DNA of 64,000 nucleotides from Vibrio palustris (GTDB lineage Bacteria > Pseudomonadota > Gammaproteobacteria > Enterobacterales > Vibrionaceae): the NCBI RefSeq assembly GCF_024346995.1, contig NZ_AP024887.1:1302001-1366000 (forward strand), written 5' to 3'. Below are positions 1-64,000 of the stretch, piece after piece (the stretch's first letter is position 1; every line of letters begins with the position of its first letter). The translations under genes and the position numbers were made by a program. The notes beneath the pieces are model-generated. The model saw only the letters and a program-made list of their open reading frames with translations, searched no databases and had not been told where the DNA came from.

Positions 1-239
1 GTCAGAATGACTTTAGGGACAGTGAGCGTGTGGGTGTGATGCAAACTCGATAACGAGTGCTCTTCGGCCAAATACTGCACCAAAAAATCACGGCTATTGG
101 TTTTTACCACATACTGCTCAATGCCATCACTAATGAGATAGACGTGACTGATGTTACCACCGTCTAGCGTCTGTTTGTCCTTAATCGTAAAAGAATACCC
201 TAAAACGAGTGAAAGTTGCTCTCTAATGGATGCCCACAT
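1..239 (-). CDS. Fructosamine/ketosamine-3-kinase family protein, N-terminal part
   Basis: The reverse strand reads from an ATG at 239 off the left edge of the window, so only the first 79 residues are visible. The start MWASIREQLSLVLGYSF followed by a GG(N/D)IS-type glycine segment and an EQYVVKTN stretch resembles the N-lobe of the fructosamine-kinase family (E. coli YniA type), where the lysine in VKTN would be the ATP-binding lysine. Family members phosphorylate ketosamines on glycated proteins or small molecules in the cytoplasm, but the bacterial substrate is usually not established. A GGAGA ribosome-binding site lies about 8 nt upstream of the ATG, which supports this start. The catalytic C-lobe is outside the window. 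Confidence 0.75.
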   Translation of the reverse strand, partial: MWASIREQLSLVLGYSFTIKDKQTLDGGNISHVYLISDGIEQYVVKTNSRDFLVQYLAEEHSLSSLHHTHTLTVPKVIL

Positions 240-570
240 AGTCTTTTCTCCAACTGGAATTGACATGATAACGAGAGTGTAGTGAATGTGCGTGTGATCC
301 GAAACCCATTCGTTGAAAAGCGATGAGTTCAGCAACTATATCGTCGATATTTCACTGCTTATTGAGACCCAGACATTCGTGCGGCATTTCTCGTCACGCT
401 TGACTATAATATGGCGAACACGAAGCAATACGGTTAGCTGTATGCAAAAAGTGAATGAGGCTCAAGCGAAAAATGATAAAAAGCGATGTAAAGCATTGTC
501 ACAGCAAGGCGTCATCGCTTAGTATGTTGAAACATGGTTTAGTCCAAGCATTTGAAAGCGGAGAATAAAA
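240..570. other. Intergenic region between divergent genes
   Basis: This 331-nt stretch separates the leftward kinase-like gene from the rightward DUF3802 gene and should hold both promoters. A 69-codon reading frame at 313-522 has no ribosome-binding site and no recognisable protein character, so I do not call it. I see no strong hairpin. Confidence 0.5.
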
Positions 571-912
571 GTGGTTGTAGATACCGATGGTTACCTAGCA
601 CTGATCGAACACCTTTCTTTTAACCTTGATATCTTTACTAAAGATGGGGATATCGGTGAAGAAAGTATCGAAGATGTAGTAACAGATATGGTTGCAAGTA
701 ACATTATGGCCATTTTTGAGCAAAATCCTGAATTACACTCAAGTGTTCGCTTTAAATTACTAAAAGAAACCGATGCGGTGGTAGAAGATTTAGGCGAAGT
801 CTTGGCTGGCGTATGGGAGAAACGTGCGACTAACGAGCAAATCGTTTTTCTTGATGAGTACGTAGCATTATTGAAAAACTTATTTGATTCAGCGGTGGCG
901 GCATACGATTAA
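571..912 (+). CDS. DUF3802 family protein
   Basis: A 113-residue acidic, probably cytoplasmic protein. It has no membrane segment or signal peptide and is predicted mostly helical. The sequence (VDTDGYLALIEHLSFNLD near the start and LDEYVALLKNLFDSAVAAYD at the end) is what I recall of DUF3802, a family confined to vibrios and relatives, with no known function. The start is GTG at 571, preceded by GGAG at 560-563, which fixes it. It stands alone: the upstream neighbour is divergent and the downstream lipoprotein gene is convergent, with only 29 nt between the stops. Confidence 0.75.
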   Translation: MVVDTDGYLALIEHLSFNLDIFTKDGDIGEESIEDVVTDMVASNIMAIFEQNPELHSSVRFKLLKETDAVVEDLGEVLAGVWEKRATNEQIVFLDEYVALLKNLFDSAVAAYD

Positions 913-941
913 TACGCCCGCAGAGAGTGGGTATTATGCTT

Positions 942-1496
942 TTACTTCTTGATATGACGAAATTGCCAGAAGTGTGACGCCCAATAGGGGTTATCCATTC
1001 TCGATATCATAACGCCCTGGGATGATGATGCATGAATGAATTTCTGCTGGCCTAGATACAAGCCGACATGCTTCTCTTGGCGAGTGATATGGAAAAACAC
1101 CAAATCACCGTAACGTGCGTGACTTGGTGTAACACGTCTACCCACTGAACTTTGTTGAGTTGTGGTTCTTGGTAATGCAATTTGCCATGTGTTGGCATAA
1201 GCTATTTGCACCAAGGCAGAACAATCCACGCCTGTCGGGGTAGCTCCTCCCCAGCGATAGGGAACGCCTTGCCATTTGTCGTAGAAATCTTTGAGCGGCC
1301 GTGTTTGGTTCAATGTTCCGTTTTGATCTCGTAGCGTTTTAGCTGGTGGATTGGATGGTGTTGGTGAGGTACTACATCCTGCTAAACAGCTTAACGTTAA
1401 TAACCACAATGACCACTTTTCGCCTGCAACAGAGGTAAAAGCTGGTGGCATACTAAATATTGGCATAGTTCCCTTATTGATAGATGTATTCCTCAT
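942..1496 (-). CDS. NlpC/P60 family lipoprotein (MepS/Spr-like peptidoglycan hydrolase)
   Basis: The 184-residue product has a hydrophobic segment ending in the lipobox LAGC (lipidated Cys about residue 41), so it is an envelope lipoprotein. The rest is an NlpC/P60 cysteine-peptidase domain with the catalytic Cys in GVDCSALVQ (about residue 92), the His in KHVGLYLG (about 143) and a third polar residue His in FIHASS (about 155), all present. Such enzymes cut peptide stems or crosslinks in peptidoglycan. The N-terminus before the signal is unusually long, so an internal Met (about residue 16) just before the hydrophobic stretch may be the true start. Whether it is a MepS-type endopeptidase or another family member cannot be decided from sequence. 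Confidence 0.82.
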   Translation of the reverse strand: MRNTSINKGTMPIFSMPPAFTSVAGEKWSLWLLTLSCLAGCSTSPTPSNPPAKTLRDQNGTLNQTRPLKDFYDKWQGVPYRWGGATPTGVDCSALVQIAYANTWQIALPRTTTQQSSVGRRVTPSHARYGDLVFFHITRQEKHVGLYLGQQKFIHASSSQGVMISRMDNPYWASHFWQFRHIKK

Positions 1497-1595
1497 TATC
1501 TAGTGCACCATAACTAAATAGATTGTATGTCAATAAACGTTCCACTCTAAGTCAGCTGTTAAACAATAAAGCGCCATCAAGTTATCGACAATACG

Positions 1596-2396
1596 TTACT
1601 TTTTAAGTCGTCGACGAAAGGGCATAACAATTAAACGATCAAGCCACTGCTCACGACTGTTTCTGCCAAAGGCGAGCCCCAAGCGCATGGCTGGGTGACC
1701 GAGTAATGGTTCAGCAATATAGGTACCCAGTAGTCGGTCCCAAAAGGAAAAAACAAACCCCAAATTACTATTGTGCTCTTTTTCGTTCAGACTGTGATGT
1801 ATGCGGTGAACATCTGGCGTGACCAATAACCAGCGCAGTTGACGCTCACGTAATGGGTGTAATTTGATATTACAATGGTTAAAAACAAGCATGCCAATAA
1901 ATATCAGCTCATAGGCTACCACCCCAAGTATGGGAGCCCCAAGCAGAGTGACGACACCGATTCTCATCCATAACAACAATAAGAATTCGAGTGGATGAAA
2001 ACGCAATGCGGTTGATGCATCCAGATCAGTATCAGTGTGATGTATTTGGTGCAATTGCCATAAAGCCGGTAAACGGTGCATCAAGACATGAAAAATATAC
2101 AACGCTAAATCAAGCGCTAATATCGTGACAAAAATAGCAATATAGTGATTAACATCGAGTGTCACTAAAATACCAAAGTCATGATTTTGAGCCCATAATG
2201 CAGAGCTAATAGCAAAAAACGGGATAACATAATGTGACAGTGTAATGTTTATACCGCACAGAGAGAAATGATTAAGCCAGCGTAACCGTTTGACTTGTGA
2301 TAATGTGCGACGAGGTCTATTTGACTCCCATATTGCAAGTATTAAAAAAACCAGCAAGAAGAATCCCCACTGTAGCCAAGCATTATAGTCATTCAT
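1596..2396 (-). CDS. Sterol desaturase / fatty acid hydroxylase family membrane protein
   Basis: A 266-residue integral membrane protein with about four hydrophobic segments and the His-rich di-iron ligand clusters of the fatty-acid-hydroxylase superfamily: HVLMH, HQIHH and HRIHH, plus FNHCN between them. Enzymes of this fold use O2 and a di-iron centre to hydroxylate or desaturate lipids or sterols at the membrane; the substrate here is unknown. I place the start at the ATG at 2396 rather than at the end of the longer open frame (2468) because AAGGA lies 7 nt before it. The gene is divergent from tapT. Confidence 0.8.
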   Translation of the reverse strand: MNDYNAWLQWGFFLLVFLILAIWESNRPRRTLSQVKRLRWLNHFSLCGINITLSHYVIPFFAISSALWAQNHDFGILVTLDVNHYIAIFVTILALDLALYIFHVLMHRLPALWQLHQIHHTDTDLDASTALRFHPLEFLLLLWMRIGVVTLLGAPILGVVAYELIFIGMLVFNHCNIKLHPLRERQLRWLLVTPDVHRIHHSLNEKEHNSNLGFVFSFWDRLLGTYIAEPLLGHPAMRLGLAFGRNSREQWLDRLIVMPFRRRLKK

Positions 2397-2512
2397 AATG
2401 GTTCCTTTTATGCCGCCCCGAGGGAATTTATTCGGCAAATAATCAAACTTTACTAGCGAACTGTACACCGTGAACGTAGAATTCTCGTTCTGTTTTTTTA
2501 TTTAAGCATTTC

Positions 2513-3268
2513 ATGAGAATTCACGGTTTCCATCATTTGTATCAACTAAGGCTCAAACAATCAACCAAACCTTTTGTTGCAAGAGGGTCTCAGGTTGAGC
2601 GGTGTGAATATTGCCGTGTGGCTAAAGCTTATTGTCTGTGTGCCCATCAACCCAATATTCAGACTCAGGTCGCAGCAATGTTGATCTTATCAGACAATGA
2701 GATATTCAAACCCAGCAATACGGGGCGATTAATCGCTGATACGATTCAAGATACACATGTCTTCCAGTGGCATAGGACAAATCCTCCGGCAGAGATGTTA
2801 TCACAACTTGAGAATCACAATTACGCTCCCGTTTTGGTTTTTCCTGCAACCAGTGCTGACGATCATGCTAAGGTCGTAACAACGCAAAATGTCACGGATA
2901 GCGATAAAACGCCGTTATTGGTTTTCATTGATGGTAGCTGGCGAGAAGCGCGACGTATTTATCGTAAATCTGCATATTTACAATCACTGCCTTTATTATC
3001 GATGCAGCCTGAAACGGTCTCCGATTACATTATGCGTAAATCGGAAAATGAACAATACTTAGCAACGGCAGAAGTCGCTTCATTGGTGTTACAAGGCGTA
3101 GGGGAAGCTGAGGCAGCCAAGACATTACGTTATTGGTTCAATGCCTTTAAAGAAACCTATTTAATGACGAAAAGCAGAGGTTTGCAGGATGAGTCTCGAC
3201 CTCAGCTGTCCTTATATCTACAATGGAAAGACAGTATTACCCGAGCAGATGAACGCGATACCAGATAA
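2513..3268 (+). CDS. tapT: tRNA-uridine aminocarboxypropyltransferase (DTW domain)
   Basis: The 251-residue protein matches E. coli YfiP/TapT along its length as I recall it: a Cys-rich N-terminus (C31, C34, C41, C43) likely to bind a metal, the KPSNTGRLIADTI segment, FQWHRTNPP, and the DTW-type motif in the form FIDGSWREARRI. TapT uses S-adenosylmethionine to place an aminocarboxypropyl group on uridine 47 of certain tRNAs. The gene is 39 nt upstream of nagK on the same strand and probably cotranscribed. The ATG at 2513 has only a weak upstream purine stretch. An 8-bp inverted repeat (2479-2486 with 2515-2522) would place the first codons in a stem. Confidence 0.85.
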   Translation: MRIHGFHHLYQLRLKQSTKPFVARGSQVERCEYCRVAKAYCLCAHQPNIQTQVAAMLILSDNEIFKPSNTGRLIADTIQDTHVFQWHRTNPPAEMLSQLENHNYAPVLVFPATSADDHAKVVTTQNVTDSDKTPLLVFIDGSWREARRIYRKSAYLQSLPLLSMQPETVSDYIMRKSENEQYLATAEVASLVLQGVGEAEAAKTLRYWFNAFKETYLMTKSRGLQDESRPQLSLYLQWKDSITRADERDTR

Positions 3269-3307
3269 GTTGCAATAATAGCGTGACGTATAATAAGAGG
3301 ATATCTC

Positions 3308-4228
3308 ATGTATTATGGATTGGATATTGGTGGTACTAAAATTGAGTTTGGTGCTTTCAACAAAAAATTAGAGCGTGTTGCAAAAGAGCGTATAGCGACG
3401 AATACCGAGGATTATGAGCAACTAATTAATTCTATTGTCGATTTGGTAGAGCAGCATGATAAGAAATTTGGCGAAGAAGGCACAATCGGCATTGGTCTAC
3501 CAGGTATGGAAAATGCGAAAGATGGCACGATGTTAACCGTCAATATACCCGCAGCAAATGGCCAACCATTACGCCAAGATCTCCAAGACAAGCTCAAACG
3601 CAAGGTCAGTGTCGAAAATGATGCGAATTGTTTTGCGTTGTCTGAAGCATGGGATGATGAATTTCAAGGAAAAAGTACCGTACTAGGTTTAATTATGGGA
3701 ACAGGTTTCGGTGGGGGCCTTATCATAAATGGACAAGTCATTTCTGGCAGTAATCATGTTGCTGGCGAAGTCGGCCATACGCGTGTGCCGATTGATGCTT
3801 GGTTGGCGTTGGGGGATAACCCACCTTTACTTGATTGTGGTTGTGGTAAACAAGGCTGTTTAGATAATTACCTGTCTGGACGCGGCTTTGAACTACTCTA
3901 TACGCATTTCTACGATAAGAAATGTTCAGCTCAAGACATTATCACGGCTTACCATTGTGATGATATGCAAGCGAAGGAGTTTGTGGACCGGTATTTGGAG
4001 TTTACGGCGATGTGCTTTGGAGGGCTGTTCACAGCACTCGATCCTGCGGTTGTTGTGATTGGTGGGGGGTTATCGAACTTTGATACCTTGTATGAAGAAT
4101 TGCCCAAGCGTATCCCGCGTTATCTCATGTCTGTCGCCTCATGTCCGCAAATCATTAAAGCGCGCTATGGTGATTCTGGTGGTGTTCGTGGTGCGGCTTT
4201 CCTTAATTTACCACTCACTGACGACTAA
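3308..4228 (+). CDS. nagK: N-acetylglucosamine kinase (ROK family)
   Basis: This 306-residue cytoplasmic sugar kinase begins [17 protein letters not shown], the ROK phosphate-binding loop. It carries [17 protein letters not shown] with the catalytic Asp, [13 protein letters not shown], the acidic/His segment AGEVGHTR and the zinc motif CGCGKQGC. Length and motif wording follow E. coli NagK closely, so I prefer GlcNAc kinase over fructokinase or glucokinase. NagK makes GlcNAc-6-phosphate from free GlcNAc recovered from cell wall or chitin, which fits a chitin-using marine vibrio. It is the second gene after tapT, has an AAGAGGATATCTC leader with GAGG upstream of the ATG, and is followed by a strong hairpin. 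Confidence 0.88.
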
Positions 4229-4283
4229 CCCGTTAGATATGTTGAGGCGTTGCGTGTACTGATGACCTACCGTTCTCGCTAAC

Positions 4284-4317
4284 AGACTAAGGGGAGCGTT
4301 ATCGTCCCCCTTAGTCT
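4284..4317 (+). terminator. Terminator-like hairpin after nagK
   Basis: A perfect 11-bp stem (AGACTAAGGGG with CCCCTTAGTCT) and a 12-nt loop sit between the convergent nagK and DUF2960 genes. There is only a short T run on either side, so termination may be partial and could serve both directions. Confidence 0.7.
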
Positions 4318-4345
4318 TTAAAAGCTAAAGCTACATGCTGGTGTG

Positions 4346-4618
4346 TTATTGTTTTGTTGGCTTTTTGCCAATACCGACGTTTTCTTTCGGTTTAAGAGTA
4401 ATGTGACTAAAACCTAGCTTACGAAAGTGGTTATCGCGATAGTTACGCATTGCTTTCGTATCTGAAATAGCTTCGATCTGCTGTTCCATTTTGAGGTAGC
4501 TCGTTAAATCAATCCCTTCTGCAGCCGCGACGGCTTCATGGGCAGAGCGATACTCTTGATAAGAGAAGACTAATGTCTTTTCTTCGTCGTTAAAAGTGTA
4601 AAGAATAGTACGAGACAT
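4346..4618 (-). CDS. DUF2960 family protein
   Basis: A 90-residue basic protein, MSRTILYTFNDEEKTLVFSY at the start, with EAVAAAEGIDLTSYLKMEQQ in the middle. I recognise this as DUF2960, a small family of vibrios and relatives without a known role. The open frame extends 21 codons further, but the ATG at 4618 is preceded by an AGAGAAACT stretch and matches the usual family N-terminus, so I use it. It has no signal peptide or membrane segment. Confidence 0.72.
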   Translation of the reverse strand: MSRTILYTFNDEEKTLVFSYQEYRSAHEAVAAAEGIDLTSYLKMEQQIEAISDTKAMRNYRDNHFRKLGFSHITLKPKENVGIGKKPTKQ

Positions 4619-4715
4619 GTTAGTTTCTCTTGCTTTCTGATGTGAGCGGCGAATTTTGCCTTGAAGTAAGCGAATTGTCACGCATTCATTATGGGCTTAT
4701 CGCGGTCTGTGTTAT

Positions 4716-5309
4716 TCACGTATAGGCCTGCAAATCTTCCGGCGCATTAATATTGGTAAAAGCGTGTGGCTCATCATCAAGTAATACGCTGTGATAATGC
4801 AATTGTTTTATAAATCCCATCAAGCGACGTTCTCCACTGGAAAGATAGCTTTCGAGCTTAGGGATAACATTACGGTTCAGCATTAAAAACGCCGGCTGCG
4901 GGCGATGACCATCAGTAGCTACCAATGCCTCACAAGAATATTGGCGATCATTACCTTTGTCATGAGATCGAAAACGCTGTACTAACTCACTATGCACAAA
5001 TGGGCAGTCACACGGTGAAAATCCTACCCATGGCGTTGTGGCGTAAGTTAACCCTGCGTGTATCCCCGCGAGTGGGCCAGGATAATCTTTCCATATATCT
5101 TGAATGACCGTCGCATATTGCTGGTAGTCCTCGATATTACGATTGGCATTGATCAATAAGGGGGATGACAGCTGTGGTTGCAATTGAAAGAGACAATGCT
5201 CAATTAAAGGGCGCCCTTGAAAATGTACTAACCCTTTATCCCTGCCGTGCATGCGACGTGCTTGACCACCAGCGAGAATTATCCAGGTTATCTCTTGTTC
5301 CTCAATCAT
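4716..5309 (-). CDS. mobA: Molybdenum cofactor guanylyltransferase
   Basis: This 197-residue nucleotidyltransferase has the N-terminal GTP-binding motif ILAGGQARRMHGRDKG, then YPGPLAGIHAGL and FSPCDCPFV, the three blocks typical of MobA. MobA transfers GMP from GTP to molybdopterin to make the bis-MGD cofactor of DMSO/TMAO/nitrate reductases and formate dehydrogenases. The start is the ATG at 5309 with AAGGT upstream; the longer frame begins with a TTG that lacks a ribosome-binding site. No other moa/mob gene is in view. It is divergent from the regulator that follows. Confidence 0.88.
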   Translation of the reverse strand: MIEEQEITWIILAGGQARRMHGRDKGLVHFQGRPLIEHCLFQLQPQLSSPLLINANRNIEDYQQYATVIQDIWKDYPGPLAGIHAGLTYATTPWVGFSPCDCPFVHSELVQRFRSHDKGNDRQYSCEALVATDGHRPQPAFLMLNRNVIPKLESYLSSGERRLMGFIKQLHYHSVLLDDEPHAFTNINAPEDLQAYT

Positions 5310-5491
5310 GATTAAGACCTTACTAGTCAAACTATTATGTGAATGCTTAAGATCAAGTCGCCCTTGATCCTAAATCATACTGACTTCATGCAAACCGATA
5401 GGCGAGAGCCTTATATTATTCGACCGTTGGGGCATTTTTTCACCCATCTTATCGCATAAACTCGCCTTTTCTCTATTCCGTTCTATTTTTA

Positions 5492-5513
5492 AAACAGGAA
5501 GCGTTTCCTGTTT
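5492..5513. promoter_or_regulatory. 9-bp inverted repeat just upstream of the regulator gene
   Basis: AAACAGGAA (5492-5500) and TTCCTGTTT (5505-5513) form a perfect inverted repeat around GCGT. It ends one base before the AAGAAGG ribosome-binding site at 5514-5520 of the downstream regulator. It could be an operator, for instance for autoregulation, or a leader hairpin affecting translation. Confidence 0.45.
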
Positions 5514-5531
5514 AAGAAGGTATTACGATTG

Positions 5532-6980
5532 ATGCTGGAAAATGAAGTAAACCAAGGTTTCACCTATCATGCTTATTCTGTACTGCTGGCCTGTGAATCA
5601 AAACAGACAAAAGAGTTATTCAGTCAATATTTTATTAATGATGCTTGGTTTAGCTCATTGGTTGAAGTCAGCCGTTATGAGCAAGCCCAACGAATGATAA
5701 GCCAAAGCCATTATGATGTGATTATCATTGATGATACTTTTTTTCCCAACACCACCGAAGCGTTAACGCAAATTGCGCTTTGGCGGGCGCAACAATCCCA
5801 AGTGTTACTGATTGTACACCATGATAGGCTACCGTCGGTGGTAAGCCAATGGCATATTTCTCCATTATCTATCATTATTGATCCGCTTGATCGTGCGCAA
5901 GCTAGTCATGTCATTCAGCTAAGCATGCAAGATTTGTTACAACGTAATATGAACTCAGCTCTGCTTCATGACTTCTGCCGTCATCATTCTAATGAAATTA
6001 TTGGGGAATCAGAGGGCACTGTGGCGCTAAAAAACAGTATTAATCGACGTTGCCATGATACTACACCGCTGTTAATTGAAGGAGAGCCTGGCGTGGGTAA
6101 AGAGCTTGTTGCCAGGCAGTTACACCGACATAGCCGACGTAATGGGCCTTTTATGACGCTGAGTGGGCACGTGTCGCTGGAAGATTCGTTAGAGAAAACA
6201 TTCTATGGACAGCGAGGGAATAAAGAGAATGGGCGGGAATATGTAGCAGGGCTATTTAAGCAGGCCAATGGTGGCACTTTATATATCGATGAAATAGAGG
6301 ATTTGCCTATTCAAATTCAGCAAACTTTGCTGAGTGTATTTGATACCGGAAAGATTCGTCCTGTGGCAGCTGAGCACGATGTTCCTATTGATGTTCGCGT
6401 GATTGCGGCAACGAATCGTCCGCTCTTAGATGAGAGTCATATGACCAATAATCCATCGCCATTATTAGCTCGTTTATATCCTGACCGGATCTCGGTGATG
6501 CCACTTAGGCAGAGGAAGTCTGATCTTAAAATGCTACTACCTTTTTTAGCGAAACGTTTATGTCGTGATTTATGTCTACCATTACCCACATGGACAGAAG
6601 AAGATATTACCATTATCCGTGATTATCAGTGGCCAGGTAATGTGAGGGAACTGAAAAACCTAGTAGAAAATTGTATTTTACTAAAACAATCGCCTTCAGA
6701 CTATTGGCAGCGTACTCATCATATACAACATAAAACGCCGGTCACCGTGACGGTGTCTAATGGCATAAGTATACCAACACTCAACGATGATCCTCGTTTA
6801 GAGCCGTACTATCAAACGCAAGGATATCCGCCCAGCTGGACGTTGAAACAGATTGAGCGTCATCACATTGAGAAAATCGTTATGGAATGTGAAGGGAATC
6901 GCTCGGCAGCGGCACGTGCCTTAGGGGTTAACCGCAAAACGCTAGAACGTAAATTTAAAGAATGGGAAGACGATCATTAA
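5532..6980 (+). CDS. VpsR-like AAA+ transcriptional regulator lacking the GAFTGA loop
   Basis: The product (482 residues) has three parts. Residues 15-130 are a degenerate receiver: one possible phosphoacceptor Asp in VIIIDDTFFPN (about 67-68), no acidic pair near the N-terminus (VLLACES) and no conserved Lys. Residues 155-390 are an AAA+ domain with Walker A GEPGVGKE (about 184-191), Walker B GGTLYIDEIEDLP, sensor ATNRPLL and YQWPGNVREL. The C-terminus is a Fis-type helix-turn-helix (GNRSAAARALGVNRKTLERK). Where sigma-54 activators have ELFGHEKGAFTGA, this protein reads TFYGQRGNKENGR, so it probably does not contact sigma-54. V. cholerae VpsR is a known precedent for a non-sigma-54 relative. 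The start is the ATG at 5532 or the in-frame TTG at 5529, both after AAGAAGG. The ligand and target genes are unknown. Confidence 0.75.
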   Translation: MLENEVNQGFTYHAYSVLLACESKQTKELFSQYFINDAWFSSLVEVSRYEQAQRMISQSHYDVIIIDDTFFPNTTEALTQIALWRAQQSQVLLIVHHDRLPSVVSQWHISPLSIIIDPLDRAQASHVIQLSMQDLLQRNMNSALLHDFCRHHSNEIIGESEGTVALKNSINRRCHDTTPLLIEGEPGVGKELVARQLHRHSRRNGPFMTLSGHVSLEDSLEKTFYGQRGNKENGREYVAGLFKQANGGTLYIDEIEDLPIQIQQTLLSVFDTGKIRPVAAEHDVPIDVRVIAATNRPLLDESHMTNNPSPLLARLYPDRISVMPLRQRKSDLKMLLPFLAKRLCRDLCLPLPTWTEEDITIIRDYQWPGNVRELKNLVENCILLKQSPSDYWQRTHHIQHKTPVTVTVSNGISIPTLNDDPRLEPYYQTQGYPPSWTLKQIERHHIEKIVMECEGNRSAAARALGVNRKTLERKFKEWEDDH

Positions 6981-7290
6981 GAGTATCGATAACCTGCTCT
7001 AAAATTGTGGTCTTCGTGGATTACTACCATGCACCATATATGACCAAAAAGATCATTATGGTGCATGTCCAGTTAGTCACTTTATATGCCTTGTTTCTTT
7101 ACATGGCACAGATCGACCCATTTACCCGCCAATTTTCAGATAATCCTTACCTTTTACTGCTTTTCGATTCAAAATATCTTTCTGGTCTAATTTTTGCTTA
7201 AGCTGCGCATAACAATAATATCACCAAATTGGTGAGTTTAGGATTATGTGGCACTCAATTGGTGCGCATAGAGTAAAGGAGACAACAAGG
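6981..7290 (+). promoter_or_regulatory. Upstream region of amt with NtrC-like elements
   Basis: This gene-free stretch of 310 nt contains two inverted repeats with NtrC-type half sites. CATGCACCATA (7028-7038) pairs with TATGGTGCATG (7057-7067), and TCACCAAATTGGTGA at 7221-7235 is a perfect palindrome with the NtrC core CACCA-N3-TGGTG. At 7245-7261 the sequence TGGCACTCAATTGGTGC has a good -24 element of a sigma-54 promoter but an imperfect -12 element. This arrangement fits nitrogen-controlled expression of the ammonium transporter. A reading frame at 6962-7201 has no support. Confidence 0.5.
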
Positions 7291-8508
7291 ATGAATTCAA
7301 CTTTAGAGCAAGTAGGCGGTGCAGTTCAATTACTGACGAAAAGCTCAGACACTTTGTTTTTGCTGCTTGGTGCCATCATGGTTTTTTTCATGCATGCTGG
7401 CTTTGCTTTTCTGGAGGTGGGAACAGTACGTAAGAAGAATCAAGTCAATGCTTTAGTCAAAATTTTAGCGGATTTCGGCGTGTCAACCTTAGCGTATTTC
7501 TTTATTGGGTACTGGGTAGCCTACGGACATACCTTCTTTGGTAGTGCAACAGAACTTGCAAATAATAATGGTTATGAACTAGTGAAGTTCTTCTTTTTAT
7601 TAACGTTTGCAGCAGCAATTCCAGCCATTGTTTCTGGGGGGATAGCTGAAAGAGCGCGTTTTTATCCAATATTAATTGCGACCTTCTTTACGGTTGGAGT
7701 CATTTACCCTTGCTTTGAAGGGATGATTTGGAATGGCAATTGGGGAGTACAAACATGGTTTATGGCACATTTTGATGCCCAATTCCATGATTTTGCCGGT
7801 TCCGTCGTTGTACACGGTGTTGGCGGATGGATTGCTTTGGTGGCGATTCATTTTCTGGGAATGCGTAAAGGGCGCGTACGGGCTGGGAAGCATACGAACT
7901 TCGCCCCGTCCAACATTCCTTTTCTTGCCTTAGGTGCTTGGATTCTATGTGTCGGCTGGTTTGGATTTAATGTTATGTCGGCGCAAAGCATGACAGGTAT
8001 TAGTGGGTTGGTTGCGATGAATACTTTAATGGCGATGGCTGGAGGCATTCTTGCAGCGCTATTTGTGGGTAAAAACGATCCTGGTTTTATTCATAATGGA
8101 CCATTAGCAGGGTTAGTTTCTGTGTGTGCGGGATCGGATTTAATGCATCCTATTGGCGCGTTAATAACAGGTGCCATAGCCGGGGGCTTATTCGTATGGT
8201 TATTCACTCGATTACAGAAAACGCGTATTGATGATGTACTCGGCGTTTGGCCTTTGCACGGTGTGTGCGGCGCTTGGGGTGGCATAGCCGCTGGTATTTT
8301 TGGTCAAAGTGCATTGGGAGGTCTAGGAGGCGTAAGTTTTATCGTGCAATGCCTCGGAACGTTACTTGGCATCACGGTGGCACTACTTGGCTCTTGGGCG
8401 GTTTATGGTACGCTAAATCGTGTTACTGGGTTACGTTTAACTCAAGAGCAAGAGTATAATGGCGCGGACTTAACGATTCATCGTATCTCCTCAACCAATG
8501 AAGATTAA
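7291..8508 (+). CDS. amt: Ammonium transporter (Amt family)
   Basis: A 405-residue inner-membrane protein with about eleven hydrophobic helices. The twin pore histidines are present: H175 in VVVHGVGGW and H323 in WPLHGVCGAWGG. The periplasmic FEGMIWNGNWG region and the FNVMSAQS segment also fit Amt channels, which conduct NH4+/NH3. The ATG at 7291 follows TAAAGGAG, so the open frame that starts at 7246 is too long. There is no cleavable signal peptide as in E. coli AmtB, so this belongs to the shorter Amt group. No glnK/glnB gene is next to it. A strong terminator follows. Confidence 0.9.
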   Translation: MNSTLEQVGGAVQLLTKSSDTLFLLLGAIMVFFMHAGFAFLEVGTVRKKNQVNALVKILADFGVSTLAYFFIGYWVAYGHTFFGSATELANNNGYELVKFFFLLTFAAAIPAIVSGGIAERARFYPILIATFFTVGVIYPCFEGMIWNGNWGVQTWFMAHFDAQFHDFAGSVVVHGVGGWIALVAIHFLGMRKGRVRAGKHTNFAPSNIPFLALGAWILCVGWFGFNVMSAQSMTGISGLVAMNTLMAMAGGILAALFVGKNDPGFIHNGPLAGLVSVCAGSDLMHPIGALITGAIAGGLFVWLFTRLQKTRIDDVLGVWPLHGVCGAWGGIAAGIFGQSALGGLGGVSFIVQCLGTLLGITVALLGSWAVYGTLNRVTGLRLTQEQEYNGADLTIHRISSTNED

Positions 8509-8526
8509 CATCATTATTTTACAGTG

Positions 8527-8553
8527 AAAAAAGAGCCTTATGGCTCTTTTTTT
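8527..8553 (+). terminator. Intrinsic terminator of amt
   Basis: AAAAAAGAGCC, loop TTAT, GGCTCTTTTTTT: an 11-bp stem with a long T run on the plus strand, 18 nt after the amt stop codon. Confidence 0.9.
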
Positions 8554-8624
8554 ATACGTATTTTTATTTAAACTGATGCATAGCATTACATCGGTATCAA
8601 TGATAGATAAAACCGATATTATTA

Positions 8625-8637
8625 GTGACATTGTCAC
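8625..8637. other. matS site (MatP binding), perfect
   Basis: GTGACATTGTCAC fits the matS consensus GTGACRNYGTCAC at every position. It lies between amt and cobB, 42 nt before the cobB start, so bound MatP might also affect cobB transcription (inference). Confidence 0.85.
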
Positions 8638-8678
8638 ATAAATTCCCTGCACATTAATCTGTCAGTAAAGGATCAGTT

Positions 8679-9401
8679 ATGAAGTTCCCTTATCGCAATA
8701 TCGTGATACTTACCGGAGCCGGTATTTCGGCCGAATCGGGCATTCAAACATTTCGTAGTGAAGATGGGTTGTGGGAACAGCACCGTATCGAAGATGTCGC
8801 AACGCCGGAAGGTTTTGAGCGAGATCCCAATTTAGTGCAAGCATTTTATAATCAGCGTCGTAGAGAGATTCAACAAGCAAACATTCAACCAAACGCTGCC
8901 CATCAAGCGTTAGGGCGCTTAGAGCAGGAATCTGAAGGAAGCGTAACCATAGTGACACAAAATATCGATGATTTGCACGAACGTGGTGGAAGTCATCATA
9001 TTTATCATATGCATGGTGAGCTACTTAAAGCGCGTTGCACCGAGTCACAACAAACGGTTGAACAATTGACAGACATTCATACTGGTGATTTATGCCATTG
9101 CTGCCAAATGCCTGCTCAAATGCGTCCACATATTGTGTGGTTTGGTGAGATGCCATTATCGATGGGAGAAATTTATCAAGCCATCCAAGACGCCGATTTG
9201 TTCATTTCTATCGGCACTTCGGGGGTCGTGTATCCGGCCGCTGGTCTCGTGCATGATGCGAAACTATCAGGCGCACACACGATAGAAATCAACCTTGAAC
9301 CAAGTGCAGTGCAAACAGAGTTTGCTGAAAAACGCTATGGTAAAGCAAGTGTGGAAGTACCTAAGCTGGTTGCAGAGCTACTTGACTTACAATGTCCGTA
9401 A
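8679..9401 (+). CDS. cobB: NAD-dependent protein deacylase (sirtuin)
   Basis: This 240-residue class III sirtuin has the NAD-binding [10 protein letters not shown] (13-22), [12 protein letters not shown] (93-104) and the catalytic His in HMHGEL (H112). It also has zinc-binding cysteines around CTES and CHCC. Tyr57 and Arg60 in AFYNQRRR correspond to the Tyr-Arg pair that lets E. coli CobB and SIRT5 remove succinyl and malonyl as well as acetyl groups. CobB deacylates lysines of acetyl-CoA synthetase and many other proteins. The start matches the short CobB form and is preceded by AAAGGATC. The gene stands alone between amt and the convergent potD. Confidence 0.92.
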
Positions 9402-9430
9402 CAGATTCTTATTCATATTAATCTAAATAT

Positions 9431-9458
9431 AAAAACCACTTCCTTAGAAGTGGTTTTT
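9431..9458. terminator. Bidirectional terminator between cobB and potD
   Basis: AAAAACCACTTC, loop CTTA, GAAGTGGTTTTT: a perfect 12-bp stem with T runs on both strands, between the convergent cobB and potD genes. Confidence 0.9.
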
Positions 9459-9502
9459 ATCATTAACACATCTACTCAGTAGCGTGTTTTTAACTATTCC
9501 AT

Positions 9503-10543
9503 TTACTGGCTCACTTTCAATTTCTGGAACAGCTCTTCATAAAGCGCAGAGGCTTTACCCACATCGTCTTGGAACACACCAGTTTTCATCACGTCTTCTG
9601 GTGGGAAAACATTAGTATCGTTCTTATAAGATTTAGGTAAATATTTATACGCTGTTTTCACTGGGGTTGGATAACCTGTCATTTCTGAAATTTTCGCAGC
9701 ATTTTCTGGCTTTAATAAGAAATCAATCATTTTATAGGCGGCATCGACATTTTTCGCACCGCTTGGGATAGACAAGTTATCCATCCAAAAAATAGCCCCT
9801 TTCTTTGGCCAAGCCATTTCAATCGGCGCCCCGTCTTTATGCGCTGCATATGCTGAGCCATTCCATAACATACCTAGAGATACCTCTCCAGCCATGTACG
9901 GACGAGCAGGGAAGTCTGAATTGAAAACCAACACGTTTGGCATGAGCTTTTTCAGTTCTTCGTACGCTTCATGAATTTTCTTTGGATCCGTGGTGTTTGG
10001 GTTATAACCTAATTTAACCAGTGCTATATGGAAAACTTCTCGCGCATCATCCATCAGCATCAGCTGGCCTTCAAAGTCTTTATTCCATAGCTGGCCCCAG
10101 CTGGTAAATTTAGACTTATCATAGTATTCAGTATTAACACCAATCCCAGTGGCTCCCCAAACATAAGGAATTGAGTAATCGCTTTTTGGATCAAATGATT
10201 TGTTAAGGTAGTTAGGATCGATATCTTTAAAATGGCTAAGCTTAGAATGATCGATTTTTTGAATCATACCTTCTTTGCGCATTTTGGATACAAAATACGT
10301 GGATGGTACAACTAAGTCATATCCTGTTTTCTGGGTTTTTAACTTGGCATACATCGTTTCATTTGATTCATAAGTTGAATAAATGACTTTAATACCCGTT
10401 TGCTTAGTAAAGTCTTGTAGAACTTCTTGAGGGATGTATTCGGACCAGTTGTAAAAGTAAAGCACATTGTCGTCTTGTGCCATGGCGCTACCACTGAATA
10501 GTGCCGTTGCGCATAATACGCCAGCATATAATTTATTTTTCAT
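9503..10543 (-). CDS. potD: Spermidine/putrescine-binding periplasmic protein
   Basis: The 346-residue product has a classical signal peptide ending SGSAMA|QDD, followed by LYFYNWSEYIPQEVLQDF, the PotD/PotF hallmark, and DLVVPSTYFVSKM. It captures polyamines in the periplasm and delivers them to PotB-PotC with PotA as ATPase. The gene is last in the potABC-D order, but 191 nt separate it from potC, with a long hairpin in the gap. It may therefore have its own promoter or be differentially stabilised. Only one potD copy is present here, whereas some vibrios carry two. Confidence 0.93.
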   Translation of the reverse strand: MKNKLYAGVLCATALFSGSAMAQDDNVLYFYNWSEYIPQEVLQDFTKQTGIKVIYSTYESNETMYAKLKTQKTGYDLVVPSTYFVSKMRKEGMIQKIDHSKLSHFKDIDPNYLNKSFDPKSDYSIPYVWGATGIGVNTEYYDKSKFTSWGQLWNKDFEGQLMLMDDAREVFHIALVKLGYNPNTTDPKKIHEAYEELKKLMPNVLVFNSDFPARPYMAGEVSLGMLWNGSAYAAHKDGAPIEMAWPKKGAIFWMDNLSIPSGAKNVDAAYKMIDFLLKPENAAKISEMTGYPTPVKTAYKYLPKSYKNDTNVFPPEDVMKTGVFQDDVGKASALYEELFQKLKVSQ

Positions 10544-10680
10544 TACGTTTCCATGTCTTAGTGTATTTGCTAGTTGACCTAGTGATGATACTCATATGAT
10601 GAGTAGGGTTGTGATTCATCATTTCATAGCGGTGCGTTAACTGAATGACTCAGCGCAAACACGCCATGAAGATGTATCGA

Positions 10681-10717
10681 ATAATGATGAGAGCCAATGA
10701 CTTACTCTCATCATTAT
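10681..10717 (-). repeat. 13-bp inverted repeat between potC and potD
   Basis: ATAATGATGAGAG and CTCTCATCATTAT form a perfect 13-bp stem around an 11-nt loop. The hairpin lies 18 nt after the potC stop and has no T run on the minus strand. It looks more like an mRNA-stabilising or processing element than a full terminator, which would suit a transporter that needs more binding protein than permease. Confidence 0.6.
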
Positions 10718-10734
10718 AGTTGATTAGGAAGGGA

Positions 10735-11505
10735 TTAAGGTTTGGGATCTCGTGCGAGCCACTGTGAACATAAGACGAGCAACAGTGATAATACTAACAT
10801 GACAGTAGCCAGTGCATTAACATCTGGAGACAATCCAATGCGTACCATGGAGTAAATTTTTAAAGGTAAAATTTCATAGCTTGGACCAGTCACAAACGAA
10901 CTGATGATCACATCGTCTAATGACAGCGTAAAACTCAGTAACCAACCCGCAGCAACCGCCGGTTTAGCGAGAGGAACAATGATACTTTTAAGAATCGTCC
11001 ATTCACCTGCACCTAAATCTTTTGCTGCTTCTAACATCTTGACGTCAAAGCCATTTAATCGGCTATATACGGTTATCACGACAAACGGCAAACAAAAGGT
11101 AATGTGGGCGATCAAAAGCGTCATCAGACCAAGCTGAGCTCCCAACACGAGAAATAGAGCAAGGAAAGAAATCGCCATAACAATATCGGGAGACATCATA
11201 ACGACAAACAATAAGCCACTGACCATCGCTTTGCCTTTAAACTGATACCGATACAACGCAACTGCAGTTAAGGTGCCAATCAGGGTTGCTGCAGTCGCTG
11301 AAATTACCGAGACAGTCAGTGAATGCCAAGCAGCCTGCATTAAACTATCGTTATGAATCAGCGATTCATACCATTTGGTGGTAAAACCTTGCCAACGTAA
11401 ACCAAAGCGACTTGCATTGAATGAATTCACAATCAAGACCACAATCGGCAGATATAAAAAAACGTATATAAGGCCGACAAAGCTAAATTTAATTGATTTT
11501 CCCAT
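10735..11505 (-). CDS. potC: Spermidine/putrescine ABC transporter permease PotC
   Basis: A 256-residue inner-membrane protein with six predicted helices and the binding-protein-dependent transport EAA loop (EAAKDLGAGEWTILKSIIVPLAKPAV) that docks on PotA. It pairs with PotB to form the channel. Its ATG overlaps the potB stop codon in a TAATG junction, so the two are translationally coupled. The order potA-potB-potC-potD follows the E. coli operon. Confidence 0.93.
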   Translation of the reverse strand: MGKSIKFSFVGLIYVFLYLPIVVLIVNSFNASRFGLRWQGFTTKWYESLIHNDSLMQAAWHSLTVSVISATAATLIGTLTAVALYRYQFKGKAMVSGLLFVVMMSPDIVMAISFLALFLVLGAQLGLMTLLIAHITFCLPFVVITVYSRLNGFDVKMLEAAKDLGAGEWTILKSIIVPLAKPAVAAGWLLSFTLSLDDVIISSFVTGPSYEILPLKIYSMVRIGLSPDVNALATVMLVLSLLLVLCSQWLARDPKP

Positions 11506-12365
11506 TAATCTAGCTCCACTTTCTTGTTGAGTAGCTTACTTGCTCGGTAATATGCATACATCAGTAAGGCCATCACTATCGTCAATGCAATACTGGTTGC
11601 TGCGCCAAATGGCCAATCGCGGGCGTTCAGCACTTGGCTCTTAATGACATTACCTACCAATGGGTTTTTGGCGCCGCCAAGTAAATCAGAAACATAAAAC
11701 ATCCCAAGAGCGGGGAGCAGTACCAATAAGCACCCGCCAATGATGCCCGGCATCGTCAATGGGAACACGATTTTAAGCAAGATTTGTACTTTATTAGCGC
11801 CTAAATCTCTGGCAGCTTCTAAATAGGTTTTGTCTAACTTTTCAATTGATGAATAAAGCGGCAAAATCATGAAAGGCAACAGAATGTAAACCAAGCCAAT
11901 CATTACTGCGGTTTCTGAATACATGATGCGAATCGGGCGGTCAATAATATCGAGCGATAGTAGCAGTGAATTGAGCACACCATGCGTTCCTAATACCATT
12001 TTCATACCATAGGTACGAATTAACGAATTCGTCCAAAATGGAATAATGACTAAGAACAACATAAAGCTGCGCCATTTCGCTGGCATCTTAGTGATAGCAT
12101 AGGCGAACGGATACCCAAGGAGCAGGCAAAACAATGTAGCGAGGATCGCCATATAAAAAGAATGTCCAAGCACCTTGGCATACAAGGGATCGACCAAGCG
12201 AACATAGTTATCCAAAGTAAACGTAAAACTCAGTAGGTTGGCGTCGTCTTTGGTTAAAAAACTGGTACCGATGATCATTAAGTTAGGAACTAAAACAAAT
12301 AGCGTCAGCCAACCAACCACGAGAAACACAATGGTTTTTTGTAGATTAAACTTACGTGTGATCAT
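11505..12365 (-). CDS. potB: Spermidine/putrescine ABC transporter permease PotB
   Basis: A 286-residue permease with six hydrophobic helices and an EAA loop ([27 protein letters not shown]). It forms the transmembrane heterodimer with PotC. Its start overlaps the 3' end of potA by 14 nt and its stop overlaps potC by one base, as expected for a tightly coupled operon. The ATG at 12365 lies inside the potA coding sequence. Confidence 0.93.
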
Positions 12366-13461
12366 CGAGAATCACCTCCCAACTTTCGACCCAAGTTATG
12401 GACACTTTTTGCCCAATAGAGTGGTCGACATCAGGATCGTCTTCATTGAAAAACTCGCTGATCATGACCATGTCACCGGATTCCATTTCTACTTCTGAAT
12501 CCAATGTCATACCTTTATAGGTTCGATCGCGCACATAGCCCACTAAGCCTTTTGATTCACTTTGTGAAATCTCTTCAATACGTAAATCTTCAGGGCGAAG
12601 TAGTACCTGCAAATGTTGGCCTGATTGAATGGCATTTTTATAATACACCGTATTCGCAACACCATGGATAGTGACTAAAATACGTTCTTCATCCAAACGC
12701 TCTTTTGCGACGGCTGGAAAGACATTAATTTCACCAATAAAGCGGGCAACGAAGAGATTTTTCGGCTCTTCATAAATCGCTTTTGGGCTGCCATCTTGTT
12801 CTATTACGCCATCGCGCATGACAATAATGCGGTCAGACATCGATAACGCTTCTTCTTGATCATGAGTCACAAAAATAAACGTGATGCCCAACTTACGCTG
12901 CAGTTGCTTAAGCTCGGTCTGCATTTGTTTACGTAATTTATAATCCAACGCCGATAAAGATTCGTCGAGCAACAAAACTTTTGGTTTATTGACCACCGCA
13001 CGCGCGATAGCAATACGTTGCTGTTGGCCGCCAGAAAGTTGATCGGGCTTACGCTGCGCCATATGCTCTAAGCGCACCATGCTTAATACTTCCATAACGC
13101 GAGATTCGATTTCGGTACTGCTTACTTTTTGCATGCGCAAACCAAAAGCGACGTTCTCAAATACGGTCATATGAGGGAATAAAGCGTAACTTTGAAAGAC
13201 AGTATTCACATGGCGGTTTTCAGCCGGGGTTTCTGTCACATCATTCTTATCGAGTAAGATAGAGCCAGAATCGACGCTTTCAAAGCCTGCGATCATTCTT
13301 AGTACGGTAGTCTTACCACAGCCAGAAGGGCCAAGAATAGTGAGGAATTCACCGTGATTGACGTTTAAGTTTAAGTTCGAAATTATTTCTTTACCATCGA
13401 AACTTTTAGTAACGTTAGTTAGTTTGATTACTGTATTTGCAACGCAATGCTCTTTATTCAA
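12352..13461 (-). CDS. potA: Spermidine/putrescine ABC transporter ATPase PotA
   Basis: The 369-residue ATPase has Walker [10 protein letters not shown] (44-52), the signature LSGGQQQR, Walker [13 protein letters not shown] and the switch [12 protein letters not shown], followed by a C-terminal TOBE-type regulatory domain from about residue 240. It energises polyamine import through PotBC. The first codon appears to be TTG (13459-13461), preceded by GTAGGAG about 10 nt upstream. No ATG is available before the conserved region. It is the first gene of the operon, so the promoter should lie in 13462-13817. Confidence 0.92.
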
Positions 13462-13817
13462 CGTCTGTTTTTCTCCTACCTGGGCCTAGCGCAATTTGCT
13501 TGATTGTGACCATATGTAATACATTAAGTCGCGAATCATAATCATCGCGTACTGGAAGTCAAAGTATTTTAGCGTGTTAGGGCAAAAATTTCGTAATATA
13601 CACTAACAATTTAATCCTGCTAGGACAGCCGCAATTAGGCAGAATGTGCACTATTCATTCGAAAACAACACACAAGTCACATTACTGTTTTTGTACTAAC
13701 AAACATTACCGTATAATAACTGACAATATTTGTGAAATAATGACGCGTAACCGTGTTTGAAGATATCTTGATAGAGAAGACGATTTTCAATCCCATTCAG
13801 CCTTCTAGAGTAGTGTA
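13462..13817. other. Divergent promoter region potA / membrane protein gene
   Basis: A 356-nt AT-rich stretch between the divergent potA and the membrane-protein gene at 13818. I see no open frame, no strong inverted repeat and no recognisable operator. It should contain both promoters. Confidence 0.5.
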
Positions 13818-14642
13818 ATGAATAACGAAACAGAAAAAGATTTCAATTTGGGGGGCAGTATTGATACTGCACTTTCTGGACAGTACGAACTGAGCATTAC
13901 CAAAGTGTTTAAAGAAGCTTGGGATTGTACTATTCAGCACTTCCTGTCGTTTAGCCCTGCCATCATCTTATTAGCTATTTTGCAGATTGCTATTTTCTTT
14001 ATTGCACTGCACTTTCAAGTATCCAATGTCACAGGGATATTTGAAAACTTTGCGAAGAACGGGACATTTCCTGATGGTTTTATGCGCTCCTTATATATCG
14101 CGAACTTTAGCTACGAAGTCGTGAGTGCGCCATTCTACGCCGGTGTGTCTTTAATGGCGATGAGCCATGCTGCAGGTTTGAGTACAACCACCAAGCAGAT
14201 AGGCAGCGGTTTACAATATACGGTTTCAGTCATTATCGTGACGTTAGTCAGTCTTGTGCTGCAAGGCGTCGCTAATTTACTTCTACCCGTTATTTCACTG
14301 TATTTGTCGTTAGCATTTACTAATGCAAGTTTATTGGTATGTGAAAAACGAGTGCGTCCTTTTACTGCTTTGTGGCTATCCTTACGTGCGGCAAACCGCA
14401 AGCTTTTGCAGTTATCCGTCATTTATGCCGTTATTATGGGTTTATTTCTTGCGGCATTAATGTTTTATGGCATAGGCTTAGTGTTAGTACTTCCTTTTTT
14501 CTTTCATGTTAAAGGGATCATTTATCGTAATATGTTTGGTGTACGCCTCAAAGTAGTCGCAACCAATCATGACGACGACAATGATAATAGTGACGGGGGA
14601 GAAAGTGATAACGACAAACCAAGTCAGGTATTTAATGCGTAA
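13818..14642 (+). CDS. Integral membrane protein of unknown function
   Basis: The 274-residue product has a cytoplasmic-looking N-terminus, about five or six hydrophobic helices between residues 50 and 235, and a very acidic Asp/Asn-rich tail (HDDDNDNSDGGESDND). I do not recognise a named family; the overall plan resembles the YciC/UPF0259 type of polytopic proteins, but that is a guess. Its stop codon overlaps the start of the Bax-like lipoprotein by 8 nt, so the two are translationally coupled and may act together in the envelope. The ATG at 13818 has only a weak ribosome-binding site. Confidence 0.6.
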   Translation: MNNETEKDFNLGGSIDTALSGQYELSITKVFKEAWDCTIQHFLSFSPAIILLAILQIAIFFIALHFQVSNVTGIFENFAKNGTFPDGFMRSLYIANFSYEVVSAPFYAGVSLMAMSHAAGLSTTTKQIGSGLQYTVSVIIVTLVSLVLQGVANLLLPVISLYLSLAFTNASLLVCEKRVRPFTALWLSLRAANRKLLQLSVIYAVIMGLFLAALMFYGIGLVLVLPFFFHVKGIIYRNMFGVRLKVVATNHDDDNDNSDGGESDNDKPSQVFNA

Positions 14643-15423
14643 CATTGTTATTGCTGGCATCGCAGCGGTTTTAGCCAGTTGCGGCTATCAATTTGTCACG
14701 AGCACTCAGGGCAGTGAATCAAAGGGAGCTGCCTATCAGCGTATGGGCCCGCCACCAGATTTTTCAGCGATTGATAATATCGCTGATCGTAAAGCGAGTT
14801 TTTTCGACTACGTTCGTGAAGGCATTCAAAATGAGAATCAACGTATTCTTCATGAGCGCCAACAACTTAAACAAATTAAACAAGCCTTAGATAAAGGCAA
14901 ACCGTTATCTAATGAGAATAAGGTAACAGCCAAGCTATTGGGTGAATTGTATAATTTGAAAGTCACTGATGACACGATTAACAAACAATGGGTCAACCAT
15001 ATGTTACGCCGGGCCGATGTCATTCCTGAAGCGCTTGCTCTGTCACAAGCGGCCAATGAATCCGCTTGGGGAATGTCGCGTTTTGCTCGCCAAGCTAATA
15101 ACTATTTTGGTCAATGGTGCTATAAAGCCGGATGTGGATTAATCCCCAAACAGCGAGGGGCGGACATGACTCATGAAGTCGCTAAGTTTTCATCGGTTAG
15201 TGAATCAATCCATCGCTACTTTATGAATGTTAATCGTAATAAAGCGTATCAGCCATTGCGTAAAATTCGGTATGAACGACGCCAACAGAATAAGAAAATC
15301 TTGAGTACAGCGGCAGCCCTAAAGTTAGTGCAAGGCTTGAAGAACTATTCTGAGCGGGGACAAGAATACGTTAATATTATTTCAGGTATGATTAATCATA
15401 ACGAGCAATACTGGGAATATTAA
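14635..15423 (+). CDS. Bax-like glucosaminidase-domain lipoprotein
   Basis: This 262-residue protein begins MRNIVIAGIAAVLASCGYQF, a lipoprotein signal with lipobox LASC. It continues into a lysozyme-like glucosaminidase domain: ALALSQAANESAWGMSRFARQANNYFGQWC, where the Glu of ANESAWG is the expected catalytic acid. The domain and spacing resemble E. coli Bax. Such proteins cleave glycan strands of peptidoglycan. The start at 14635 overlaps the upstream membrane-protein gene; the longer frame from 14569 runs inside that gene and would destroy the lipoprotein signal. A strong terminator follows. Confidence 0.8.
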   Translation: MRNIVIAGIAAVLASCGYQFVTSTQGSESKGAAYQRMGPPPDFSAIDNIADRKASFFDYVREGIQNENQRILHERQQLKQIKQALDKGKPLSNENKVTAKLLGELYNLKVTDDTINKQWVNHMLRRADVIPEALALSQAANESAWGMSRFARQANNYFGQWCYKAGCGLIPKQRGADMTHEVAKFSSVSESIHRYFMNVNRNKAYQPLRKIRYERRQQNKKILSTAAALKLVQGLKNYSERGQEYVNIISGMINHNEQYWEY

Positions 15424-15449
15424 GTATTGTTTTATAATAAGATGAGCAT

Positions 15450-15479
15450 AAAAAAGGCTACGGTAACGTAGCCTTTTTT
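15450..15479. terminator. Bidirectional terminator between the bax-like gene and ttcA
   Basis: AAAAAAGGCTACG, loop GTAA, CGTAGCCTTTTTT: a perfect 13-bp stem with T runs on both strands, between convergent genes. Confidence 0.9.
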
Positions 15480-15520
15480 TTATTTCCCCACTCACTAAGT
15501 GACGGTGTAACTTAGTGACA

Positions 15521-16459
15521 TTAAGAAAGGTTAGTGACGTTCAATGTCATTGCTGGATCAACATCAAACGCTACACTTTCATCAAAATCAGTAGGTTGGG
15601 TTGGGAAGTTATCTTTATCAAAACCAATGTCGCCACCATCAATGATTCCCGAATCACTATCGATAGATTTAAAGTCGAACAAATTATGATCGGCTAAATG
15701 GCTTGGTACCACGTTTTGCATCGCTTTAAACATGGTTTCAATACGACCAGGGAATTGTTTATCCCAACCGTTCAACATTGCTTTAATGTTCTGACGTTGC
15801 ATATTTGGCTGAGTACCACATAGATTACATGGAATGATAGGGTACTCACGGGCTTCAGAAAATTTGATGATGTCTTTCTCACGGCAATAGGCCAAAGGAC
15901 GAATGACGACATGTTCACCGTTATCCGACACTAGCTTTGGCGGCATACCTTTCATTTTACCGCCGTAGAACATATTCAAGAATAGAGTTTCTAAAATATC
16001 ATCACGATGATGCCCTAACGCGATTTTTGTCGCGCCTAATTCTTTAGCTGTACGATACAAAATACCGCGACGTAAGCGAGAGCATAGTGAACATGTGGTT
16101 TTGCCTTCAGGTACTTTTTCTTTAACAATCGAGTAGGTATCTTCTTCCACGATTTTGTATTGTACACCTAAGCTTTCTAGGTAAGCTGGCAGAACGTGTT
16201 CAGGAAACCCTGGTTGTTTTTGGTCTAAGTTAACCGCGATTAGTTCAAAAGAGACCGGCGCGCTCTTTTGCAAACTCATCAGAATATCAAGCATAGTGAA
16301 GCTGTCTTTTCCGCCAGACAGACACACCATAATGCGGTCACCTTCTTCAATCATGTTGAAGTCAGCAATAGCCTGACCCGTATTACGACGCAGACGTTTT
16401 TGAAGTTTATTGAAATTGTATTGTTGCGCTTTGGTACGCTCTTGAGTTTGCTCGGTCAT
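15521..16459 (-). CDS. ttcA: tRNA 2-thiocytidine biosynthesis protein TtcA
   Basis: This 312-residue protein has the PP-loop SGGKDS (48-53) and the two CxxC pairs (C123/C126 and C211/C214) that hold the iron-sulfur cluster. TtcA thiolates cytidine 32 in certain tRNAs using ATP. The acidic C-terminal tail ([19 protein letters not shown]) is typical of vibrio TtcA. The order ttcA-uspE-fnr on one strand is widely conserved in gamma-proteobacteria. TtcA itself needs an Fe-S cluster, so its linkage to the Fe-S sensor Fnr is suggestive. Confidence 0.95.
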
Positions 16460-16549
16460 TTAGCTTGCGCTCTTTATCTTGATAACAAAATGAAGTGCGT
16501 ATGATACGCATAAATGCTAGATATTCCAGTTTTTAGGGCGATGAAACGT

Positions 16550-16578
16550 AAATCCCCCGTGATAATTCACGAGGGATT
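16550..16578 (-). terminator. Hairpin after uspE
   Basis: A 13-bp stem with one mismatch (AAATCCC..CCGTGA with TCACG..GGGATTT) and a 3-nt loop between uspE and ttcA. Because the T run is short, read-through is possible. Confidence 0.6.
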
Positions 16579-16600
16579 TAAATTTCAATAGGTTGATACT

Positions 16601-17539
16601 TTAGTTTGGAGCAAGTGGACTCACAAAACCTTCGGGTTTGAGTGCCAGTATGTCGCAACCTATTTTATCAATAACTTGTTCGGCGGTATTACCAAGAAAA
16701 ACCGCGGACAGGCCAGTTCGACCCGTTGTCCCTATCACACAAATACCGGCATTAAGAGAGCTGGCCGCTTTGGGAATGACTTCTTCAGGTAATCCTTGCT
16801 CAACGAGAGTATGTTCTTCAGCAATCCCATGTTTTTGTCTTAACGCTTTCATGGATGTTAAATGATGACCGCGAATCGCATCGGAGTAAGCGCTGGGATC
16901 AAACTCGGGTAACTCGATGGCGATATTGGCGGGTGTCGCGGGGTAAGCGTTAACAAGATAAGGGGTCGCATTTAAACGCTCACTCATACTCATGGCTTGT
17001 TCGACCATACGATCGTTGAGATCTTGATGAGTCTCTAATTCAGAACCCACATGAACAGAAGCAATAATGTTAGCTCCCTGTGGCCAGTGGGCATTTTTCA
17101 CTAAAGCAACAGGGGTTGGACATTTGCGCAATAAATGCCAATCTGTCGGGGTAAACAGTACCGATTCTAATAAATCGTGTTTACGTGTCCCTTTGATCAC
17201 AATGTCATGATGACCTTCAAAGACTTCATGAATAATGGCTTCGTAAGGTCGGTTATGCCATACAACTTTAATGTGTAGATCGAAGTCATCACTTAAGTAG
17301 GGCTGAGCTATTGTTCTCATCCATTGCTCTCGTTGCGATATCACACCTTGGCGCATCGCATCTCGCTCTTCGGAGGAGAGCATTGAGGTCATGTCATAAG
17401 AAAAATCATAGATAGATAAGAAGAAGGTGAGTTGGCTGCGGGAGCGACTATGCGCGGCTAATTTCGCCGCTCGAGCAAGTGCGACTTGCTCATCTCGATT
17501 AACGTCTGCGACGGCGAGAATATTACTGTAAATACTCAT
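16601..17539 (-). CDS. uspE: Universal stress protein UspE
   Basis: A 312-residue protein with two Usp domains in tandem. The second domain ends with the nucleotide-binding signature VIGTTGRTGLSAVFLGNTAEQVI, while the first has the degenerate form VIKGTRKHDLLESVLFTPTDWHLL. UspE helps survival under stress and influences motility and adhesion in E. coli. The start is the ATG at 17539, preceded by AAGGGG; the six extra codons of the longer frame lack a ribosome-binding site. It lies just downstream of fnr, as in most enterics and vibrios. Confidence 0.92.
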   Translation of the reverse strand: MSIYSNILAVADVNRDEQVALARAAKLAAHSRSRSQLTFFLSIYDFSYDMTSMLSSEERDAMRQGVISQREQWMRTIAQPYLSDDFDLHIKVVWHNRPYEAIIHEVFEGHHDIVIKGTRKHDLLESVLFTPTDWHLLRKCPTPVALVKNAHWPQGANIIASVHVGSELETHQDLNDRMVEQAMSMSERLNATPYLVNAYPATPANIAIELPEFDPSAYSDAIRGHHLTSMKALRQKHGIAEEHTLVEQGLPEEVIPKAASSLNAGICVIGTTGRTGLSAVFLGNTAEQVIDKIGCDILALKPEGFVSPLAPN

Positions 17540-17592
17540 AAACGAACCCCTTATCAATGTCGTCGAGCTATAGATACTCTAGCGCAAATACA

Positions 17593-17600
17593 GGGGTAGG
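17593..17600 (+). other. KOPS octamer pointing toward dif
   Basis: GGGTAGGG fits the FtsK-orienting sequence GGGNAGGG on the plus strand, left of dif, so it directs FtsK rightward to dif at 22445. One octamer alone is weak evidence. Confidence 0.45.
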
Positions 17601-17632
17601 GACAGTAAGTCAAACAGAGAAGTGCAGAAAGT

Positions 17633-17662
17633 ATGATGTAGCTCGATATGAAGCTACATCAT
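17633..17662 (-). terminator. Hairpin after fnr
   Basis: ATGATGTAGCT and AGCTACATCAT form an 11-bp stem immediately downstream of the fnr stop codon on the minus strand. There is no long T run. Confidence 0.5.
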
Positions 17663-17673
17663 CTGGAAACGAT

Positions 17674-18423
17674 TTAATTGCTATCTGTAACGCCGGCTAA
17701 CTCTTTGATAGCGTCATGATCTAAGATAGTAATGTATTTCCCTTTTACGGCTAATAATTCAGATTTTTGGAAACGCCCCAATAAACGGCTGATGGTTTCT
17801 ACTGTTAATCCTAAGTAGTTACCTATATCACCACGAGTCATCGTCAAACGGAATTCACGTTGAGAGAAACCACGTTGGGAAAATCGCGTAGAAAGATGAT
17901 AAAGAAAGGCGGCTAAGCGCTCTTCTGCATTCTTTTTTGAAAGTAGCAGAATCATTTCTTGGTCACCTTTAATTTCATTGCTCATCAAACGCATGATTTG
18001 TTGACGTAACTTTGGCATTTTACCTGAGAGGTCGTCCACAATTTCGTACGGGATCTCACATACCATCGAGGTTTCTAGTGCTTGTGCAAAACTCGGATGG
18101 GCATCTGACATGATAGCATCAAAGCCGACGATATCTCCTGCAAGGTGGAAGGCGGTAATTTGCTCATCGCCTTGTTCTGTTATGGTGTAGCTTTTTACGG
18201 TTCCAGAGCGGATCGCATAGAGCGACTTAAGCTCATCTCCAGCTTTGAAAAGCTCCTGTCCTTTTTGAATCGGTTTCTTACGCTCAATAATCTGATCAAG
18301 CTGATCGAGTTCTGATTCATTCAGCGTAAAAGGGATACAAAGTTGGCTGATACTACACTCTTGGCAATGAATAGCACAACCACCGGATTGAATACGCTTT
18401 GCTGCTGGTTTGTCAGATATCAT
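17674..18423 (-). CDS. fnr: Fumarate/nitrate reduction regulator Fnr
   Basis: This 249-residue oxygen-sensing CRP-family activator has the four cluster cysteines C20, C23, C29 and C122 at the same positions as E. coli FNR. It has a cyclic-nucleotide-type beta-roll, a dimerisation helix, and a helix-turn-helix with the recognition helix [12 protein letters not shown] (Glu, Ser and Arg contacts conserved). With its [4Fe-4S] cluster intact it dimerises and binds TTGAT-N4-ATCAA sites. The ATG at 18423 follows GAAAGG. It probably controls anaerobic genes and may influence the divergent nosP operon, though I see no clear FNR box in the shared upstream region. Confidence 0.96.
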
Positions 18424-18890
18424 AATAACCTTTCACTAAATTGATGTACGCGAGTATGTTAACACTCATTCGAAACAAAGGGTAGATAAATAAACCCTTT
18501 AAAAACATGACGTTAACTTATATTTTTAAACATACCCTTATTGATAATAATGTTATAAAATCAAAGCTTTTATGTCTATCTATTGGCACAAAATTACATA
18601 ATAAATGAGATGCCGATTAACAAAATGATAACAATTTTGGTATCGCTACCGTAATGGATAAAAAGTGGTACGTAAATTATTTAAACTGATGATCTCACGA
18701 ATTCGAGAGCGTTATCTGTATTGTTGGTCAATTTATTGTGTAGTGTCACATTAGTTATAGGGATGTTAGAAAGTAAATGGTAACTATTTACTAGCAGCAA
18801 TGTATCATTATCACTAATTACAGTAGAATACTCCTATAATATAGTACTGATGTAATGATAAATTGATACACGAGTTCGAGGGTATAAAAC
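18424..18890. other. Long divergent promoter region fnr / nosP operon
   Basis: 467 nt of AT-rich DNA without an open frame. A TATAAT-type -10 element lies near 18834, upstream of the small membrane protein gene, with a poor -35. I found no complete FNR box; TTGAT-like half sites are not convincing. Confidence 0.45.
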
Positions 18891-19247
18891 ATGGCTGCTG
18901 AAAAGCTCACTAAACAGCGACTAATGCAAATCGTTATAATGATGTTACTGCTCATTGGGGCGTTTACGTGGCGTAGTTGGACTTATGATGAGCAAAAAAC
19001 GCTGTCGTGCAAAGGCCATGAACAATGCCGTATTCAAGTGGATTCTCAAATGATTGAAGTCTTCAAAACCAGCATGTCGAGCTATGAGATTAATCAAGTA
19101 CCCAAAGGCTGGATGTTAACGTCACAGCAAGGTGAATTTACACAAATAGCGCCACAAAAGTGGTCAATGAATATAAACCCTAATCAATTAGCTCAACCTA
19201 TTTACGTTGTCTTAAATGACACAACCCGTATGCAGATTTCAATTTAA
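18891..19247 (+). CDS. Small single-pass membrane protein upstream of nosP
   Basis: A 118-residue protein with one N-terminal transmembrane helix (about 12-27, VIMMLLLIGAFTWRSW) and a periplasmic-looking domain that contains two cysteines close together (SCKGHEQC), possibly a disulfide. I do not recognise a family. The ATG follows GAGGG at good spacing. The gene is 40 nt upstream of nosP on the same strand and is probably cotranscribed with nosP-vpsS, so a role in that signalling unit is plausible but unproven. Confidence 0.65.
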   Translation: MAAEKLTKQRLMQIVIMMLLLIGAFTWRSWTYDEQKTLSCKGHEQCRIQVDSQMIEVFKTSMSSYEINQVPKGWMLTSQQGEFTQIAPQKWSMNINPNQLAQPIYVVLNDTTRMQISI

Positions 19248-19287
19248 GAAATGACCTTAACCATTTATCATTTCGAGGACAACAAGA

Positions 19288-20502
19288 TTGTTATTTGAGC
19301 AACCGAACAAACCTATGCGTTTTCTGACTGCCTTCTCTCACTCACAAGATATTAAGGTAGCAATACAGACTATTTTGGCGCAAACCGGAAGCTATAAACC
19401 AGCAGCAATGCTTTGTTATTATACCGAATCGTATTGCGCTCAAGAGTTAGCAAATGAACTCACATCGAGGCTGCCGAACGTGCCTTTTATTGGCTGTTCT
19501 TCATGTAAAGGTATCATGACAGATAAGGGGTATCATGAAGGGCCGGTTGTTGGAGTCTTATTTATTTACGACCAATCAGCCTGTGCTTATGGATCGGCTT
19601 TGGTCAATTTAGACGCGTGTGATGATTATCCTAAATTAATCAATAATCTCATCGAAGATGCACTAAAAGATGCCGACAGAATAGGGGAAATCCCAAGCTT
19701 GATTCTTCTGCACGCTACGCCAGGCTATGAAGAATTGTATATGGACGCGATTGATGAAAAATTTGGTACTCACATCCCAATTATTGGCGGAAGTGCTGCG
19801 GATAATAAGATTCAAAACCACTGGTCTTTGATTACAGATAAAGGAATCAGTCAAAATGGGATTGCTCTACAATTGTTCTTTACCAGTAAACCGCTCACAA
19901 CAGGGTTCAGTGCAGGCTATTCCCCAACCACATTTAAAGGTGAAATTACCTTAGCAAAAGAACGCACTATTTTTGAAATAGATGGTTTGCCAGCAAAGGA
20001 TGTCTATAAGCAATGGATAAACGATCACGCTGGAGAAAATATTTCGGAACAATATATTTTCGATCATATTGCACGTTTTCCCATCGGGGTAATGGCCGGT
20101 ACTATTCATCAACAACCATACTTTAAACTTACTCATCCTTTATGTTTTCATCCAGATGGTTGGATTGAAGTTTTTGCTGAAATGCAAACTGGCGAAGAAA
20201 TTCAATTGATGACTGGCTCACTTGATCAATTGATCTCCCGAGCCTCACGGGTAGTCAAAGAAGCGAATATACAAAATTATCACGAATCGTTAGTTTGTGG
20301 CGCTATCATTATTCATTGTGCTGGCTCGATGCTTCGGTTGGGAGATGAAATCCAACAAGTCTACCAAAAACTTATTTCCCAAATGAATGGACAACCTTTT
20401 ATTTGTCCATTTACCTTTGGTGAGCAAGGCCGTTTTATTGGTGGAGAGAACGCTCATGGCAACCTTATGATCTCTTCAGTAATTTTTTATGATTCAGAAT
20501 AG
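19288..20502 (+). CDS. nosP: FIST-domain nitric-oxide sensing protein NosP (VpsV)
   Basis: This 404-residue cytoplasmic protein has an N-terminal FIST domain (PNVPFIGCSSCKGIMT, then IPIIGGSAADN) and a C-terminal FIST_C domain (ALVNLDA to FCPFTFGEQG region). The pairing with a hybrid histidine kinase directly downstream matches V. cholerae VC1444-VC1445, described as VpsV/VpsS and as NosP/NahK. NosP proteins bind haem and nitric oxide and inhibit the partner kinase. The start is probably TTG at 19288, which has GAGGAC just upstream; the next ATG (19315) has no ribosome-binding site and would cut into the domain. Haem binding is inferred from the family, not seen. Confidence 0.85.
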   Translation: MLFEQPNKPMRFLTAFSHSQDIKVAIQTILAQTGSYKPAAMLCYYTESYCAQELANELTSRLPNVPFIGCSSCKGIMTDKGYHEGPVVGVLFIYDQSACAYGSALVNLDACDDYPKLINNLIEDALKDADRIGEIPSLILLHATPGYEELYMDAIDEKFGTHIPIIGGSAADNKIQNHWSLITDKGISQNGIALQLFFTSKPLTTGFSAGYSPTTFKGEITLAKERTIFEIDGLPAKDVYKQWINDHAGENISEQYIFDHIARFPIGVMAGTIHQQPYFKLTHPLCFHPDGWIEVFAEMQTGEEIQLMTGSLDQLISRASRVVKEANIQNYHESLVCGAIIIHCAGSMLRLGDEIQQVYQKLISQMNGQPFICPFTFGEQGRFIGGENAHGNLMISSVIFYDSE

Positions 20503-20514
20503 TGTAATCGCCTT

Positions 20515-22287
20515 ATGAATTCAGAAAAAGTTGAGTTACTTAATGAAACCTTATTAGAGCTCGAACGCAGTAAAGAGCGTGAACAACGTTTAGCAGAAGA
20601 AAATCACGTCATTTTAGCGACGTTATCGGCACTAAGTAATGCCGACAACAAGTACCAAATTTTTGAAGAATTAAAAAAGTCGTTAAGTCGTTATATTGAA
20701 TTTGATAACTTTGTCGTGATCTCTAAAAGTAAAAGTTGCTCGTCTTTTTTTACCTTTCTTACGTCTAACTCGGATTTTGAAGGTAAACAGTGGCGTCATA
20801 CTAAAAAGTTTCAACGTGTTCTGGATGGTGAAGGCATCATTCTTTTTGAGCCCGAAGAGCAAGAAGAATTTCGCTATTTAAGTGTTGAGCTGCAACAACA
20901 GCTAAAATCGGTATTAATGACGGGGATTCGTGCAGAAGCGAGCGATTCTGTATTGTTGCTAACAGGAACTCGAAAAGGGCAGTTCAGTATTGACACGAAG
21001 GCGACGTTATTACGATTTCGACCTTTGCTCGAACGTGCCATCAGTGATATCGAGTATAAAGAAGAGTTGCAGCAGTTAGTTAATATCAAAACACGAGAAT
21101 TATCGATCGCCCAACAGCAAGCAGAACAAGCCAATGAGTCTAAATCTCAATTTTTGGCCATGATGAGTCATGAACTACGCACACCATTGAATGCAGTGTT
21201 GGGTTTGATAGATGTTCTCCGGCAGAAAAGTAACGTTGAGCAATGTACGTTGCTTGAACAGATGGAAAATTCGGCAGAACTGTTGTTAATTATTATTAAT
21301 GACATACTGGACTTAAGTCGGATTGAATTCGGACACTTTAAGTTACAGTGTAACTGGATAAATCTAGACAAACACCTGCGTCATTCCTTGTCATATCACG
21401 AGCAGCTTGCCACAGAAAAACATATTCAGTTTGATATTGAACAATCTGTCGATGCTATATCAAGTTATTGGCTTGATCCAACCCGACTAACACAGATTAT
21501 TTATAACGTTGTCGGCAATGCAATCAAGTTTACCTCTGAAGGTAAAGTATCGATTCAATTAACCACGCATAATCAAGAAACCTTGGAGATTGTCGTTAAA
21601 GACACTGGTATTGGTATTGAACAATCGCGATTAGAACAATTATTCAATCCATTTATTCAAGCGGATAATTCGATTACACGCAATTACGGTGGCACAGGTT
21701 TAGGACTTACTATAACCAAGTACTTAGTGGATATGATGGACGGCGACATCGCCATCGACAGTCACCTTGGTCAAGGGACGTGTTTTACGATTCGTATTCC
21801 ATTACAGTCACAGAAACCATCGATAGAGGCGGTTTTTGATAATCTAACGATGGGTCAAATACCGAATGCCAGCGCGAATCATTCCATAGAGTCACTTGTT
21901 TCTGATATTGCTGAAAACAAGAAACAACCGCATCACATTTTAGTGGTCGAAGATACGAAAACCAACCAGATGGTGATTAAGCTACTGTTGACACGTTTAG
22001 GGTATCAGGTTTCTTTAGCGAATAATGGATTAGAAGCCGTCGACTTATTATCAAGTGATCATGATTACGATTTAGTATTTATGGATTTATCGATGCCAGT
22101 CATGGATGGTATGGAAGCCACACGTTTGATTCGTGAAAAACACATTTTAATTCCAATCATTGCATTGACCGCGCATGCGATGAGCCAAGAAAAAGACGGT
22201 TGTATGCATGTTGGTATGAATGACTTTGTGATGAAACCAATACGTACTCAAGATCTCACAACGATACTTAATCAATATTTACATTAA
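20515..22287 (+). CDS. vpsS: Hybrid sensor histidine kinase VpsS (NahK type)
   Basis: The 590-residue product lacks membrane helices. It consists of an N-terminal coiled coil, a GAF-like region (about 45-185), a second coiled coil, and a HisKA domain with the phospho-His in MMSHELRTPLNAVLGL. The ATPase domain follows (NVVGNAIKFTS, DTGIGI, GGTGLGLTI), then a C-terminal receiver with phosphoacceptor Asp in LVFMDLSMPVMDG and Lys in VMKP. In V. cholerae VpsS passes phosphate to LuxU and so into the quorum-sensing and biofilm cascade. It starts 12 nt after nosP and is the last gene of the operon; a 16-bp hairpin follows. Confidence 0.87.
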   Translation: MNSEKVELLNETLLELERSKEREQRLAEENHVILATLSALSNADNKYQIFEELKKSLSRYIEFDNFVVISKSKSCSSFFTFLTSNSDFEGKQWRHTKKFQRVLDGEGIILFEPEEQEEFRYLSVELQQQLKSVLMTGIRAEASDSVLLLTGTRKGQFSIDTKATLLRFRPLLERAISDIEYKEELQQLVNIKTRELSIAQQQAEQANESKSQFLAMMSHELRTPLNAVLGLIDVLRQKSNVEQCTLLEQMENSAELLLIIINDILDLSRIEFGHFKLQCNWINLDKHLRHSLSYHEQLATEKHIQFDIEQSVDAISSYWLDPTRLTQIIYNVVGNAIKFTSEGKVSIQLTTHNQETLEIVVKDTGIGIEQSRLEQLFNPFIQADNSITRNYGGTGLGLTITKYLVDMMDGDIAIDSHLGQGTCFTIRIPLQSQKPSIEAVFDNLTMGQIPNASANHSIESLVSDIAENKKQPHHILVVEDTKTNQMVIKLLLTRLGYQVSLANNGLEAVDLLSSDHDYDLVFMDLSMPVMDGMEATRLIREKHILIPIIALTAHAMSQEKDGCMHVGMNDFVMKPIRTQDLTTILNQYLH

Positions 22288-22304
22288 GCTCGGTGCTTAG
22301 TTTT

Positions 22305-22351
22305 CCTAATAACCATATTTTTAATCGAAGATGATAAATATGGTTATTAGG
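22305..22351 (+). terminator. 16-bp perfect hairpin after vpsS
   Basis: CCTAATAACCATATTT (22305-22320) and AAATATGGTTATTAGG (22336-22351) pair perfectly around a 15-nt loop, 18 nt after the vpsS stop. TATTTTATGG follows, a modest T run. It probably ends the nosP-vpsS transcript, although the stem is AT-rich and unusually long. Confidence 0.6.
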
Positions 22352-22444
22352 TATTTTATGGTAAATAGTTATGTTTAATAGACATGGGGATTAAATACCA
22401 TAATAGGGAATAATCATCATGAGGATGTCGTCCAAATCAACATT

Positions 22445-22472
22445 ATTTAACATAATATACATAATGCGAACT
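22445..22472 (-). other. dif: dif chromosome-dimer resolution site
   Basis: Read on the minus strand, the 28-mer consists of an 11-bp XerC arm AGTTCGCATTA, a 6-bp centre TGTATA, and an 11-bp XerD arm TTATGTTAAAT. The XerD arm is identical to that of E. coli dif. The XerC arm differs from the E. coli arm GGTGCGCATAA at three positions and from the V. cholerae dif1 arm AGTGCGCATTA, as I recall it, at one. The centre TGTATA equals that of E. coli. XerC and XerD recombine two such sites under FtsK control to separate dimeric chromosomes. Nearby matS sites and KOPS polarity support the call. Confidence 0.9.
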
Positions 22473-22904
22473 AAAGATAATATAGACAGGTTAAGAGATT
22501 TAGGTTGATTTGCGCTGTTATTGATTACTAGCTTTGGTGTCTATACTGACACGTACTCGTTAGCTCAAACTTATTACTTACTATGAATTTAAACTAAAAT
22601 TTTTTGGTACCTATAATGACCCTTACTAAAGAAATCGTATGCATCCGTATCTTCCAGGATTCGTTCTTTAGCTAATGAACGAAAACTTAATATGGTTGAG
22701 TCCTAAAAAATATTCGATTGGTTTTGTCTATCAGTTACCACGACTCTATGTCAGTCTTCTGAACTGTAGTTTTCAGTTGCAGTTATTATTACGCGATTAG
22801 TGAATTTTTATCTACTCAACGGTGTGCTTGTCGCGCCACTATTTTCGTTGCTGGTTCAGTGCTAGTCGTTAGTTAAGTAGCCTAATATGATAGTAAAAAT
22901 ATAA

Positions 22905-22917
22905 GTGACAGCGTCAC
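22905..22917. other. matS site (MatP binding), perfect
   Basis: GTGACAGCGTCAC fits GTGACRNYGTCAC at all positions. It lies 0.43 kb from dif and 1.3 kb from matP itself. Confidence 0.85.
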
Positions 22918-23033
22918 GTAGATATTACTTCTATCTGGTCAGTTACCACTCATTCGTTTCTTTCGATTATGACAGCATTTTTGAAGTATAAAGCGACGAT
23001 GAGTATTGAGATTGACGGACGACTTTTCTATAG

Positions 23034-23060
23034 GCAAAAAGAAACCCGCATTAAGCGGGT
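23034..23060 (-). terminator. Minus-strand intrinsic terminator in the gene-free segment
   Basis: On the minus strand the sequence reads ACCCGC, TTAAT, GCGGGT and then TTTCTTTTTG: a 6-bp GC-rich stem with a T-rich tail, the classic form of a terminator. No annotated minus-strand gene ends here (DUF3634 ends about 820 nt to the right), so it implies a transcript that starts between 23061 and 23882. Confidence 0.65.
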
Positions 23061-23296
23061 AAAAAGGAGTTATCCAACAAAAGTCATCCCAAGTAAACTT
23101 ACTCTTTTAGTGTAGTTACTCTATTTTCTTTTGCTAATCGATATACCGAGTTTTTTATATCAACATGAAGTATTGTGATCTACCTCTTTTTTATGTGCAA
23201 AATGCGTCCGAGTTTAGTTCAGCACTTAGCTCGATATGTCAGTTACCTAACGATAAACACTTAACCGCTAAGTAATCAGAGAAATCCGCCATAAAA

Positions 23297-23316
23297 TACT
23301 GTTTATTTATACAGTA
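23297..23316. promoter_or_regulatory. LexA (SOS) box 1
   Basis: TACTGT-N8-ACAGTA, with the AT-rich spacer TTATTTAT, matches the gamma-proteobacterial LexA consensus TACTGT(AT)4ACAGTA in every conserved position. The palindrome extends to 12-bp arms (23291-23302 and 23311-23322). It sits about 230 nt upstream of the minus-strand terminator and, on the other side, just before GAAAAGGAAAAATGG, a ribosome-binding site with an ATG at 23336. Confidence 0.75.
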
Positions 23317-23412
23317 TTTTATATGAAAAGGAAAAATGGAGACGTTATTGAGCACTATCATCAGATTTTAATCAAAAACGCTCAATAACTAGCATGCAAG
23401 CGATTCAATGAT

Positions 23413-23432
23413 AGCTGTATGCATATACAGTT
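23413..23432. promoter_or_regulatory. LexA (SOS) box 2
   Basis: CTGT-ATGCATAT-ACAG at 23415-23430 is a second strong LexA core, 116 bp from the first. Between the two boxes lies a 10-bp inverted repeat, GTTATTGAGC (23344-23353) with GCTCAATAAC (23380-23389). Two such cores this close are unlikely by chance. Confidence 0.7.
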
Positions 23433-23882
23433 TATTTTTATTTATCGGATCCCTACTTCATCTTTGAACGGTATACAGTACACGAGTGATATCGGTGATG
23501 AATACGCCCAAACGTTATCTCTTTATCTAACTCGGTCTCTACTTGCTGAATATTCCAGGTAAGTTGTGTCACTCGCAGTGATAGCCGAGCGCATTTATTG
23601 TCATGTATTTGAATGTTTATCTAGTGCGTAGCGCGTCATAATACTCTCTTATGTCATGTTTGTGTGGGACTACTCAGATAGAACTATACAGATGATATCG
23701 CTGTTATTATTGGCGAAGCGATAAGTGATTTATGGTAAAACTAGATGAGTGGATGTACTAGAATATGGTTATATATCGATATCGTGTAGCACTTATATAT
23801 ATGCATATTAAAATATTTAGTTATAATGCACTAGGGTGTATGGGACTATTACAAAATAAGCACACAGACTGTTTTCAAGTGC

Positions 23883-24188
23883 TTAAGCTCTTTTTTTACC
23901 TTTGGATTTAAAACCTTGATGAGGAAAAACATTACGAATATGTTGTTGAACATTTTTAGGGATATTCTTTGAAAAAACCAACTTCATACCAGTACGCAGT
24001 TGGTATACTTTTAAACTGCCATTAAGGTGATCATGTTCAGCAATGTGCTTAAGCTCACGCTGAAAAGACGGTGGACAATGGCCTTTTTCCGTTTTTATAT
24101 GCCCGTTTTTAAACGTCATTTTGAGTACAGGTCTATCAGCAACTAACCAAATAACCACGACTAAGCCAACAATAACTAGATACCACAT
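23883..24188 (-). CDS. DUF3634 family membrane protein
   Basis: A 101-residue protein with one N-terminal hydrophobic helix (MWYLVIVGLVVVIWLVA) and a basic cytoplasmic domain containing KGHCPPSFQRELKHIAEH and IPKNVQQHIRNVFPHQGF. I recognise the latter as DUF3634, a vibrio-type family without known function. It lies 12 nt downstream of matP and is probably cotranscribed. Because MatP also anchors the terminus near the division machinery, a membrane partner is an attractive but untested idea. Confidence 0.72.
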   Translation of the reverse strand: MWYLVIVGLVVVIWLVADRPVLKMTFKNGHIKTEKGHCPPSFQRELKHIAEHDHLNGSLKVYQLRTGMKLVFSKNIPKNVQQHIRNVFPHQGFKSKGKKRA

Positions 24189-24200
24189 AGGTTCACCTCG

Positions 24201-24653
24201 TTAATCTGATGATAATAGCTTATTTAAATCTTGTTTTAAGCTTGATACGGTACGACTGGCCTTTTCACTACGCGATGCTTCACTTAATAGGTATTCAATA
24301 GCATCAGATAACGTGCAGCCTAATTCTGTGGCGCGCTCAGACAGTTTTTCCCAAACTCGATAATCGAGATCAATCGATTTCTTACGGGTATGGACCTGCT
24401 CTGCGTTAAAATGTCGCTTACGCTTTGCACGAATGGCTTGCTTTAATTTATTCTCAAAATCTGGCGCCATGTGGTTATCTATCCACTCTAATACCAGCGT
24501 TGGATCACTTTCTAACGAGCGTAATTGGTGAATCGCTAAATCTATTTCACTGGTATCGACATAACGCGTAATGCGCTCGCCAGCCTTCCATTTATTGACA
24601 AGGTACTGCCATTTCCAACCACATTCTAAGTTTTCAAGCTGCTGATATTTCAT
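24201..24653 (-). CDS. matP: Macrodomain Ter organiser MatP
   Basis: This 150-residue DNA-binding protein contains the MatP N-terminal helical domain (KYQQLENLECGWKWQYLVNKW, then RYVDTSEID), the ribbon-helix-helix segment KKSIDLDYRVWEKLSERA, and a C-terminal coiled coil for tetramerisation. MatP binds matS sites, compacts the terminus domain and, in E. coli, links it to the divisome through ZapB. The window contains four perfect matS sites, so protein and targets occur together. A near-consensus site lies 27 nt upstream of the start (24680-24692), which could allow autoregulation. Confidence 0.95.
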   Translation of the reverse strand: MKYQQLENLECGWKWQYLVNKWKAGERITRYVDTSEIDLAIHQLRSLESDPTLVLEWIDNHMAPDFENKLKQAIRAKRKRHFNAEQVHTRKKSIDLDYRVWEKLSERATELGCTLSDAIEYLLSEASRSEKASRTVSSLKQDLNKLLSSD

Positions 24654-24679
24654 GGTTCACAAATCCGTATCCGTTTAGA

Positions 24680-24692
24680 GTGACAGCGTAAC
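24680..24692. promoter_or_regulatory. Near-matS sequence upstream of matP
   Basis: GTGACAGCGTAAC differs from matS at one position (GTAAC instead of GTCAC). It lies in the matP-lon intergenic region 27 nt before the matP start codon. Another variant with the same substitution is at 15499-15511. Confidence 0.35.
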
Positions 24693-24835
24693 CCATACGA
24701 TGCTCACATTCAATTTTAAAGAGTAGAAATTCGATCATAGTCATTCGCGATCTCTATGCTATTCGCCAGCGTTATTTTTCTATATAATCTAGCCCCTTTT
24801 TCATTAGTATTTTCAATGCGGAACAGTACATTTCA

Positions 24836-26485
24836 ATGACTCAAGATATTTGGCGTTCAGTAACGCCTCAATATGATGAATATGAAGCGCAGTTTGCTCA
24901 ATATTCTTCTATACCAGAAAAAACACTGCTCGAGGTACAACCTCGCTTAGCAGCAACGCTTTCTCAGTTCATCGAAATGGAAGGCTTCACCCGCCTACTA
25001 TTGATTAATGCCCCCGATAATTCGATATATCGACAGCATATCGAACAGTCATTACAACATAGTCTGCAAGGTCGTTGTCCGGTTCTTCGTACAGAGACAT
25101 TAAACATGGCCGATATATTCGGTCAAATTAAGGCTAACCATGGTGCGGTGACTCAACATATCCCTGGGTTGCTTGAACAAGCCGATGGTGGTTATCTAAT
25201 CGTATCAGCGAATTTGTTATTGGCGAACCCTAAATACTGGCCAGCGTTGAAAGCGGCCATATTGGGCGAAGAATCTTCACCTATAAATTGTGATCCAGAG
25301 TCGCCCATTTTGCAATTGCCACGTCGTCGTTTCGATATCCGTGTCATTGTATTAGGTGATCGCACTCAGCTTGGTGATGTGGATTATTTAGATGCAGATA
25401 TTCACGCTGGCTTATGCTTATTTAGTGAATTAGAACCAGACATTAAGTTAAATGCTGAAACTTTGTTAGATTACCTTGGCTTTTTAAAATGGTTGTGTCG
25501 TCTCTATGACCTGCCTACTTTAACAACAGAGGCCATTCATACGTTAATGAAAGCAGGTGCTCGCTATACTGAAGATCAGAATTACGCCCCGCTGTGTCTA
25601 TTATGGCATCGTTCTATACTTGCCGAATGTAAAGGTTACACTCAAGGTAAAACCATTGAAGCGCTTGATGTAGAAGCCGTTATACGACAACGTTATGACC
25701 GTGCTTCTTACTTACCTCAGCGAGCCATGGATGACATTCTTGATGGCCAAGTGATTATTGAAACCGATGGTAAGCAAATTGGCCAAGTGAACGCCTTAAC
25801 CGTCGTAGACGTGGCTGGGCATCCACTGTCTTATGGTGAGCCGGCACGTATATCTTGCGTCGTTCACTTTGGTGATGGTGATATTTCAGATGTAGAAAGA
25901 AAAGTTGAGCTTGGTGGCAGTTTGCATGCCAAAGGCATGATGATCATGCAAGCATTTGTAAGTAGCGCACTTGATTTAGATGTCCCCTTGCCTTTTTCTG
26001 CTTCAGTTGTATTTGAGCAGTCTTATAGTGAAGTCGACGGTGACAGCGCTTCCCTCGCTGAGTTATGTGCATGGGTGAGCGCTCTTTCTGGGCTTCCTAT
26101 CGATCAACAAAAAGCCGTGACGGGTGCTGTTGACCAATTCGGTCGTGTACAAGCCGTTGGTGGTCTCAACGAAAAGATTGAAGGTTTTTATCGTGTGTGT
26201 GAACATCAGGGATTCACGGGTCACCAAGGGGTGATTATGCCGGCAAGTAACTTGAAACATCTTGCGCTGCACCCGACAGTAGTAGAAAGTATTAAACAAG
26301 GTCAGTTTTCAATATGGCCAGTAGAAACCGTCGATGATGTTATGCCTATCTTGTTGGCAACCCCTTTTCGCGGAAAACAAGAAAAAGACAATGTACTGCG
26401 CCGTATTGCAGATCGTATTGATAATTTTGACAAAGACGATACGCCCGACACTTGGTTTGAACGGATTAAAAACAAGCTGTTTTAA
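24836..26485 (+). CDS. Lon-family protease, LonB/YcbZ type
   Basis: The 549-residue product has a C-terminal Lon protease domain: the putative nucleophile Ser in DGDSASLAEL and the Lys in VGGLNEKIEG, so the Ser-Lys dyad is intact. The N-terminal ATPase region is degenerate, since the P-loop position reads LINAPDNSIYRQ without GKT and no proper Walker B is present. It matches E. coli YcbZ in architecture and in position between matP and fabA. It may be an ATP-independent or regulated protease; the substrate is unknown. The fabA operators begin at its stop codon. Confidence 0.85.
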   Translation: MTQDIWRSVTPQYDEYEAQFAQYSSIPEKTLLEVQPRLAATLSQFIEMEGFTRLLLINAPDNSIYRQHIEQSLQHSLQGRCPVLRTETLNMADIFGQIKANHGAVTQHIPGLLEQADGGYLIVSANLLLANPKYWPALKAAILGEESSPINCDPESPILQLPRRRFDIRVIVLGDRTQLGDVDYLDADIHAGLCLFSELEPDIKLNAETLLDYLGFLKWLCRLYDLPTLTTEAIHTLMKAGARYTEDQNYAPLCLLWHRSILAECKGYTQGKTIEALDVEAVIRQRYDRASYLPQRAMDDILDGQVIIETDGKQIGQVNALTVVDVAGHPLSYGEPARISCVVHFGDGDISDVERKVELGGSLHAKGMMIMQAFVSSALDLDVPLPFSASVVFEQSYSEVDGDSASLAELCAWVSALSGLPIDQQKAVTGAVDQFGRVQAVGGLNEKIEGFYRVCEHQGFTGHQGVIMPASNLKHLALHPTVVESIKQGQFSIWPVETVDDVMPILLATPFRGKQEKDNVLRRIADRIDNFDKDDTPDTWFERIKNKLF

Positions 26486-26520
26486 ACTGATCGGAGTTGT
26501 TTGGCGTACAGGTGTTCACT
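26485..26520 (+). promoter_or_regulatory. FadR and FabR operators of fabA
   Basis: AACTGATCGGAGTTGTT (26485-26501) closely follows the FadR operator known upstream of E. coli fabA, where FadR activates transcription. GGCGTACAGGTGTTCACT (26503-26520) resembles the FabR operator AGCGTACA-N2-TGTTCGCT. The two abut, as in E. coli, and suggest dual control of unsaturated fatty acid synthesis. They overlap the 3' end of the lon-family gene. Confidence 0.7.
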
Positions 26521-26554
26521 AACATGCACCTATCAAAAATTGGAGTAATTGATA

Positions 26555-27073
26555 ATGCAGAATAAACGAGATTCATACAACCGTGACGACTTACTCGCTT
26601 CTAGCCGTGGTGAGCTATTCGGCCCTGGATACCCACAACTACCAGCGCCAAACATGTTGATGATGGATCGTGTCGCTAAAATGTCTGAAACTGAAGGCGA
26701 TTATGGCAAAGGTCTAATTGTTGCCGAACTGGATATTACTCCAGATCTTTGGTTCTTTGACTGTCACTTCCCGGGTGATCCTGTGATGCCTGGTTGTCTA
26801 GGTTTGGATGCGATGTGGCAACTGGTTGGTTTTTTCCTTGGCTGGGTCGGCGGCAAAGGGAAAGGCCGTGCGCTTGGTGTTGGTGAAGTTAAGTTTACAG
26901 GCCAAATCCTACCAACAGCGAAAAAAGTCACTTATGAAATTCACATGAAACGCGTTGTGAATCGTCGACTAGTAATGGGCCTAGCCGATGGCCGTGTTTT
27001 AGTCGATGGTAAAGAGATTTACGCAGCAAAAGATTTAAAAGTTGGCTTGTTTACAGACACGTCTGCATTCTAG
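26555..27073 (+). CDS. fabA: 3-hydroxydecanoyl-ACP dehydratase/isomerase
   Basis: This 172-residue hot-dog enzyme has its catalytic His71 in [15 protein letters not shown] and Asp85 in [10 protein letters not shown], identical to E. coli FabA numbering. FabA dehydrates 3-hydroxydecanoyl-ACP and isomerises trans-2 to cis-3-decenoyl-ACP, which is the branch point to unsaturated fatty acids. The ATG at 26555 has GGAG 9 nt upstream. FadR- and FabR-like operators lie directly upstream and a terminator follows, so it is a single-gene unit. Confidence 0.97.
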
Positions 27074-27090
27074 TTGATTGTTTAAGTGAT

Positions 27091-27117
27091 AAAACGGTGC
27101 TTAATGCACCGTTTTTA
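27091..27117 (+). terminator. Terminator of fabA
   Basis: AAAACGGTGC, loop TTAAT, GCACCGTTTTTATT: a 10-bp stem with a T run on the plus strand. Confidence 0.88.
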
Positions 27118-27175
27118 TTGGCTATATACATTTAGTTATAGTGCGTTAAAATGGCTGATATTAATTGCCCAGAAT

Positions 27176-27202
27176 AGAAAAAGCCCCTGTGATAAGGGGC
27201 TT
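27176..27202 (-). terminator. Terminator of rmf
   Basis: On the minus strand AAGCCCC, an 8-nt loop and GGGGCTT are followed by TTTCTATT. It lies 55 nt past the rmf stop. Confidence 0.85.
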
Positions 27203-27256
27203 AAACTTCCTGTGAAGGAATAACGATAGTAAGTCTGTTATGTCGATTCCACTCTA

Positions 27257-27433
27257 TTACTTAAAGAGACCCATGTTTTTATCTTCTCGAGCATCACGCC
27301 AACCACCCAACCAATAGGAACGGGCATCGAGTTGTTGCGAGTAAGGACACATCTCTTGAGAACGACCATTAATCCCTGCTTTATAGCCTTGAGATTGTGC
27401 TCTTTCTAGGCGATCACGCTTTTGTCTCTTCAT
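27257..27433 (-). CDS. rmf: Ribosome modulation factor
   Basis: A 58-residue basic protein, MKRQKRDRLERAQSQGYKAG at the start, then RSQEMCPY and WLGGWRDARE. It is nearly the same as E. coli RMF through the first 50 residues. RMF dimerises 70S ribosomes into inactive 100S particles in stationary phase. The gene follows fabA as in E. coli but on the opposite strand; GAGGG precedes the ATG by 9 nt. Confidence 0.95.
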   Translation of the reverse strand: MKRQKRDRLERAQSQGYKAGINGRSQEMCPYSQQLDARSYWLGGWRDAREDKNMGLFK

Positions 27434-27540
27434 ACTTGGAGCCCTCTTACAGTATTTCGTGTTACAAAATAATTACCGCTATGCGTCACTTTCGTGACCA
27501 CGTATTTAGAATTGCTCAAAACACGGATGGATACAAGACG

Positions 27541-27577
27541 AAAAAAAAGGCATGACGTCATTTTGTGACTTCATGCC
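27541..27577 (-). terminator. Terminator of the DUF3466 gene
   Basis: On the minus strand GGCATGA pairs with TCATGCC, extended inside by a 4-bp TGAC/GTCA helix, and is followed by eight T residues. Confidence 0.88.
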
Positions 27578-27593
27578 CTTATTGACAAAAATT

Positions 27594-29270
27594 TTATTTC
27601 TTACGACGGAACCCGAATAATGCGAGTAAAGTCAAAGCTCCCCAGCCAATACTACCGCCGCCTCCACTGCGAGAGACGCTCTGTGTGTCCTCTGGGCGAG
27701 TTTTAATATCACTAGACGTTGCACCAGAAATTGGGAGCAATTTCACAGCTACAACTTGCTCGGTGCCATCACAGCGTGAGTTATACGCCGTGGTTTGATA
27801 GCCACCAGTACATTTCAATGCTGTAGCCGCAATCACACCGGCATCGTTAATATCCGCAGCATCAATAATACGATATTGGTTATTGCTGTTAGAGAATTGA
27901 CCACCGTTGGTTAAGTTATCTAGCCACCAACCTTTACCATTAAATAGGTTGCGACGTGCAGCATTGGTGCCATTACCATTATACGGATAAATGAACGCAC
28001 GTTTACGACGAACTTTACCATCAATCTCGGCGTTATTCTCAGTATCAATCTGTCCAACTATTTCATTGTAATTATTGATCGCTTCCGCTTTGCCACCGGC
28101 GCCACTAAAGAAGATGCCACCGGATAAGAATTGTTCAGAGCCGGAATTATCCACATTCGGCATGACAAAGAGACGTTGTACCGCAGCGCGATTTTCCGGT
28201 TTATTACCAAAACGCTTGGCTTCACCAATCGCGACTTTGTTGGTATTGATATCCGTTAAACGGCTGTTACTGTACACATCATCGTCGTTGATATCGTTGC
28301 CAGTCACCATTTTCGTCGACCAATCCGATGCACTAGTCCACGAGTTTTTATCAGCCGTGAATACGGCGGCACGCATATAGAAATTCTTGTCATCATCTAC
28401 CGTGGTATAACCTACACCGTAAATTTTGCCATCAATCACTTCAAAGCTGCGCATACTCGCTTGAGCAAGTTGATCATGCTCGTTGCCATCCGCTTCAACG
28501 CCGGATCCCCAGTTTAATTGAACTTGCTGAGAACCGTCAGTAGACCATAATGCGGCTTTGCTTTTCGCAAAACTCCCATTACGAACGGTATCGGTAGTGC
28601 CGATACTGCCCGATACAAACGTACCATCCGTATCAAACGCACGTACCTGATCGCCCGTTGGGTCGTTAAAATCGCTATTACTGTATGCGCCCTGCACACC
28701 ACCAGCACGCGTAATTGCAGCGGGGCCAAATTCTTGCTGTACGCCAACCGCATTACCATTTTCATCCAAATGATTAATCACAGTATTATGCGAGTCATCA
28801 CCGACTTGGGTCTGTTCAATGAAGCTACGTGCATTCACTGAGCCTAAGTTCCACGCCTGCCAACGAGTCGACGCCCAAGATTCACAGGTGGCGTACCGCA
28901 ATTGGCTGTCACAGTAATCTTCAAAATCGTCTTGTGTATCGACATACTCAAACGCGTTATCAATACCAAACGGGGCTTCTTGATTGTAACCCACACCATC
29001 AACCGCTTGTCCGCCATTCGGTTTTTTCGCTCGCGTTTCTAATGCCATTGGAAAATCTGCGGTATCACAGCTTGTGGCGCTTGCAGAAAAACAGCCTTCA
29101 TCACTGTTTGAACCATCTGTGCCTTGCGTAATAGCAACGCCGTAGGCACTTTCATAACCATTGACTGATGGCGTACTCTCTACCACTTGGTAGAGAGCTG
29201 CGGATGCGTGCGTGGAGGCCAAAAGGATCGCTACCGATACGCACGTTCTTTTAAATGTTTTGTGTTCCAT
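27594..29270 (-). CDS. DUF3466 family protein with GlyGly-CTERM anchor
   Basis: The 558-residue exported protein has a signal peptide ending THASA|ALYQV. Repeated blocks describe 'NDINDDG/INNYNEIVG'-like units (VTGNDINDD, INNYNEIVGQ, DINDAGVIAA), reminiscent of probable extracellular beta-propeller-like repeats. It ends in SGGGGSIGWGALTLLALFGF plus RRKK. That tail is a GlyGly-CTERM sorting signal, which in vibrios and Shewanella is processed by rhombosortase for type II secretion and surface attachment. Function is unknown. It lies 12 nt downstream of uup on the same strand, so the two are probably cotranscribed. Confidence 0.8.
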   Translation of the reverse strand: MEHKTFKRTCVSVAILLASTHASAALYQVVESTPSVNGYESAYGVAITQGTDGSNSDEGCFSASATSCDTADFPMALETRAKKPNGGQAVDGVGYNQEAPFGIDNAFEYVDTQDDFEDYCDSQLRYATCESWASTRWQAWNLGSVNARSFIEQTQVGDDSHNTVINHLDENGNAVGVQQEFGPAAITRAGGVQGAYSNSDFNDPTGDQVRAFDTDGTFVSGSIGTTDTVRNGSFAKSKAALWSTDGSQQVQLNWGSGVEADGNEHDQLAQASMRSFEVIDGKIYGVGYTTVDDDKNFYMRAAVFTADKNSWTSASDWSTKMVTGNDINDDDVYSNSRLTDINTNKVAIGEAKRFGNKPENRAAVQRLFVMPNVDNSGSEQFLSGGIFFSGAGGKAEAINNYNEIVGQIDTENNAEIDGKVRRKRAFIYPYNGNGTNAARRNLFNGKGWWLDNLTNGGQFSNSNNQYRIIDAADINDAGVIAATALKCTGGYQTTAYNSRCDGTEQVVAVKLLPISGATSSDIKTRPEDTQSVSRSGGGGSIGWGALTLLALFGFRRKK

Positions 29271-29282
29271 AAATTTAATGTC

Positions 29283-31202
29283 TTAACTGTCCTGTTGAAT
29301 TGCTTCCAGCTCTTCCCAGCGTTCAAAAGCAACGTCAAGCTCCTGCTCTTTGGCAGCCAACTTGTCTAAAATGGGTTGAGTCTCTTCTACAGATTTTGCG
29401 AAAAACTCAGGAGTATTGACTTCTTCCTGAAGCGTATTGAGTTCAGACTCTAGTCGTTCCAGAGTTTGGGGTAGATCTTCCAATTCGCGCTGCAGTTTAT
29501 AAGATAATTTCTTCGCTTTCGGCTTCGGCTCTGCTGTTTTGCGAGGTTCCTCAACCTGTTTAACATTTTCCTGACGTTCAGGTTCCTGATGACGCGTTTC
29601 TTTCACTTGCTTACGCTGTTGCTGCGCATCATGGTACCCACCGACAAACTCTTCAATCTGACCATTACCTTCAAAAATCCAACTAGTAGTCACGGTATTA
29701 TCGACAAATTCACGATCGTGACTGACCAGCAGTAATGTGCCTTGATAATTGGCAAGTAAATCTTCTAAAAGTTCCAATGTTTCGATATCTAAATCGTTGG
29801 TTGGCTCATCAAGAATCAATAAATTGTTTGAACGTAGGAAGATACGAGCTAATAACAAACGGTTTTTTTCACCGCCAGACAAAGCTTTAACTGGAGTACG
29901 CGCACGTTTAGGGGCAAATAAGAAATCTTGTAGATAACTTAAGGCATGACGCTGACGTCCGCCGACCATCACTTCTTGCTTACCATCAGCAAGGTTATCA
30001 ATGACCGATTTCTCTGGATCAAGAATCTCACGATATTGGTCAAAGTAAGCGACATCTAATTTCGTACCACACCGCACGAAACCACTATCCGGAGCTAATT
30101 TTTCGAGCAATAGTTTCAGTAAGGTACTCTTACCACACCCATTTGGACCAATAAGAGCGATGCGATCACCACGCTGAATAGTAAACGAGAAATCATCGAT
30201 TAGCGTCTTAGTCTCGATTGCATAACTTAGGTGTTCCGCTTCAAACACAATTTTACCAGAACGGGTTCCGTCATCGATTTGTAGGTTTACTTTACCCTGC
30301 ACTTCACGACGTTGATTACGCTCTTCACGTAGCTGTTTAAGGGCTCTTACACGGCCTTCATTACGAGTACGACGGGCTTTAATGCCTTGGCGAATCCAAA
30401 CTTCTTCTTGGGCCAGCTTTTTGTCAAATTCAGCATTTTGCATTTCTTCAACGCGCAGCGCTTCTTCTTTGGCAACCAAGTAGTTTTCATAATCCCCAGG
30501 GAATGACGCTAATTTACCGCGATCCAAATCGACAATGCGTGTCGCCATGGATTTAATAAACGTACGGTCATGGGAAATAAAAATAATAGAACCACGGAAA
30601 TCTTTTAGAAATCCTTCCAGCCATTCAATGGTACCCACATCTAAGTGGTTAGTTGGCTCATCAAGGAGTAACACATCAGGATCACACACCAAAGCGCGAG
30701 CTAAAGCCGCTTTGCGCTGCCAACCACCGGATAGTTCCGTTAGCAGAGTTTGACCTTCCAGCTTCAAAGAGGACAAAACGTTGTTAATGCGTTCTTCAAA
30801 ACGCCAACCACCGCTATGATCCAATTGCTCTTGAACTGCAGATAATTTATTAAAGTTTTTCTCTGATGGATCTTCTGCAATGATATCGAGCAAATGATTA
30901 TAGGTTTTCAGTTGTTCGCCGACTTCTTGAAGGCCACCACTGACGTAGTCATAGACCGACCCTGCTTGATCACGAGGTGGATCTTGTTCCAAACGAGAGA
31001 CAACCACGTCTTGCGTTATCTGCATCTTGCCGTCGTCGAGAATGATATTACCGGCTAAGATTTTCATTAGCGTCGATTTACCTGCGCCATTACGCCCAAC
31101 TAAACAGACACGTTCATTTTCTTGCAGTGCGAAATCTGCACCGTCGAGTAATGGATGGTCGCCAAATGCCAGTAATCCATTATTGATAGTAATCAATGCC
31201 AT
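29283..31202 (-). CDS. uup: ABC-F ATPase Uup
   Basis: A 639-residue protein with two ABC domains and no membrane segment: Walker A GRNGAGKST (first) and GPNGCGKST (second), signatures LSGGWQRKAALARAL and LSGGEKNRLLLARIF, and Walker B VLLLDEPTNHLD and LLILDEPTNDLD. Between them is the long ABC-F linker, and the C-terminus is a charged coiled coil (about 530-639) that binds nucleic acid in E. coli Uup. Uup acts on ribosomes or branched DNA intermediates and limits precise excision of transposons. The order rlmKL-uup next to fabA-rmf is conserved from E. coli. Confidence 0.93.
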   Translation of the reverse strand: MALITINNGLLAFGDHPLLDGADFALQENERVCLVGRNGAGKSTLMKILAGNIILDDGKMQITQDVVVSRLEQDPPRDQAGSVYDYVSGGLQEVGEQLKTYNHLLDIIAEDPSEKNFNKLSAVQEQLDHSGGWRFEERINNVLSSLKLEGQTLLTELSGGWQRKAALARALVCDPDVLLLDEPTNHLDVGTIEWLEGFLKDFRGSIIFISHDRTFIKSMATRIVDLDRGKLASFPGDYENYLVAKEEALRVEEMQNAEFDKKLAQEEVWIRQGIKARRTRNEGRVRALKQLREERNQRREVQGKVNLQIDDGTRSGKIVFEAEHLSYAIETKTLIDDFSFTIQRGDRIALIGPNGCGKSTLLKLLLEKLAPDSGFVRCGTKLDVAYFDQYREILDPEKSVIDNLADGKQEVMVGGRQRHALSYLQDFLFAPKRARTPVKALSGGEKNRLLLARIFLRSNNLLILDEPTNDLDIETLELLEDLLANYQGTLLLVSHDREFVDNTVTTSWIFEGNGQIEEFVGGYHDAQQQRKQVKETRHQEPERQENVKQVEEPRKTAEPKPKAKKLSYKLQRELEDLPQTLERLESELNTLQEEVNTPEFFAKSVEETQPILDKLAAKEQELDVAFERWEELEAIQQDS

Positions 31203-31397
31203 TGTATTTTATTTAACCATTGGAGTTATTTGTTGAAAATGAAAGGTCCACCAGCGGTGCCGCTCTGATAGGAGCATGAAGAAAAGTGACATGGTAACAG
31301 AAAACCAACCACACCAACGCAACACTGGGTAACCTTATTATGAAACCTGTGAACAGGTAATATTGCTTAAAAGCAAACAACAACCTGTTGGTATAAC

Positions 31398-31428
31398 AAG
31401 ACGCCGCTTAAATGAGAAGCGGCGTCTT
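31398..31428 (-). terminator. Terminator-like hairpin after rlmKL
   Basis: AAGACGCCGCTT and AAGCGGCGTCTT form a perfect 12-bp stem with a 7-nt loop, 13 nt past the rlmKL stop. The minus-strand tail (GTTATACC) is not T-rich, so efficiency is uncertain. Confidence 0.7.
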
Positions 31429-31440
31429 ACGTATTATGGC

Positions 31441-33567
31441 TTATGCCGATTGATGCGTGACAATCCAACAATTGTGAATGTTTTTATTTCGCGCAAAATC
31501 GAGCGGTAACGTCTGCGAGGAAATGTTCTGCGCATGCAAGCCCAATGCTTCCAACCCTTCATTATCCATTTTGAATTGGCGCTTGTTATTCGAGAATACA
31601 ATGACACCATCGGGACGGAGAAGACGTTTTAGTTGAGCTAATACATCAATATGATCACGCTGCACATCAAAGGTTCCTGACATGCGTTTTGAGTTAGAGA
31701 ACGTCGGCGGATCGATAAAGATAAGATCATATTGACCTTGTGCACTTTCCAGCCACTGTAGACAATCGGCCTGCTCGTATTGATGCTGACGTCCTACTTG
31801 ACCATTTAAAGTCATATTCTCTTGTGCCCATGCCAAATACGTTTTTGACATATCAACGGTGGTTGTTGAACGCGCACCGCCACAAGCTGCATGCACAGTT
31901 GCCGATCCTGTGTAAGCAAACAGATTAAGGAAGTCTTTACCGACTGCCATTTCCCCTAACTTACGACGAGTAAGTTTATGATCTAAGAACAGTCCAGTAT
32001 CTAAATAATCATACAAGTTCACCGCCAGCTTCACGCCATACTCGTGAACAATCATTGTATGGGATTCTTGGCTTAACTTTTGATATTGCGACGTGCCTTT
32101 TTGCTTTTCACGCACTTTCATCACAACGTTATTCGCGTCCATGTTAAGCACTTGAATCGCAGCACGAATGATATCAGTCAGCCGACGCTTTGCTTTTTCT
32201 TCCGGAATATCTTTAGGTGCAGCGTACTCTTGAATCACTAAGTGATCCAAATACACGTCAATCGCTACGTTGTATTCCGGCAAATCAGCATCGTACACAC
32301 GGTAACAGTCCAAACCTTCACGTTTTGCCCATTTACCAATTTTTGCCACATTCTTCTTGAGACGGTTAGCAAAGTCGGGCGCGACCAAACTTTCTTGCTG
32401 CTGACCACGACTGTCTTCATTAACACGGCCAGTGATACCATAATTTTTTAAGCTACACTGTAACGCACCATTATTCATTTTAAATTGCTTGTCAGCACGC
32501 ATGCGCAAACAACTTAGTAACTCATCTGAACTCGAAAATATAGAGGCTGTACAGCCGCCAAATTCAGATTTGAGCTGCGCACCGAATGCCGTGTACAAAG
32601 CAATCAGACCAGGATGAGAACCTAAGCGCTCTCCATATGGAGGGTTACATACAACAACACCGTTATCAAATTGTGCTGGGCGCTGTACGGTAGCCGCATC
32701 ACTCACTGCAAAATCAATCAAATGCTCAACACCAGCGCGGCGGGCGTTATCACGAGCGACTTGGAGCACACGTTCATCATTGTCACGACCAAAGAATTGA
32801 GCGTCAACTTTTTTGACTCCCCGACGTGCCTGAACATTCGCTTCTGCTTTTATCTCAGCCCAGACCTCAGGTTCAAAATCTTCTAATGATTCAAAACACC
32901 ACTTTTGGCGTTTGACTCCTGGCGCCATATTGGCAGCAATCATCGCAGCCTCTATCAATAACGTCCCTGAACCACACATCGGATCTAATAAAGGTTTATC
33001 AGCGGTCCAGCCACTACGCATAATGATGGCAGCCGCTAGAGTTTCACGCAGTGGTGCGCGACCCGACTCCGGACGGTAACCTCGGATATGCAAGCCAGGT
33101 CCGACCATATCAATACCGAGTAACGCATTATCTTTGTGCAAACGAACGTGGATACGAACATCAGCATTGTCTTTATCAATCGATGGACGCGGCAAATTCT
33201 TCTTGGTAAAGCAATCAACCACCCCATCCTTGACTTTCATTGCACCGTATTGGCTATTGCGGATTTCGCGATTGGTACCGTTGAAATCGACAACAAAACG
33301 CTTCGAACTGTGAAAGTGATTTACCCAGTTCACTGCCGAAGTGGCAAGATACAAATCCATATCATCTTGACAGGTGAACTCAGACACAATGCGTACAAAA
33401 CGAGAAGCGATACGGCTCCACAAGCAGCAACGATAAATTTGTTCGTTAGTTGCTTTAAATTTCACGCCGGCTTGTACCGGTTTTGCATTGGTAATGCCTA
33501 ATTGTGTTAGCTCTTCAACTAACAAGTTCTCAAGTCCGTTAGACGTAACCGCCAGATACTGATTCAT
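31441..33567 (-). CDS. rlmL: 23S rRNA methyltransferase RlmKL (G2445 and G2069)
   Basis: This 708-residue fusion enzyme begins with a THUMP domain (about 45-155). An RlmL-type methyltransferase follows with [14 protein letters not shown] (about 190) and [12 protein letters not shown], then a second, RlmK-type domain with [16 protein letters not shown] and [14 protein letters not shown]. The two halves make m2G2445 and m7G2069 in 23S rRNA, helped by a helicase-like opening of the helix. The start is the ATG at 33567 ([16 protein letters not shown]), preceded by GAAGAG. The longer frame of 15 codons has no such signal. Length agrees with E. coli (702). Confidence 0.93.
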
Positions 33568-34075
33568 AGTGCTCTTCGAATGGTAAAAATGGTCTGTGAT
33601 TATAACCGACATTAAAGGCCATGCCTAAATCTAATCCATCTTTTTCATCAAATCCGCTCGTAATCGCTTAACCCGTCACCAGTCTATTCGTCTATGTCTC
33701 GCGGCGAAGATTAAGTTACCCAAACTAATAGTGACTAAATATTCACATCAAAATTGGTATATACCAGATAGTATTTAGCGTTAAAAAATAATGACATAAA
33801 ACGATAAAAGCGGAATATTTAGGTCACAACTGAGGCGGTAGTTGTATGAATTTTGTCACTTATTAACGAGGCTGTATGAATAATTTTGCACAATTCTCAC
33901 ACAACTGTGTGCATTATTACATCGTAATACAGTCAATAGAGTGCGGTTTCAGTCATTAGAGAGGAAAATCTAACGTAGGAGGTTCAATAAGCCGATAAAA
34001 AAAATCGGCATTAAGCCGATCGAAGGAAGAGGTAAGCGTGAAATTGAGGCGGTATCGAAATCAGTTTGATGAAGG
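33568..34075. other. Intergenic region rlmKL-zapC with the zapC terminator
   Basis: 508 nt without a gene. Near the zapC end, 33997-34020 read on the minus strand gives ATCGGC, TTAAT, GCCGAT and seven T residues, an intrinsic terminator for zapC. A palindrome CACACA-AC-TGTGTG lies at 33898-33911 and may be an operator for rlmKL. Nothing else stands out. Confidence 0.6.
33997..34020 (-). terminator. Terminator of zapC
   Basis: A 6-bp GC-rich stem and 5-nt loop followed by a run of seven T residues on the minus strand, 55 nt past the zapC stop. Confidence 0.8.
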
Positions 34076-34618
34076 CTATCCCACTAAAGCAATAGTGTCG
34101 GTCGTCAATATGTGGTTGGCACAGGCCATACGGTCATGCATTACTTTTATCACTTGACCAAACGCTAAAGACTTTGACCCATTAAGACTAAAGTCTTCTA
34201 AATCCACGAGCGCACAAAGACTGGCATTATTGCCGACATCGAGGACAATAAAGTGACCTTCATTGATGTCGTTCACTAAACTAACAATATCGCCCATTTC
34301 AGGCTCACAGCCCTGCCCTTGGTGTGAAAAGAACCAGCTCTTAGGCTGTACCGGCTTATGGAAACGCTTCGCTGCCACGCAATACAGAGCCAGCTCCGCT
34401 TTACGAGGTTCACTGAGCGGTAAGTATGCAATGTGTTCTTTAAAGGTTTGGTAATCTGACGCATCATCAACAGAAAATGACGATGGGTGGAATGCACATT
34501 CAACAAGTACCTTACGACTAAGGTTGGTACGGAATAACATATTATCGTCCAGTTCCATCATCAAATGACCTTCATCATCTGAGTAGTACCAATTCCATTT
34601 ATCACTGGGTTTAAGCAT
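34076..34618 (-). CDS. zapC: Cell division protein ZapC
   Basis: The 180-residue product, MLKPSDKWNWYYSDDEGHLM at the start, with LPLSEPRKAELALYCVAAKRF and a C-terminal MHDRMACANHI, is the ZapC family in sequence and length (E. coli 180). ZapC binds and bundles FtsZ polymers at midcell. It lies between pyrD and rlmKL as in E. coli. AGAGGAAAC precedes the ATG. No membrane segment. Confidence 0.88.
   Translation of the reverse strand: MLKPSDKWNWYYSDDEGHLMMELDDNMLFRTNLSRKVLVECAFHPSSFSVDDASDYQTFKEHIAYLPLSEPRKAELALYCVAAKRFHKPVQPKSWFFSHQGQGCEPEMGDIVSLVNDINEGHFIVLDVGNNASLCALVDLEDFSLNGSKSLAFGQVIKVMHDRMACANHILTTDTIALVG
34311..34318 (-). other. KOPS octamer pointing toward dif
   Basis: CCCTGCCC on the plus strand is GGGCAGGG on the minus strand, so to the right of dif it directs FtsK leftward to dif. 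It is inside zapC. Confidence 0.45.
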
Positions 34619-34815
34619 TGTTTCCTCTCGATACGCTCATCATTTTTGGATTTTAGGTAAACGCTTAATTACCTTTGCCAATGAATAGAGGTAATTCTAT
34701 TAGTGAGGCAATAAAAAAAAAGAGGAAATGAACGCGTCATTTCCTCATAAAGTCACCTTGTCACTTATGATAATTCTGTGCTAAAGATGCTGTGTGTTAT
34801 TTTGTCGGCTTACCG

Positions 34816-35826
34816 TTACAAGTGCGTCACGATATCTTTGACCAATTTTGGTCCTTTATAAATAAACCCACTATAGACTTGAATTAATTTAGCCCCGGCA
34901 AGCAGTTTTTCTTTCGCTGAGACATAATCATCAATCCCCCCTACGCCAATGATAGGCACTTCTTCACCTAATTCTTGATAAAGACGCTTAACTACTTGAG
35001 TACTCCGTGATGTTAACGGCCGTCCACTGAGTCCACCCGTTTCACGTCCATGTTTCAGTCCTTCCACAGAACTACGATCTAGGGTTGTATTGGTTGCAAT
35101 CACGCCATCGATACTATTATCAATCAATGACTGACAAATCTGTGTGATTTCATCATCACTTAAATCCGGCGCAATTTTTAAGGCAAGTGGTACGTATTTA
35201 TCATATTCTTCCGCTAACTCGGCTTGCTTTACTTTTAATGCTGATAATAATTCATTCAGCATGTCACCATATTGCAAAGTCCGCAGTCCAGGAGTATTCG
35301 GAGAACTAATATTTACGGCAATATAACCAGCATGTGGGTACACTTTTTCCATGCAAATAAGGTAGTCATTGACCCCTTCTTCAATAGGTGTGTCTTTATT
35401 TTTCCCAATATTAATACCGATAACACCATCAAAATTTGCTTGTTTGACGTTATCTACCAATGCCTCAACGCCCGCATTATTAAAGCCCATACGGTTGATG
35501 ATGCCTTCTGCTGGTAAAACGCGGAATAAACGCGGTTTATCATTACCCGATTGAGGACGCGGAGTCACAGTGCCAACTTCAACAAAACCAAAGCCCATCG
35601 CGCCAAATGCATCGATACACTCACCGTTCTTATCCAGACCTGCGGCCAAGCCAACTGGATTTTTGAAGGTTAATCCCATGCATTCAACTGGGCGTAGAGG
35701 AAGTTGCTGACGGTAACACAACTCAAAAGGCGTACCGGTGAAACGTTTGAAGTTCTGAATGGCAAGATCATGTGCCTTTTCAGCATCCAATTGAAAAAAG
35801 CCTGTTCTGGCTAAGCGGTAAAGCAT
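34816..35826 (-). CDS. pyrD: Dihydroorotate dehydrogenase (quinone), class 2
   Basis: A 336-residue membrane-associated flavoprotein. The N-terminal amphipathic helix ([20 protein letters not shown]) binds the membrane and quinone. The FMN barrel shows [22 protein letters not shown] with the catalytic Ser, and [16 protein letters not shown]. It oxidises dihydroorotate in pyrimidine synthesis and passes electrons to quinone. The ATG follows CGGAGG at ideal spacing. A terminator hairpin (35847-35864) sits only about 10 nt upstream of this ribosome-binding site, which makes transcript entry into pyrD unusual. Confidence 0.95.
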
Positions 35827-35839
35827 TGTGCCTCCGAAA

Positions 35840-35864
35840 GAAAAAAGCCCCGAGTAAACGGGGC
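35840..35864 (-). terminator. Terminator of the glutamate dehydrogenase gene, abutting the pyrD leader
   Basis: On the minus strand GCCCCG, TTTACT, CGGGGC and TTTTTTC follow the glutamate dehydrogenase stop codon. The T run ends just before the CGGAGG of pyrD. Confidence 0.85.
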
Positions 35865-35899
35865 GTTATTATTGACGACTCTGGCAAACAATTCAAATA

Positions 35900-38800
35900 T
35901 TATTGCACAGACTGACAATTTAAGTTGAGTAACATCAATTCTCGTAACGCTACAGAGAATTTAGCGAACTCATGCACCGTTCCGACTTTGAACTCATTAA
36001 GAATATTTTCCCAGCGATTTAACGCCACTTGATTAGCATCAATCCAGCGGTCAATGGCCACACTCATTTCTTGATTACAATCACAAGAAAGGACTTGAGC
36101 GGTTAGTTGACGTTGCTGCCAATCGAGATCTTCGCGAAATGCGGCTCGCGCAAGTGCTTGCCAGTTATTATCCACTGCTTGCTGATTGATTTGTTTTAAG
36201 AACCAATGCAAAGATAAACGGTCGCCGAGGCTAAAGTAAACACGTGCTGTTTTTTCCACACTTTGCTGCTGATCTTTCGCTACACTCGCAATATCAAGTG
36301 CACTATACAAGCTTGATAGTCGAGAAACATAGGCCGCCGTTTCTTTATCAATGCCTTGTTCTACCCAGTGCTCTGCTTGTTTGTTATGCTCATTAATCTC
36401 ATCACTAACGAGTACATTATCCAACTGTTCAATAATCGTTGTGACATCGGCTTGATAACGGTCAATGAGCTCTTGAACGGATACATTCACCAGACGGTTG
36501 CGTAAAATCCAACGAGTGAGGCGTCGTAAGGTACGGCGTACGACTTTGATAACATCATATTGTGACTGTGCTGTTGCCACATTATCTAAGCGACGAATTT
36601 GCTCAAATACCCACGGCAGGCCAAAAATTTCACGAGTCGCTGCGTACGCATTGGCAATATCGATTGTCTCCGCGCCCGTTTCGTCATGCAAACGAGCGAC
36701 AAAGTTACTCCCCATCTCGTTGACCATCTGATTGGCAAGCGCCGTTGCAATGATCTCTTTACGTAATGGATGCTGCGGCATGGTTTGCGCATAGTGACGG
36801 CGTAACTCTGTCGGGAAATATTTTGCCAGTAACTGAGCATGATAACTATCGCTGGCAATGTCTTCGCATGCCAACTGCTCTTTGAGTAACATCTTACTGT
36901 ATGCCACCAATACCGCTATTTCAGGACGAGTGAGACCAACTCCCTTCTTCTCACGACTGAGCAAGGTTTCATCGTCAGGGATGTATTCTAGTGCGCGATC
37001 CAAATAACCCGTTTTCTCTAATGAATGGATAAAGCGTATTTGCTCTTTCACGACATTCACGCCTTGATAATCTGAAACAGAAATGGATTCAGATTGGCAG
37101 TAAGCATCTTCTAAAACAATCTCGCCCACTTCCTCTTCCATTTTCTCTAGTACTTGATTGCGTTGTTTTACCGTTAAATCACCACTGGCCACCAGCGTAT
37201 TCAAGAATATCTTGATATTTACTTCATTATCGGAGCAATCCACACCACCCACGTTATCAACGAAGTCGGTATTGACACGGCCACCATTCAGAGCGTATTC
37301 AATACGTCCTTTCTGGGTCATACCTAAATTACCGCCTTCACCGACAACACGAGCTTGCAGTTGATTACCATCAATTCTTAGCCCATCATTGGCGCGATCG
37401 CCGACATCAGTATGCGTTTCCGTTGATGCTTTTACATAGGTACCGATTCCACCGTTCCATAAAAGATCCACTTTCATGCTTAAGATCATGCGGATCAATT
37501 CATTTGGCGGCAGCGCAGCTTTCTTCGTCCCGAGCATCGCTTGAATCTCAGCGCTCAATGGAATCGATTTGGCTTTACGCGAGAAAATGCCACCACCTTT
37601 GGAAATGAGCGACTTATCATAATCTTCCCAGCTAGAGCGAGGTAAAGCGAACAAACGATCACGCTCAGCCCAGCTTGTCGCGGCGTCAGGGGTAGGATCG
37701 ATAAAGATGTGCATATGGTTAAAGGCGGCTTGTAGACGAATATGCTTCGACAATAGCATACCATTACCAAACACATCGCCTGCCATATCACCGACACCAA
37801 TCGCCGTGAAGTCTGTGGTTTGACAATCAATCCCCATTTCACGGAAATGGCGTTTTACCGATTCCCATGCGCCTTTTGCCGTAATCCCCATGGCTTTATG
37901 GTCATAACCATTCGAGCCACCAGAGGCAAACGCATCCCCCAGCCAAAACTGATAATCACTTGATACCGAATTCGCTAAATCTGAGAAAGTTGCCGTTCCT
38001 TTATCGGCCGCAACTACCAAGTACGGGTCATCATCATCATGGCGAACCACTTGTGGTGGAGCAATCAACTGACCTTCAATGATATTATCAGTCACATCCA
38101 ATAACGCATGAATGAAGCGTTGATAACAGCGTTGACCTTCAGCAAAGATTTCATCACGGTTCGATAGCATTGGCTGTTTCTTGCAGACAAATCCGCCTTT
38201 CGCCCCAACCGGTACAATAACTGTGTTTTTAACTTGCTGAGCTTTCACCAAGCCTAAAATCTCGGTACGGAAATCCTCTTGGCGATCCGACCAGCGCAAA
38301 CCACCACGAGCCACTTTACCACCGCGTAAATGAACCCCTTCCATATCAGGCGCATAGACAAAAATTTCATACGCTGGCACAGGCGCAGGGATATCCGGGA
38401 TCTCTCTTGGACTCATTTTTAATGCCAACCATGGTTTGGGTTGCTGTTGTTCATCTAACTGGTAATAGTTAGTCCGCAGCGTGGCCATGATCATATCCAT
38501 ATAGCGACGAATAATACGATCATCATCCAAAACATCGACGTTTTCTAACTGCTCAGTGATCGATTCAATTAAGCCTTTCTGTCCTTTTTCCGCTCCTTTT
38601 AGTGCGGGATCAAAACGGCAAACAAACAGATCAACCAACGCCCGAGCGAGATCTGGATAATGGTGTAAAGTGTCTTCAATATACTGTTGGCTGAATGGGA
38701 AACCCACTTGGCGCATGTATCGTGCATAGGCTCGCAGTATCGACACTTCACGCCCAGTAAGGCCGGAGCTTAATACCAAACGGTTAAACCCATCACTTTC

Positions 38801-40732
38801 TAGCTCGCCATGCCATACCTGTGCAAAGGCGTGCTGAAAACGATCTCTTGCTTCACGAAGATCCACAACCTTGTCGCTTTTATGCAACATGGAAAACTCA
38901 AGGATCCAATACGTCTGCATATTGGTTTTCACTACTTCATAAGGTGACTCACCAATCACACGTAAACCTAGATTTTCCAGCATCGGCATCACATCAGATA
39001 GATGAATCGGCTCAGCGCGATGATAGAGTTTTAAACGTACCGCTTTCGAATTGGTTTGCTCTTCCTGAGGACGATAAAACAACATACCTAAACGATGGGT
39101 TTCATTAAGCGCTTCCATTCTTTCAATATCGGCAACCGCAGACCCAGGCATCATGTCTTCTTTATAAGAACGAGGGAACGCACGCATGTATTCTTTTGAT
39201 AAAGGCAGTCCTTTACTCTCCCCGAAGTTTGCAATGATCGCCTCTGATAGACGATCGTCCCAGCTGGTGGATGCTTCCATTAAATTCCGCTCTATCTTGT
39301 TTACATTTACTTCCATACTATTATCGTCAACTCGGACAATATAATGCGTTCGCGCCAATGGGCTTTCGGAAAAATACGTCGTAAATTCAACGTCTTGATC
39401 ACAACCAAAGTATTGTTTAAAGATCCGTTGTGTTTGGCGACGTAACTCAGTGTTATAGCGCTCTTTGGACACATACACCATGCAACTAAAGAAACGGCCG
39501 AATGGGTCACGCCGTACAAACAAACGCAGCATGTCACGGTCTTGCATCTGTACCACACCGGTCCCGACTTCCAATAGCTCTTCTTCCGATGATTGCAGGA
39601 GCTCATCACGTGGATAATTTTCTAAAATATTATGCAGTGCTTTATAGGCATAAGAGCTTTGTCGATAAGTACTTGCCGCTAAAATACGCTGAACTTTTTC
39701 GTTAATTAAAGGAATGTTTTCGACACTCTGGTTATACACAGCTGAGGTGTATAACCCAGTAAAGCGATGCTCACCAATCACTTTGCCATTTTTGTCGAAC
39801 TTTTTGATACCGATATAATCGGTATAAGCTGGACGATGGATACGCGACTGCTTATTCCCTTTCGTCACAATTAATAAATAGGGTTTTTTGGCTTCTAAAC
39901 GCGCGGGGTCAGGAAACTCGGAAAGCTTAATGGAACGAATATGCGTGGTATCGGAAAAGAGTCCGAGACCTTTGTCAGAAGTCGGCTCAAGGATACTCTC
40001 ACCATCATTTTCAATGAGATCAAATTCTTTGTATCCCATAAAGGTAAAATTATGGTCTCCTAACCAACGCAAAAATGCGATCGTCTCTTCATAACGATCC
40101 TCTTCGATCGGGATCTGCTGGCGCTCTTTTTCCAGTTGCTCAATCACATTACTTAGACGACTCACCATTGGTTGCCAATCTTGAACAACTAAAGCGGTGT
40201 CATGCAAAATCGACAGCAACTCGTTTTTCAGTTCTGCCATCTCTTCTTTCGTATTTAGACGATCCACTTCGATATGAAACAATGAATGCCATTCACCTTT
40301 GCCTTGATTAATAGACGTGACACTGTAATCTTTTTTACGAGCAATTTGTGTCGGCCCATTCAGCATGAGATGCGAGGTTAAATCGAGTCGGCTCAAGGTC
40401 ATTTTGACGGAATCGACAAGAAATGGAGAATCAGGCACAACAACTTCAATAATCGTGTGAGTAGATTGCCAGCCTTGGCGACTGATCGTTGGGTTAAATA
40501 CCCTAACAGACAAGCTATCTGAAGGTTTTTCGTTAATATGATGCCAGAGACTAACAATTGCACCATAGAGGTCCGATTCATTACGAGCGACTAAATCATC
40601 TTGAGAAATATTACTGAAGAGATGTTGAGCCAATTGTGTAACAAGTGGCTGTTGAGCTAGCTCTAATCGGTCTTGAATTAATTGATAAACTTTTTCAAGT
40701 AGAACTGGCATGAGAGTATCGCGCGTGGGCAT
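35900..40732 (-). CDS. gdhB: NAD-specific glutamate dehydrogenase, large type
   Basis: The 1610-residue enzyme is of the very large (about 180 kDa) NAD-GDH class known from Pseudomonas, Streptomyces and vibrios. The N-terminal 700 residues are regulatory ACT-like segments (VVVPDSPFLVDSVKM, FTFMGYKEFDL). The catalytic core follows with GGLRWSDR, PVGAKGGFVCKK (substrate Lys), and the NAD-binding stretch near VGGVDCSDNEVNIKIFLN. It deaminates glutamate to 2-oxoglutarate for catabolism. The ATG at 40732 has GGAG 6 nt upstream; the open frame's first codon is a TTG that overlaps this ribosome-binding site. It ends at a strong terminator. Confidence 0.93.
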   Translation of the reverse strand: MPTRDTLMPVLLEKVYQLIQDRLELAQQPLVTQLAQHLFSNISQDDLVARNESDLYGAIVSLWHHINEKPSDSLSVRVFNPTISRQGWQSTHTIIEVVVPDSPFLVDSVKMTLSRLDLTSHLMLNGPTQIARKKDYSVTSINQGKGEWHSLFHIEVDRLNTKEEMAELKNELLSILHDTALVVQDWQPMVSRLSNVIEQLEKERQQIPIEEDRYEETIAFLRWLGDHNFTFMGYKEFDLIENDGESILEPTSDKGLGLFSDTTHIRSIKLSEFPDPARLEAKKPYLLIVTKGNKQSRIHRPAYTDYIGIKKFDKNGKVIGEHRFTGLYTSAVYNQSVENIPLINEKVQRILAASTYRQSSYAYKALHNILENYPRDELLQSSEEELLEVGTGVVQMQDRDMLRLFVRRDPFGRFFSCMVYVSKERYNTELRRQTQRIFKQYFGCDQDVEFTTYFSESPLARTHYIVRVDDNSMEVNVNKIERNLMEASTSWDDRLSEAIIANFGESKGLPLSKEYMRAFPRSYKEDMMPGSAVADIERMEALNETHRLGMLFYRPQEEQTNSKAVRLKLYHRAEPIHLSDVMPMLENLGLRVIGESPYEVVKTNMQTYWILEFSMLHKSDKVVDLREARDRFQHAFAQVWHGELESDGFNRLVLSSGLTGREVSILRAYARYMRQVGFPFSQQYIEDTLHHYPDLARALVDLFVCRFDPALKGAEKGQKGLIESITEQLENVDVLDDDRIIRRYMDMIMATLRTNYYQLDEQQQPKPWLALKMSPREIPDIPAPVPAYEIFVYAPDMEGVHLRGGKVARGGLRWSDRQEDFRTEILGLVKAQQVKNTVIVPVGAKGGFVCKKQPMLSNRDEIFAEGQRCYQRFIHALLDVTDNIIEGQLIAPPQVVRHDDDDPYLVVAADKGTATFSDLANSVSSDYQFWLGDAFASGGSNGYDHKAMGITAKGAWESVKRHFREMGIDCQTTDFTAIGVGDMAGDVFGNGMLLSKHIRLQAAFNHMHIFIDPTPDAATSWAERDRLFALPRSSWEDYDKSLISKGGGIFSRKAKSIPLSAEIQAMLGTKKAALPPNELIRMILSMKVDLLWNGGIGTYVKASTETHTDVGDRANDGLRIDGNQLQARVVGEGGNLGMTQKGRIEYALNGGRVNTDFVDNVGGVDCSDNEVNIKIFLNTLVASGDLTVKQRNQVLEKMEEEVGEIVLEDAYCQSESISVSDYQGVNVVKEQIRFIHSLEKTGYLDRALEYIPDDETLLSREKKGVGLTRPEIAVLVAYSKMLLKEQLACEDIASDSYHAQLLAKYFPTELRRHYAQTMPQHPLRKEIIATALANQMVNEMGSNFVARLHDETGAETIDIANAYAATREIFGLPWVFEQIRRLDNVATAQSQYDVIKVVRRTLRRLTRWILRNRLVNVSVQELIDRYQADVTTIIEQLDNVLVSDEINEHNKQAEHWVEQGIDKETAAYVSRLSSLYSALDIASVAKDQQQSVEKTARVYFSLGDRLSLHWFLKQINQQAVDNNWQALARAAFREDLDWQQRQLTAQVLSCDCNQEMSVAIDRWIDANQVALNRWENILNEFKVGTVHEFAKFSVALRELMLLNLNCQSVQ

Positions 40733-40913
40733 AAGCAACTCCAAGATTACATAATAGTTAGTATAAATACCATGTAATGATAGACCTAAGACGAGTCTTA
40801 CGCTTTGACCTAATTCGCCTTATTGTAAGTAACTTATTTAATTAATGTTAATTATGTTAACTCCCACACAGTCTTACCAAACGTAACACTGCATTTCGTG
40901 TAAATAATCGGCA

Positions 40914-41132
40914 TTAAATACTTTCAAGCTTATGAAATTTGTTATTTTCGTCGGTTGTTAAACGAAAACGCCCTTTCACTCCCAGTTGGCTTAGGTAAGT
41001 GCGAAAACGTGAGGCAGGAAGCTGTAAACGTAGCCCTTGATCGGTCATGACTACCACATTGGCAGCAACCCCAGAGTAATGAGCCACAAATTCTTGATAA
41101 GAGATGTTAAGAGAAAAATAATAATATTTCAT
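40914..41132 (-). CDS. DUF2835 family protein
   Basis: A 72-residue protein, MKYYYFSLNISYQEFVAHYSG at the start, rich in beta strand and ending with FRLTTDENNKFHKLESI. It resembles DUF2835, a small family found next to pepN in vibrios and pseudomonads. I chose the ATG at 41132 from the family N-terminus; the ribosome-binding site is weak. Function is unknown. Confidence 0.72.
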   Translation of the reverse strand: MKYYYFSLNISYQEFVAHYSGVAANVVVMTDQGLRLQLPASRFRTYLSQLGVKGRFRLTTDENNKFHKLESI

Positions 41133-41154
41133 TATCGGTACTTTTAAAATCAAG

Positions 41155-41184
41155 AGAAAAAGTGGCACCATCACAGTGCCACTT
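41155..41184 (-). terminator. Terminator of pepN
   Basis: On the minus strand AAGTGGCAC, a 7-nt loop and GTGCCACTT are followed by TTTCTCTT. It lies between pepN and the DUF2835 gene, so the latter probably has its own promoter or relies on read-through. Confidence 0.78.
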
Positions 41185-41249
41185 CCCTTTATTTCACAAT
41201 AGTTCAATCATTAAGCAGACAATAATACACAACTACTTAAGAAGATCAC

Positions 41250-43859
41250 TTATTGCTCCAATGCTTTCGTCAGTTTTTCATAGAGATCAGATGACAAGTT
41301 ATCCAGTGCAACTAATTTTTCTAGTTCTGCTTTTAACATCGTTTGACGCTGTTTATCGTAACGTGGGAACTGCATTAACGCATCGACCATTCCTGCGGCA
41401 AGCTGTGGATTAGAACTATTCAATTCACGAATAATTTCGCCTGCGAATTGGTAGCCCTCACCTGTTGTCGTATGAAAGTTAACTGGGTTTGCACGGAAAA
41501 ATGCGCCAATTAAACTACGCGTTCGGTTGGGGTTTTTCAAACTGAATGCTGGGTGTGAGCTCATGGTTTGACGAATCACATCAAGCGCATCACTAGCAGG
41601 GTTTGTCCCTTGGATCGCGAACCATTTATCCATAACCAACCCATCATGACTCCATTTATCACTGTAGTCTTTCATGAGTGACTCGCGGCATGGCAATTGC
41701 GCACGGTTGGCCGCATTCATCGCCGCCATGGTATCCGTCATATTATTCGCGTCATGATATTGTGCTTCCACGAGCTGATTACCCGCTTCGGTAAAGGCTA
41801 AATAACCCAGGCATACGTTGCGTAGCGAACGCTGTCCAATCGCTGCATGATCAATCGTATACGTCGTTTGTTTAAGCGTATGATAAGTCGCGCTAAGTTC
41901 GTCGACTAACTCTGCTGCTAACGTCGTTTTAATTTCATGCAATACTTGCGTTATCGCATCCACATCAATGGTATCAAACCAACCTGACACTTCGTTATAG
42001 CTTGGCAGTGTTAATACCTCAGCAATAAACGCAGCTTCTAGGCTATCGTTCAGTAATACACCACGGAAGGCATCAATGATGTGTTCTGGTAATTCAATGT
42101 CTTTACCTGCTTGTACACGCTCAACATTGTGGCGAATATATTTGGCTAATAACATTTGACCAGCATCCCAACGAGCAAATTCATTGGTTGCGTGTACCAT
42201 TAGAAAAGTGAGTTCTTCATCGCTATAGTCATAGACCAATTTAACTGGCGCAGAAAATTCACGTAACAACGATGGAATCGGACATTCGGTAACGTTTTCA
42301 AACACGAACGTTTGTGAGTCCTGTGTTACGTTTAACACGTTATCTACTTTTTCACCGTTACGCTGTAACTCAATCACTCGGCCATCTGAAGCATATAGCT
42401 CAACGTCGAATGGAATATGCAGTGCTTGTTTGTCTTTTTGATCATGCGTTGCAGGAGTATGTTGAGCAACCGTCAATGCATACGTTTGTGCAGACGCATC
42501 ATAGTTACTACTTACCGTTAATATTGGTGTACCCGACTGGCTGTACCATAAACGGAATTGGGCTAAATCGATACCAGATGCATCTTCCATCGCACAGACA
42601 AAGTCTTCACACGTTGCGGCCGTGCCATCATGACGTTCAAAGTACAGTGTCATCCCTTTTTGGAAGTTGGTTTCTCCCAATAAAGTATGCATCATGCGAA
42701 TAACTTCACTGCCCTTTTCGTACACAGTCACCGTGTAGAAATTGTTCATTTCTATTACTTTATCAGGACGAATAGGATGAGACATTGGGCCAGAATCTTG
42801 CTGGAATTGAGCACCACGAATCACACCGACATTGTTAATGCGGTTAACGGCTCGGGAACCAAGATCCGATGAAAACTCTTGATCGCGGAATACGGTCAAC
42901 CCTTCTTTTAGACTTAATTGGAACCAATCACGGCAAGTTACACGGTTACCCGTCCAGTTATGGAAATACTCATGTCCGATAACCGCTTCAATACCAAGAT
43001 AATCACTATCTGTAGCGGATTGATCGTCCGCTAACACATATTTAGAGTTAAAGACATTTAAGCCTTTATTCTCCATAGCGCCCATGTTGAAGAAGTCCAC
43101 CGCGACAATCATATAAATATCTAAGTCGTACTCTAAACCAAAGCGCTCTTCATCCCACTTCATTGAATTAATCAGCGAGGTCATCGCATGCTTAGAGCGC
43201 TCGTGGTTACCTTTGTCGACAAAAATCTCTAAAGTCACATCACGTCCCGATTTCGTCGTATACTGATCACGACGAACATCAAAATCACCGGCGACTAATG
43301 CAAACAGATAACTTGGCTTTGGATGTGGGTCTTGCCACTTAACCCAATGACGACCATTATCCGTCACACCGTCTTCAATACGGTTACCGTTACTTAATAA
43401 ATAAGGATAGGCGTTTTTATCAGCAATGACTGTGGTGGTGAATTTCGCGAGGACATCAGGACGATCAAGATAATACGTTATACGACGAAAGCCTTCTGCT
43501 TCACATTGTGTGCAGAATGCACCGCCCGATTTATATAAGCCTTCTAGTGCCGTATTAGCTTCCGGATTAACTAAGGTAATAATGGTTAATTCACAGTGAA
43601 CCGGCAAATCGCGGATTTCCAATTGATCTTGTGATTGTTCATACGCATCCCAATCAGCTCCATCGACTTTAATTGCTTCCAGTGTTAATCCATCACCATG
43701 TAAACACAACGTGTTGCTATCAGCTAATTGCTTAACGTAAGACACTGCAGTCACCGTGGTTGCAGTATCATGCAAATCAAATGTTAACTCGATATCCGTA
43801 ATCGTATGAGACGGCTGAGTGTAATCGTTTCTGTACTTTGCTTGAGGAGTTTGAGCCAT
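41250..43859 (-). CDS. pepN: Aminopeptidase N (M1 family)
   Basis: The 869-residue cytoplasmic zinc peptidase has the exopeptidase motif GAMENKGLNVF, the zinc site HEYFHNW (HExxH) with the downstream Glu in LKEGLTVFRDQEF, and a long C-terminal helical domain. PepN is the main aminopeptidase for peptide turnover. The start is the ATG at 43859 (MAQTPQAKYRNDY), with AAGGAT upstream; the extra 28 codons of the longer frame have no ribosome-binding site. The E. coli homologue is 870 residues. Confidence 0.95.
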   Translation of the reverse strand: MAQTPQAKYRNDYTQPSHTITDIELTFDLHDTATTVTAVSYVKQLADSNTLCLHGDGLTLEAIKVDGADWDAYEQSQDQLEIRDLPVHCELTIITLVNPEANTALEGLYKSGGAFCTQCEAEGFRRITYYLDRPDVLAKFTTTVIADKNAYPYLLSNGNRIEDGVTDNGRHWVKWQDPHPKPSYLFALVAGDFDVRRDQYTTKSGRDVTLEIFVDKGNHERSKHAMTSLINSMKWDEERFGLEYDLDIYMIVAVDFFNMGAMENKGLNVFNSKYVLADDQSATDSDYLGIEAVIGHEYFHNWTGNRVTCRDWFQLSLKEGLTVFRDQEFSSDLGSRAVNRINNVGVIRGAQFQQDSGPMSHPIRPDKVIEMNNFYTVTVYEKGSEVIRMMHTLLGETNFQKGMTLYFERHDGTAATCEDFVCAMEDASGIDLAQFRLWYSQSGTPILTVSSNYDASAQTYALTVAQHTPATHDQKDKQALHIPFDVELYASDGRVIELQRNGEKVDNVLNVTQDSQTFVFENVTECPIPSLLREFSAPVKLVYDYSDEELTFLMVHATNEFARWDAGQMLLAKYIRHNVERVQAGKDIELPEHIIDAFRGVLLNDSLEAAFIAEVLTLPSYNEVSGWFDTIDVDAITQVLHEIKTTLAAELVDELSATYHTLKQTTYTIDHAAIGQRSLRNVCLGYLAFTEAGNQLVEAQYHDANNMTDTMAAMNAANRAQLPCRESLMKDYSDKWSHDGLVMDKWFAIQGTNPASDALDVIRQTMSSHPAFSLKNPNRTRSLIGAFFRANPVNFHTTTGEGYQFAGEIIRELNSSNPQLAAGMVDALMQFPRYDKQRQTMLKAELEKLVALDNLSSDLYEKLTKALEQ

Positions 43860-43958
43860 TGCCGTAATCCTTTTTGACGTAATTGTAATGTGACTATCCA
43901 ATATAGATGATAATGATCTTAAACCGAAGACCAACAATAACAACCCCTAGACGTAAAA

Positions 43959-43987
43959 AACGGGGTATTTAATAAAAATACCCCGTT
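43959..43987 (-). terminator. Terminator of the exported-protein gene
   Basis: AACGGGGTATTT, loop AATAA, AAATACCCCGTT: a 12-bp stem with a T run (TTTTTTACG) on the minus strand, after the gene at 44025-44699. Confidence 0.85.
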
Positions 43988-44024
43988 GTAGCGCTGATAA
44001 AACCATCAAATCTTTTCGTGGATA

Positions 44025-44699
44025 CTATTCCACTCGGTTTAATACGGCCAGTAACGCGCCATCTTCAACATTCAACGTTAGTGTATCTTGGTTTAACAAA
44101 TACTTGGTATCATGTTGGCCATTTTCATACATAAAAACTAAATGATCTTGCTCTGTATAAAAAATGCCTTGGTGAAGAGTTTCATCACCTTTCTCCGTAA
44201 CAGAACGGAACAGAAAGACAAAGTCGGGCTTAATTAATAAGTCGATATGCTTAACCGTACTAGGACTATCATGTTCTAAATTTTTGATGGTTTGACTTGC
44301 CCAACGGCCAGCAAGATTGTCTGGCAACGTTTTATGAAAATAAATATTATTCATCATTAATGTGTTATGGCTTCCCTGATACACATAACTGTGTTGTTCG
44401 CCATTACTAAAGTAAAAATCTATTTTTTCTTCACTTGGCTCAAACACACCGGTCCAATGCTGGACAGAACGATCTTGCTTGTTAACTTCTATTTGAAAGC
44501 GATAATCTGAACGTAAACTGATTTGGATCGCACGAAACCCTTCCGGTGTTTTCTCTGGATATGGATTAACAAAAGACCAATCTCCTAATAAAAATGGATG
44601 ATCAAAATGGGTGAGATCATGATTATTGTCTTGATGCGCAAAACTAAAAGGACTAAACACGATCCATAAACCGAATATTACATAGCGTAGCCATTGCAT
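44025..44699 (-). CDS. Exported protein of unknown function
   Basis: This 224-residue protein has a signal peptide ending SPFSFA|HQDNN and a mature part that appears to be all beta. It contains two similar halves, each with a stretch such as LLGDWSFVNPYPEK / LAGRWASQTIKNLEH followed by DYRFQIEVNK / DFVFLFRSVT and a Phe-rich strand. Such internal repetition suggests tandem lipocalin-like folds. I do not recognise the family. AAGGGT precedes the ATG. It stands alone between pepN and prc with its own terminator. Confidence 0.65.
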   Translation of the reverse strand: MQWLRYVIFGLWIVFSPFSFAHQDNNHDLTHFDHPFLLGDWSFVNPYPEKTPEGFRAIQISLRSDYRFQIEVNKQDRSVQHWTGVFEPSEEKIDFYFSNGEQHSYVYQGSHNTLMMNNIYFHKTLPDNLAGRWASQTIKNLEHDSPSTVKHIDLLIKPDFVFLFRSVTEKGDETLHQGIFYTEQDHLVFMYENGQHDTKYLLNQDTLTLNVEDGALLAVLNRVE

Positions 44700-44860
44700 A
44701 GATTACCCTTATTTGAACTAACACACTTGTTAAGCGTAGATAATGAACGTCAAGCTTGCGCGACAATTTAAAGAGGTCGATAAAATTACACATTGATTGT
44801 TATTATGGAATACACGATAACGGCTTCACTCTGAGCCGTGCTACGGTCGCGCAGACATAA

Positions 44861-44888
44861 AAAAACGAGCCATTAACGGCTCGTTTTT
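44861..44888 (-). terminator. Terminator of proQ-prc
   Basis: AAAAACGAGCC, loop ATTAAC, GGCTCGTTTTT: an 11-bp stem with T run on the minus strand 26 nt past the prc stop. Confidence 0.88.
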
Positions 44889-44913
44889 GTTATTACAACC
44901 TTAATCAGTAAGT

Positions 44914-46920
44914 TTACTGTTTTAAGTCATCAACCATATCGTTAGTGACAGCGACCGCCTCATCAAGATATGCATCTGGTGCTTCATAATCTTTAGGAAT
45001 ATCATCAAAAGATGCATACGGTTTCTTACCTGACGCTTTACGACGCGCATTCACGCGTGTTAATTGCTCGGCATCCGCTTCATCGGCTTTTTGCTTACGT
45101 ACTTTTTCATTTAAAGATAAAGTCTTTTCATCCTTATCTTGCTTGTACTTAGCAATATCCTCACGGATAAAATCGAATTCACGATCCTTAGCAATACGCT
45201 GCTTATGCTGCGCTGTTAACTGTTTAATCAGATCTTGTTCATTATGCAATGGGTGATAATCTGCTTTGGCTATGCTATCCCATGGCAATGCATTATCCTC
45301 AACACTTTCCCCAGTATCTTTGGGATCAATGGGTGTTGGAAAAGCAATGTCTGGACTCACACCTTTCTCTTGCGTACTACCGCCATCGATACGATAGAAC
45401 TTCTGAATGGTATATTGCACATAACCCAGCTTGTCATCGAAAACATCATAAATATGATTCAATGAACGATGCTGCTGTACCGTCCCTTTACCATACGAGT
45501 TTTCTCCCAAAATTACCGCTCGGCCATAATCTTGCATTGCTGCAGCAAAGATTTCAGAAGCGGAAGCACTATAACGGTTCACTAAAACCGTTAAAGGACC
45601 GGAGTACGCTTCTTTACCATCAGTGTCACTGTCAATGTTAACTCGACCATAGCTGTCACGTACTTGTACCACAGGGCCGCTCTTAATGAACAAACCACTT
45701 AAACTAATCGCTTCTGTTAATGCACCACCGCCGTTATTACGTAAGTCGACAATGACACCATCAACATGCTTAGCATTCAATTTTTCTAGGAGTTTATTGG
45801 TGTCTTTCGATAAACCGACGTAAAAGCTCGGTACTTCAAGTACACCAATTTTGTGTCCATCAATTTGCTTGATTTCGGATTTAACCGCTCGGTCTTCAAG
45901 ACGAATCTTATCTCGAACAATAGTGACAACGTGACTTTTCGCGCCTTTACTATCCGGTAGTATTTGTAGATTTACTTTAGAACCTTTAGGTCCTTTAATT
46001 AAATCAACAATATCATCCAACCGCCATCCAACAACATCGACTATTTTTTCGCCATCTTGCCCTACACCGATAATTTTATCGCCTTTAGACAATTTATGGC
46101 TTTTTTCAGCTGGTCCGCCTTTCACTAATGAGCGAATCTCAGTGTAATCATCACTTGCTTGCAGAACCGCACCAATGCCTTCTAAAGACAAACTCATTTC
46201 GCTTTGGAACTGCTTGGCACTACGTGGTGATAAGTAGCTGGTATGAGGATCAATCGAACGCGCAAAAGCATTCATATATGTTTGAAAGACGTCTTCACTG
46301 TGAGTTTGGCTCAAGCGCTTGATGGCGTTGTTATAGCGTTTGGTCAGCGTTTTTTTAATTTCTGGCCAATCTTTTCCCGTTAGTTTCAGGTTCAAAGCAT
46401 CGTATTTAACTCGCTTACGCCATAAATCATCGAGTTCCGCTTCATTTTTTGGCCACGCAGCCTCAGAGCGATCAAGTTGAATAGACTCGTTTTTATCAAA
46501 CGACATTTTCTTGTCTAACAGTGACAACGCGTATTGATAACGTTCATAACGTTTATGTTGCGATAAATTATATAATTTAAACGCAATGTCGTTATCGCCT
46601 GCTTTTAATTGATCATCAAGTTGGGTTGACCAGTTTTGAAAAGAATCAATATCGGCTTTTGTGAAAATATTGCGATTGTAATCCAACATTTTCAAATAAC
46701 GATTAAAAATCTTTTTAGAGAACTGATTATCGAGGGAAAAGTGCTTGTAGTGGGAACGAGTGAAGCGCGAAGTTACCCGTTTAGCGGCTATAGACTGCTG
46801 AGATTCAGACGTTAGCTTAGGTAAATTATCTTCAGTAATGTTGGCTTCGACAGCCTGAGCTGAAAATGCTGCTAGCCAAACGCTAGCAGCAATCAGTGTC
46901 AATTTTGAACGGCATTTCAT
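44914..46920 (-). CDS. prc: Carboxy-terminal processing (tail-specific) protease Prc
   Basis: The 668-residue periplasmic protease has a signal peptide (MKCRSKLTLIAASVWLAAF, then SAQA). A PDZ domain follows (SLEGIGAVLQ, then KSHKLSKGDKIIGVGQDG, about 230-320). The S41 catalytic domain carries the Ser of NRYSASASEIFAA and the Lys of YGKGTVQQH. Prc trims FtsI, degrades SsrA-tagged periplasmic proteins and, with NlpI, turns over the murein endopeptidase MepS. It is 17 nt downstream of proQ on the same strand, as in E. coli. Confidence 0.95.
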   Translation of the reverse strand: MKCRSKLTLIAASVWLAAFSAQAVEANITEDNLPKLTSESQQSIAAKRVTSRFTRSHYKHFSLDNQFSKKIFNRYLKMLDYNRNIFTKADIDSFQNWSTQLDDQLKAGDNDIAFKLYNLSQHKRYERYQYALSLLDKKMSFDKNESIQLDRSEAAWPKNEAELDDLWRKRVKYDALNLKLTGKDWPEIKKTLTKRYNNAIKRLSQTHSEDVFQTYMNAFARSIDPHTSYLSPRSAKQFQSEMSLSLEGIGAVLQASDDYTEIRSLVKGGPAEKSHKLSKGDKIIGVGQDGEKIVDVVGWRLDDIVDLIKGPKGSKVNLQILPDSKGAKSHVVTIVRDKIRLEDRAVKSEIKQIDGHKIGVLEVPSFYVGLSKDTNKLLEKLNAKHVDGVIVDLRNNGGGALTEAISLSGLFIKSGPVVQVRDSYGRVNIDSDTDGKEAYSGPLTVLVNRYSASASEIFAAAMQDYGRAVILGENSYGKGTVQQHRSLNHIYDVFDDKLGYVQYTIQKFYRIDGGSTQEKGVSPDIAFPTPIDPKDTGESVEDNALPWDSIAKADYHPLHNEQDLIKQLTAQHKQRIAKDREFDFIREDIAKYKQDKDEKTLSLNEKVRKQKADEADAEQLTRVNARRKASGKKPYASFDDIPKDYEAPDAYLDEAVAVTNDMVDDLKQ

Positions 46921-46937
46921 GCGTAGGAATATCTCCT

Positions 46938-47573
46938 TTAAGCGCGCAAGTGCTCCATCTTGACAACCATTTGTAGGCCGTTAACAAGTTGGACACGTAC
47001 ATCTTCCTTATTAATTTCAACAATGGTCGCAGCCATGTTGCCTTTGCCCATATTGACATTTACTTGTTTACCGACAGACGCTTCGTCAGTATTCAAAGCA
47101 CGTGTTTCAACTGGCTTGTTTGTTTCTTTCGCTTTTGCTGGCGCTTTAGACTGAGATTGAGGGCGACGAGCCTGCGGTTTTTTCGCATTCTTCGCTTTGC
47201 CTTCTTCACGCGCTTTCTTGTTTTGTTCTTTACGACGAGCATCAACGCGTGCTTTGCTTTCAGCTAACGCTGTTTTTGCATGTTCAATGTGTTGGTCTTC
47301 TAATTCACCACAGTCATTACCATCAAGATCAACACGCACAGCACCAGGTTTAACACCATGCAGATAACGCCAAGAAGATGTGTACTGTCTTAAAGCAGCA
47401 CGTAGCTGTGTTTTGCTTACTTTAGTGTCTTCACTTAGACGCTCAGCAAGATCTTGAAAAATACCAATTTTTAATGGCTTAGCTTCACCTTCTAAAGTAA
47501 AGCATTTAGGGAAACATTCAGCAATGTATGCGATAACTTCTTTGCTGTTTTTTAACTTTTCAGTGTTTTCCAT
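46938..47573 (-). CDS. proQ: RNA chaperone ProQ
   Basis: A 211-residue RNA-binding protein. Residues 5-115 form the FinO domain ([20 protein letters not shown], then [21 protein letters not shown]), then a Lys/Arg/Ala-rich linker (about 105-160) and a C-terminal Tudor-like domain ([20 protein letters not shown]). ProQ stabilises many sRNAs and mRNA 3' ends and supports ProP levels. AGGAACC precedes the ATG. The proQ-prc pair is conserved across enterics and vibrios. Confidence 0.95.
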
Positions 47574-47674
47574 GAGGGTTCCTGGTTGGTGCGGCTATTT
47601 CCGCAAAGCATTTTCAATAAATATGTTCGGTATTATAGTGACCTGAATGGGAAAAACCACAGGCAAACACCAAT

Positions 47675-48151
47675 TTATGCTTTGTTAGCGTGTGAATTGA
47701 GCAGGTTTTCTACCTGATTCATTAATTCTGTTAGTCCAGCTTGATCAATTTCACTAAAACGACCAATACTCGGACTATCAATATCCAATACACCTGCGAT
47801 TTTGCCATTAATTGAGAATGGAATCACCAACTCAGAGTTACTTGCGGCATCACAGGCAATATGTCCTTCAAATTCATGTACATCATAAATGCGTTGTACC
47901 GTATTTGTCGAGACTGCTGTCCCACAGACACCTTGCCCTACAGGAATACGCACACATGCAGGTAACCCTTGGAACGGACCTAATACCATTTCATCTGCAC
48001 TATCCATCACATAGAATCCAACCCAGTTAATGTCTTCTAATTCCATGTTAAGAAGCGCACTAATATTGGCTAGGTTCGCTGTTAGGTTAGGTTCACTTTC
48101 AACAAGCGAGACGGCTTGTTTAGTGAGACGCTGGTATTGTTCGATATTCAT
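47675..48151 (-). CDS. msrC: Free methionine-(R)-sulfoxide reductase (GAF domain)
   Basis: The 158-residue single GAF-domain protein has the fRMsr cysteine pattern: GLPACVRIPVGQGVCGTAV and EGHIACDAASNSELVIPF. It reduces free methionine-R-sulfoxide through thioredoxin. Several in-frame starts are possible (TTG 48163, ATG 48157, ATG 48151); I use the last, which has GGAA upstream. The position between proQ and letA follows E. coli yebR. Confidence 0.9.
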   Translation of the reverse strand: MNIEQYQRLTKQAVSLVESEPNLTANLANISALLNMELEDINWVGFYVMDSADEMVLGPFQGLPACVRIPVGQGVCGTAVSTNTVQRIYDVHEFEGHIACDAASNSELVIPFSINGKIAGVLDIDSPSIGRFSEIDQAGLTELMNQVENLLNSHANKA

Positions 48152-48924
48152 ATACATTTCCAATTAAAACTTAAAAACTTCATAATTCTAAGCTTGTTCA
48201 CGACAAACTCATTGATATAAATAGGATGCCTCTATCAAGATCATGATAGATATACATGACACTATTAGCGTTTCTTGGCTGATAACTCAAGAAAAACCCT
48301 ACAAAACTTCATTTTTCTCACAAATCTAGCGGTGTTTTTTGTCGCCAAGTCAGGATCACGATACTTACGACTCACATGCTACGCTAGACCAAGGATATTA
48401 TGGGGGCACATCAAGAGAAAACAATGCCCCCTCAAGCAAGGCGCTGTATTAATCATCTCTTTACATGTCGATACTGCGATAAGCGACCAATGTATCGACG
48501 TCATGTCTTCACTATGACGACATCCATGAGCATCGTAATCATGTTATTATCTTTGTGTCGATCCCTAACAAGGCATCATAGTGTACGCTTAACAGATATG
48601 CCGCAATCTGCCAATGATGCGTTAACACCACAAGACTGAGATCTGAATAGATAATAGGCTTATTGATCACGTATCAATTATCAGTAATAACCCCAGCTAA
48701 AGCGAGCGATGCCATTAAAGGTCATCAAGCAAATCAAGCGAATACATCATGGAGCGACTCAATGAAACTGGGCTATATCGACTATTATATGGTACAGTAC
48801 GGCGTTCTACGCTATGTACTTAGTTTGTATACAACTTTTTGTTTCACACTAAAGAGTATGCAGCTAATTAAGGCTTCCCCCTTCAACGTGACAGTGTCAC
48901 TTAGTGTTAAAGAGATAATAGACA
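48152..48924. other. Large gene-poor gap msrC-letA
   Basis: A 773-nt region between divergent genes. Three short frames (48275-48517, 48400-48639 and 48663-48932) lack ribosome-binding sites, and their products are not protein-like. It contains a matS near its right end and must hold the msrC and letAB promoters. I see no strong terminator that would mark a small RNA. Confidence 0.55.
48888..48900. other. matS site (MatP binding), perfect
   Basis: GTGACAGTGTCAC fits GTGACRNYGTCAC completely. It lies 25 nt upstream of the letA start codon, so MatP could overlap the letA leader. Confidence 0.85.
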
Positions 48925-50169
48925 ATGTGTAATGAGACGCCAGCTATTGCGACGACTCGTCTATGTCAGGGCTGTGACTTGCCCTTACAACCGGCTACAC
49001 TAGATGCCAAACATAACGCTTACTGTCCTCGTTGTCAGACTCAACTAAGCCGTGGAGGAAGTCCTTCACTCTCCGGTAATTTAGCCATTGCATTAACCTG
49101 TTTGTGCCTATTTATTCCAGCATACAGTATGCCATTTTTATCAGTGCGTCTATTAGGAGTGACCATCGATGGATCGCTATGGAATGGCATTGAACATTTG
49201 TATAACGATGGGTTTGCAGAACTCGCAGTATTAGTTATGTTCTGCAGTATCATTGCCCCTGTTTTACTTTGTAGTGCGTTGATATTATGTCATATAGCGC
49301 TGCGCAAACGTTGGTTTATGGGACTTCGTATTGGTAGTGATATTATCTATCGCCTCAAAGGCTGGGCCATGATTGATGTCTTCTTAGTCGCGATTGCGAT
49401 TGCCAGCTTTAAATTAAAAGATTTTGCCGATTTGATGGTCGGCCCTGCCCTTTACGCGCTCATCTTACTGCAGGTATTGACCGTCTTATTGATTAGCCGT
49501 GTCAGTATTCGTCGCTATTGGCAAGCATGGCGTAAAGAAACCTCATATCAGCATGAGAGCAAAGATGTCCATTGCCTGTTTTGTCATCTTTCTCAGCCTG
49601 CAGGGACCCATTGCCAGCGCTGTCACCATCGCCTACATAAACGACGCCCACAATCAATCGAACGAACTTGGGCGTATGTTCTTGCTGCAAGCGTTGCTAT
49701 TTTTCCAGCGAACTTAATTCCAATTTCGATTTTGCTCACAAATGGTCAACATCTAGAAGACACGATATATTCTGGTGTTGTCTCACTTTTTAATAGTCAT
49801 ATGTCAGGCATTGCTGTCATTATTTTTATTGCCAGTATTTTAGTCCCCATGGCAAAAATCATTGGTCTTGGATATATTTTATTAAGTATTCAATTGAAAC
49901 GCATGACATTTGCAAAACACCGCATGCGAATTTTCTTTATTATCAAAATGATTGGGAAGTGGTCGATGTTGGACTTATTTGTTATCTCAATTATGTTAAC
50001 GCTTGTCGATCGAGGACAACTCCTCAATTTCATACCAGGGAATGGCGCCGTCGCGTTCGGATTGGTGGTGGTATTAACACTATTAGCCACTGAAAGCCTC
50101 GACCCACGTTTGATGTGGGACTGTGCAGCCACCGATAACAACACTCATAAAAGGTCTGTTGATGAATAA
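48925..50169 (+). CDS. letA: Lipid transport membrane protein LetA (PqiA family)
   Basis: A 414-residue inner-membrane protein made of two similar halves, each with a zinc-ribbon (CQGC...CPRC near 14-37 and CLFC...CQRC near 215-235) and about four hydrophobic helices. PqiA and YebS/LetA are paralogues. I choose LetA because the neighbours msrC, letB and rsmF are those of E. coli yebRSTU. LetA works with LetB in moving lipids between the two membranes. It overlaps letB by 8 nt, so the two are translationally coupled. Confidence 0.88.
   Translation: MCNETPAIATTRLCQGCDLPLQPATLDAKHNAYCPRCQTQLSRGGSPSLSGNLAIALTCLCLFIPAYSMPFLSVRLLGVTIDGSLWNGIEHLYNDGFAELAVLVMFCSIIAPVLLCSALILCHIALRKRWFMGLRIGSDIIYRLKGWAMIDVFLVAIAIASFKLKDFADLMVGPALYALILLQVLTVLLISRVSIRRYWQAWRKETSYQHESKDVHCLFCHLSQPAGTHCQRCHHRLHKRRPQSIERTWAYVLAASVAIFPANLIPISILLTNGQHLEDTIYSGVVSLFNSHMSGIAVIIFIASILVPMAKIIGLGYILLSIQLKRMTFAKHRMRIFFIIKMIGKWSMLDLFVISIMLTLVDRGQLLNFIPGNGAVAFGLVVVLTLLATESLDPRLMWDCAATDNNTHKRSVDE
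49443..49450 (-). other. KOPS octamer pointing toward dif
   Basis: CCCTGCCC, that is GGGCAGGG on the minus strand, inside letA and right of dif. Its polarity is toward dif, like the other two octamers found. Confidence 0.45.
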
Positions 50170-52795
50170 AAATACGATGTCATATGAACCGGACATTAAA
50201 CGTAGCCGTGGTATCTCTCCTTTATGGATATTACCCATTCTCACTATGTTACTTGCAGGTTGGTTAGTATTTAAAGCCGTCAATGATGCGGGTGAACGTA
50301 TTCAAATCCATTTCCTCAATGGACAAGGCTTAGTCGCGGGTAGAACCACCATTCGCTATCAAGGCTTAGAAGTGGGCATGGTCAGAAATATTAAACTGTC
50401 GCCTGATCTCGAAAGCATTTTTGTTGATGCTGAAATTTATCCTGAAGCAACGAAATTACTCTCTAAAGACACCCAATTTTGGTTAGTGAAACCAAAAGCC
50501 AGTTTATCTGGAGTCTCTGGTCTAGATGCACTGGTTTCTGGTAATTATATTGCCATTCAGCCAGGACAAACCGAAACCAACAGCCACCCGGACGAGTTTC
50601 AAGCACTTGATAATGCGCCTGCCAATCAAATTTCTCATCATGGTATGTCTGTACAACTTAAAGCCAATAATTTAGGCGGTATCTCCGTCGGTTCACAAAT
50701 CGTCTATAAAAAAATCCCAATAGGAGAAGTGCTTAGTTATCAACTCGATAAAAATAACAAATCGGTTTTAATCCAAGCTTCCATCAAAGAAGAATACAAA
50801 GACGTCATTACCAATAAAAGTCGATTCTGGAATGTGAGCGGCGTTGAAGCCAGCATGGGATTTAATGGCATTGATGTTCAACTTGAAAGCCTCAGTGCAC
50901 TGGTTGGCGGCGCCATTGCCGTGGACTCTCCCGATGGTGGTGAGCCAGTGACAGAAAAATCCGAATTCCATTTATATAAAAACCTAAAAACCGCGGGACG
51001 TGGTATCCCGATTACGATCACGTTGCCCGATGACAGCAAGATAAACTCAGATGGCTCTCCCATAATGTATCGCGGTATTGAAATTGGTCAAATTACCGAT
51101 TTAACGTTCAATGACGACCGCTCGCACATAAAAGCAAGTGCAGCAGTGCAACCGGCATTTAGTGATTTATTGACATCTGGCGCGCATTTTTTATTAGAAG
51201 AACCCTCGCTTTCTCTCTCTGGTAGCAAAAACTTAGCAAACTTTGTAAAAGGTAATTTTTTAACTCTTATACCAAGCGAGCATCCTAATAATGATGCTAA
51301 TTCACGCCAATTTGTGGCTAAACGTCAGGCAGCGTTTACGCAGCGTCATTCCATGAGTATCACTTTATGGGCCGAAGATTCTTATGGTATGGAGAAAGGG
51401 ACTCCTATATTGTATCGTGGTATCGCCGTTGGTCGTGTTGTTGACGTCGAATTAACCACAGATAACGTTAAATTTGTCGTCACCATCGCTGATAAATATC
51501 GCGATCTCATTCACGCAAAAAATCGCTTTTATCTTTCCAGCAGTGTGAATGCCAAACTCAGTGATGATGGTGTGAATGTCACTGTTCCACCCGCTAAGCA
51601 GTTATTAACCGGCTCAATTAGCTTTATTCGCTCAGGCAAAGATAAGGTTGCCGATGGCTACCAATTATACGCCAACAAATCTTTGGCTGATCTGGCTCAA
51701 GTCAATCAGAGCGGTTCCCAAGCGTTAACATTAGTCGCAGATAAGCTGCCTCCTGTCAGTGCCGGCAGTCCGCTGTTGTATCGTAACCTCAAAGTCGGAA
51801 CCGTTAGTCATTATCATCTTACGTCTCAAGGCGTTGAAGTGACGGTCAATATTGATAACCAATATCGACATCTATTAACGGACAATACGGTATTTTGGAA
51901 TCATTCCGGCATTGATATTCAAGCATCTTTGTCCGGCATCAAGCTGCAAGCCGCGCCGCTACAAAGCCTGATTAAAGGCGGCATTGAGTTTGATAATTTC
52001 AAAGGCATTGATAACCGAATCAACGATCATTGGAAACTCTACCCTAACTACGATCAAGCGCGTCACCATGGCACAGAAGTCACATTGGTGGCTGATGAGA
52101 ACCCGGATTTAAAAGTCGGCACATCACTCCAATACAAAGGGGTTAATGTTGGAAAAGTCATTAAAATTACGCCAAATTTCACTAAACATAATGTAACGAT
52201 TAAAGCGCAGATTCAGCCCGACTACAGTCAACAACTGGCACGCAGTGGGAGTGTCTTCTGGGTATCAAAAGTAAATATCAGCTTAAAGGGCATTGATAAT
52301 ATTGATAAACTTTTCCACACCACAATCTCCGTCAACCCGGGTAAGGGAGCAGAGCAAACACGATTCTCATTAAGCTCCTCTCCCTATAAAACGATGGGTA
52401 AAAAGTTTGTACTGCAGAGTCCAACGCGTCAATCAGTCACCACTGGAACTCCCGTCCTCTATCGCGGCTTAGAAGTCGGTCATGTTACACAAGTAGGTTT
52501 AAGTAACTTAGCCGATCGCGTATTAACAACGGTAGAGATCAAACCGCAATATACCTATCTAGTGCGGAAAAATACCGTCTTTTGGAACGCTTCCGGTGTG
52601 GACGTTTCGATTGGTATTGGGGGCGCCAATGTCAAATCTGGTACGTTAGACAGTATCATGCGCGGTGGCATCAGTTTTGCGACGCCTGATGAGCAACCTT
52701 TACCAGTCATGGCAAAAGATGGCCAATCATTCTTGCTCAATGAGTCTCCAGACGATGATTGGAAAGAATGGCATACGATCATTCCAAAACCCTAA
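50162..52795 (+). CDS. letB: MCE-domain intermembrane lipid transport protein LetB
   Basis: The 877-residue product, exactly the length of E. coli LetB, has an N-terminal membrane anchor (ISPLWILPILTMLLAGWLVF). Seven MCE repeats follow, each with a variant of the motif GTPILYRGIAVGRV (first near residue 45, last near 750). LetB forms a stacked hexameric tube across the periplasm through which lipids pass. The ATG at 50162 lies inside the letA stop region and has AAAAGG upstream; the longer frame extends into letA and is not used. A terminator follows. Confidence 0.95.
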   Translation: MNKNTMSYEPDIKRSRGISPLWILPILTMLLAGWLVFKAVNDAGERIQIHFLNGQGLVAGRTTIRYQGLEVGMVRNIKLSPDLESIFVDAEIYPEATKLLSKDTQFWLVKPKASLSGVSGLDALVSGNYIAIQPGQTETNSHPDEFQALDNAPANQISHHGMSVQLKANNLGGISVGSQIVYKKIPIGEVLSYQLDKNNKSVLIQASIKEEYKDVITNKSRFWNVSGVEASMGFNGIDVQLESLSALVGGAIAVDSPDGGEPVTEKSEFHLYKNLKTAGRGIPITITLPDDSKINSDGSPIMYRGIEIGQITDLTFNDDRSHIKASAAVQPAFSDLLTSGAHFLLEEPSLSLSGSKNLANFVKGNFLTLIPSEHPNNDANSRQFVAKRQAAFTQRHSMSITLWAEDSYGMEKGTPILYRGIAVGRVVDVELTTDNVKFVVTIADKYRDLIHAKNRFYLSSSVNAKLSDDGVNVTVPPAKQLLTGSISFIRSGKDKVADGYQLYANKSLADLAQVNQSGSQALTLVADKLPPVSAGSPLLYRNLKVGTVSHYHLTSQGVEVTVNIDNQYRHLLTDNTVFWNHSGIDIQASLSGIKLQAAPLQSLIKGGIEFDNFKGIDNRINDHWKLYPNYDQARHHGTEVTLVADENPDLKVGTSLQYKGVNVGKVIKITPNFTKHNVTIKAQIQPDYSQQLARSGSVFWVSKVNISLKGIDNIDKLFHTTISVNPGKGAEQTRFSLSSSPYKTMGKKFVLQSPTRQSVTTGTPVLYRGLEVGHVTQVGLSNLADRVLTTVEIKPQYTYLVRKNTVFWNASGVDVSIGIGGANVKSGTLDSIMRGGISFATPDEQPLPVMAKDGQSFLLNESPDDDWKEWHTIIPKP

Positions 52796-52813
52796 AAAGT
52801 AGCCTCTCGACCA

Positions 52814-52842
52814 GCCGCAGCGTAACTGCGGCTTTTCTTTTT
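52814..52842 (+). terminator. Terminator of letAB
   Basis: GCCGCAG, loop CGTAA, CTGCGGC, then TTTTCTTTTT on the plus strand. Confidence 0.88.
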
Positions 52843-52913
52843 ATAGTCAGGCGCTGCCACTTGTTAATGAATCAGGTATACTAGCGTCGAATTCATCGCG
52901 ACAGAGAATCATT

Positions 52914-54338
52914 GTGCATTCCAACATAACATTCCCAGATCAATTTCTTGCGGCTATAGCGAATATTTTGCCGAGCCATTTATCTATGGACGATTTCACC
53001 GCAGCATGTCAACGCCCGTTACGCAAAAGTATTCGAGTAAATACATTAAAAACCAGTGTCGACGAATTTAAACACTCTGCCCAACAACATGGATGGTTGC
53101 TGGAGCCCATCCCTTGGTGCTCGGAAGGGTTTTGGATTGAGGCTGATGAGTCGACCGTTTCTTTGGGCAATACCGCGGAGCACCTTGCTGGGTTATTTTA
53201 TATTCAAGAAGCCAGCTCAATGATGCCAGTTAGTGCCTTGTTCAATAACGCGACTAGTGAGTTTAAAACTGTATTAGATACCGCCGCTGCGCCTGGGTCT
53301 AAAACCACACAAATTGCCGCCCGCATGGCTAATCAGGGTGTGTTGGTCGCCAATGAATATTCAGCAAGCCGTGTTAAAATATTGCATGCCAATATTGAAC
53401 GTTGTGGTGTCCGTAACGCGGCGTTAACCAATTATGATGGGGATGTTTTCGGAGCATGGTTACCGGAACATTTTGATGCAGTCCTGCTTGATGCGCCCTG
53501 CTCTGGTGAAGGCACTATTCGTAAAGATGCCGATGCGCTTAAAAATTGGAGTCACGGTGCCATCGCCACCATTGCACACACGCAAAAAGCGTTAATCGAA
53601 AGTGCCTTCCATGCATTAAAACCAGGCGGTGTATTGGTATATTCAACCTGCACACTCAGCAAACAAGAAAACCAAGACGTCTGTGCACATTTAAAACGCA
53701 CCTTTGGTGACGCCGTCACTTTTGAGTCATTAGCCGAGCTTTTCCCACAGGCAAACACGGCGCTAACCGACGAAGGCTTCCTGCATATTTGGCCACAAAT
53801 GTACGATTGTGAGGGGTTTTTCGTGGCGCGCATTCGAAAGAACTCTGCCGTTACGCCACCTGATGTTAAAAAACGTTTGGGGAAATTCCCGTTTCGAAAA
53901 GTATCACGTAATATGGCGAGCACCATCGCGGATGCGCTATATGAAGCGCTAGGCGTAACTCTTCCTGAGGATGCGCGTTTGTGGGAGCGAGATAACGACA
54001 TCTGGTTATTCCCAACCGCATTAGAACCCTTTTTAAGTGAAATGCGTTTTTCACGTATGGGGATAAAAATTGCCGAGACACACAAGAAAGGATTCCGTTG
54101 GCAACATCAAGTCGCCACATCGCTTGTTCAAGCCGACAATACATACAAGGTAAACATTAGCACCGACAACGCTCGAGAATGGTTTATGGGGCGAGATATT
54201 CGTCCAGAAACAGCGCCTGGCAAAGGTGAAGTGATCGTCTGTTTCGACAATGCCGTGATCGGGTTAGGCAAGTGGGTAGGCAATAGAATTAAAAACGGAC
54301 TCCCTCGTGAGTTGGTACGAGATAAAATCTTCTTTTAA
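52914..54338 (+). CDS. rsmF: 16S rRNA m5C1407 methyltransferase RsmF
   Basis: This 474-residue enzyme contains the Rossmann methyltransferase of the NOL1/Nop2/Sun family: VLDTAAAPGSKTTQIAA for S-adenosylmethionine, LLDAPCSGEGT with one catalytic Cys, and YSTCTLSKQENQDV with the nucleophilic Cys. A C-terminal PUA-like domain follows. It methylates C1407 of 16S rRNA. The start is GTG at 52914 after ACAGAGAATC. A matS site lies inside the coding region. Length agrees with E. coli (479). Confidence 0.93.
   Translation: MHSNITFPDQFLAAIANILPSHLSMDDFTAACQRPLRKSIRVNTLKTSVDEFKHSAQQHGWLLEPIPWCSEGFWIEADESTVSLGNTAEHLAGLFYIQEASSMMPVSALFNNATSEFKTVLDTAAAPGSKTTQIAARMANQGVLVANEYSASRVKILHANIERCGVRNAALTNYDGDVFGAWLPEHFDAVLLDAPCSGEGTIRKDADALKNWSHGAIATIAHTQKALIESAFHALKPGGVLVYSTCTLSKQENQDVCAHLKRTFGDAVTFESLAELFPQANTALTDEGFLHIWPQMYDCEGFFVARIRKNSAVTPPDVKKRLGKFPFRKVSRNMASTIADALYEALGVTLPEDARLWERDNDIWLFPTALEPFLSEMRFSRMGIKIAETHKKGFRWQHQVATSLVQADNTYKVNISTDNAREWFMGRDIRPETAPGKGEVIVCFDNAVIGLGKWVGNRIKNGLPRELVRDKIFF
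53707..53719. other. matS site inside rsmF, perfect
   Basis: GTGACGCCGTCAC fits GTGACRNYGTCAC completely. It is read in the rsmF frame as part of FGDAVTF, so the site and the protein sequence are under joint constraint. Confidence 0.8.
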
Positions 54339-54394
54339 TTAAGGCGATGACTAGTGATAATCGCTCGCTTATTCACCTTTCAACGAGAAGTAAC

Positions 54395-54425
54395 AAGCCC
54401 ACATTATGCCAATGTGGGCTTTTTG
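54395..54425 (+). terminator. Terminator of rsmF
   Basis: AAGCCCACATT, loop ATGCC, AATGTGGGCTTTTTGG: an 11-bp stem with T run on the plus strand, close to the convergent cvfB-like stop. Confidence 0.88.
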
Positions 54426-54427
54426 GA

Positions 54428-55261
54428 TTAAACCAACGTAATCCCTTCAGCTGAAATCGTAATTTTACCTTGCTTGTACAAGCTACCAATGGTTTTCTTA
54501 AACGTCCCTTTACTGGTGCGGAACGCAGCAAAAATAGCATCAGGGGATGATTTATCATTAAGCGGTAAAAAGCCGCCTTTTTTCTCGAGTAAGTCTAAAA
54601 TTTTACCACTCAAATCATCCATTTTAGCAACGCCTTGCTTTTGCAACGCTAAATCTATCTTGCCATCATCACGAATGCCTTTGACATAACCTTTGAGTTT
54701 CTTACCCACAAACAGCTTTCCAAACACATCTGATGGGAACAACATTCCCCAATGCTCGCCATTGATTATGGCTTTAAAACCTAGCTCAGAACGCTCGGCA
54801 ATTAACAAATCCACTTCCTGGTTAGGTTGGTACTGCGCAGGCGTTTGATCTAACCATTTATTGAACTTAGTCGTACCGACAATGCGACCGGATGCTTTAT
54901 CAGTATACACGTACACTAAAATGGTTTGGCCTTCGTACAAACGTCCACGTTGTTCGCTGTATGGAACCAAAAGATCTTTTTCTTTAATTCCCCAGCTAAC
55001 AAACGCGCCGACATTGTTCACGCCTTCCACTTTCATTAAGCCCCACTCACCCACTTGGGCGATTGGCGTCTCTGTCGTCGCGGCAATTTGATTTTCCGAA
55101 TCAAAGTATAAAAACGCCTCAACAAATTGACCGATTTCTACATCGCTCGGCGTGTAACGAGTTGGTAATAATGCTTTGCCATACTCTCCAGCATCTAGGA
55201 AAACACCAAACTCGGCTTTATTTACTACTTCTAGGCGGTTTATTCGACCTATATTCATCAT
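54428..55261 (-). CDS. S1-type RNA-binding protein of the CvfB/YitL family
   Basis: The 277-residue protein consists of three S1-like OB domains in a row (FGVFLDAGEYGKALLP, VGAFVSWGIKEKDLLVP, LGFKAIINGEHWGMLF) and a C-terminal winged helix (GGFLPLNDKSSPDAIFAAF). This is the CvfB/YitL architecture. CvfB in Gram-positives binds RNA and affects virulence gene expression; in vibrios the role is not known. Two ATG codons stand at the start without a clear ribosome-binding site. Confidence 0.85.
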   Translation of the reverse strand: MMNIGRINRLEVVNKAEFGVFLDAGEYGKALLPTRYTPSDVEIGQFVEAFLYFDSENQIAATTETPIAQVGEWGLMKVEGVNNVGAFVSWGIKEKDLLVPYSEQRGRLYEGQTILVYVYTDKASGRIVGTTKFNKWLDQTPAQYQPNQEVDLLIAERSELGFKAIINGEHWGMLFPSDVFGKLFVGKKLKGYVKGIRDDGKIDLALQKQGVAKMDDLSGKILDLLEKKGGFLPLNDKSSPDAIFAAFRTSKGTFKKTIGSLYKQGKITISAEGITLV

Positions 55262-55359
55262 CTAAACTGTCTCACATCAAATTTGCAGAGATTATACGTT
55301 ATCTCTGTTATGCTTTCTCTAACGAACAAAAAAATAATCAATATTTTGGGGAGTAATAG

Positions 55360-56730
55360 TTGATCAGAGTTGATAAACATGACGCTGTCACGTTAAAAAT
55401 CAGTACACAGATCTCTGAAAGTAAAGAAGTCGATGTTGATTTCTACCTTTTTGTACCAGGCGAGCTTGGCCTAGGCCCCGATATAATTTCCGAAACCGAA
55501 TTTTATCATACCGCCATTCACCAAAAACGGGCTTATTTTAGTGATGAAATGCTGTTACCTCTGGTCCACAGCCGTCTTGCGCAACGTGGCCGGCTCTCTT
55601 CACAACAATACCGCGTCAGTCTCAGTTTATTTGCTTACCAGTATGTCACAGCTTTAGATTACGCCGTAAGCCAAATTAAGAGTAATGAAGAAGCCGATAC
55701 CTCTGATGAAGTCGATATCGTCATTGAACTATCGTTAGACATTCTAAAAAGGTTACGCCGTAACATCCCTTATGATGAAAGCATCAAGCGTTATTATTCG
55801 AATGTTGATAATTACCTGTCTTGGTATACCGAGCAAAAGTTTTTATCCATCGTTTCATCATTAACTCGGGATAAAGACTATAAAACAGTTAAAGAACGCT
55901 TAATTACCTTAGCAGAGAAAGAACAAGCTCATCGGGCGCTCAACCACTATAACAGCCCCAAAGTCAGTGAAGACCCAACACGCTTGAGTAATAAAATGCG
56001 TTTACTACGTCGGCTTATAGAACACCCGGTGGTTCTGAATGAAAAACTAGAACTACTAGGTAAAAATGTACGCCGTATGGTGAAAGGCGGTGCGACTGGA
56101 TTTATTATGATTTTTGTCACCATTCTCGCCGTGACTGCCCGTGATTACCTCGGCGAAATCACCGCCTCTTTTATTATCGTTATGGCAGTGCTTTATGCCA
56201 TTCGTGAAATATTTAAAGATGAAATGAAAGACTGGTTGTGGCGACGTGCACGTAAAGGAAAACCCCGTTGGATGCGTGTCTACCATGATCCTACGCGTGG
56301 TAAACCTATCGGGCAAAAATACGAGTGGTTGGATTACAAACAGCTATCTGAGTTACCTGATACCATACAAGTAATTCGTAAGAAACGCGTTGTGCAGCGA
56401 GAAGAACAAATTTTACACTACCACGCCAAGGTACAAATGCGTACCTCTCGGTTTTTAAGTGGTTATGAACAAACACGTGAATCGATGATGATTGACTTAC
56501 GCCCTATTACGCGTTTGATGGATAAAGGCTCTAACAAGCTATACGTTCTCAACAATGGACAAGTCAGCAAGGAAAAGGTAGAAAAACGCCACTTATTGAA
56601 TTTGATTGTTAAAGAAAATAGCCACGTTGGTCCTGCAAAGTATTACCGTTGGAAAGTCATTCTTAACCGAAGCCGTATTGTCGATATTGAAGCGATCCCG
56701 CTGCCCGGTAACTTTAACCCTATTGATTGA
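55360..56730 (+). CDS. Membrane protein of unknown function
   Basis: A 456-residue protein. It has a large soluble N-terminal domain, two adjacent transmembrane helices (about 245-285, GFIMIFVTILAVTARDYL and ITASFIIVMAVLYAIREIF), and a basic cytoplasmic C-terminal domain with RWMRVYHDPTRGKPIGQKYEW. I do not recognise a family. The start codon is TTG at 55360, 6 nt after GGGGAG; no better codon is available. The first codons overlap a near-matS sequence (ATGACGCTGTCAC at 55379-55391). The gene stands alone with a bidirectional terminator behind it. Confidence 0.65.
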   Translation: MIRVDKHDAVTLKISTQISESKEVDVDFYLFVPGELGLGPDIISETEFYHTAIHQKRAYFSDEMLLPLVHSRLAQRGRLSSQQYRVSLSLFAYQYVTALDYAVSQIKSNEEADTSDEVDIVIELSLDILKRLRRNIPYDESIKRYYSNVDNYLSWYTEQKFLSIVSSLTRDKDYKTVKERLITLAEKEQAHRALNHYNSPKVSEDPTRLSNKMRLLRRLIEHPVVLNEKLELLGKNVRRMVKGGATGFIMIFVTILAVTARDYLGEITASFIIVMAVLYAIREIFKDEMKDWLWRRARKGKPRWMRVYHDPTRGKPIGQKYEWLDYKQLSELPDTIQVIRKKRVVQREEQILHYHAKVQMRTSRFLSGYEQTRESMMIDLRPITRLMDKGSNKLYVLNNGQVSKEKVEKRHLLNLIVKENSHVGPAKYYRWKVILNRSRIVDIEAIPLPGNFNPID

Positions 56731-56768
56731 GTACGACAATAACGCCTAATCAGTGACGCCAACATAAT

Positions 56769-56802
56769 AAAAAGGTACCACCCATTGGGCGGTACCTTTT
56801 TT
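56769..56802. terminator. Bidirectional terminator
   Basis: AAAAAGGTACC and GGTACCTTTTT with an inner CCC/GGG helix, between the convergent membrane protein and PpsA-like genes. T runs are present on both strands. Confidence 0.85.
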
Positions 56803-56842
56803 ACGCTACTGTAAACGATCAACTTTTAAATATCGCGATGAT

Positions 56843-57733
56843 TTAAAAGTTGAAAATCCGAGTGGTGCTATGGTTATCTAATAAGTAGGTTTGTAACTTA
56901 GTGTAGTCAGCTAGGCCTGTCGTCACAATAGAAAGCGGTTTATGGACTTTTACGGCAGCCGATGTGACATAATCCACCAGCATAGTGATCGATTGACTTT
57001 CTGGGTTGTACAAGTAAGCAAGTGCCTCATTATATTTGTCGATACCTAAAGTACATTGTGTTAAGCCATCCCAATCAATCACGACCCCATCAAAATATTG
57101 CAATAAACGGTCAGCCAATAATGCCGCCGAGGGTACCTGACAAACATAAGAAACTTTCAATCCATTAAGGCCACGTGGTAAACCTTGCTCCGCCAGACGA
57201 TCAATAATGGTGGCAGCGTCGCTCAGTGAGCGTACAAATGGCACAACAATTTCAATGTTATAGTGTAATTTTTGTAAGGTTTTAATAACCTCACACTCCA
57301 GTTTAAACCCTTCTGCATATGCTTGCGATGCAAAGCGCGAGACGCCGCGTAAACCAATCGCAGGATTGACTTCATCACTTTCGACACTGTGCCCACCAAT
57401 CAATGTTTTAAAATGGTGACTATCGCTATCACTCAACGAAATTTTAACTAAGGCGTTTTTATCGGCGATTTCTTCTTGAATCGCCGTCACCAGCGTTGCA
57501 ATAAAATGCTCTTTAATTGATTTTTCATTCAAAATACTCGCAAGAGATTGTAACTCGAGCTCGCTCAGATTTTCTGTCCCCGACACTAACGCAGGATGAT
57601 AAAACACATGTTCTGCAATGAGCTCAGATAACGATACAAATACCGCCGAGCTATCGCCTTGAATAGTATCACTAGGTACGCCTGTCCCTATGTTTAAGCC
57701 GGTATCGACAATACTCATATTTTGCTCACTCAT
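56843..57733 (-). CDS. Stand-alone PEP synthase C-terminal (PEP-binding) domain protein
   Basis: This 296-residue protein aligns with only the last third of PEP synthase PpsA. It has NPAIGLRGVSRFASQAYAEG (PpsA: NPMLGFRGAARY), EIVVPFVRSLSDAATII, QGLPRGLNGLKVSYVCQVPS and FDGVVIDWDGLTQCTLGID. The swivelling His domain and ATP-grasp domain are absent. The Mg ligand Glu of CEIPS is Gln here (CQVPS), and the active-site Cys of ICGQGPSDH is replaced by VTTGLADY, so catalysis as in PpsA is not expected. It is divergent from aroH; in E. coli ppsA is divergent from ppsR-aroH, so this seems to be a relic or exapted form. GGAGC precedes the ATG. Confidence 0.8.
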   Translation of the reverse strand: MSEQNMSIVDTGLNIGTGVPSDTIQGDSSAVFVSLSELIAEHVFYHPALVSGTENLSELELQSLASILNEKSIKEHFIATLVTAIQEEIADKNALVKISLSDSDSHHFKTLIGGHSVESDEVNPAIGLRGVSRFASQAYAEGFKLECEVIKTLQKLHYNIEIVVPFVRSLSDAATIIDRLAEQGLPRGLNGLKVSYVCQVPSAALLADRLLQYFDGVVIDWDGLTQCTLGIDKYNEALAYLYNPESQSITMLVDYVTSAAVKVHKPLSIVTTGLADYTKLQTYLLDNHSTTRIFNF

Positions 57734-57935
57734 TCTTGCTCCGTTACTACTTTATTATCATTATGATGAAAATACCGATGGATACTAAAAAACTCAAGAA
57801 AAATTAATATTTATATTAAAAAAATGCATAAAATTTCACTAGATAGCAAAATATGTCAGTTTTCGACATCAGCAGTTTATTCCCTGTGCTAAATTCGCTA
57901 TCTTAACCGCTTCGCAATTAATGGACAGGCACATC

Positions 57936-59000
57936 ATGCCAATAAAAACCGATGAATTAAGAACCCAGGCATTGGGGCCAATGCCAACGCCCGCAGAATT
58001 GAATGAGCGTTTCCCTGTTAGCCATGAAGTGGCGACACGTATTGCCGATTCGCGTCAACAGATTGAAGCAATTTTAACCGGAAAAGATGACCGCTTGCTG
58101 GTTATCGTCGGGCCATGCTCCATTCATGATACCGATGCAGCACTCGACTATGGCCGCCGTCTTGCTAATGTACAAGCACAATTTAAACAAGATTTATGCA
58201 TTGTTATGCGTACTTACTTTGAAAAACCCCGTACCGTTGTCGGCTGGAAAGGTCTTATTACCGATCCAAATCTTGATGGCTCTTACGCGTTGCGCGAAGG
58301 CTTAAGCCAAGCACGCGCCCTATTACTCAAGATTAATGAAATGGGCCTCGCCACAGCGACCGAATTTCTCGATATGATCACGGGTCAATATATCGCCGAT
58401 TTAATTTCTTGGGGAGCGATAGGAGCGCGCACCACTGAATCGCAAATTCATCGCGAAATGGCATCCGCCCTTTCCTGCCCGGTTGGCTTTAAAAATGCCA
58501 CAAATGGTAATGTCAAAGTCGCTATCGATGCCATTCGTGCTGCGCAAGCGAAGCACTATTTCTACTCGCCAGACAAAAATGGGCAAATGACGGTTTACCA
58601 AACCCATGGTAATCCATTCGGACATGTTATTTTACGCGGTGGCTCTGAAGGACCTAACTTTGATGCTCAATCGGTCGGTGACGCCTGCACCCACCTAAGT
58701 CAACATCAATTACAGCCACGTTTAGTGGTTGACTTTAGTCATGCTAACTGTGAAAAAAATCATAAAAAACAAATTGATGTGGCGCAAGACATCTGTAATC
58801 AGTTACGTTCCGGTAGTACCTCTATTGCGGGCATTATGGCCGAAAGCTTTATTGTTGAAGGAAATCAGCCTATGAACAATATTGCGGCGTTAACATACGG
58901 ACAGTCCATTACCGATCCTTGCCTTAGCTGGGAAGATACACACACAATGCTCGATATGCTTGCCACTGCAGTGCAAGAACGTCGCCATCATCAAGAATAA
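57936..59000 (+). CDS. aroH: 3-deoxy-7-phosphoheptulonate (DAHP) synthase, AroH-like
   Basis: The 354-residue class I DAHP synthase has [39 protein letters not shown] and [10 protein letters not shown]. It condenses PEP and erythrose-4-phosphate, the first step of aromatic amino acid synthesis. The wording around KTDELRTQA and [16 protein letters not shown] is closest to E. coli AroH (Trp-sensitive) as I recall it, rather than AroF or AroG. The genomic position beside a PpsA-like gene agrees. The ATG at 57936 has AGG upstream; an earlier ATG (57921) has no ribosome-binding site. I found no convincing TrpR operator. Confidence 0.88.
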
Positions 59001-59020
59001 CAACACAAGGACAGACCATT

Positions 59021-59503
59021 ATGCCTTCATTTGATATCGTCTCAGAGACTGATTCAGTAGAACTGCGTAACGCAGTCGAAAACGCCGCTCGTGAGCTGAC
59101 CACACGTTTTGATTTTCGTAATGTTGAAGCGTCAATAGAATTGAAAGATGTGACCGTCTCTTTTACCTGTGAAGGTGAATTTCAACTGCGTCAATTGATG
59201 GATATTTTACGTAATCAATTAGCCAAACGTGGCGTAGATCAACGAGCGATGGACATTCAAACGCCAACTCGTACAGGTAAAAAATGGCATCAAGATGTAA
59301 TCTTTAAACAAGGGATTGATACGGCAACGTGTAAAAAAATCGTCAAAATGCTGAAAGATGCCAAGCTAAAAGTACAAGCCTCAATTCAAGGCGAAAAAGT
59401 GCGGGTAACCGGTAAAAAACGCGATGATCTGCAAACTGCGATAGCGCATTTACGTAACGCAGAACTAGAGTTACCTCTCCAGTTTGAAAACTTCCGCGAC
59501 TAA
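59021..59503 (+). CDS. yajQ: YajQ family nucleotide-binding protein
   Basis: The 160-residue cytoplasmic protein [20 protein letters not shown] with [21 protein letters not shown] and [20 protein letters not shown] is the YajQ (UPF0234) fold of two ferredoxin-like domains. In Xanthomonas and Pseudomonas, YajQ-type proteins bind cyclic di-GMP and act with transcription factors; this is not shown for vibrios. It lies 20 nt after aroH with AAGGA before the ATG, so it is probably cotranscribed with aroH. Confidence 0.9.
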
Positions 59504-59529
59504 ACGGTGAGATGAGTTACATCTAGATA

Positions 59530-59562
59530 CGACAAAGCCCAGCCAGTAGCTGGGCTTTGTCG
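59530..59562. terminator. Terminator after aroH-yajQ
   Basis: CGACAAAGCCCAGC, loop CAGTA, GCTGGGCTTTGTCG: a perfect 14-bp stem between convergent genes, with only short internal T runs. Confidence 0.8.
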
Positions 59563-59586
59563 TCTTGAGACATTCATCACACGTTA

Positions 59587-60327
59587 TCAAGAGCCATCTA
59601 AACCAATCTCACTAGTGAGTGCTTGAATTTGTTTTAAGTCCATCCGGTGTACATGTATCATTTGATCCAATTGCGAGAGACGAGATTTTGCTTCATCTTG
59701 TTTATCACAAGCGTCAGATTTCGCATCCCACGATGTGCCGGCCAGGTACAAATCACACGCTTTCTTCAGTTCTTTTATCTTAGGCTCTAACGTATCGCGC
59801 TCTTTTTGTAATTGTTCCAATTCTTGTTTGGTTTTCAACTCTTTCTGAAAAATCTCACGCGAACGTTCAAAAACACTTGCTTGCAAGTTTGCTTTACGAT
59901 TCAGTGACTTTTTTTGCTCATCGACCTGAGCAATCGTCTGTTTTTGAGAGCTAACTTTGTTATCAAGCGAAGAATTTACTTTTTCAAGTTCTGAAACCTG
60001 CTTTTCTAATCCTTGAATTTTTTTAGCTTGTTGCTCTTTCACTTTGGCAACGGCGTCATCAATCCGTTGTTGGACACTGTCTTTGGTTTTCGCGATTGTC
60101 GCTTGCGCATGATCAGATTGCTGAGCGGTATTTTTCTGCAGTGACTCATAACGTTTATCAAGCTTATGATAAGCACTTTCCCACTTCGATGACGTCACTG
60201 TTGACCCAATTAGTCCTCCTAACGCTAATCCAATAGCGGCAGCAATACCAATATAAAGGTAGGTACGTTTATCACGCTCTTCAATGACGACCACATCATC
60301 ATGCTCATCAGAATGATTCTGCTCCAC
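59587..60327 (-). CDS. Membrane-anchored coiled-coil protein of unknown function
   Basis: A 246-residue protein with an acidic N-terminus, one transmembrane helix (TYLYIGIAAAIGLALGGLIG, about 24-43) and a long periplasmic coiled coil (about 55-195) with regular Leu/Val/Lys heptads. A C-terminal part has two Cys (KKACDLYLAGTSWDAKSDAC) that may form a disulfide. Vibrio relatives are sometimes labelled 'chromosome partitioning protein ParA', but I see no ParA ATPase motif. The start is probably GTG at 60327, which has AGGAG 7 nt upstream. It is the second gene of a pair with the 52-residue membrane protein. Confidence 0.7.
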   Translation of the reverse strand: MEQNHSDEHDDVVVIEERDKRTYLYIGIAAAIGLALGGLIGSTVTSSKWESAYHKLDKRYESLQKNTAQQSDHAQATIAKTKDSVQQRIDDAVAKVKEQQAKKIQGLEKQVSELEKVNSSLDNKVSSQKQTIAQVDEQKKSLNRKANLQASVFERSREIFQKELKTKQELEQLQKERDTLEPKIKELKKACDLYLAGTSWDAKSDACDKQDEAKSRLSQLDQMIHVHRMDLKQIQALTSEIGLDGS

Positions 60328-60349
60328 GGGGTTTCTCCTCACTCATAGC

Positions 60350-60508
60350 TCAGTGAAGTAATTCAACAATCACCACTGATGCAATATACAAAAAAAGACC
60401 GACGCCTACCGTGATAACTACACTTTTTTGTAAGTGAGCATTCGTCCCATAACGCACTAAAACAAAGGCGAGAACGAGCAAAACGGCAATCGCTATCAGT
60501 CTGATCAT
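60350..60508 (-). CDS. Small (52-residue) membrane protein
   Basis: The minus strand from 60508 encodes MIRLIAIAVLLVLAFVLVRY and continues with a second hydrophobic helix VVITVGVGLFLYIASVVIVE, ending LLH. Two transmembrane helices are separated by a short basic loop. AAGGA lies upstream of the ATG. It is 22 nt upstream of the coiled-coil gene on the same strand, so the two are likely an operon. I do not recognise a family. Confidence 0.7.
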   Translation of the reverse strand: MIRLIAIAVLLVLAFVLVRYGTNAHLQKSVVITVGVGLFLYIASVVIVELLH

Positions 60509-60789
60509 AACTGGTTTATTCCTTAGTAAGGTACTTTATATCATTGAAACAAAACAAATGGTCAGAGAAAAGTGTGTTCCACGGCAATTTTGTTTCATTT
60601 GAATTATATCTAATCAGTTTAAGACAAATTTAACCGCGTTTATACATAGAGTGAGCCTTTTGTTTGGCCTTCCTCTTACTTGGATCGCACTATTACGATA
60701 AAAAATAAAAATTGTGGATGACATCACAAAGCGTTTTCGCTAATATTCGCGCCACAAATTATCGACCATATAGATAATTGTTCCAATGA

Positions 60790-61003
60790 AGACTGCAGGA
60801 GAGAGGATGTTTGCCTAGGTTTTAACCATTGAGGCACACATACCCGCCGAAGAAGTAAATCTTTCAGGTGCGTTATTCTGTTAACTCAGAATAAGCGAGG
60901 ACTGTAGTTGGAGGAACCTCTGGAGAGAACCGTTTGATCGGTCGCCGAAGGAGCAAATCTCACCCCGTGAGACGAAACTCTCAGGCAAAAGGACAGAGGA
61001 GAG
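60790..61003 (+). promoter_or_regulatory. Tandem glycine riboswitch
   Basis: Two aptamers follow each other: the first has the core GCCGAAGAAGTAA at 60846-60858. The second has GCCGAAGGAGCAA at 60944-60956, enclosed by the P1 helix CCTCTG (60917-60922) with CAGAGG (60994-60999). This two-aptamer form is the well-known V. cholerae VCI-II type upstream of VC1422. Downstream, CTCCTTA (61073-61079) can pair with the ribosome-binding site TAAGGGG (61092-61098), which suggests translational control of the symporter. Confidence 0.92.
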
Positions 61004-61104
61004 AAAGGCAACTTCGTGTTGATACATGAGGTTAACATGCGCAATTACCTGCCAATATACCCTTTCCCTCTTCTCCTTAGATTATGTTTATTAAGGGGAA
61101 ATTA

Positions 61105-62469
61105 ATGACCACTTTAACTGATACACTCAACACCATCGACCACTTCGTGTGGGGACCACCGCTATTAATTCTACTCGTTGGTACTGGCGCTTATTTTACC
61201 TTGCGATTAGGTTTAATCCAGTTTCGTCATCTTCCAACCGCTCTAAAAATGGTATTTAGCAAAAATACCAACGATAAAACCCCAGGTGATGTTTCCGCGT
61301 TTGCCGCATTATGCACAGCCTTATCAGCGACGATTGGTACCGGGAACATTGTCGGAGTTGCAACTGCCATAAAAATCGGCGGTCCAGGCGCCCTATTTTG
61401 GATGTGGTTAGCTGCCTTGTTTGGCATGGCAACCAAGTACGCCGAGTGTTTACTCGCGATAAAATACCGGAAAATCGACGATAATGGCCAGATGGTTGGC
61501 GGCCCCATGTATTATTTAAAATACGGTGTCGGCTCGAACTTCTTAGCCACACTTTTTGCCATTTTTGCGCTAGCTGTTGCCTGCTTTGGTATTGGTACAT
61601 TTGCCCAAGTGAATGCGATTGTTGATGCTACACAAATTTCACTGGGTGTAGATAAAGTTTATACCGCTGCAGTACTCACACTTCTAGTCGCCATAGTAAC
61701 GATTGGCGGTATTCAATCTATCTCTAAAGTGGCGGGGAAAGTTGTCCCCACGATGGCAGTATTTTACGTCATCGCCTGCTTAGCGATTATTGTGACCAAC
61801 GTCAACCAAGTCATACCAGCGCTGAACTTAGTTATCGATTCTGCCTTCCAATCAACAGCAGCATCAGGCGGATTCTTAGGCGCTTCAATCATGCTAGCCA
61901 TACAATCCGGGATTGCACGTGGTGTTTTCTCTAATGAGTCAGGACTAGGGAGTGCCCCGATGGCTGCCGCTGCCGCCAAAACTCAATCTTGTGTTCGTCA
62001 GGGACTCATTTCAATGACGGGCACTTTCTTCGATACCCTGTTAATTTGTACCATGACAGGTTTGGCGCTGATTTTAACGGGTGCTTGGCAAAGTGATTAT
62101 GCGGGCGCTCAAATGACGACTCATGCGTTTGCCATTGGCCTAGATGCACAAACTTGGGGGCCTATTCTCGTTTCCATTGGCTTAATGTTTTTTGCCTTTA
62201 CCACTATTTTGGGCTGGAACTATTATGGTGAGCGTTGCGTGGTGTTCTTACTCGGTACAAAAGCAGTCTTGCCTTATAAAATAATCTTTATTGCTTTAGT
62301 GGCATCGGGCGCTTTTCTGCAACTAGATCTCATCTGGATCATTGCCGATATTGTGAACGGCTTAATGGCGATTCCAAATCTGATAGGTCTCCTGTTATTA
62401 CGCAATGTCGTAGCAGAGGAAACCAGGCTTTACTTTCTTCCAGCAGAGTTAAAAAAACAGCAACATTAA
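61105..62469 (+). CDS. Sodium/glycine or alanine symporter (AGCS family)
   Basis: A 454-residue inner-membrane protein with about ten hydrophobic helices and AGCS motifs: AALCTALSATIGTGNIVGVA near the N-terminus, GPGALFWMWLAALFGMATKY, and GVFSNESGLGSAPMAAAAA. It imports glycine or alanine with Na+. The tandem glycine riboswitch upstream argues that glycine is the relevant substrate. The ATG at 61105 follows AAGGGG; the longer frame (61084) includes this ribosome-binding site. Confidence 0.92.
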   Translation: MTTLTDTLNTIDHFVWGPPLLILLVGTGAYFTLRLGLIQFRHLPTALKMVFSKNTNDKTPGDVSAFAALCTALSATIGTGNIVGVATAIKIGGPGALFWMWLAALFGMATKYAECLLAIKYRKIDDNGQMVGGPMYYLKYGVGSNFLATLFAIFALAVACFGIGTFAQVNAIVDATQISLGVDKVYTAAVLTLLVAIVTIGGIQSISKVAGKVVPTMAVFYVIACLAIIVTNVNQVIPALNLVIDSAFQSTAASGGFLGASIMLAIQSGIARGVFSNESGLGSAPMAAAAAKTQSCVRQGLISMTGTFFDTLLICTMTGLALILTGAWQSDYAGAQMTTHAFAIGLDAQTWGPILVSIGLMFFAFTTILGWNYYGERCVVFLLGTKAVLPYKIIFIALVASGAFLQLDLIWIIADIVNGLMAIPNLIGLLLLRNVVAEETRLYFLPAELKKQQH

Positions 62470-62520
62470 AGCAAACATATCAGAGTAACTCATAGAGTTA
62501 CGTTGCTCCTAACTCATCAA

Positions 62521-62552
62521 AAATGGCGACACCTTAGTGTCGCCATTTCATT
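62521..62552. terminator. Terminator between the symporter gene and the LysE-type gene
   Basis: AAATGGCGACAC, loop CTTA, GTGTCGCCATTT with T-rich flanks: a 12-bp stem between convergent genes. Confidence 0.85.
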
Positions 62553-62585
62553 TTAAAGACCTACCCCTACCAAGGCACCTGGATA

Positions 62586-63227
62586 TTAACGCGACTCGAT
62601 CATCAACTTAACGCCAAGCGCAATTAACACACTTCCAGTCGTGCCTTCCATCCAACGGGTAAACTTGACACTTTTTAATAGGTGCTTTGCTTTATTGAGT
62701 AAGCCAGACACACTACACTGCCAAATCATCGCTATCAAAAAATGTAAACCTGCCATAAATAAAGACTGCAGCACAGCAGAGTGTTGGGGGTTAATAAACT
62801 GCGGAAGAAACGCTAAATAGAAAACAGCGGTTTTGGGGTTCAGAACATTCGATAGAAAGCCTTCTTGCAACGAACGTCTGACATTAAAATTGTGATGACT
62901 GGTGTGAACACTATCCACTTGCATAGTATCTACTTGGTGGCTAAACAAAGTTTTTAAGCTTTTGAAACCTAACCAAATCAAATACGCTGCCCCAACCCAT
63001 TTAACCACTTGAAACCAATATGCAGACTGAGCAAGAATCGCGGAAACACCGATTGCTGAGCACATAGCATGGACAAATAAGCCTGAGCAAATCCCAAAAC
63101 TGGTCACACAACCATCCTTTAAACCAGCACGCGAGGTATTGCGAATCACCAGTGCTGTGTCTAACCCCGGCGTTAAGGTTAGTATGGTAATGGCAACAAT
63201 AAACGCTTCAAAATTATGTATATACAT
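62586..63227 (-). CDS. LysE/RhtB family amino acid exporter
   Basis: The 213-residue inner-membrane protein has six hydrophobic segments and the family N-terminus ITILTLTPGLDTALVIRNTSRAG with LKDGCVTSFGICSGLFVHA, then GFLSNVLNPKTAVFYLAFLPQF. Such proteins export amino acids or related metabolites such as homoserine lactone or threonine; the substrate cannot be told from sequence. The position beside a glycine importer may be coincidental. Confidence 0.88.
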   Translation of the reverse strand: MYIHNFEAFIVAITILTLTPGLDTALVIRNTSRAGLKDGCVTSFGICSGLFVHAMCSAIGVSAILAQSAYWFQVVKWVGAAYLIWLGFKSLKTLFSHQVDTMQVDSVHTSHHNFNVRRSLQEGFLSNVLNPKTAVFYLAFLPQFINPQHSAVLQSLFMAGLHFLIAMIWQCSVSGLLNKAKHLLKSVKFTRWMEGTTGSVLIALGVKLMIESR

Positions 63228-63324
63228 TCCCTTTCCTATGCTTTTAGTCCCTAATTAAGTTATACCTTAATGGCAGCTCATTGTCTGTAGATGATTATCA
63301 TTAGGTAGGAATTGCTCAACAAAC

Positions 63325-63351
63325 AAAAAAGCCAGCTTCTGCGAAGCTGGC
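63325..63351 (-). terminator. Terminator of otsA
   Basis: On the minus strand GCCAGCTTC, loop GCA, GAAGCTGGC and then TTTTTTG: a strong hairpin 12 nt past the otsA stop. Confidence 0.9.
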
Positions 63352-63362
63352 AACAATCTACG

Positions 63363-64000
63363 CTATCTTTGAGGGTGAGGATGCGCTTTCAAATCTTGTC
63401 TAAAACGTTTCTGCCAAGTATCAATATCATTACGATGCAACACTTCCATCATACGCTTCCAACGATCAACTCGCTCTTCGAGCGGCATTTGTATCGCTTT
63501 CGCCAATGCCTCAGACACACTTTCGATATCATATGGATTGACGATTAACGCGCCATCAAGCTCCTCCGCTGCACCAGCCATTTTAGATAGTACCAATACA
63601 CCGGGATCATCTGGATTTTGCGCAGCTACATATTCTTTGGCTACTAAGTTCATCCCATCACGCAGCGGTGTGACAAAGCCAATATGAGACATATTATACA
63701 ATGCAATAATGGTTTTTCGGCGAAATCCACGGTTGATATACCGAATTGGCGTCCAATCAAAATCTGCATACGTTCCATTGACATGGCCAGCGGATTGCTC
63801 AACTTGCTGGGCGAGTTCAGCATAAGCTTTAACATCCCCTCGCGAGGTCGGCGCAACTTGCATATACACCAATTTACGATGAAATTTAGGGTTATTTTTC
63901 AGTAACATATCGTAAGATTGAAAACGATGAAAAATCCCTTTGCTGTAATCAAGCCTGTCTACACCTATAATCAGCTTACGATCGCCAAGCTCTTTACGTA
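63363..64000 (-). CDS. otsA: Trehalose-6-phosphate synthase, C-terminal part
   Basis: The frame runs off the right edge, so only the last 212 residues are visible. It continues through IIGVDRLDYSKGIFHRFQSY, which matches the OtsA signature ERLDYSKGLPERF. APTSRGDVKAY, VTPLRDGMNLVAKEYVAAQ (nucleotide-sugar binding) and ALIVNPYD follow. OtsA makes trehalose-6-phosphate from UDP-glucose and glucose-6-phosphate, usually for osmoprotection. The partner otsB is not in view. An ATG inside this frame (63908) is not the start, because conserved sequence extends past it. Confidence 0.93.
   Translation of the reverse strand, partial: RKELGDRKLIIGVDRLDYSKGIFHRFQSYDMLLKNNPKFHRKLVYMQVAPTSRGDVKAYAELAQQVEQSAGHVNGTYADFDWTPIRYINRGFRRKTIIALYNMSHIGFVTPLRDGMNLVAKEYVAAQNPDDPGVLVLSKMAGAAEELDGALIVNPYDIESVSEALAKAIQMPLEERVDRWKRMMEVLHRNDIDTWQKRFRQDLKAHPHPQR

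What the first reader, a model, noticed from the sequence alone, without database searches (positions are those of the whole stretch)
22445..22472. A dif site marks the replication terminus
The minus strand reads AGTTCGCATTA-TGTATA-TTATGTTAAAT. Its XerD arm and centre equal those of E. coli dif and its XerC arm is close to vibrio dif1. It sits in the gene-free interval after vpsS, next to matP and matS sites. This is probably the functional dimer-resolution locus, and also the port used by Xer-dependent mobile elements. The T at position 4 of the XerC arm, where GGTGCGC/AGTGCGC is usual, is a variant worth testing.
Basis: partly seen in the sequence, partly recalled or inferred. Interest (0 to 1): 0.85.

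Follow-up and report, generated by a model that had tools for sequence, protein, structure and literature searches.

The report
Chromosome-resolution site with conserved phased partner
This is the genuine site where a Vibrio cell separates joined copies of its main chromosome, and beside it sits a conserved companion DNA element, apparently not described before, at spacings that favour whole turns of the DNA helix, which suggests the site is controlled by more than its own 28 letters.

Summary
Confirmed: window 22445-22472 (-) is AGTTCGCATTA-TGTATA-TTATGTTAAAT, the only dif (at most 3 mismatches) on chromosome 1 of a two-chromosome Vibrio. It lies at 49.9% of the contig, 4.8 kb from the GC-skew maximum, among matS sites and beside matP; XerC and XerD are encoded. 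The T at position 4 is ordinary: it fits the published gamma-proteobacterial consensus and recurs in other species.

The surprise lies beside it. On the XerD side, 78 bp away (22346-22366, -), is ATTTACCATAAAATACCTAAT, which resembles a second, facing Xer site: XerD arm with one mismatch, 6-bp centre, inner TAAT of an XerC arm. In 69 chosen Vibrio genomes it accompanies dif on both chromosomes in 49 (one of them with both sites on one contig), on one in 2, on neither in 18. All 100 element hits within 400 bp of a dif lie on the XerD side in one orientation. It also occurs in other Vibrionaceae genera, in another family (10 of 11 genomes) and on dif-bearing Vibrio plasmids. Spacings favour 68, 79, 90, 100 and 111 bp. 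Val et al. 2008 reported no conserved motif there; my searches found none described. I propose an accessory control site, probably contacted by XerD itself or by a factor lost with it.

The parts
22445..22472 (-). dif of chromosome 1: XerC arm 22462-22472 (AGTTCGCATTA), centre 22456-22461 (TGTATA), XerD arm 22445-22455 (TTATGTTAAAT)
22346..22366 (-). B box of the conserved element, ATTTACCATAAAATACCTAAT: XerD-arm-like 22356-22366 (10 of 11 equal to the XerD arm, facing dif), 6-bp centre 22350-22355, TAAT 22346-22349 as in the inner end of an XerC arm; 78 bp from dif
22369..22379 (-). A box, ATTAAACATAA, a weaker XerD-arm-like repeat between dif and the B box
   Evidence: TTNAAC..AA form in 120 of 137 instances
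22305..22351 (.). inverted repeat directly behind the B box (arms 22305-22320 and 22336-22351, 16 of 16 complementary), overlapping the end of the B box
   Evidence: arm of 13 nt paired with at most 2 mismatches in 86 of 137 instances
22406..22408 (-). C-rich box CCC on the XerD side of dif (in TTCCCTATT), function unknown
22905..22917 (.). matS site GTGACAGCGTCAC nearest to dif
24201..24653 (-). matP
   Evidence: Pfam MatP and MatP_C
   Evidence: HisKA, HATPase_c, Response_reg

Best explanation
The 28-mer is the working dif of chromosome 1 (XerC and XerD recombine two copies on a dimer when FtsK arrives; inferred from family knowledge). It is one half of a two-part module. The other half is a conserved accessory element on the XerD side, built like a facing, XerC-crippled Xer site, whose distance to dif prefers whole helical turns. 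Most likely a protein on the element touches the XerD subunit on dif across a short DNA loop, and this contact tunes when XerD may cut. My preferred form: XerD itself binds the B box (perhaps also the A box) and the loop holds XerD idle until FtsK comes. Shown: identity and place of dif; conservation, one-sidedness, orientation and joint presence of the element on both chromosomes and on plasmid dif sites. Supported statistically: phasing. Inferred: protein contact, loop, XerD as binder, restraint of FtsK-independent recombination.
For: dif. Element: a genome-wide pattern search made without reference to dif found 107 hits in 51 of 69 chosen Vibrio genomes, 0 of the reversed control; 100 of 107 lie within 400 bp of a dif, and 100 of these 100 on its XerD side in the same orientation. 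In loci chosen by matP, not by the element, 41 of 53 decidable ones have it. Own genome: C1 (78 bp) and C2 (113 bp from dif). Other Vibrionaceae genera: 48 of 54 genomes, 28 of 29 loci checked have dif 48-159 bp away. Family f2: 10 of 11 genomes, all 10 at 80-107 bp. Plasmids: V. nigripulchritudo 173 kb, V. europaeus 336 and 419 kb, a 64-kb contig of G112. Phasing: 177 sites in 80 spacer clusters, best period 10.6, R 0.54, p 0.001 over periods 6-16; Vibrio alone 10.4, other genera and families alone 10.8 with p 0.029. XerD likeness: ATTTA-CATAA and TAAT at identical spacing to dif; TTATGGTAAAT is itself the XerD arm of dif-like sites in some genomes. Restraint: in V. cholerae XerCD assays a dif1 with A17, as here, recombined much more without FtsK (PMC2533119 section 10); 43 of 51 element-bearing against 7 of 18 element-less genomes have a TGTATA site (not corrected for relatedness).
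Against: No binding, footprint or recombination data. 18 of 69 Vibrio genomes lack the element at both dif sites (no flank better than 15 of 19 positions) and the one E. coli flank examined lacks it, so it is not essential for dif. Val et al. saw FtsK-dependent recombination at V. cholerae dif1 and dif2 in a plasmid reporter in E. coli (section 8); I did not see whether flanks were included. Phasing weakens when each distinct gap is counted once (p 0.10; R at most 0.28) and when measured to the A box (R 0.41 or 0.34); spacer clusters are not a phylogeny. The own C2 gap, 113, is off the Vibrio peaks. The inverted repeat is not universal.
Confidence: 0.6

Rival explanations
1. The element is real and dif-linked, but it is bound by another protein (an unknown architectural or regulatory DNA-binding protein), not by XerD. 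Its gene was lost in the element-less lineages, which is why both chromosomes lose the element together.
For: All-or-none pattern: 49 genomes at both dif sites, 2 at one, 18 at neither, of 69; 6 parsimony changes on a 54-tip locus tree, against 8 or more in 500 shuffles. Precedent: PepA, ArgR, ArcA at plasmid sites cer and psi (passages of PMC5357621).
Against: No candidate protein found; the B box looks so much like an XerD arm with dif spacing that a second protein is not needed. Joint absence could also follow from shared ancestry within clades.
Confidence: 0.3
2. The 28-mer is an ordinary dif and the flank is just a transcription terminator for the convergent gene (the kinase here).
For: The inverted repeat folds well (RNA z -4.8 and -5.6) and stands 18 bp after the kinase stop codon.
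Against: No terminator is called there; the stem is AT-rich and lacks a T run; the B box next to the stem is the conserved part; the element is at dif on chromosome 2, on plasmids and in other families, and the repeat is missing in some.
Confidence: 0.06
3. The element is a relic or attachment site of Xer-dependent phages rather than a host control site.
For: It is dif-like; 33 of 34 viral-collection contigs with it have it 60-128 bp from a dif.
Against: In those contigs the arrangement is the same as on chromosomes and mostly near a contig end, as expected of host flanks of prophages at dif; it is present at unoccupied sites, on both chromosomes, across genera. One copy without dif (G009:C1:1547144) might be mobile.
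Confidence: 0.06
4. The element is a replication-fork arrest or termination signal placed at the terminus.
For: It lies where the forks meet.
Against: V. cholerae, which has the element (L033), was reported to have no fork trap (PMC6549158, abstract and passages); there is one copy per dif in one orientation, and it is also on plasmids; helical phasing to dif is unexplained.
Confidence: 0.05

Closest known systems
Chromosomal dif of V. cholerae (dif1) and E. coli
   Same: 11-6-11 architecture, XerD arm TTATGTTAAAT, terminus position, matS/matP surroundings, XerC and XerD encoded
   Different: XerC arm has T4 (one letter from V. cholerae dif1); centre TGTATA as in E. coli instead of TGTATG; this dif has the B-box element, which the examined E. 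coli dif lacks (V. cholerae dif1, L033, has it)
Plasmid Xer sites with accessory sequences (cer with PepA and ArgR, psi with PepA and ArcA)
   Same: a core Xer site plus a nearby conserved sequence at a preferred spacing, suggesting a nucleoprotein complex
   Different: here the core is a chromosomal 6-bp-centre dif, the element is about 21 bp and itself resembles an Xer site, and it lies on the XerD side; no PepA, ArgR or ArcA site was identified (cer and psi details partly, partly recalled)
CTX-phage attP with two inverted dif-like sites about 90 bp apart
   Same: two dif-like sites facing each other at about 90 bp
   Different: that is a phage integration substrate used as folded single strand (passages of PMC4246890); this is a host chromosomal arrangement. 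I did not fetch CTX sequence, so common origin is untested

Membership tests
chromosomal dif (XerCD type) | 28 bp, two 11-bp arms around a 6-bp centre, conserved XerD arm | tested here: met
   XerD arm and centre equal to the E. coli site found in 5384 of 5426 E. coli genomes
chromosomal dif (XerCD type) | one per chromosome, near the GC-skew switch opposite the origin | tested here: met
   single on C1 at up to 3 mismatches; skew maximum 4.8 kb away; skew also switches at the contig ends, where the origin is therefore inferred
chromosomal dif (XerCD type) | XerC and XerD encoded in the genome | tested here: met
   both over the curated cut-offs
chromosomal dif (XerCD type) | FtsK encoded and acting on the site | not tested
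   no FtsK search was run; KOPS polarity is not independent of GC skew
chromosomal dif (XerCD type) | XerCD-dependent recombination resolves dimers | not testable with these tools
   needs an experiment
Xer site with accessory sequences | conserved neighbouring sequence at fixed side, orientation and helical phase | tested here: met
   phase with the reservations
Xer site with accessory sequences | accessory protein bound to it and needed for, or controlling, recombination | not testable with these tools
   no candidate protein identified
intrinsic terminator | GC-rich stem followed by a T run | tested here: not met

The most novel reading that the evidence does not exclude
Chromosomal dif in Vibrionaceae and at least one other family is not a self-sufficient 28-bp site but a compound, helically phased two-site machine: dif plus a facing pseudo-Xer site that loops onto XerD and gates strand exchange. 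It is carried by every kind of dif-bearing replicon seen (both chromosomes and large plasmids) and lost from both chromosomes together with a trans-acting partner.
Probability: 0.35. Interest if true: 0.9.

Novelty: new variant of a known kind. Interest (0 to 1): 0.78.

Why it matters
dif/XerCD/FtsK is a textbook system in which the chromosomal site is treated as 28 bp without accessory DNA; Val et al. 2008 (PMC2533119, section 8) looked beside dif1 and dif2 of several Vibrio species and reported no conserved motif (data not shown). A conserved, one-sided, turn-spaced partner at both chromosomes' dif would reopen how XerD is restrained in cells where A17-type sites leak in assays, how one XerCD pair serves two chromosomes, and what phages that integrate at dif meet there. 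It is directly testable with short DNA and purified proteins. It also gives a marker for finding divergent dif sites, such as the one on the 64-kb contig of G112.

Tried and rejected
T4 as a functional variant: rejected as special; 7 of 138 main dif sites in 69 genomes have T4, and in 4 of the 6 genomes concerned the other dif has G4, so one XerC serves both. KOPS enrichment: polarity as expected, frequency not above the reversed control. Rfam on 20000-25000: one sub-threshold match (31.8 against 99 bits) on the other side of dif, taken as chance. Open frames in 22288-23882: only short ones listed, none pursued. First clustering for the phasing test collapsed to 2 clusters and was useless (and threshold 0.2); stricter spacer clustering was then used, so the reported threshold (0.3) was chosen after seeing that; 0.4 gives R 0.52. 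The statement that 135 of 137 XerD-side flanks share TTTACCAT against at most 22 of 137 for any 8-mer on the XerC side is partly circular, because the 137 were chosen by the B box; only the XerC-side figure is informative. Outside Vibrionaceae, 23 of 360 genomes have a one-mismatch hit and none an exact one: 10 are family f2, at dif; 2 are family f10, with dif 738 and 1032 bp away; the other 11 show no dif in the 300 bp (9 loci) or 1500 bp (2 loci) upstream and are taken as chance. Naming families f2 and f10 by similarity failed. Searching plasmids with the kinase gave nothing useful. Literature searches found no description of the element; subscription papers and preprints are not in that library. 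From then on, 69 of the 148 genomes were used, chosen by me because their sites lie on large contigs; this is not a random draw. In one search eight extra dif-like sites were dropped, to keep two per genome.

Full report
1. The observation. The minus strand at 22445-22472 reads AGTTCGCATTA-TGTATA-TTATGTTAAAT, a single match in the window with none in 100 shuffles. The window is C1:1302001-1366000 of a two-contig genome (C1 2,654,073 bp, C2 1,082,767 bp). At up to 3 mismatches the genome has one dif per contig. The dif of C1 sits at 49.9% of the contig. Ten of ten sampled stretches left of it have positive and ten of ten right of it negative GC skew, and the local maximum of cumulative skew is 4.8 kb away. 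All 14 matS sites of C1 lie within about 163 kb left and 221 kb right of it; C2 has 12. matP lies 1.7 kb away. XerC and XerD are present. Recombination was not and cannot be tested here.

2. The T at position 4. A published gamma-proteobacterial consensus is RNTKCGCATAATGTATATTATGTTAAAT, K being G or T (PMC5993296, passages). Among loci fetched by MatP, 6 of 55 with a dif-like hit have T4: V. injensis, V. xiamenensis, V. proteolyticus and Vibrio sp. ES.051, 99-8-1 and qd031 (the 55 include one poor hit, L088). In 69 chosen genomes 7 of 138 main sites have T4, and in 4 of the 6 genomes with T4 the other chromosome has G4, as here. So one XerC handles both letters and the variant is ordinary.

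3. The two dif sites of a cell. In 0 of 69 genomes do the two main sites share the 6-bp centre, while two random sites from the set would in 18%. This agrees with, and widens, the rule of Val et al. (PMC2533119, section 17), who argue that equal centres would let chromosomes fuse.

4. The element. A blastn search of the flank against the phage collection unexpectedly matched 74 non-coding bases beside V. cholerae dif. Alignment by eye and pattern search give: A box ATTNAACATAA or TTTAAC.ATAA, 2-5 bases, B box ATTTACCATAAARTANNTAAT, then usually an inverted repeat. In the window the B box is at 22346-22366, 78 bp from dif, on the XerD side. A second copy is at C2:563258-563278, 113 bp from dif2.

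5. How specific is it to dif? The pattern, searched genome-wide at up to 1 mismatch without reference to dif, gave 107 hits in 51 of 69 Vibrio genomes and none for the reversed control. 100 of the 107 lie within 400 bp of a dif; all 100 are on the XerD side, in one orientation. The other 7 are 3.7-72 kb from a listed dif or, on G112:C5, beside a dif too divergent for the search. In 49 genomes both dif sites have it (48 on two replicons, G098 on one contig), in 2 (G052, G121) one, in 18 neither. In these 18 genomes and G052's second site, 37 flanks contain nothing better than 15 of 19 conserved positions. In loci chosen by MatP it is present in 41, absent in 12 and undecidable in 1 of 54 with a dif. 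On a 54-tip tree of MatP, the Lon-like protein and FabA, presence changes 6 times, against a mean of 11.0 and a minimum of 8 in 500 shuffles.

6. How wide? At up to 1 mismatch it is in 48 of 54 genomes of other Vibrionaceae genera, and 28 of 29 loci checked have a dif 48-159 bp away on the right side. Of 360 genomes of other families in the order, 23 have a one-mismatch hit: 10 are of one family (f2, 10 of its 11 genomes), all 10 at 80-107 bp from dif; 2 are of a second family (f10, 2 of 12) with dif 738 and 1032 bp away, perhaps after insertions; the other 11 look like chance. The one E. coli dif flank examined has nothing like it. Vibrio plasmids of 173, 336 and 419 kb and a 64-kb contig carry dif and element at 63, 71, 74 and 58 bp.

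7. Spacing. Gaps between dif and the B box gather at 68-69, 79-80, 89-90, 100-101 and 111-112 bp. With one value per spacer cluster (80 clusters from 177 sites; 79 used), the best period between 6 and 16 is 10.6 bp, R 0.54, p 0.001 by jitter. Vibrio alone gives 10.4 (56 clusters) and other genera and families alone 10.8 (36 used, p 0.029). Against this: counting each distinct gap per cluster once gave p 0.10 (with a clustering that had collapsed to two groups), unique gap values gave R of at most 0.28, the A box phases less well, and clustering does not replace a phylogeny.

8. What it looks like. Read on the strand of dif, ATTTACCATAA-AATACC-TAAT lines up with the reverse complement of dif, ATTTAACATAA-TATACA-TAATGCGCACT: 14 of the 15 arm positions are equal and the spacing is the same, while the outer GCGCACT of the XerC arm is replaced by the start of the inverted repeat. 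TTATGGTAAAT serves as XerD arm in dif-like sites of several genomes. The repeat is kept in many forms: 86 of 137 instances pair a 13-nt arm with at most 2 mismatches, through 34 different arms, with mean mismatches 2.31 against 5.34 in shuffles. It is weak or missing in one genus. No terminator is called there.

9. Mechanism. I take the element to be an accessory site that helps to control XerD at dif. V. cholerae XerCD recombines A17-type sites much more without FtsK (PMC2533119, section 10), and the window's dif equals that A17 variant of dif1 apart from T4. A turn-spaced, facing XerD-like site would be a natural restraint or loading aid. Element-bearing genomes more often have a TGTATA site (43 of 51 against 7 of 18, Fisher p 0.0005, relatedness ignored), although A17 as such does not differ (50 of 51 against 18 of 18). 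Joint presence or absence at both chromosomes points to a shared trans-acting partner: XerD, FtsK or a protein not yet named.

10. Novelty. dif itself is known. Val et al. state that dif1 and dif2 flanks in different Vibrio species showed no conserved motif (section 8). Carnoy and Roten 2009, Kono 2011, a 2017 Xer review, the 2014 V. cholerae terminus paper and a 2024 Vibrio prophage paper, seen in passages only, do not mention it there, and Carnoy and Roten found no apparent specific genetic environment. Eight searches of an open-access library found no description. Subscription papers were not searchable.

Noticed in passing
22406-22408 (-) and XerD flanks of other dif sites: A C-rich box (CCC, often CCCT) about 35-50 bp from dif on the XerD side: 110 of 137 spacers against a mean of 55 (maximum 68) in shuffles, GGG in 29; also in 27 of 37 element-less flanks. 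Half of a KOPS pointing to dif? A full CCCTNCCC is in 0 of 137.
   Followed up: partly
69 Vibrio genomes, both main dif sites: No genome shares the 6-bp centre between its two main dif sites (0 of 69; 18% expected for random pairs), a genus-wide test of the rule of Val et al. 2008.
   Followed up: yes
G098:C1 and G132:C1: Two dif sites on a single large contig (3.24 and 4.07 Mb): possible natural chromosome fusions.
   Followed up: no
L251/L271, L259/L279, L261/L265: In some element-less genomes the XerD flanks of the two dif sites share other sequences (seen by eye), perhaps different partner elements or recent duplication.
   Followed up: no
G135 C1, C3 and C4; G121 C3 and C4; G006 C3 and C4: Extra dif-like sites, several with A-rich centres, on further replicons; no element hit there at up to 1 mismatch.
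   Followed up: partly
L283 (G009:C1:1547144): A B box with a perfect long inverted repeat but no dif within the 300 bp upstream fetched, 6.4 kb from the chromosomal dif; possibly on a mobile element.
   Followed up: no
23883-24188 (-): A DUF3634 protein gene next to matP, towards dif.
   Followed up: no
plasmid collection: Several Klebsiella and Salmonella plasmids have a dif-like match without the element part.
   Followed up: no
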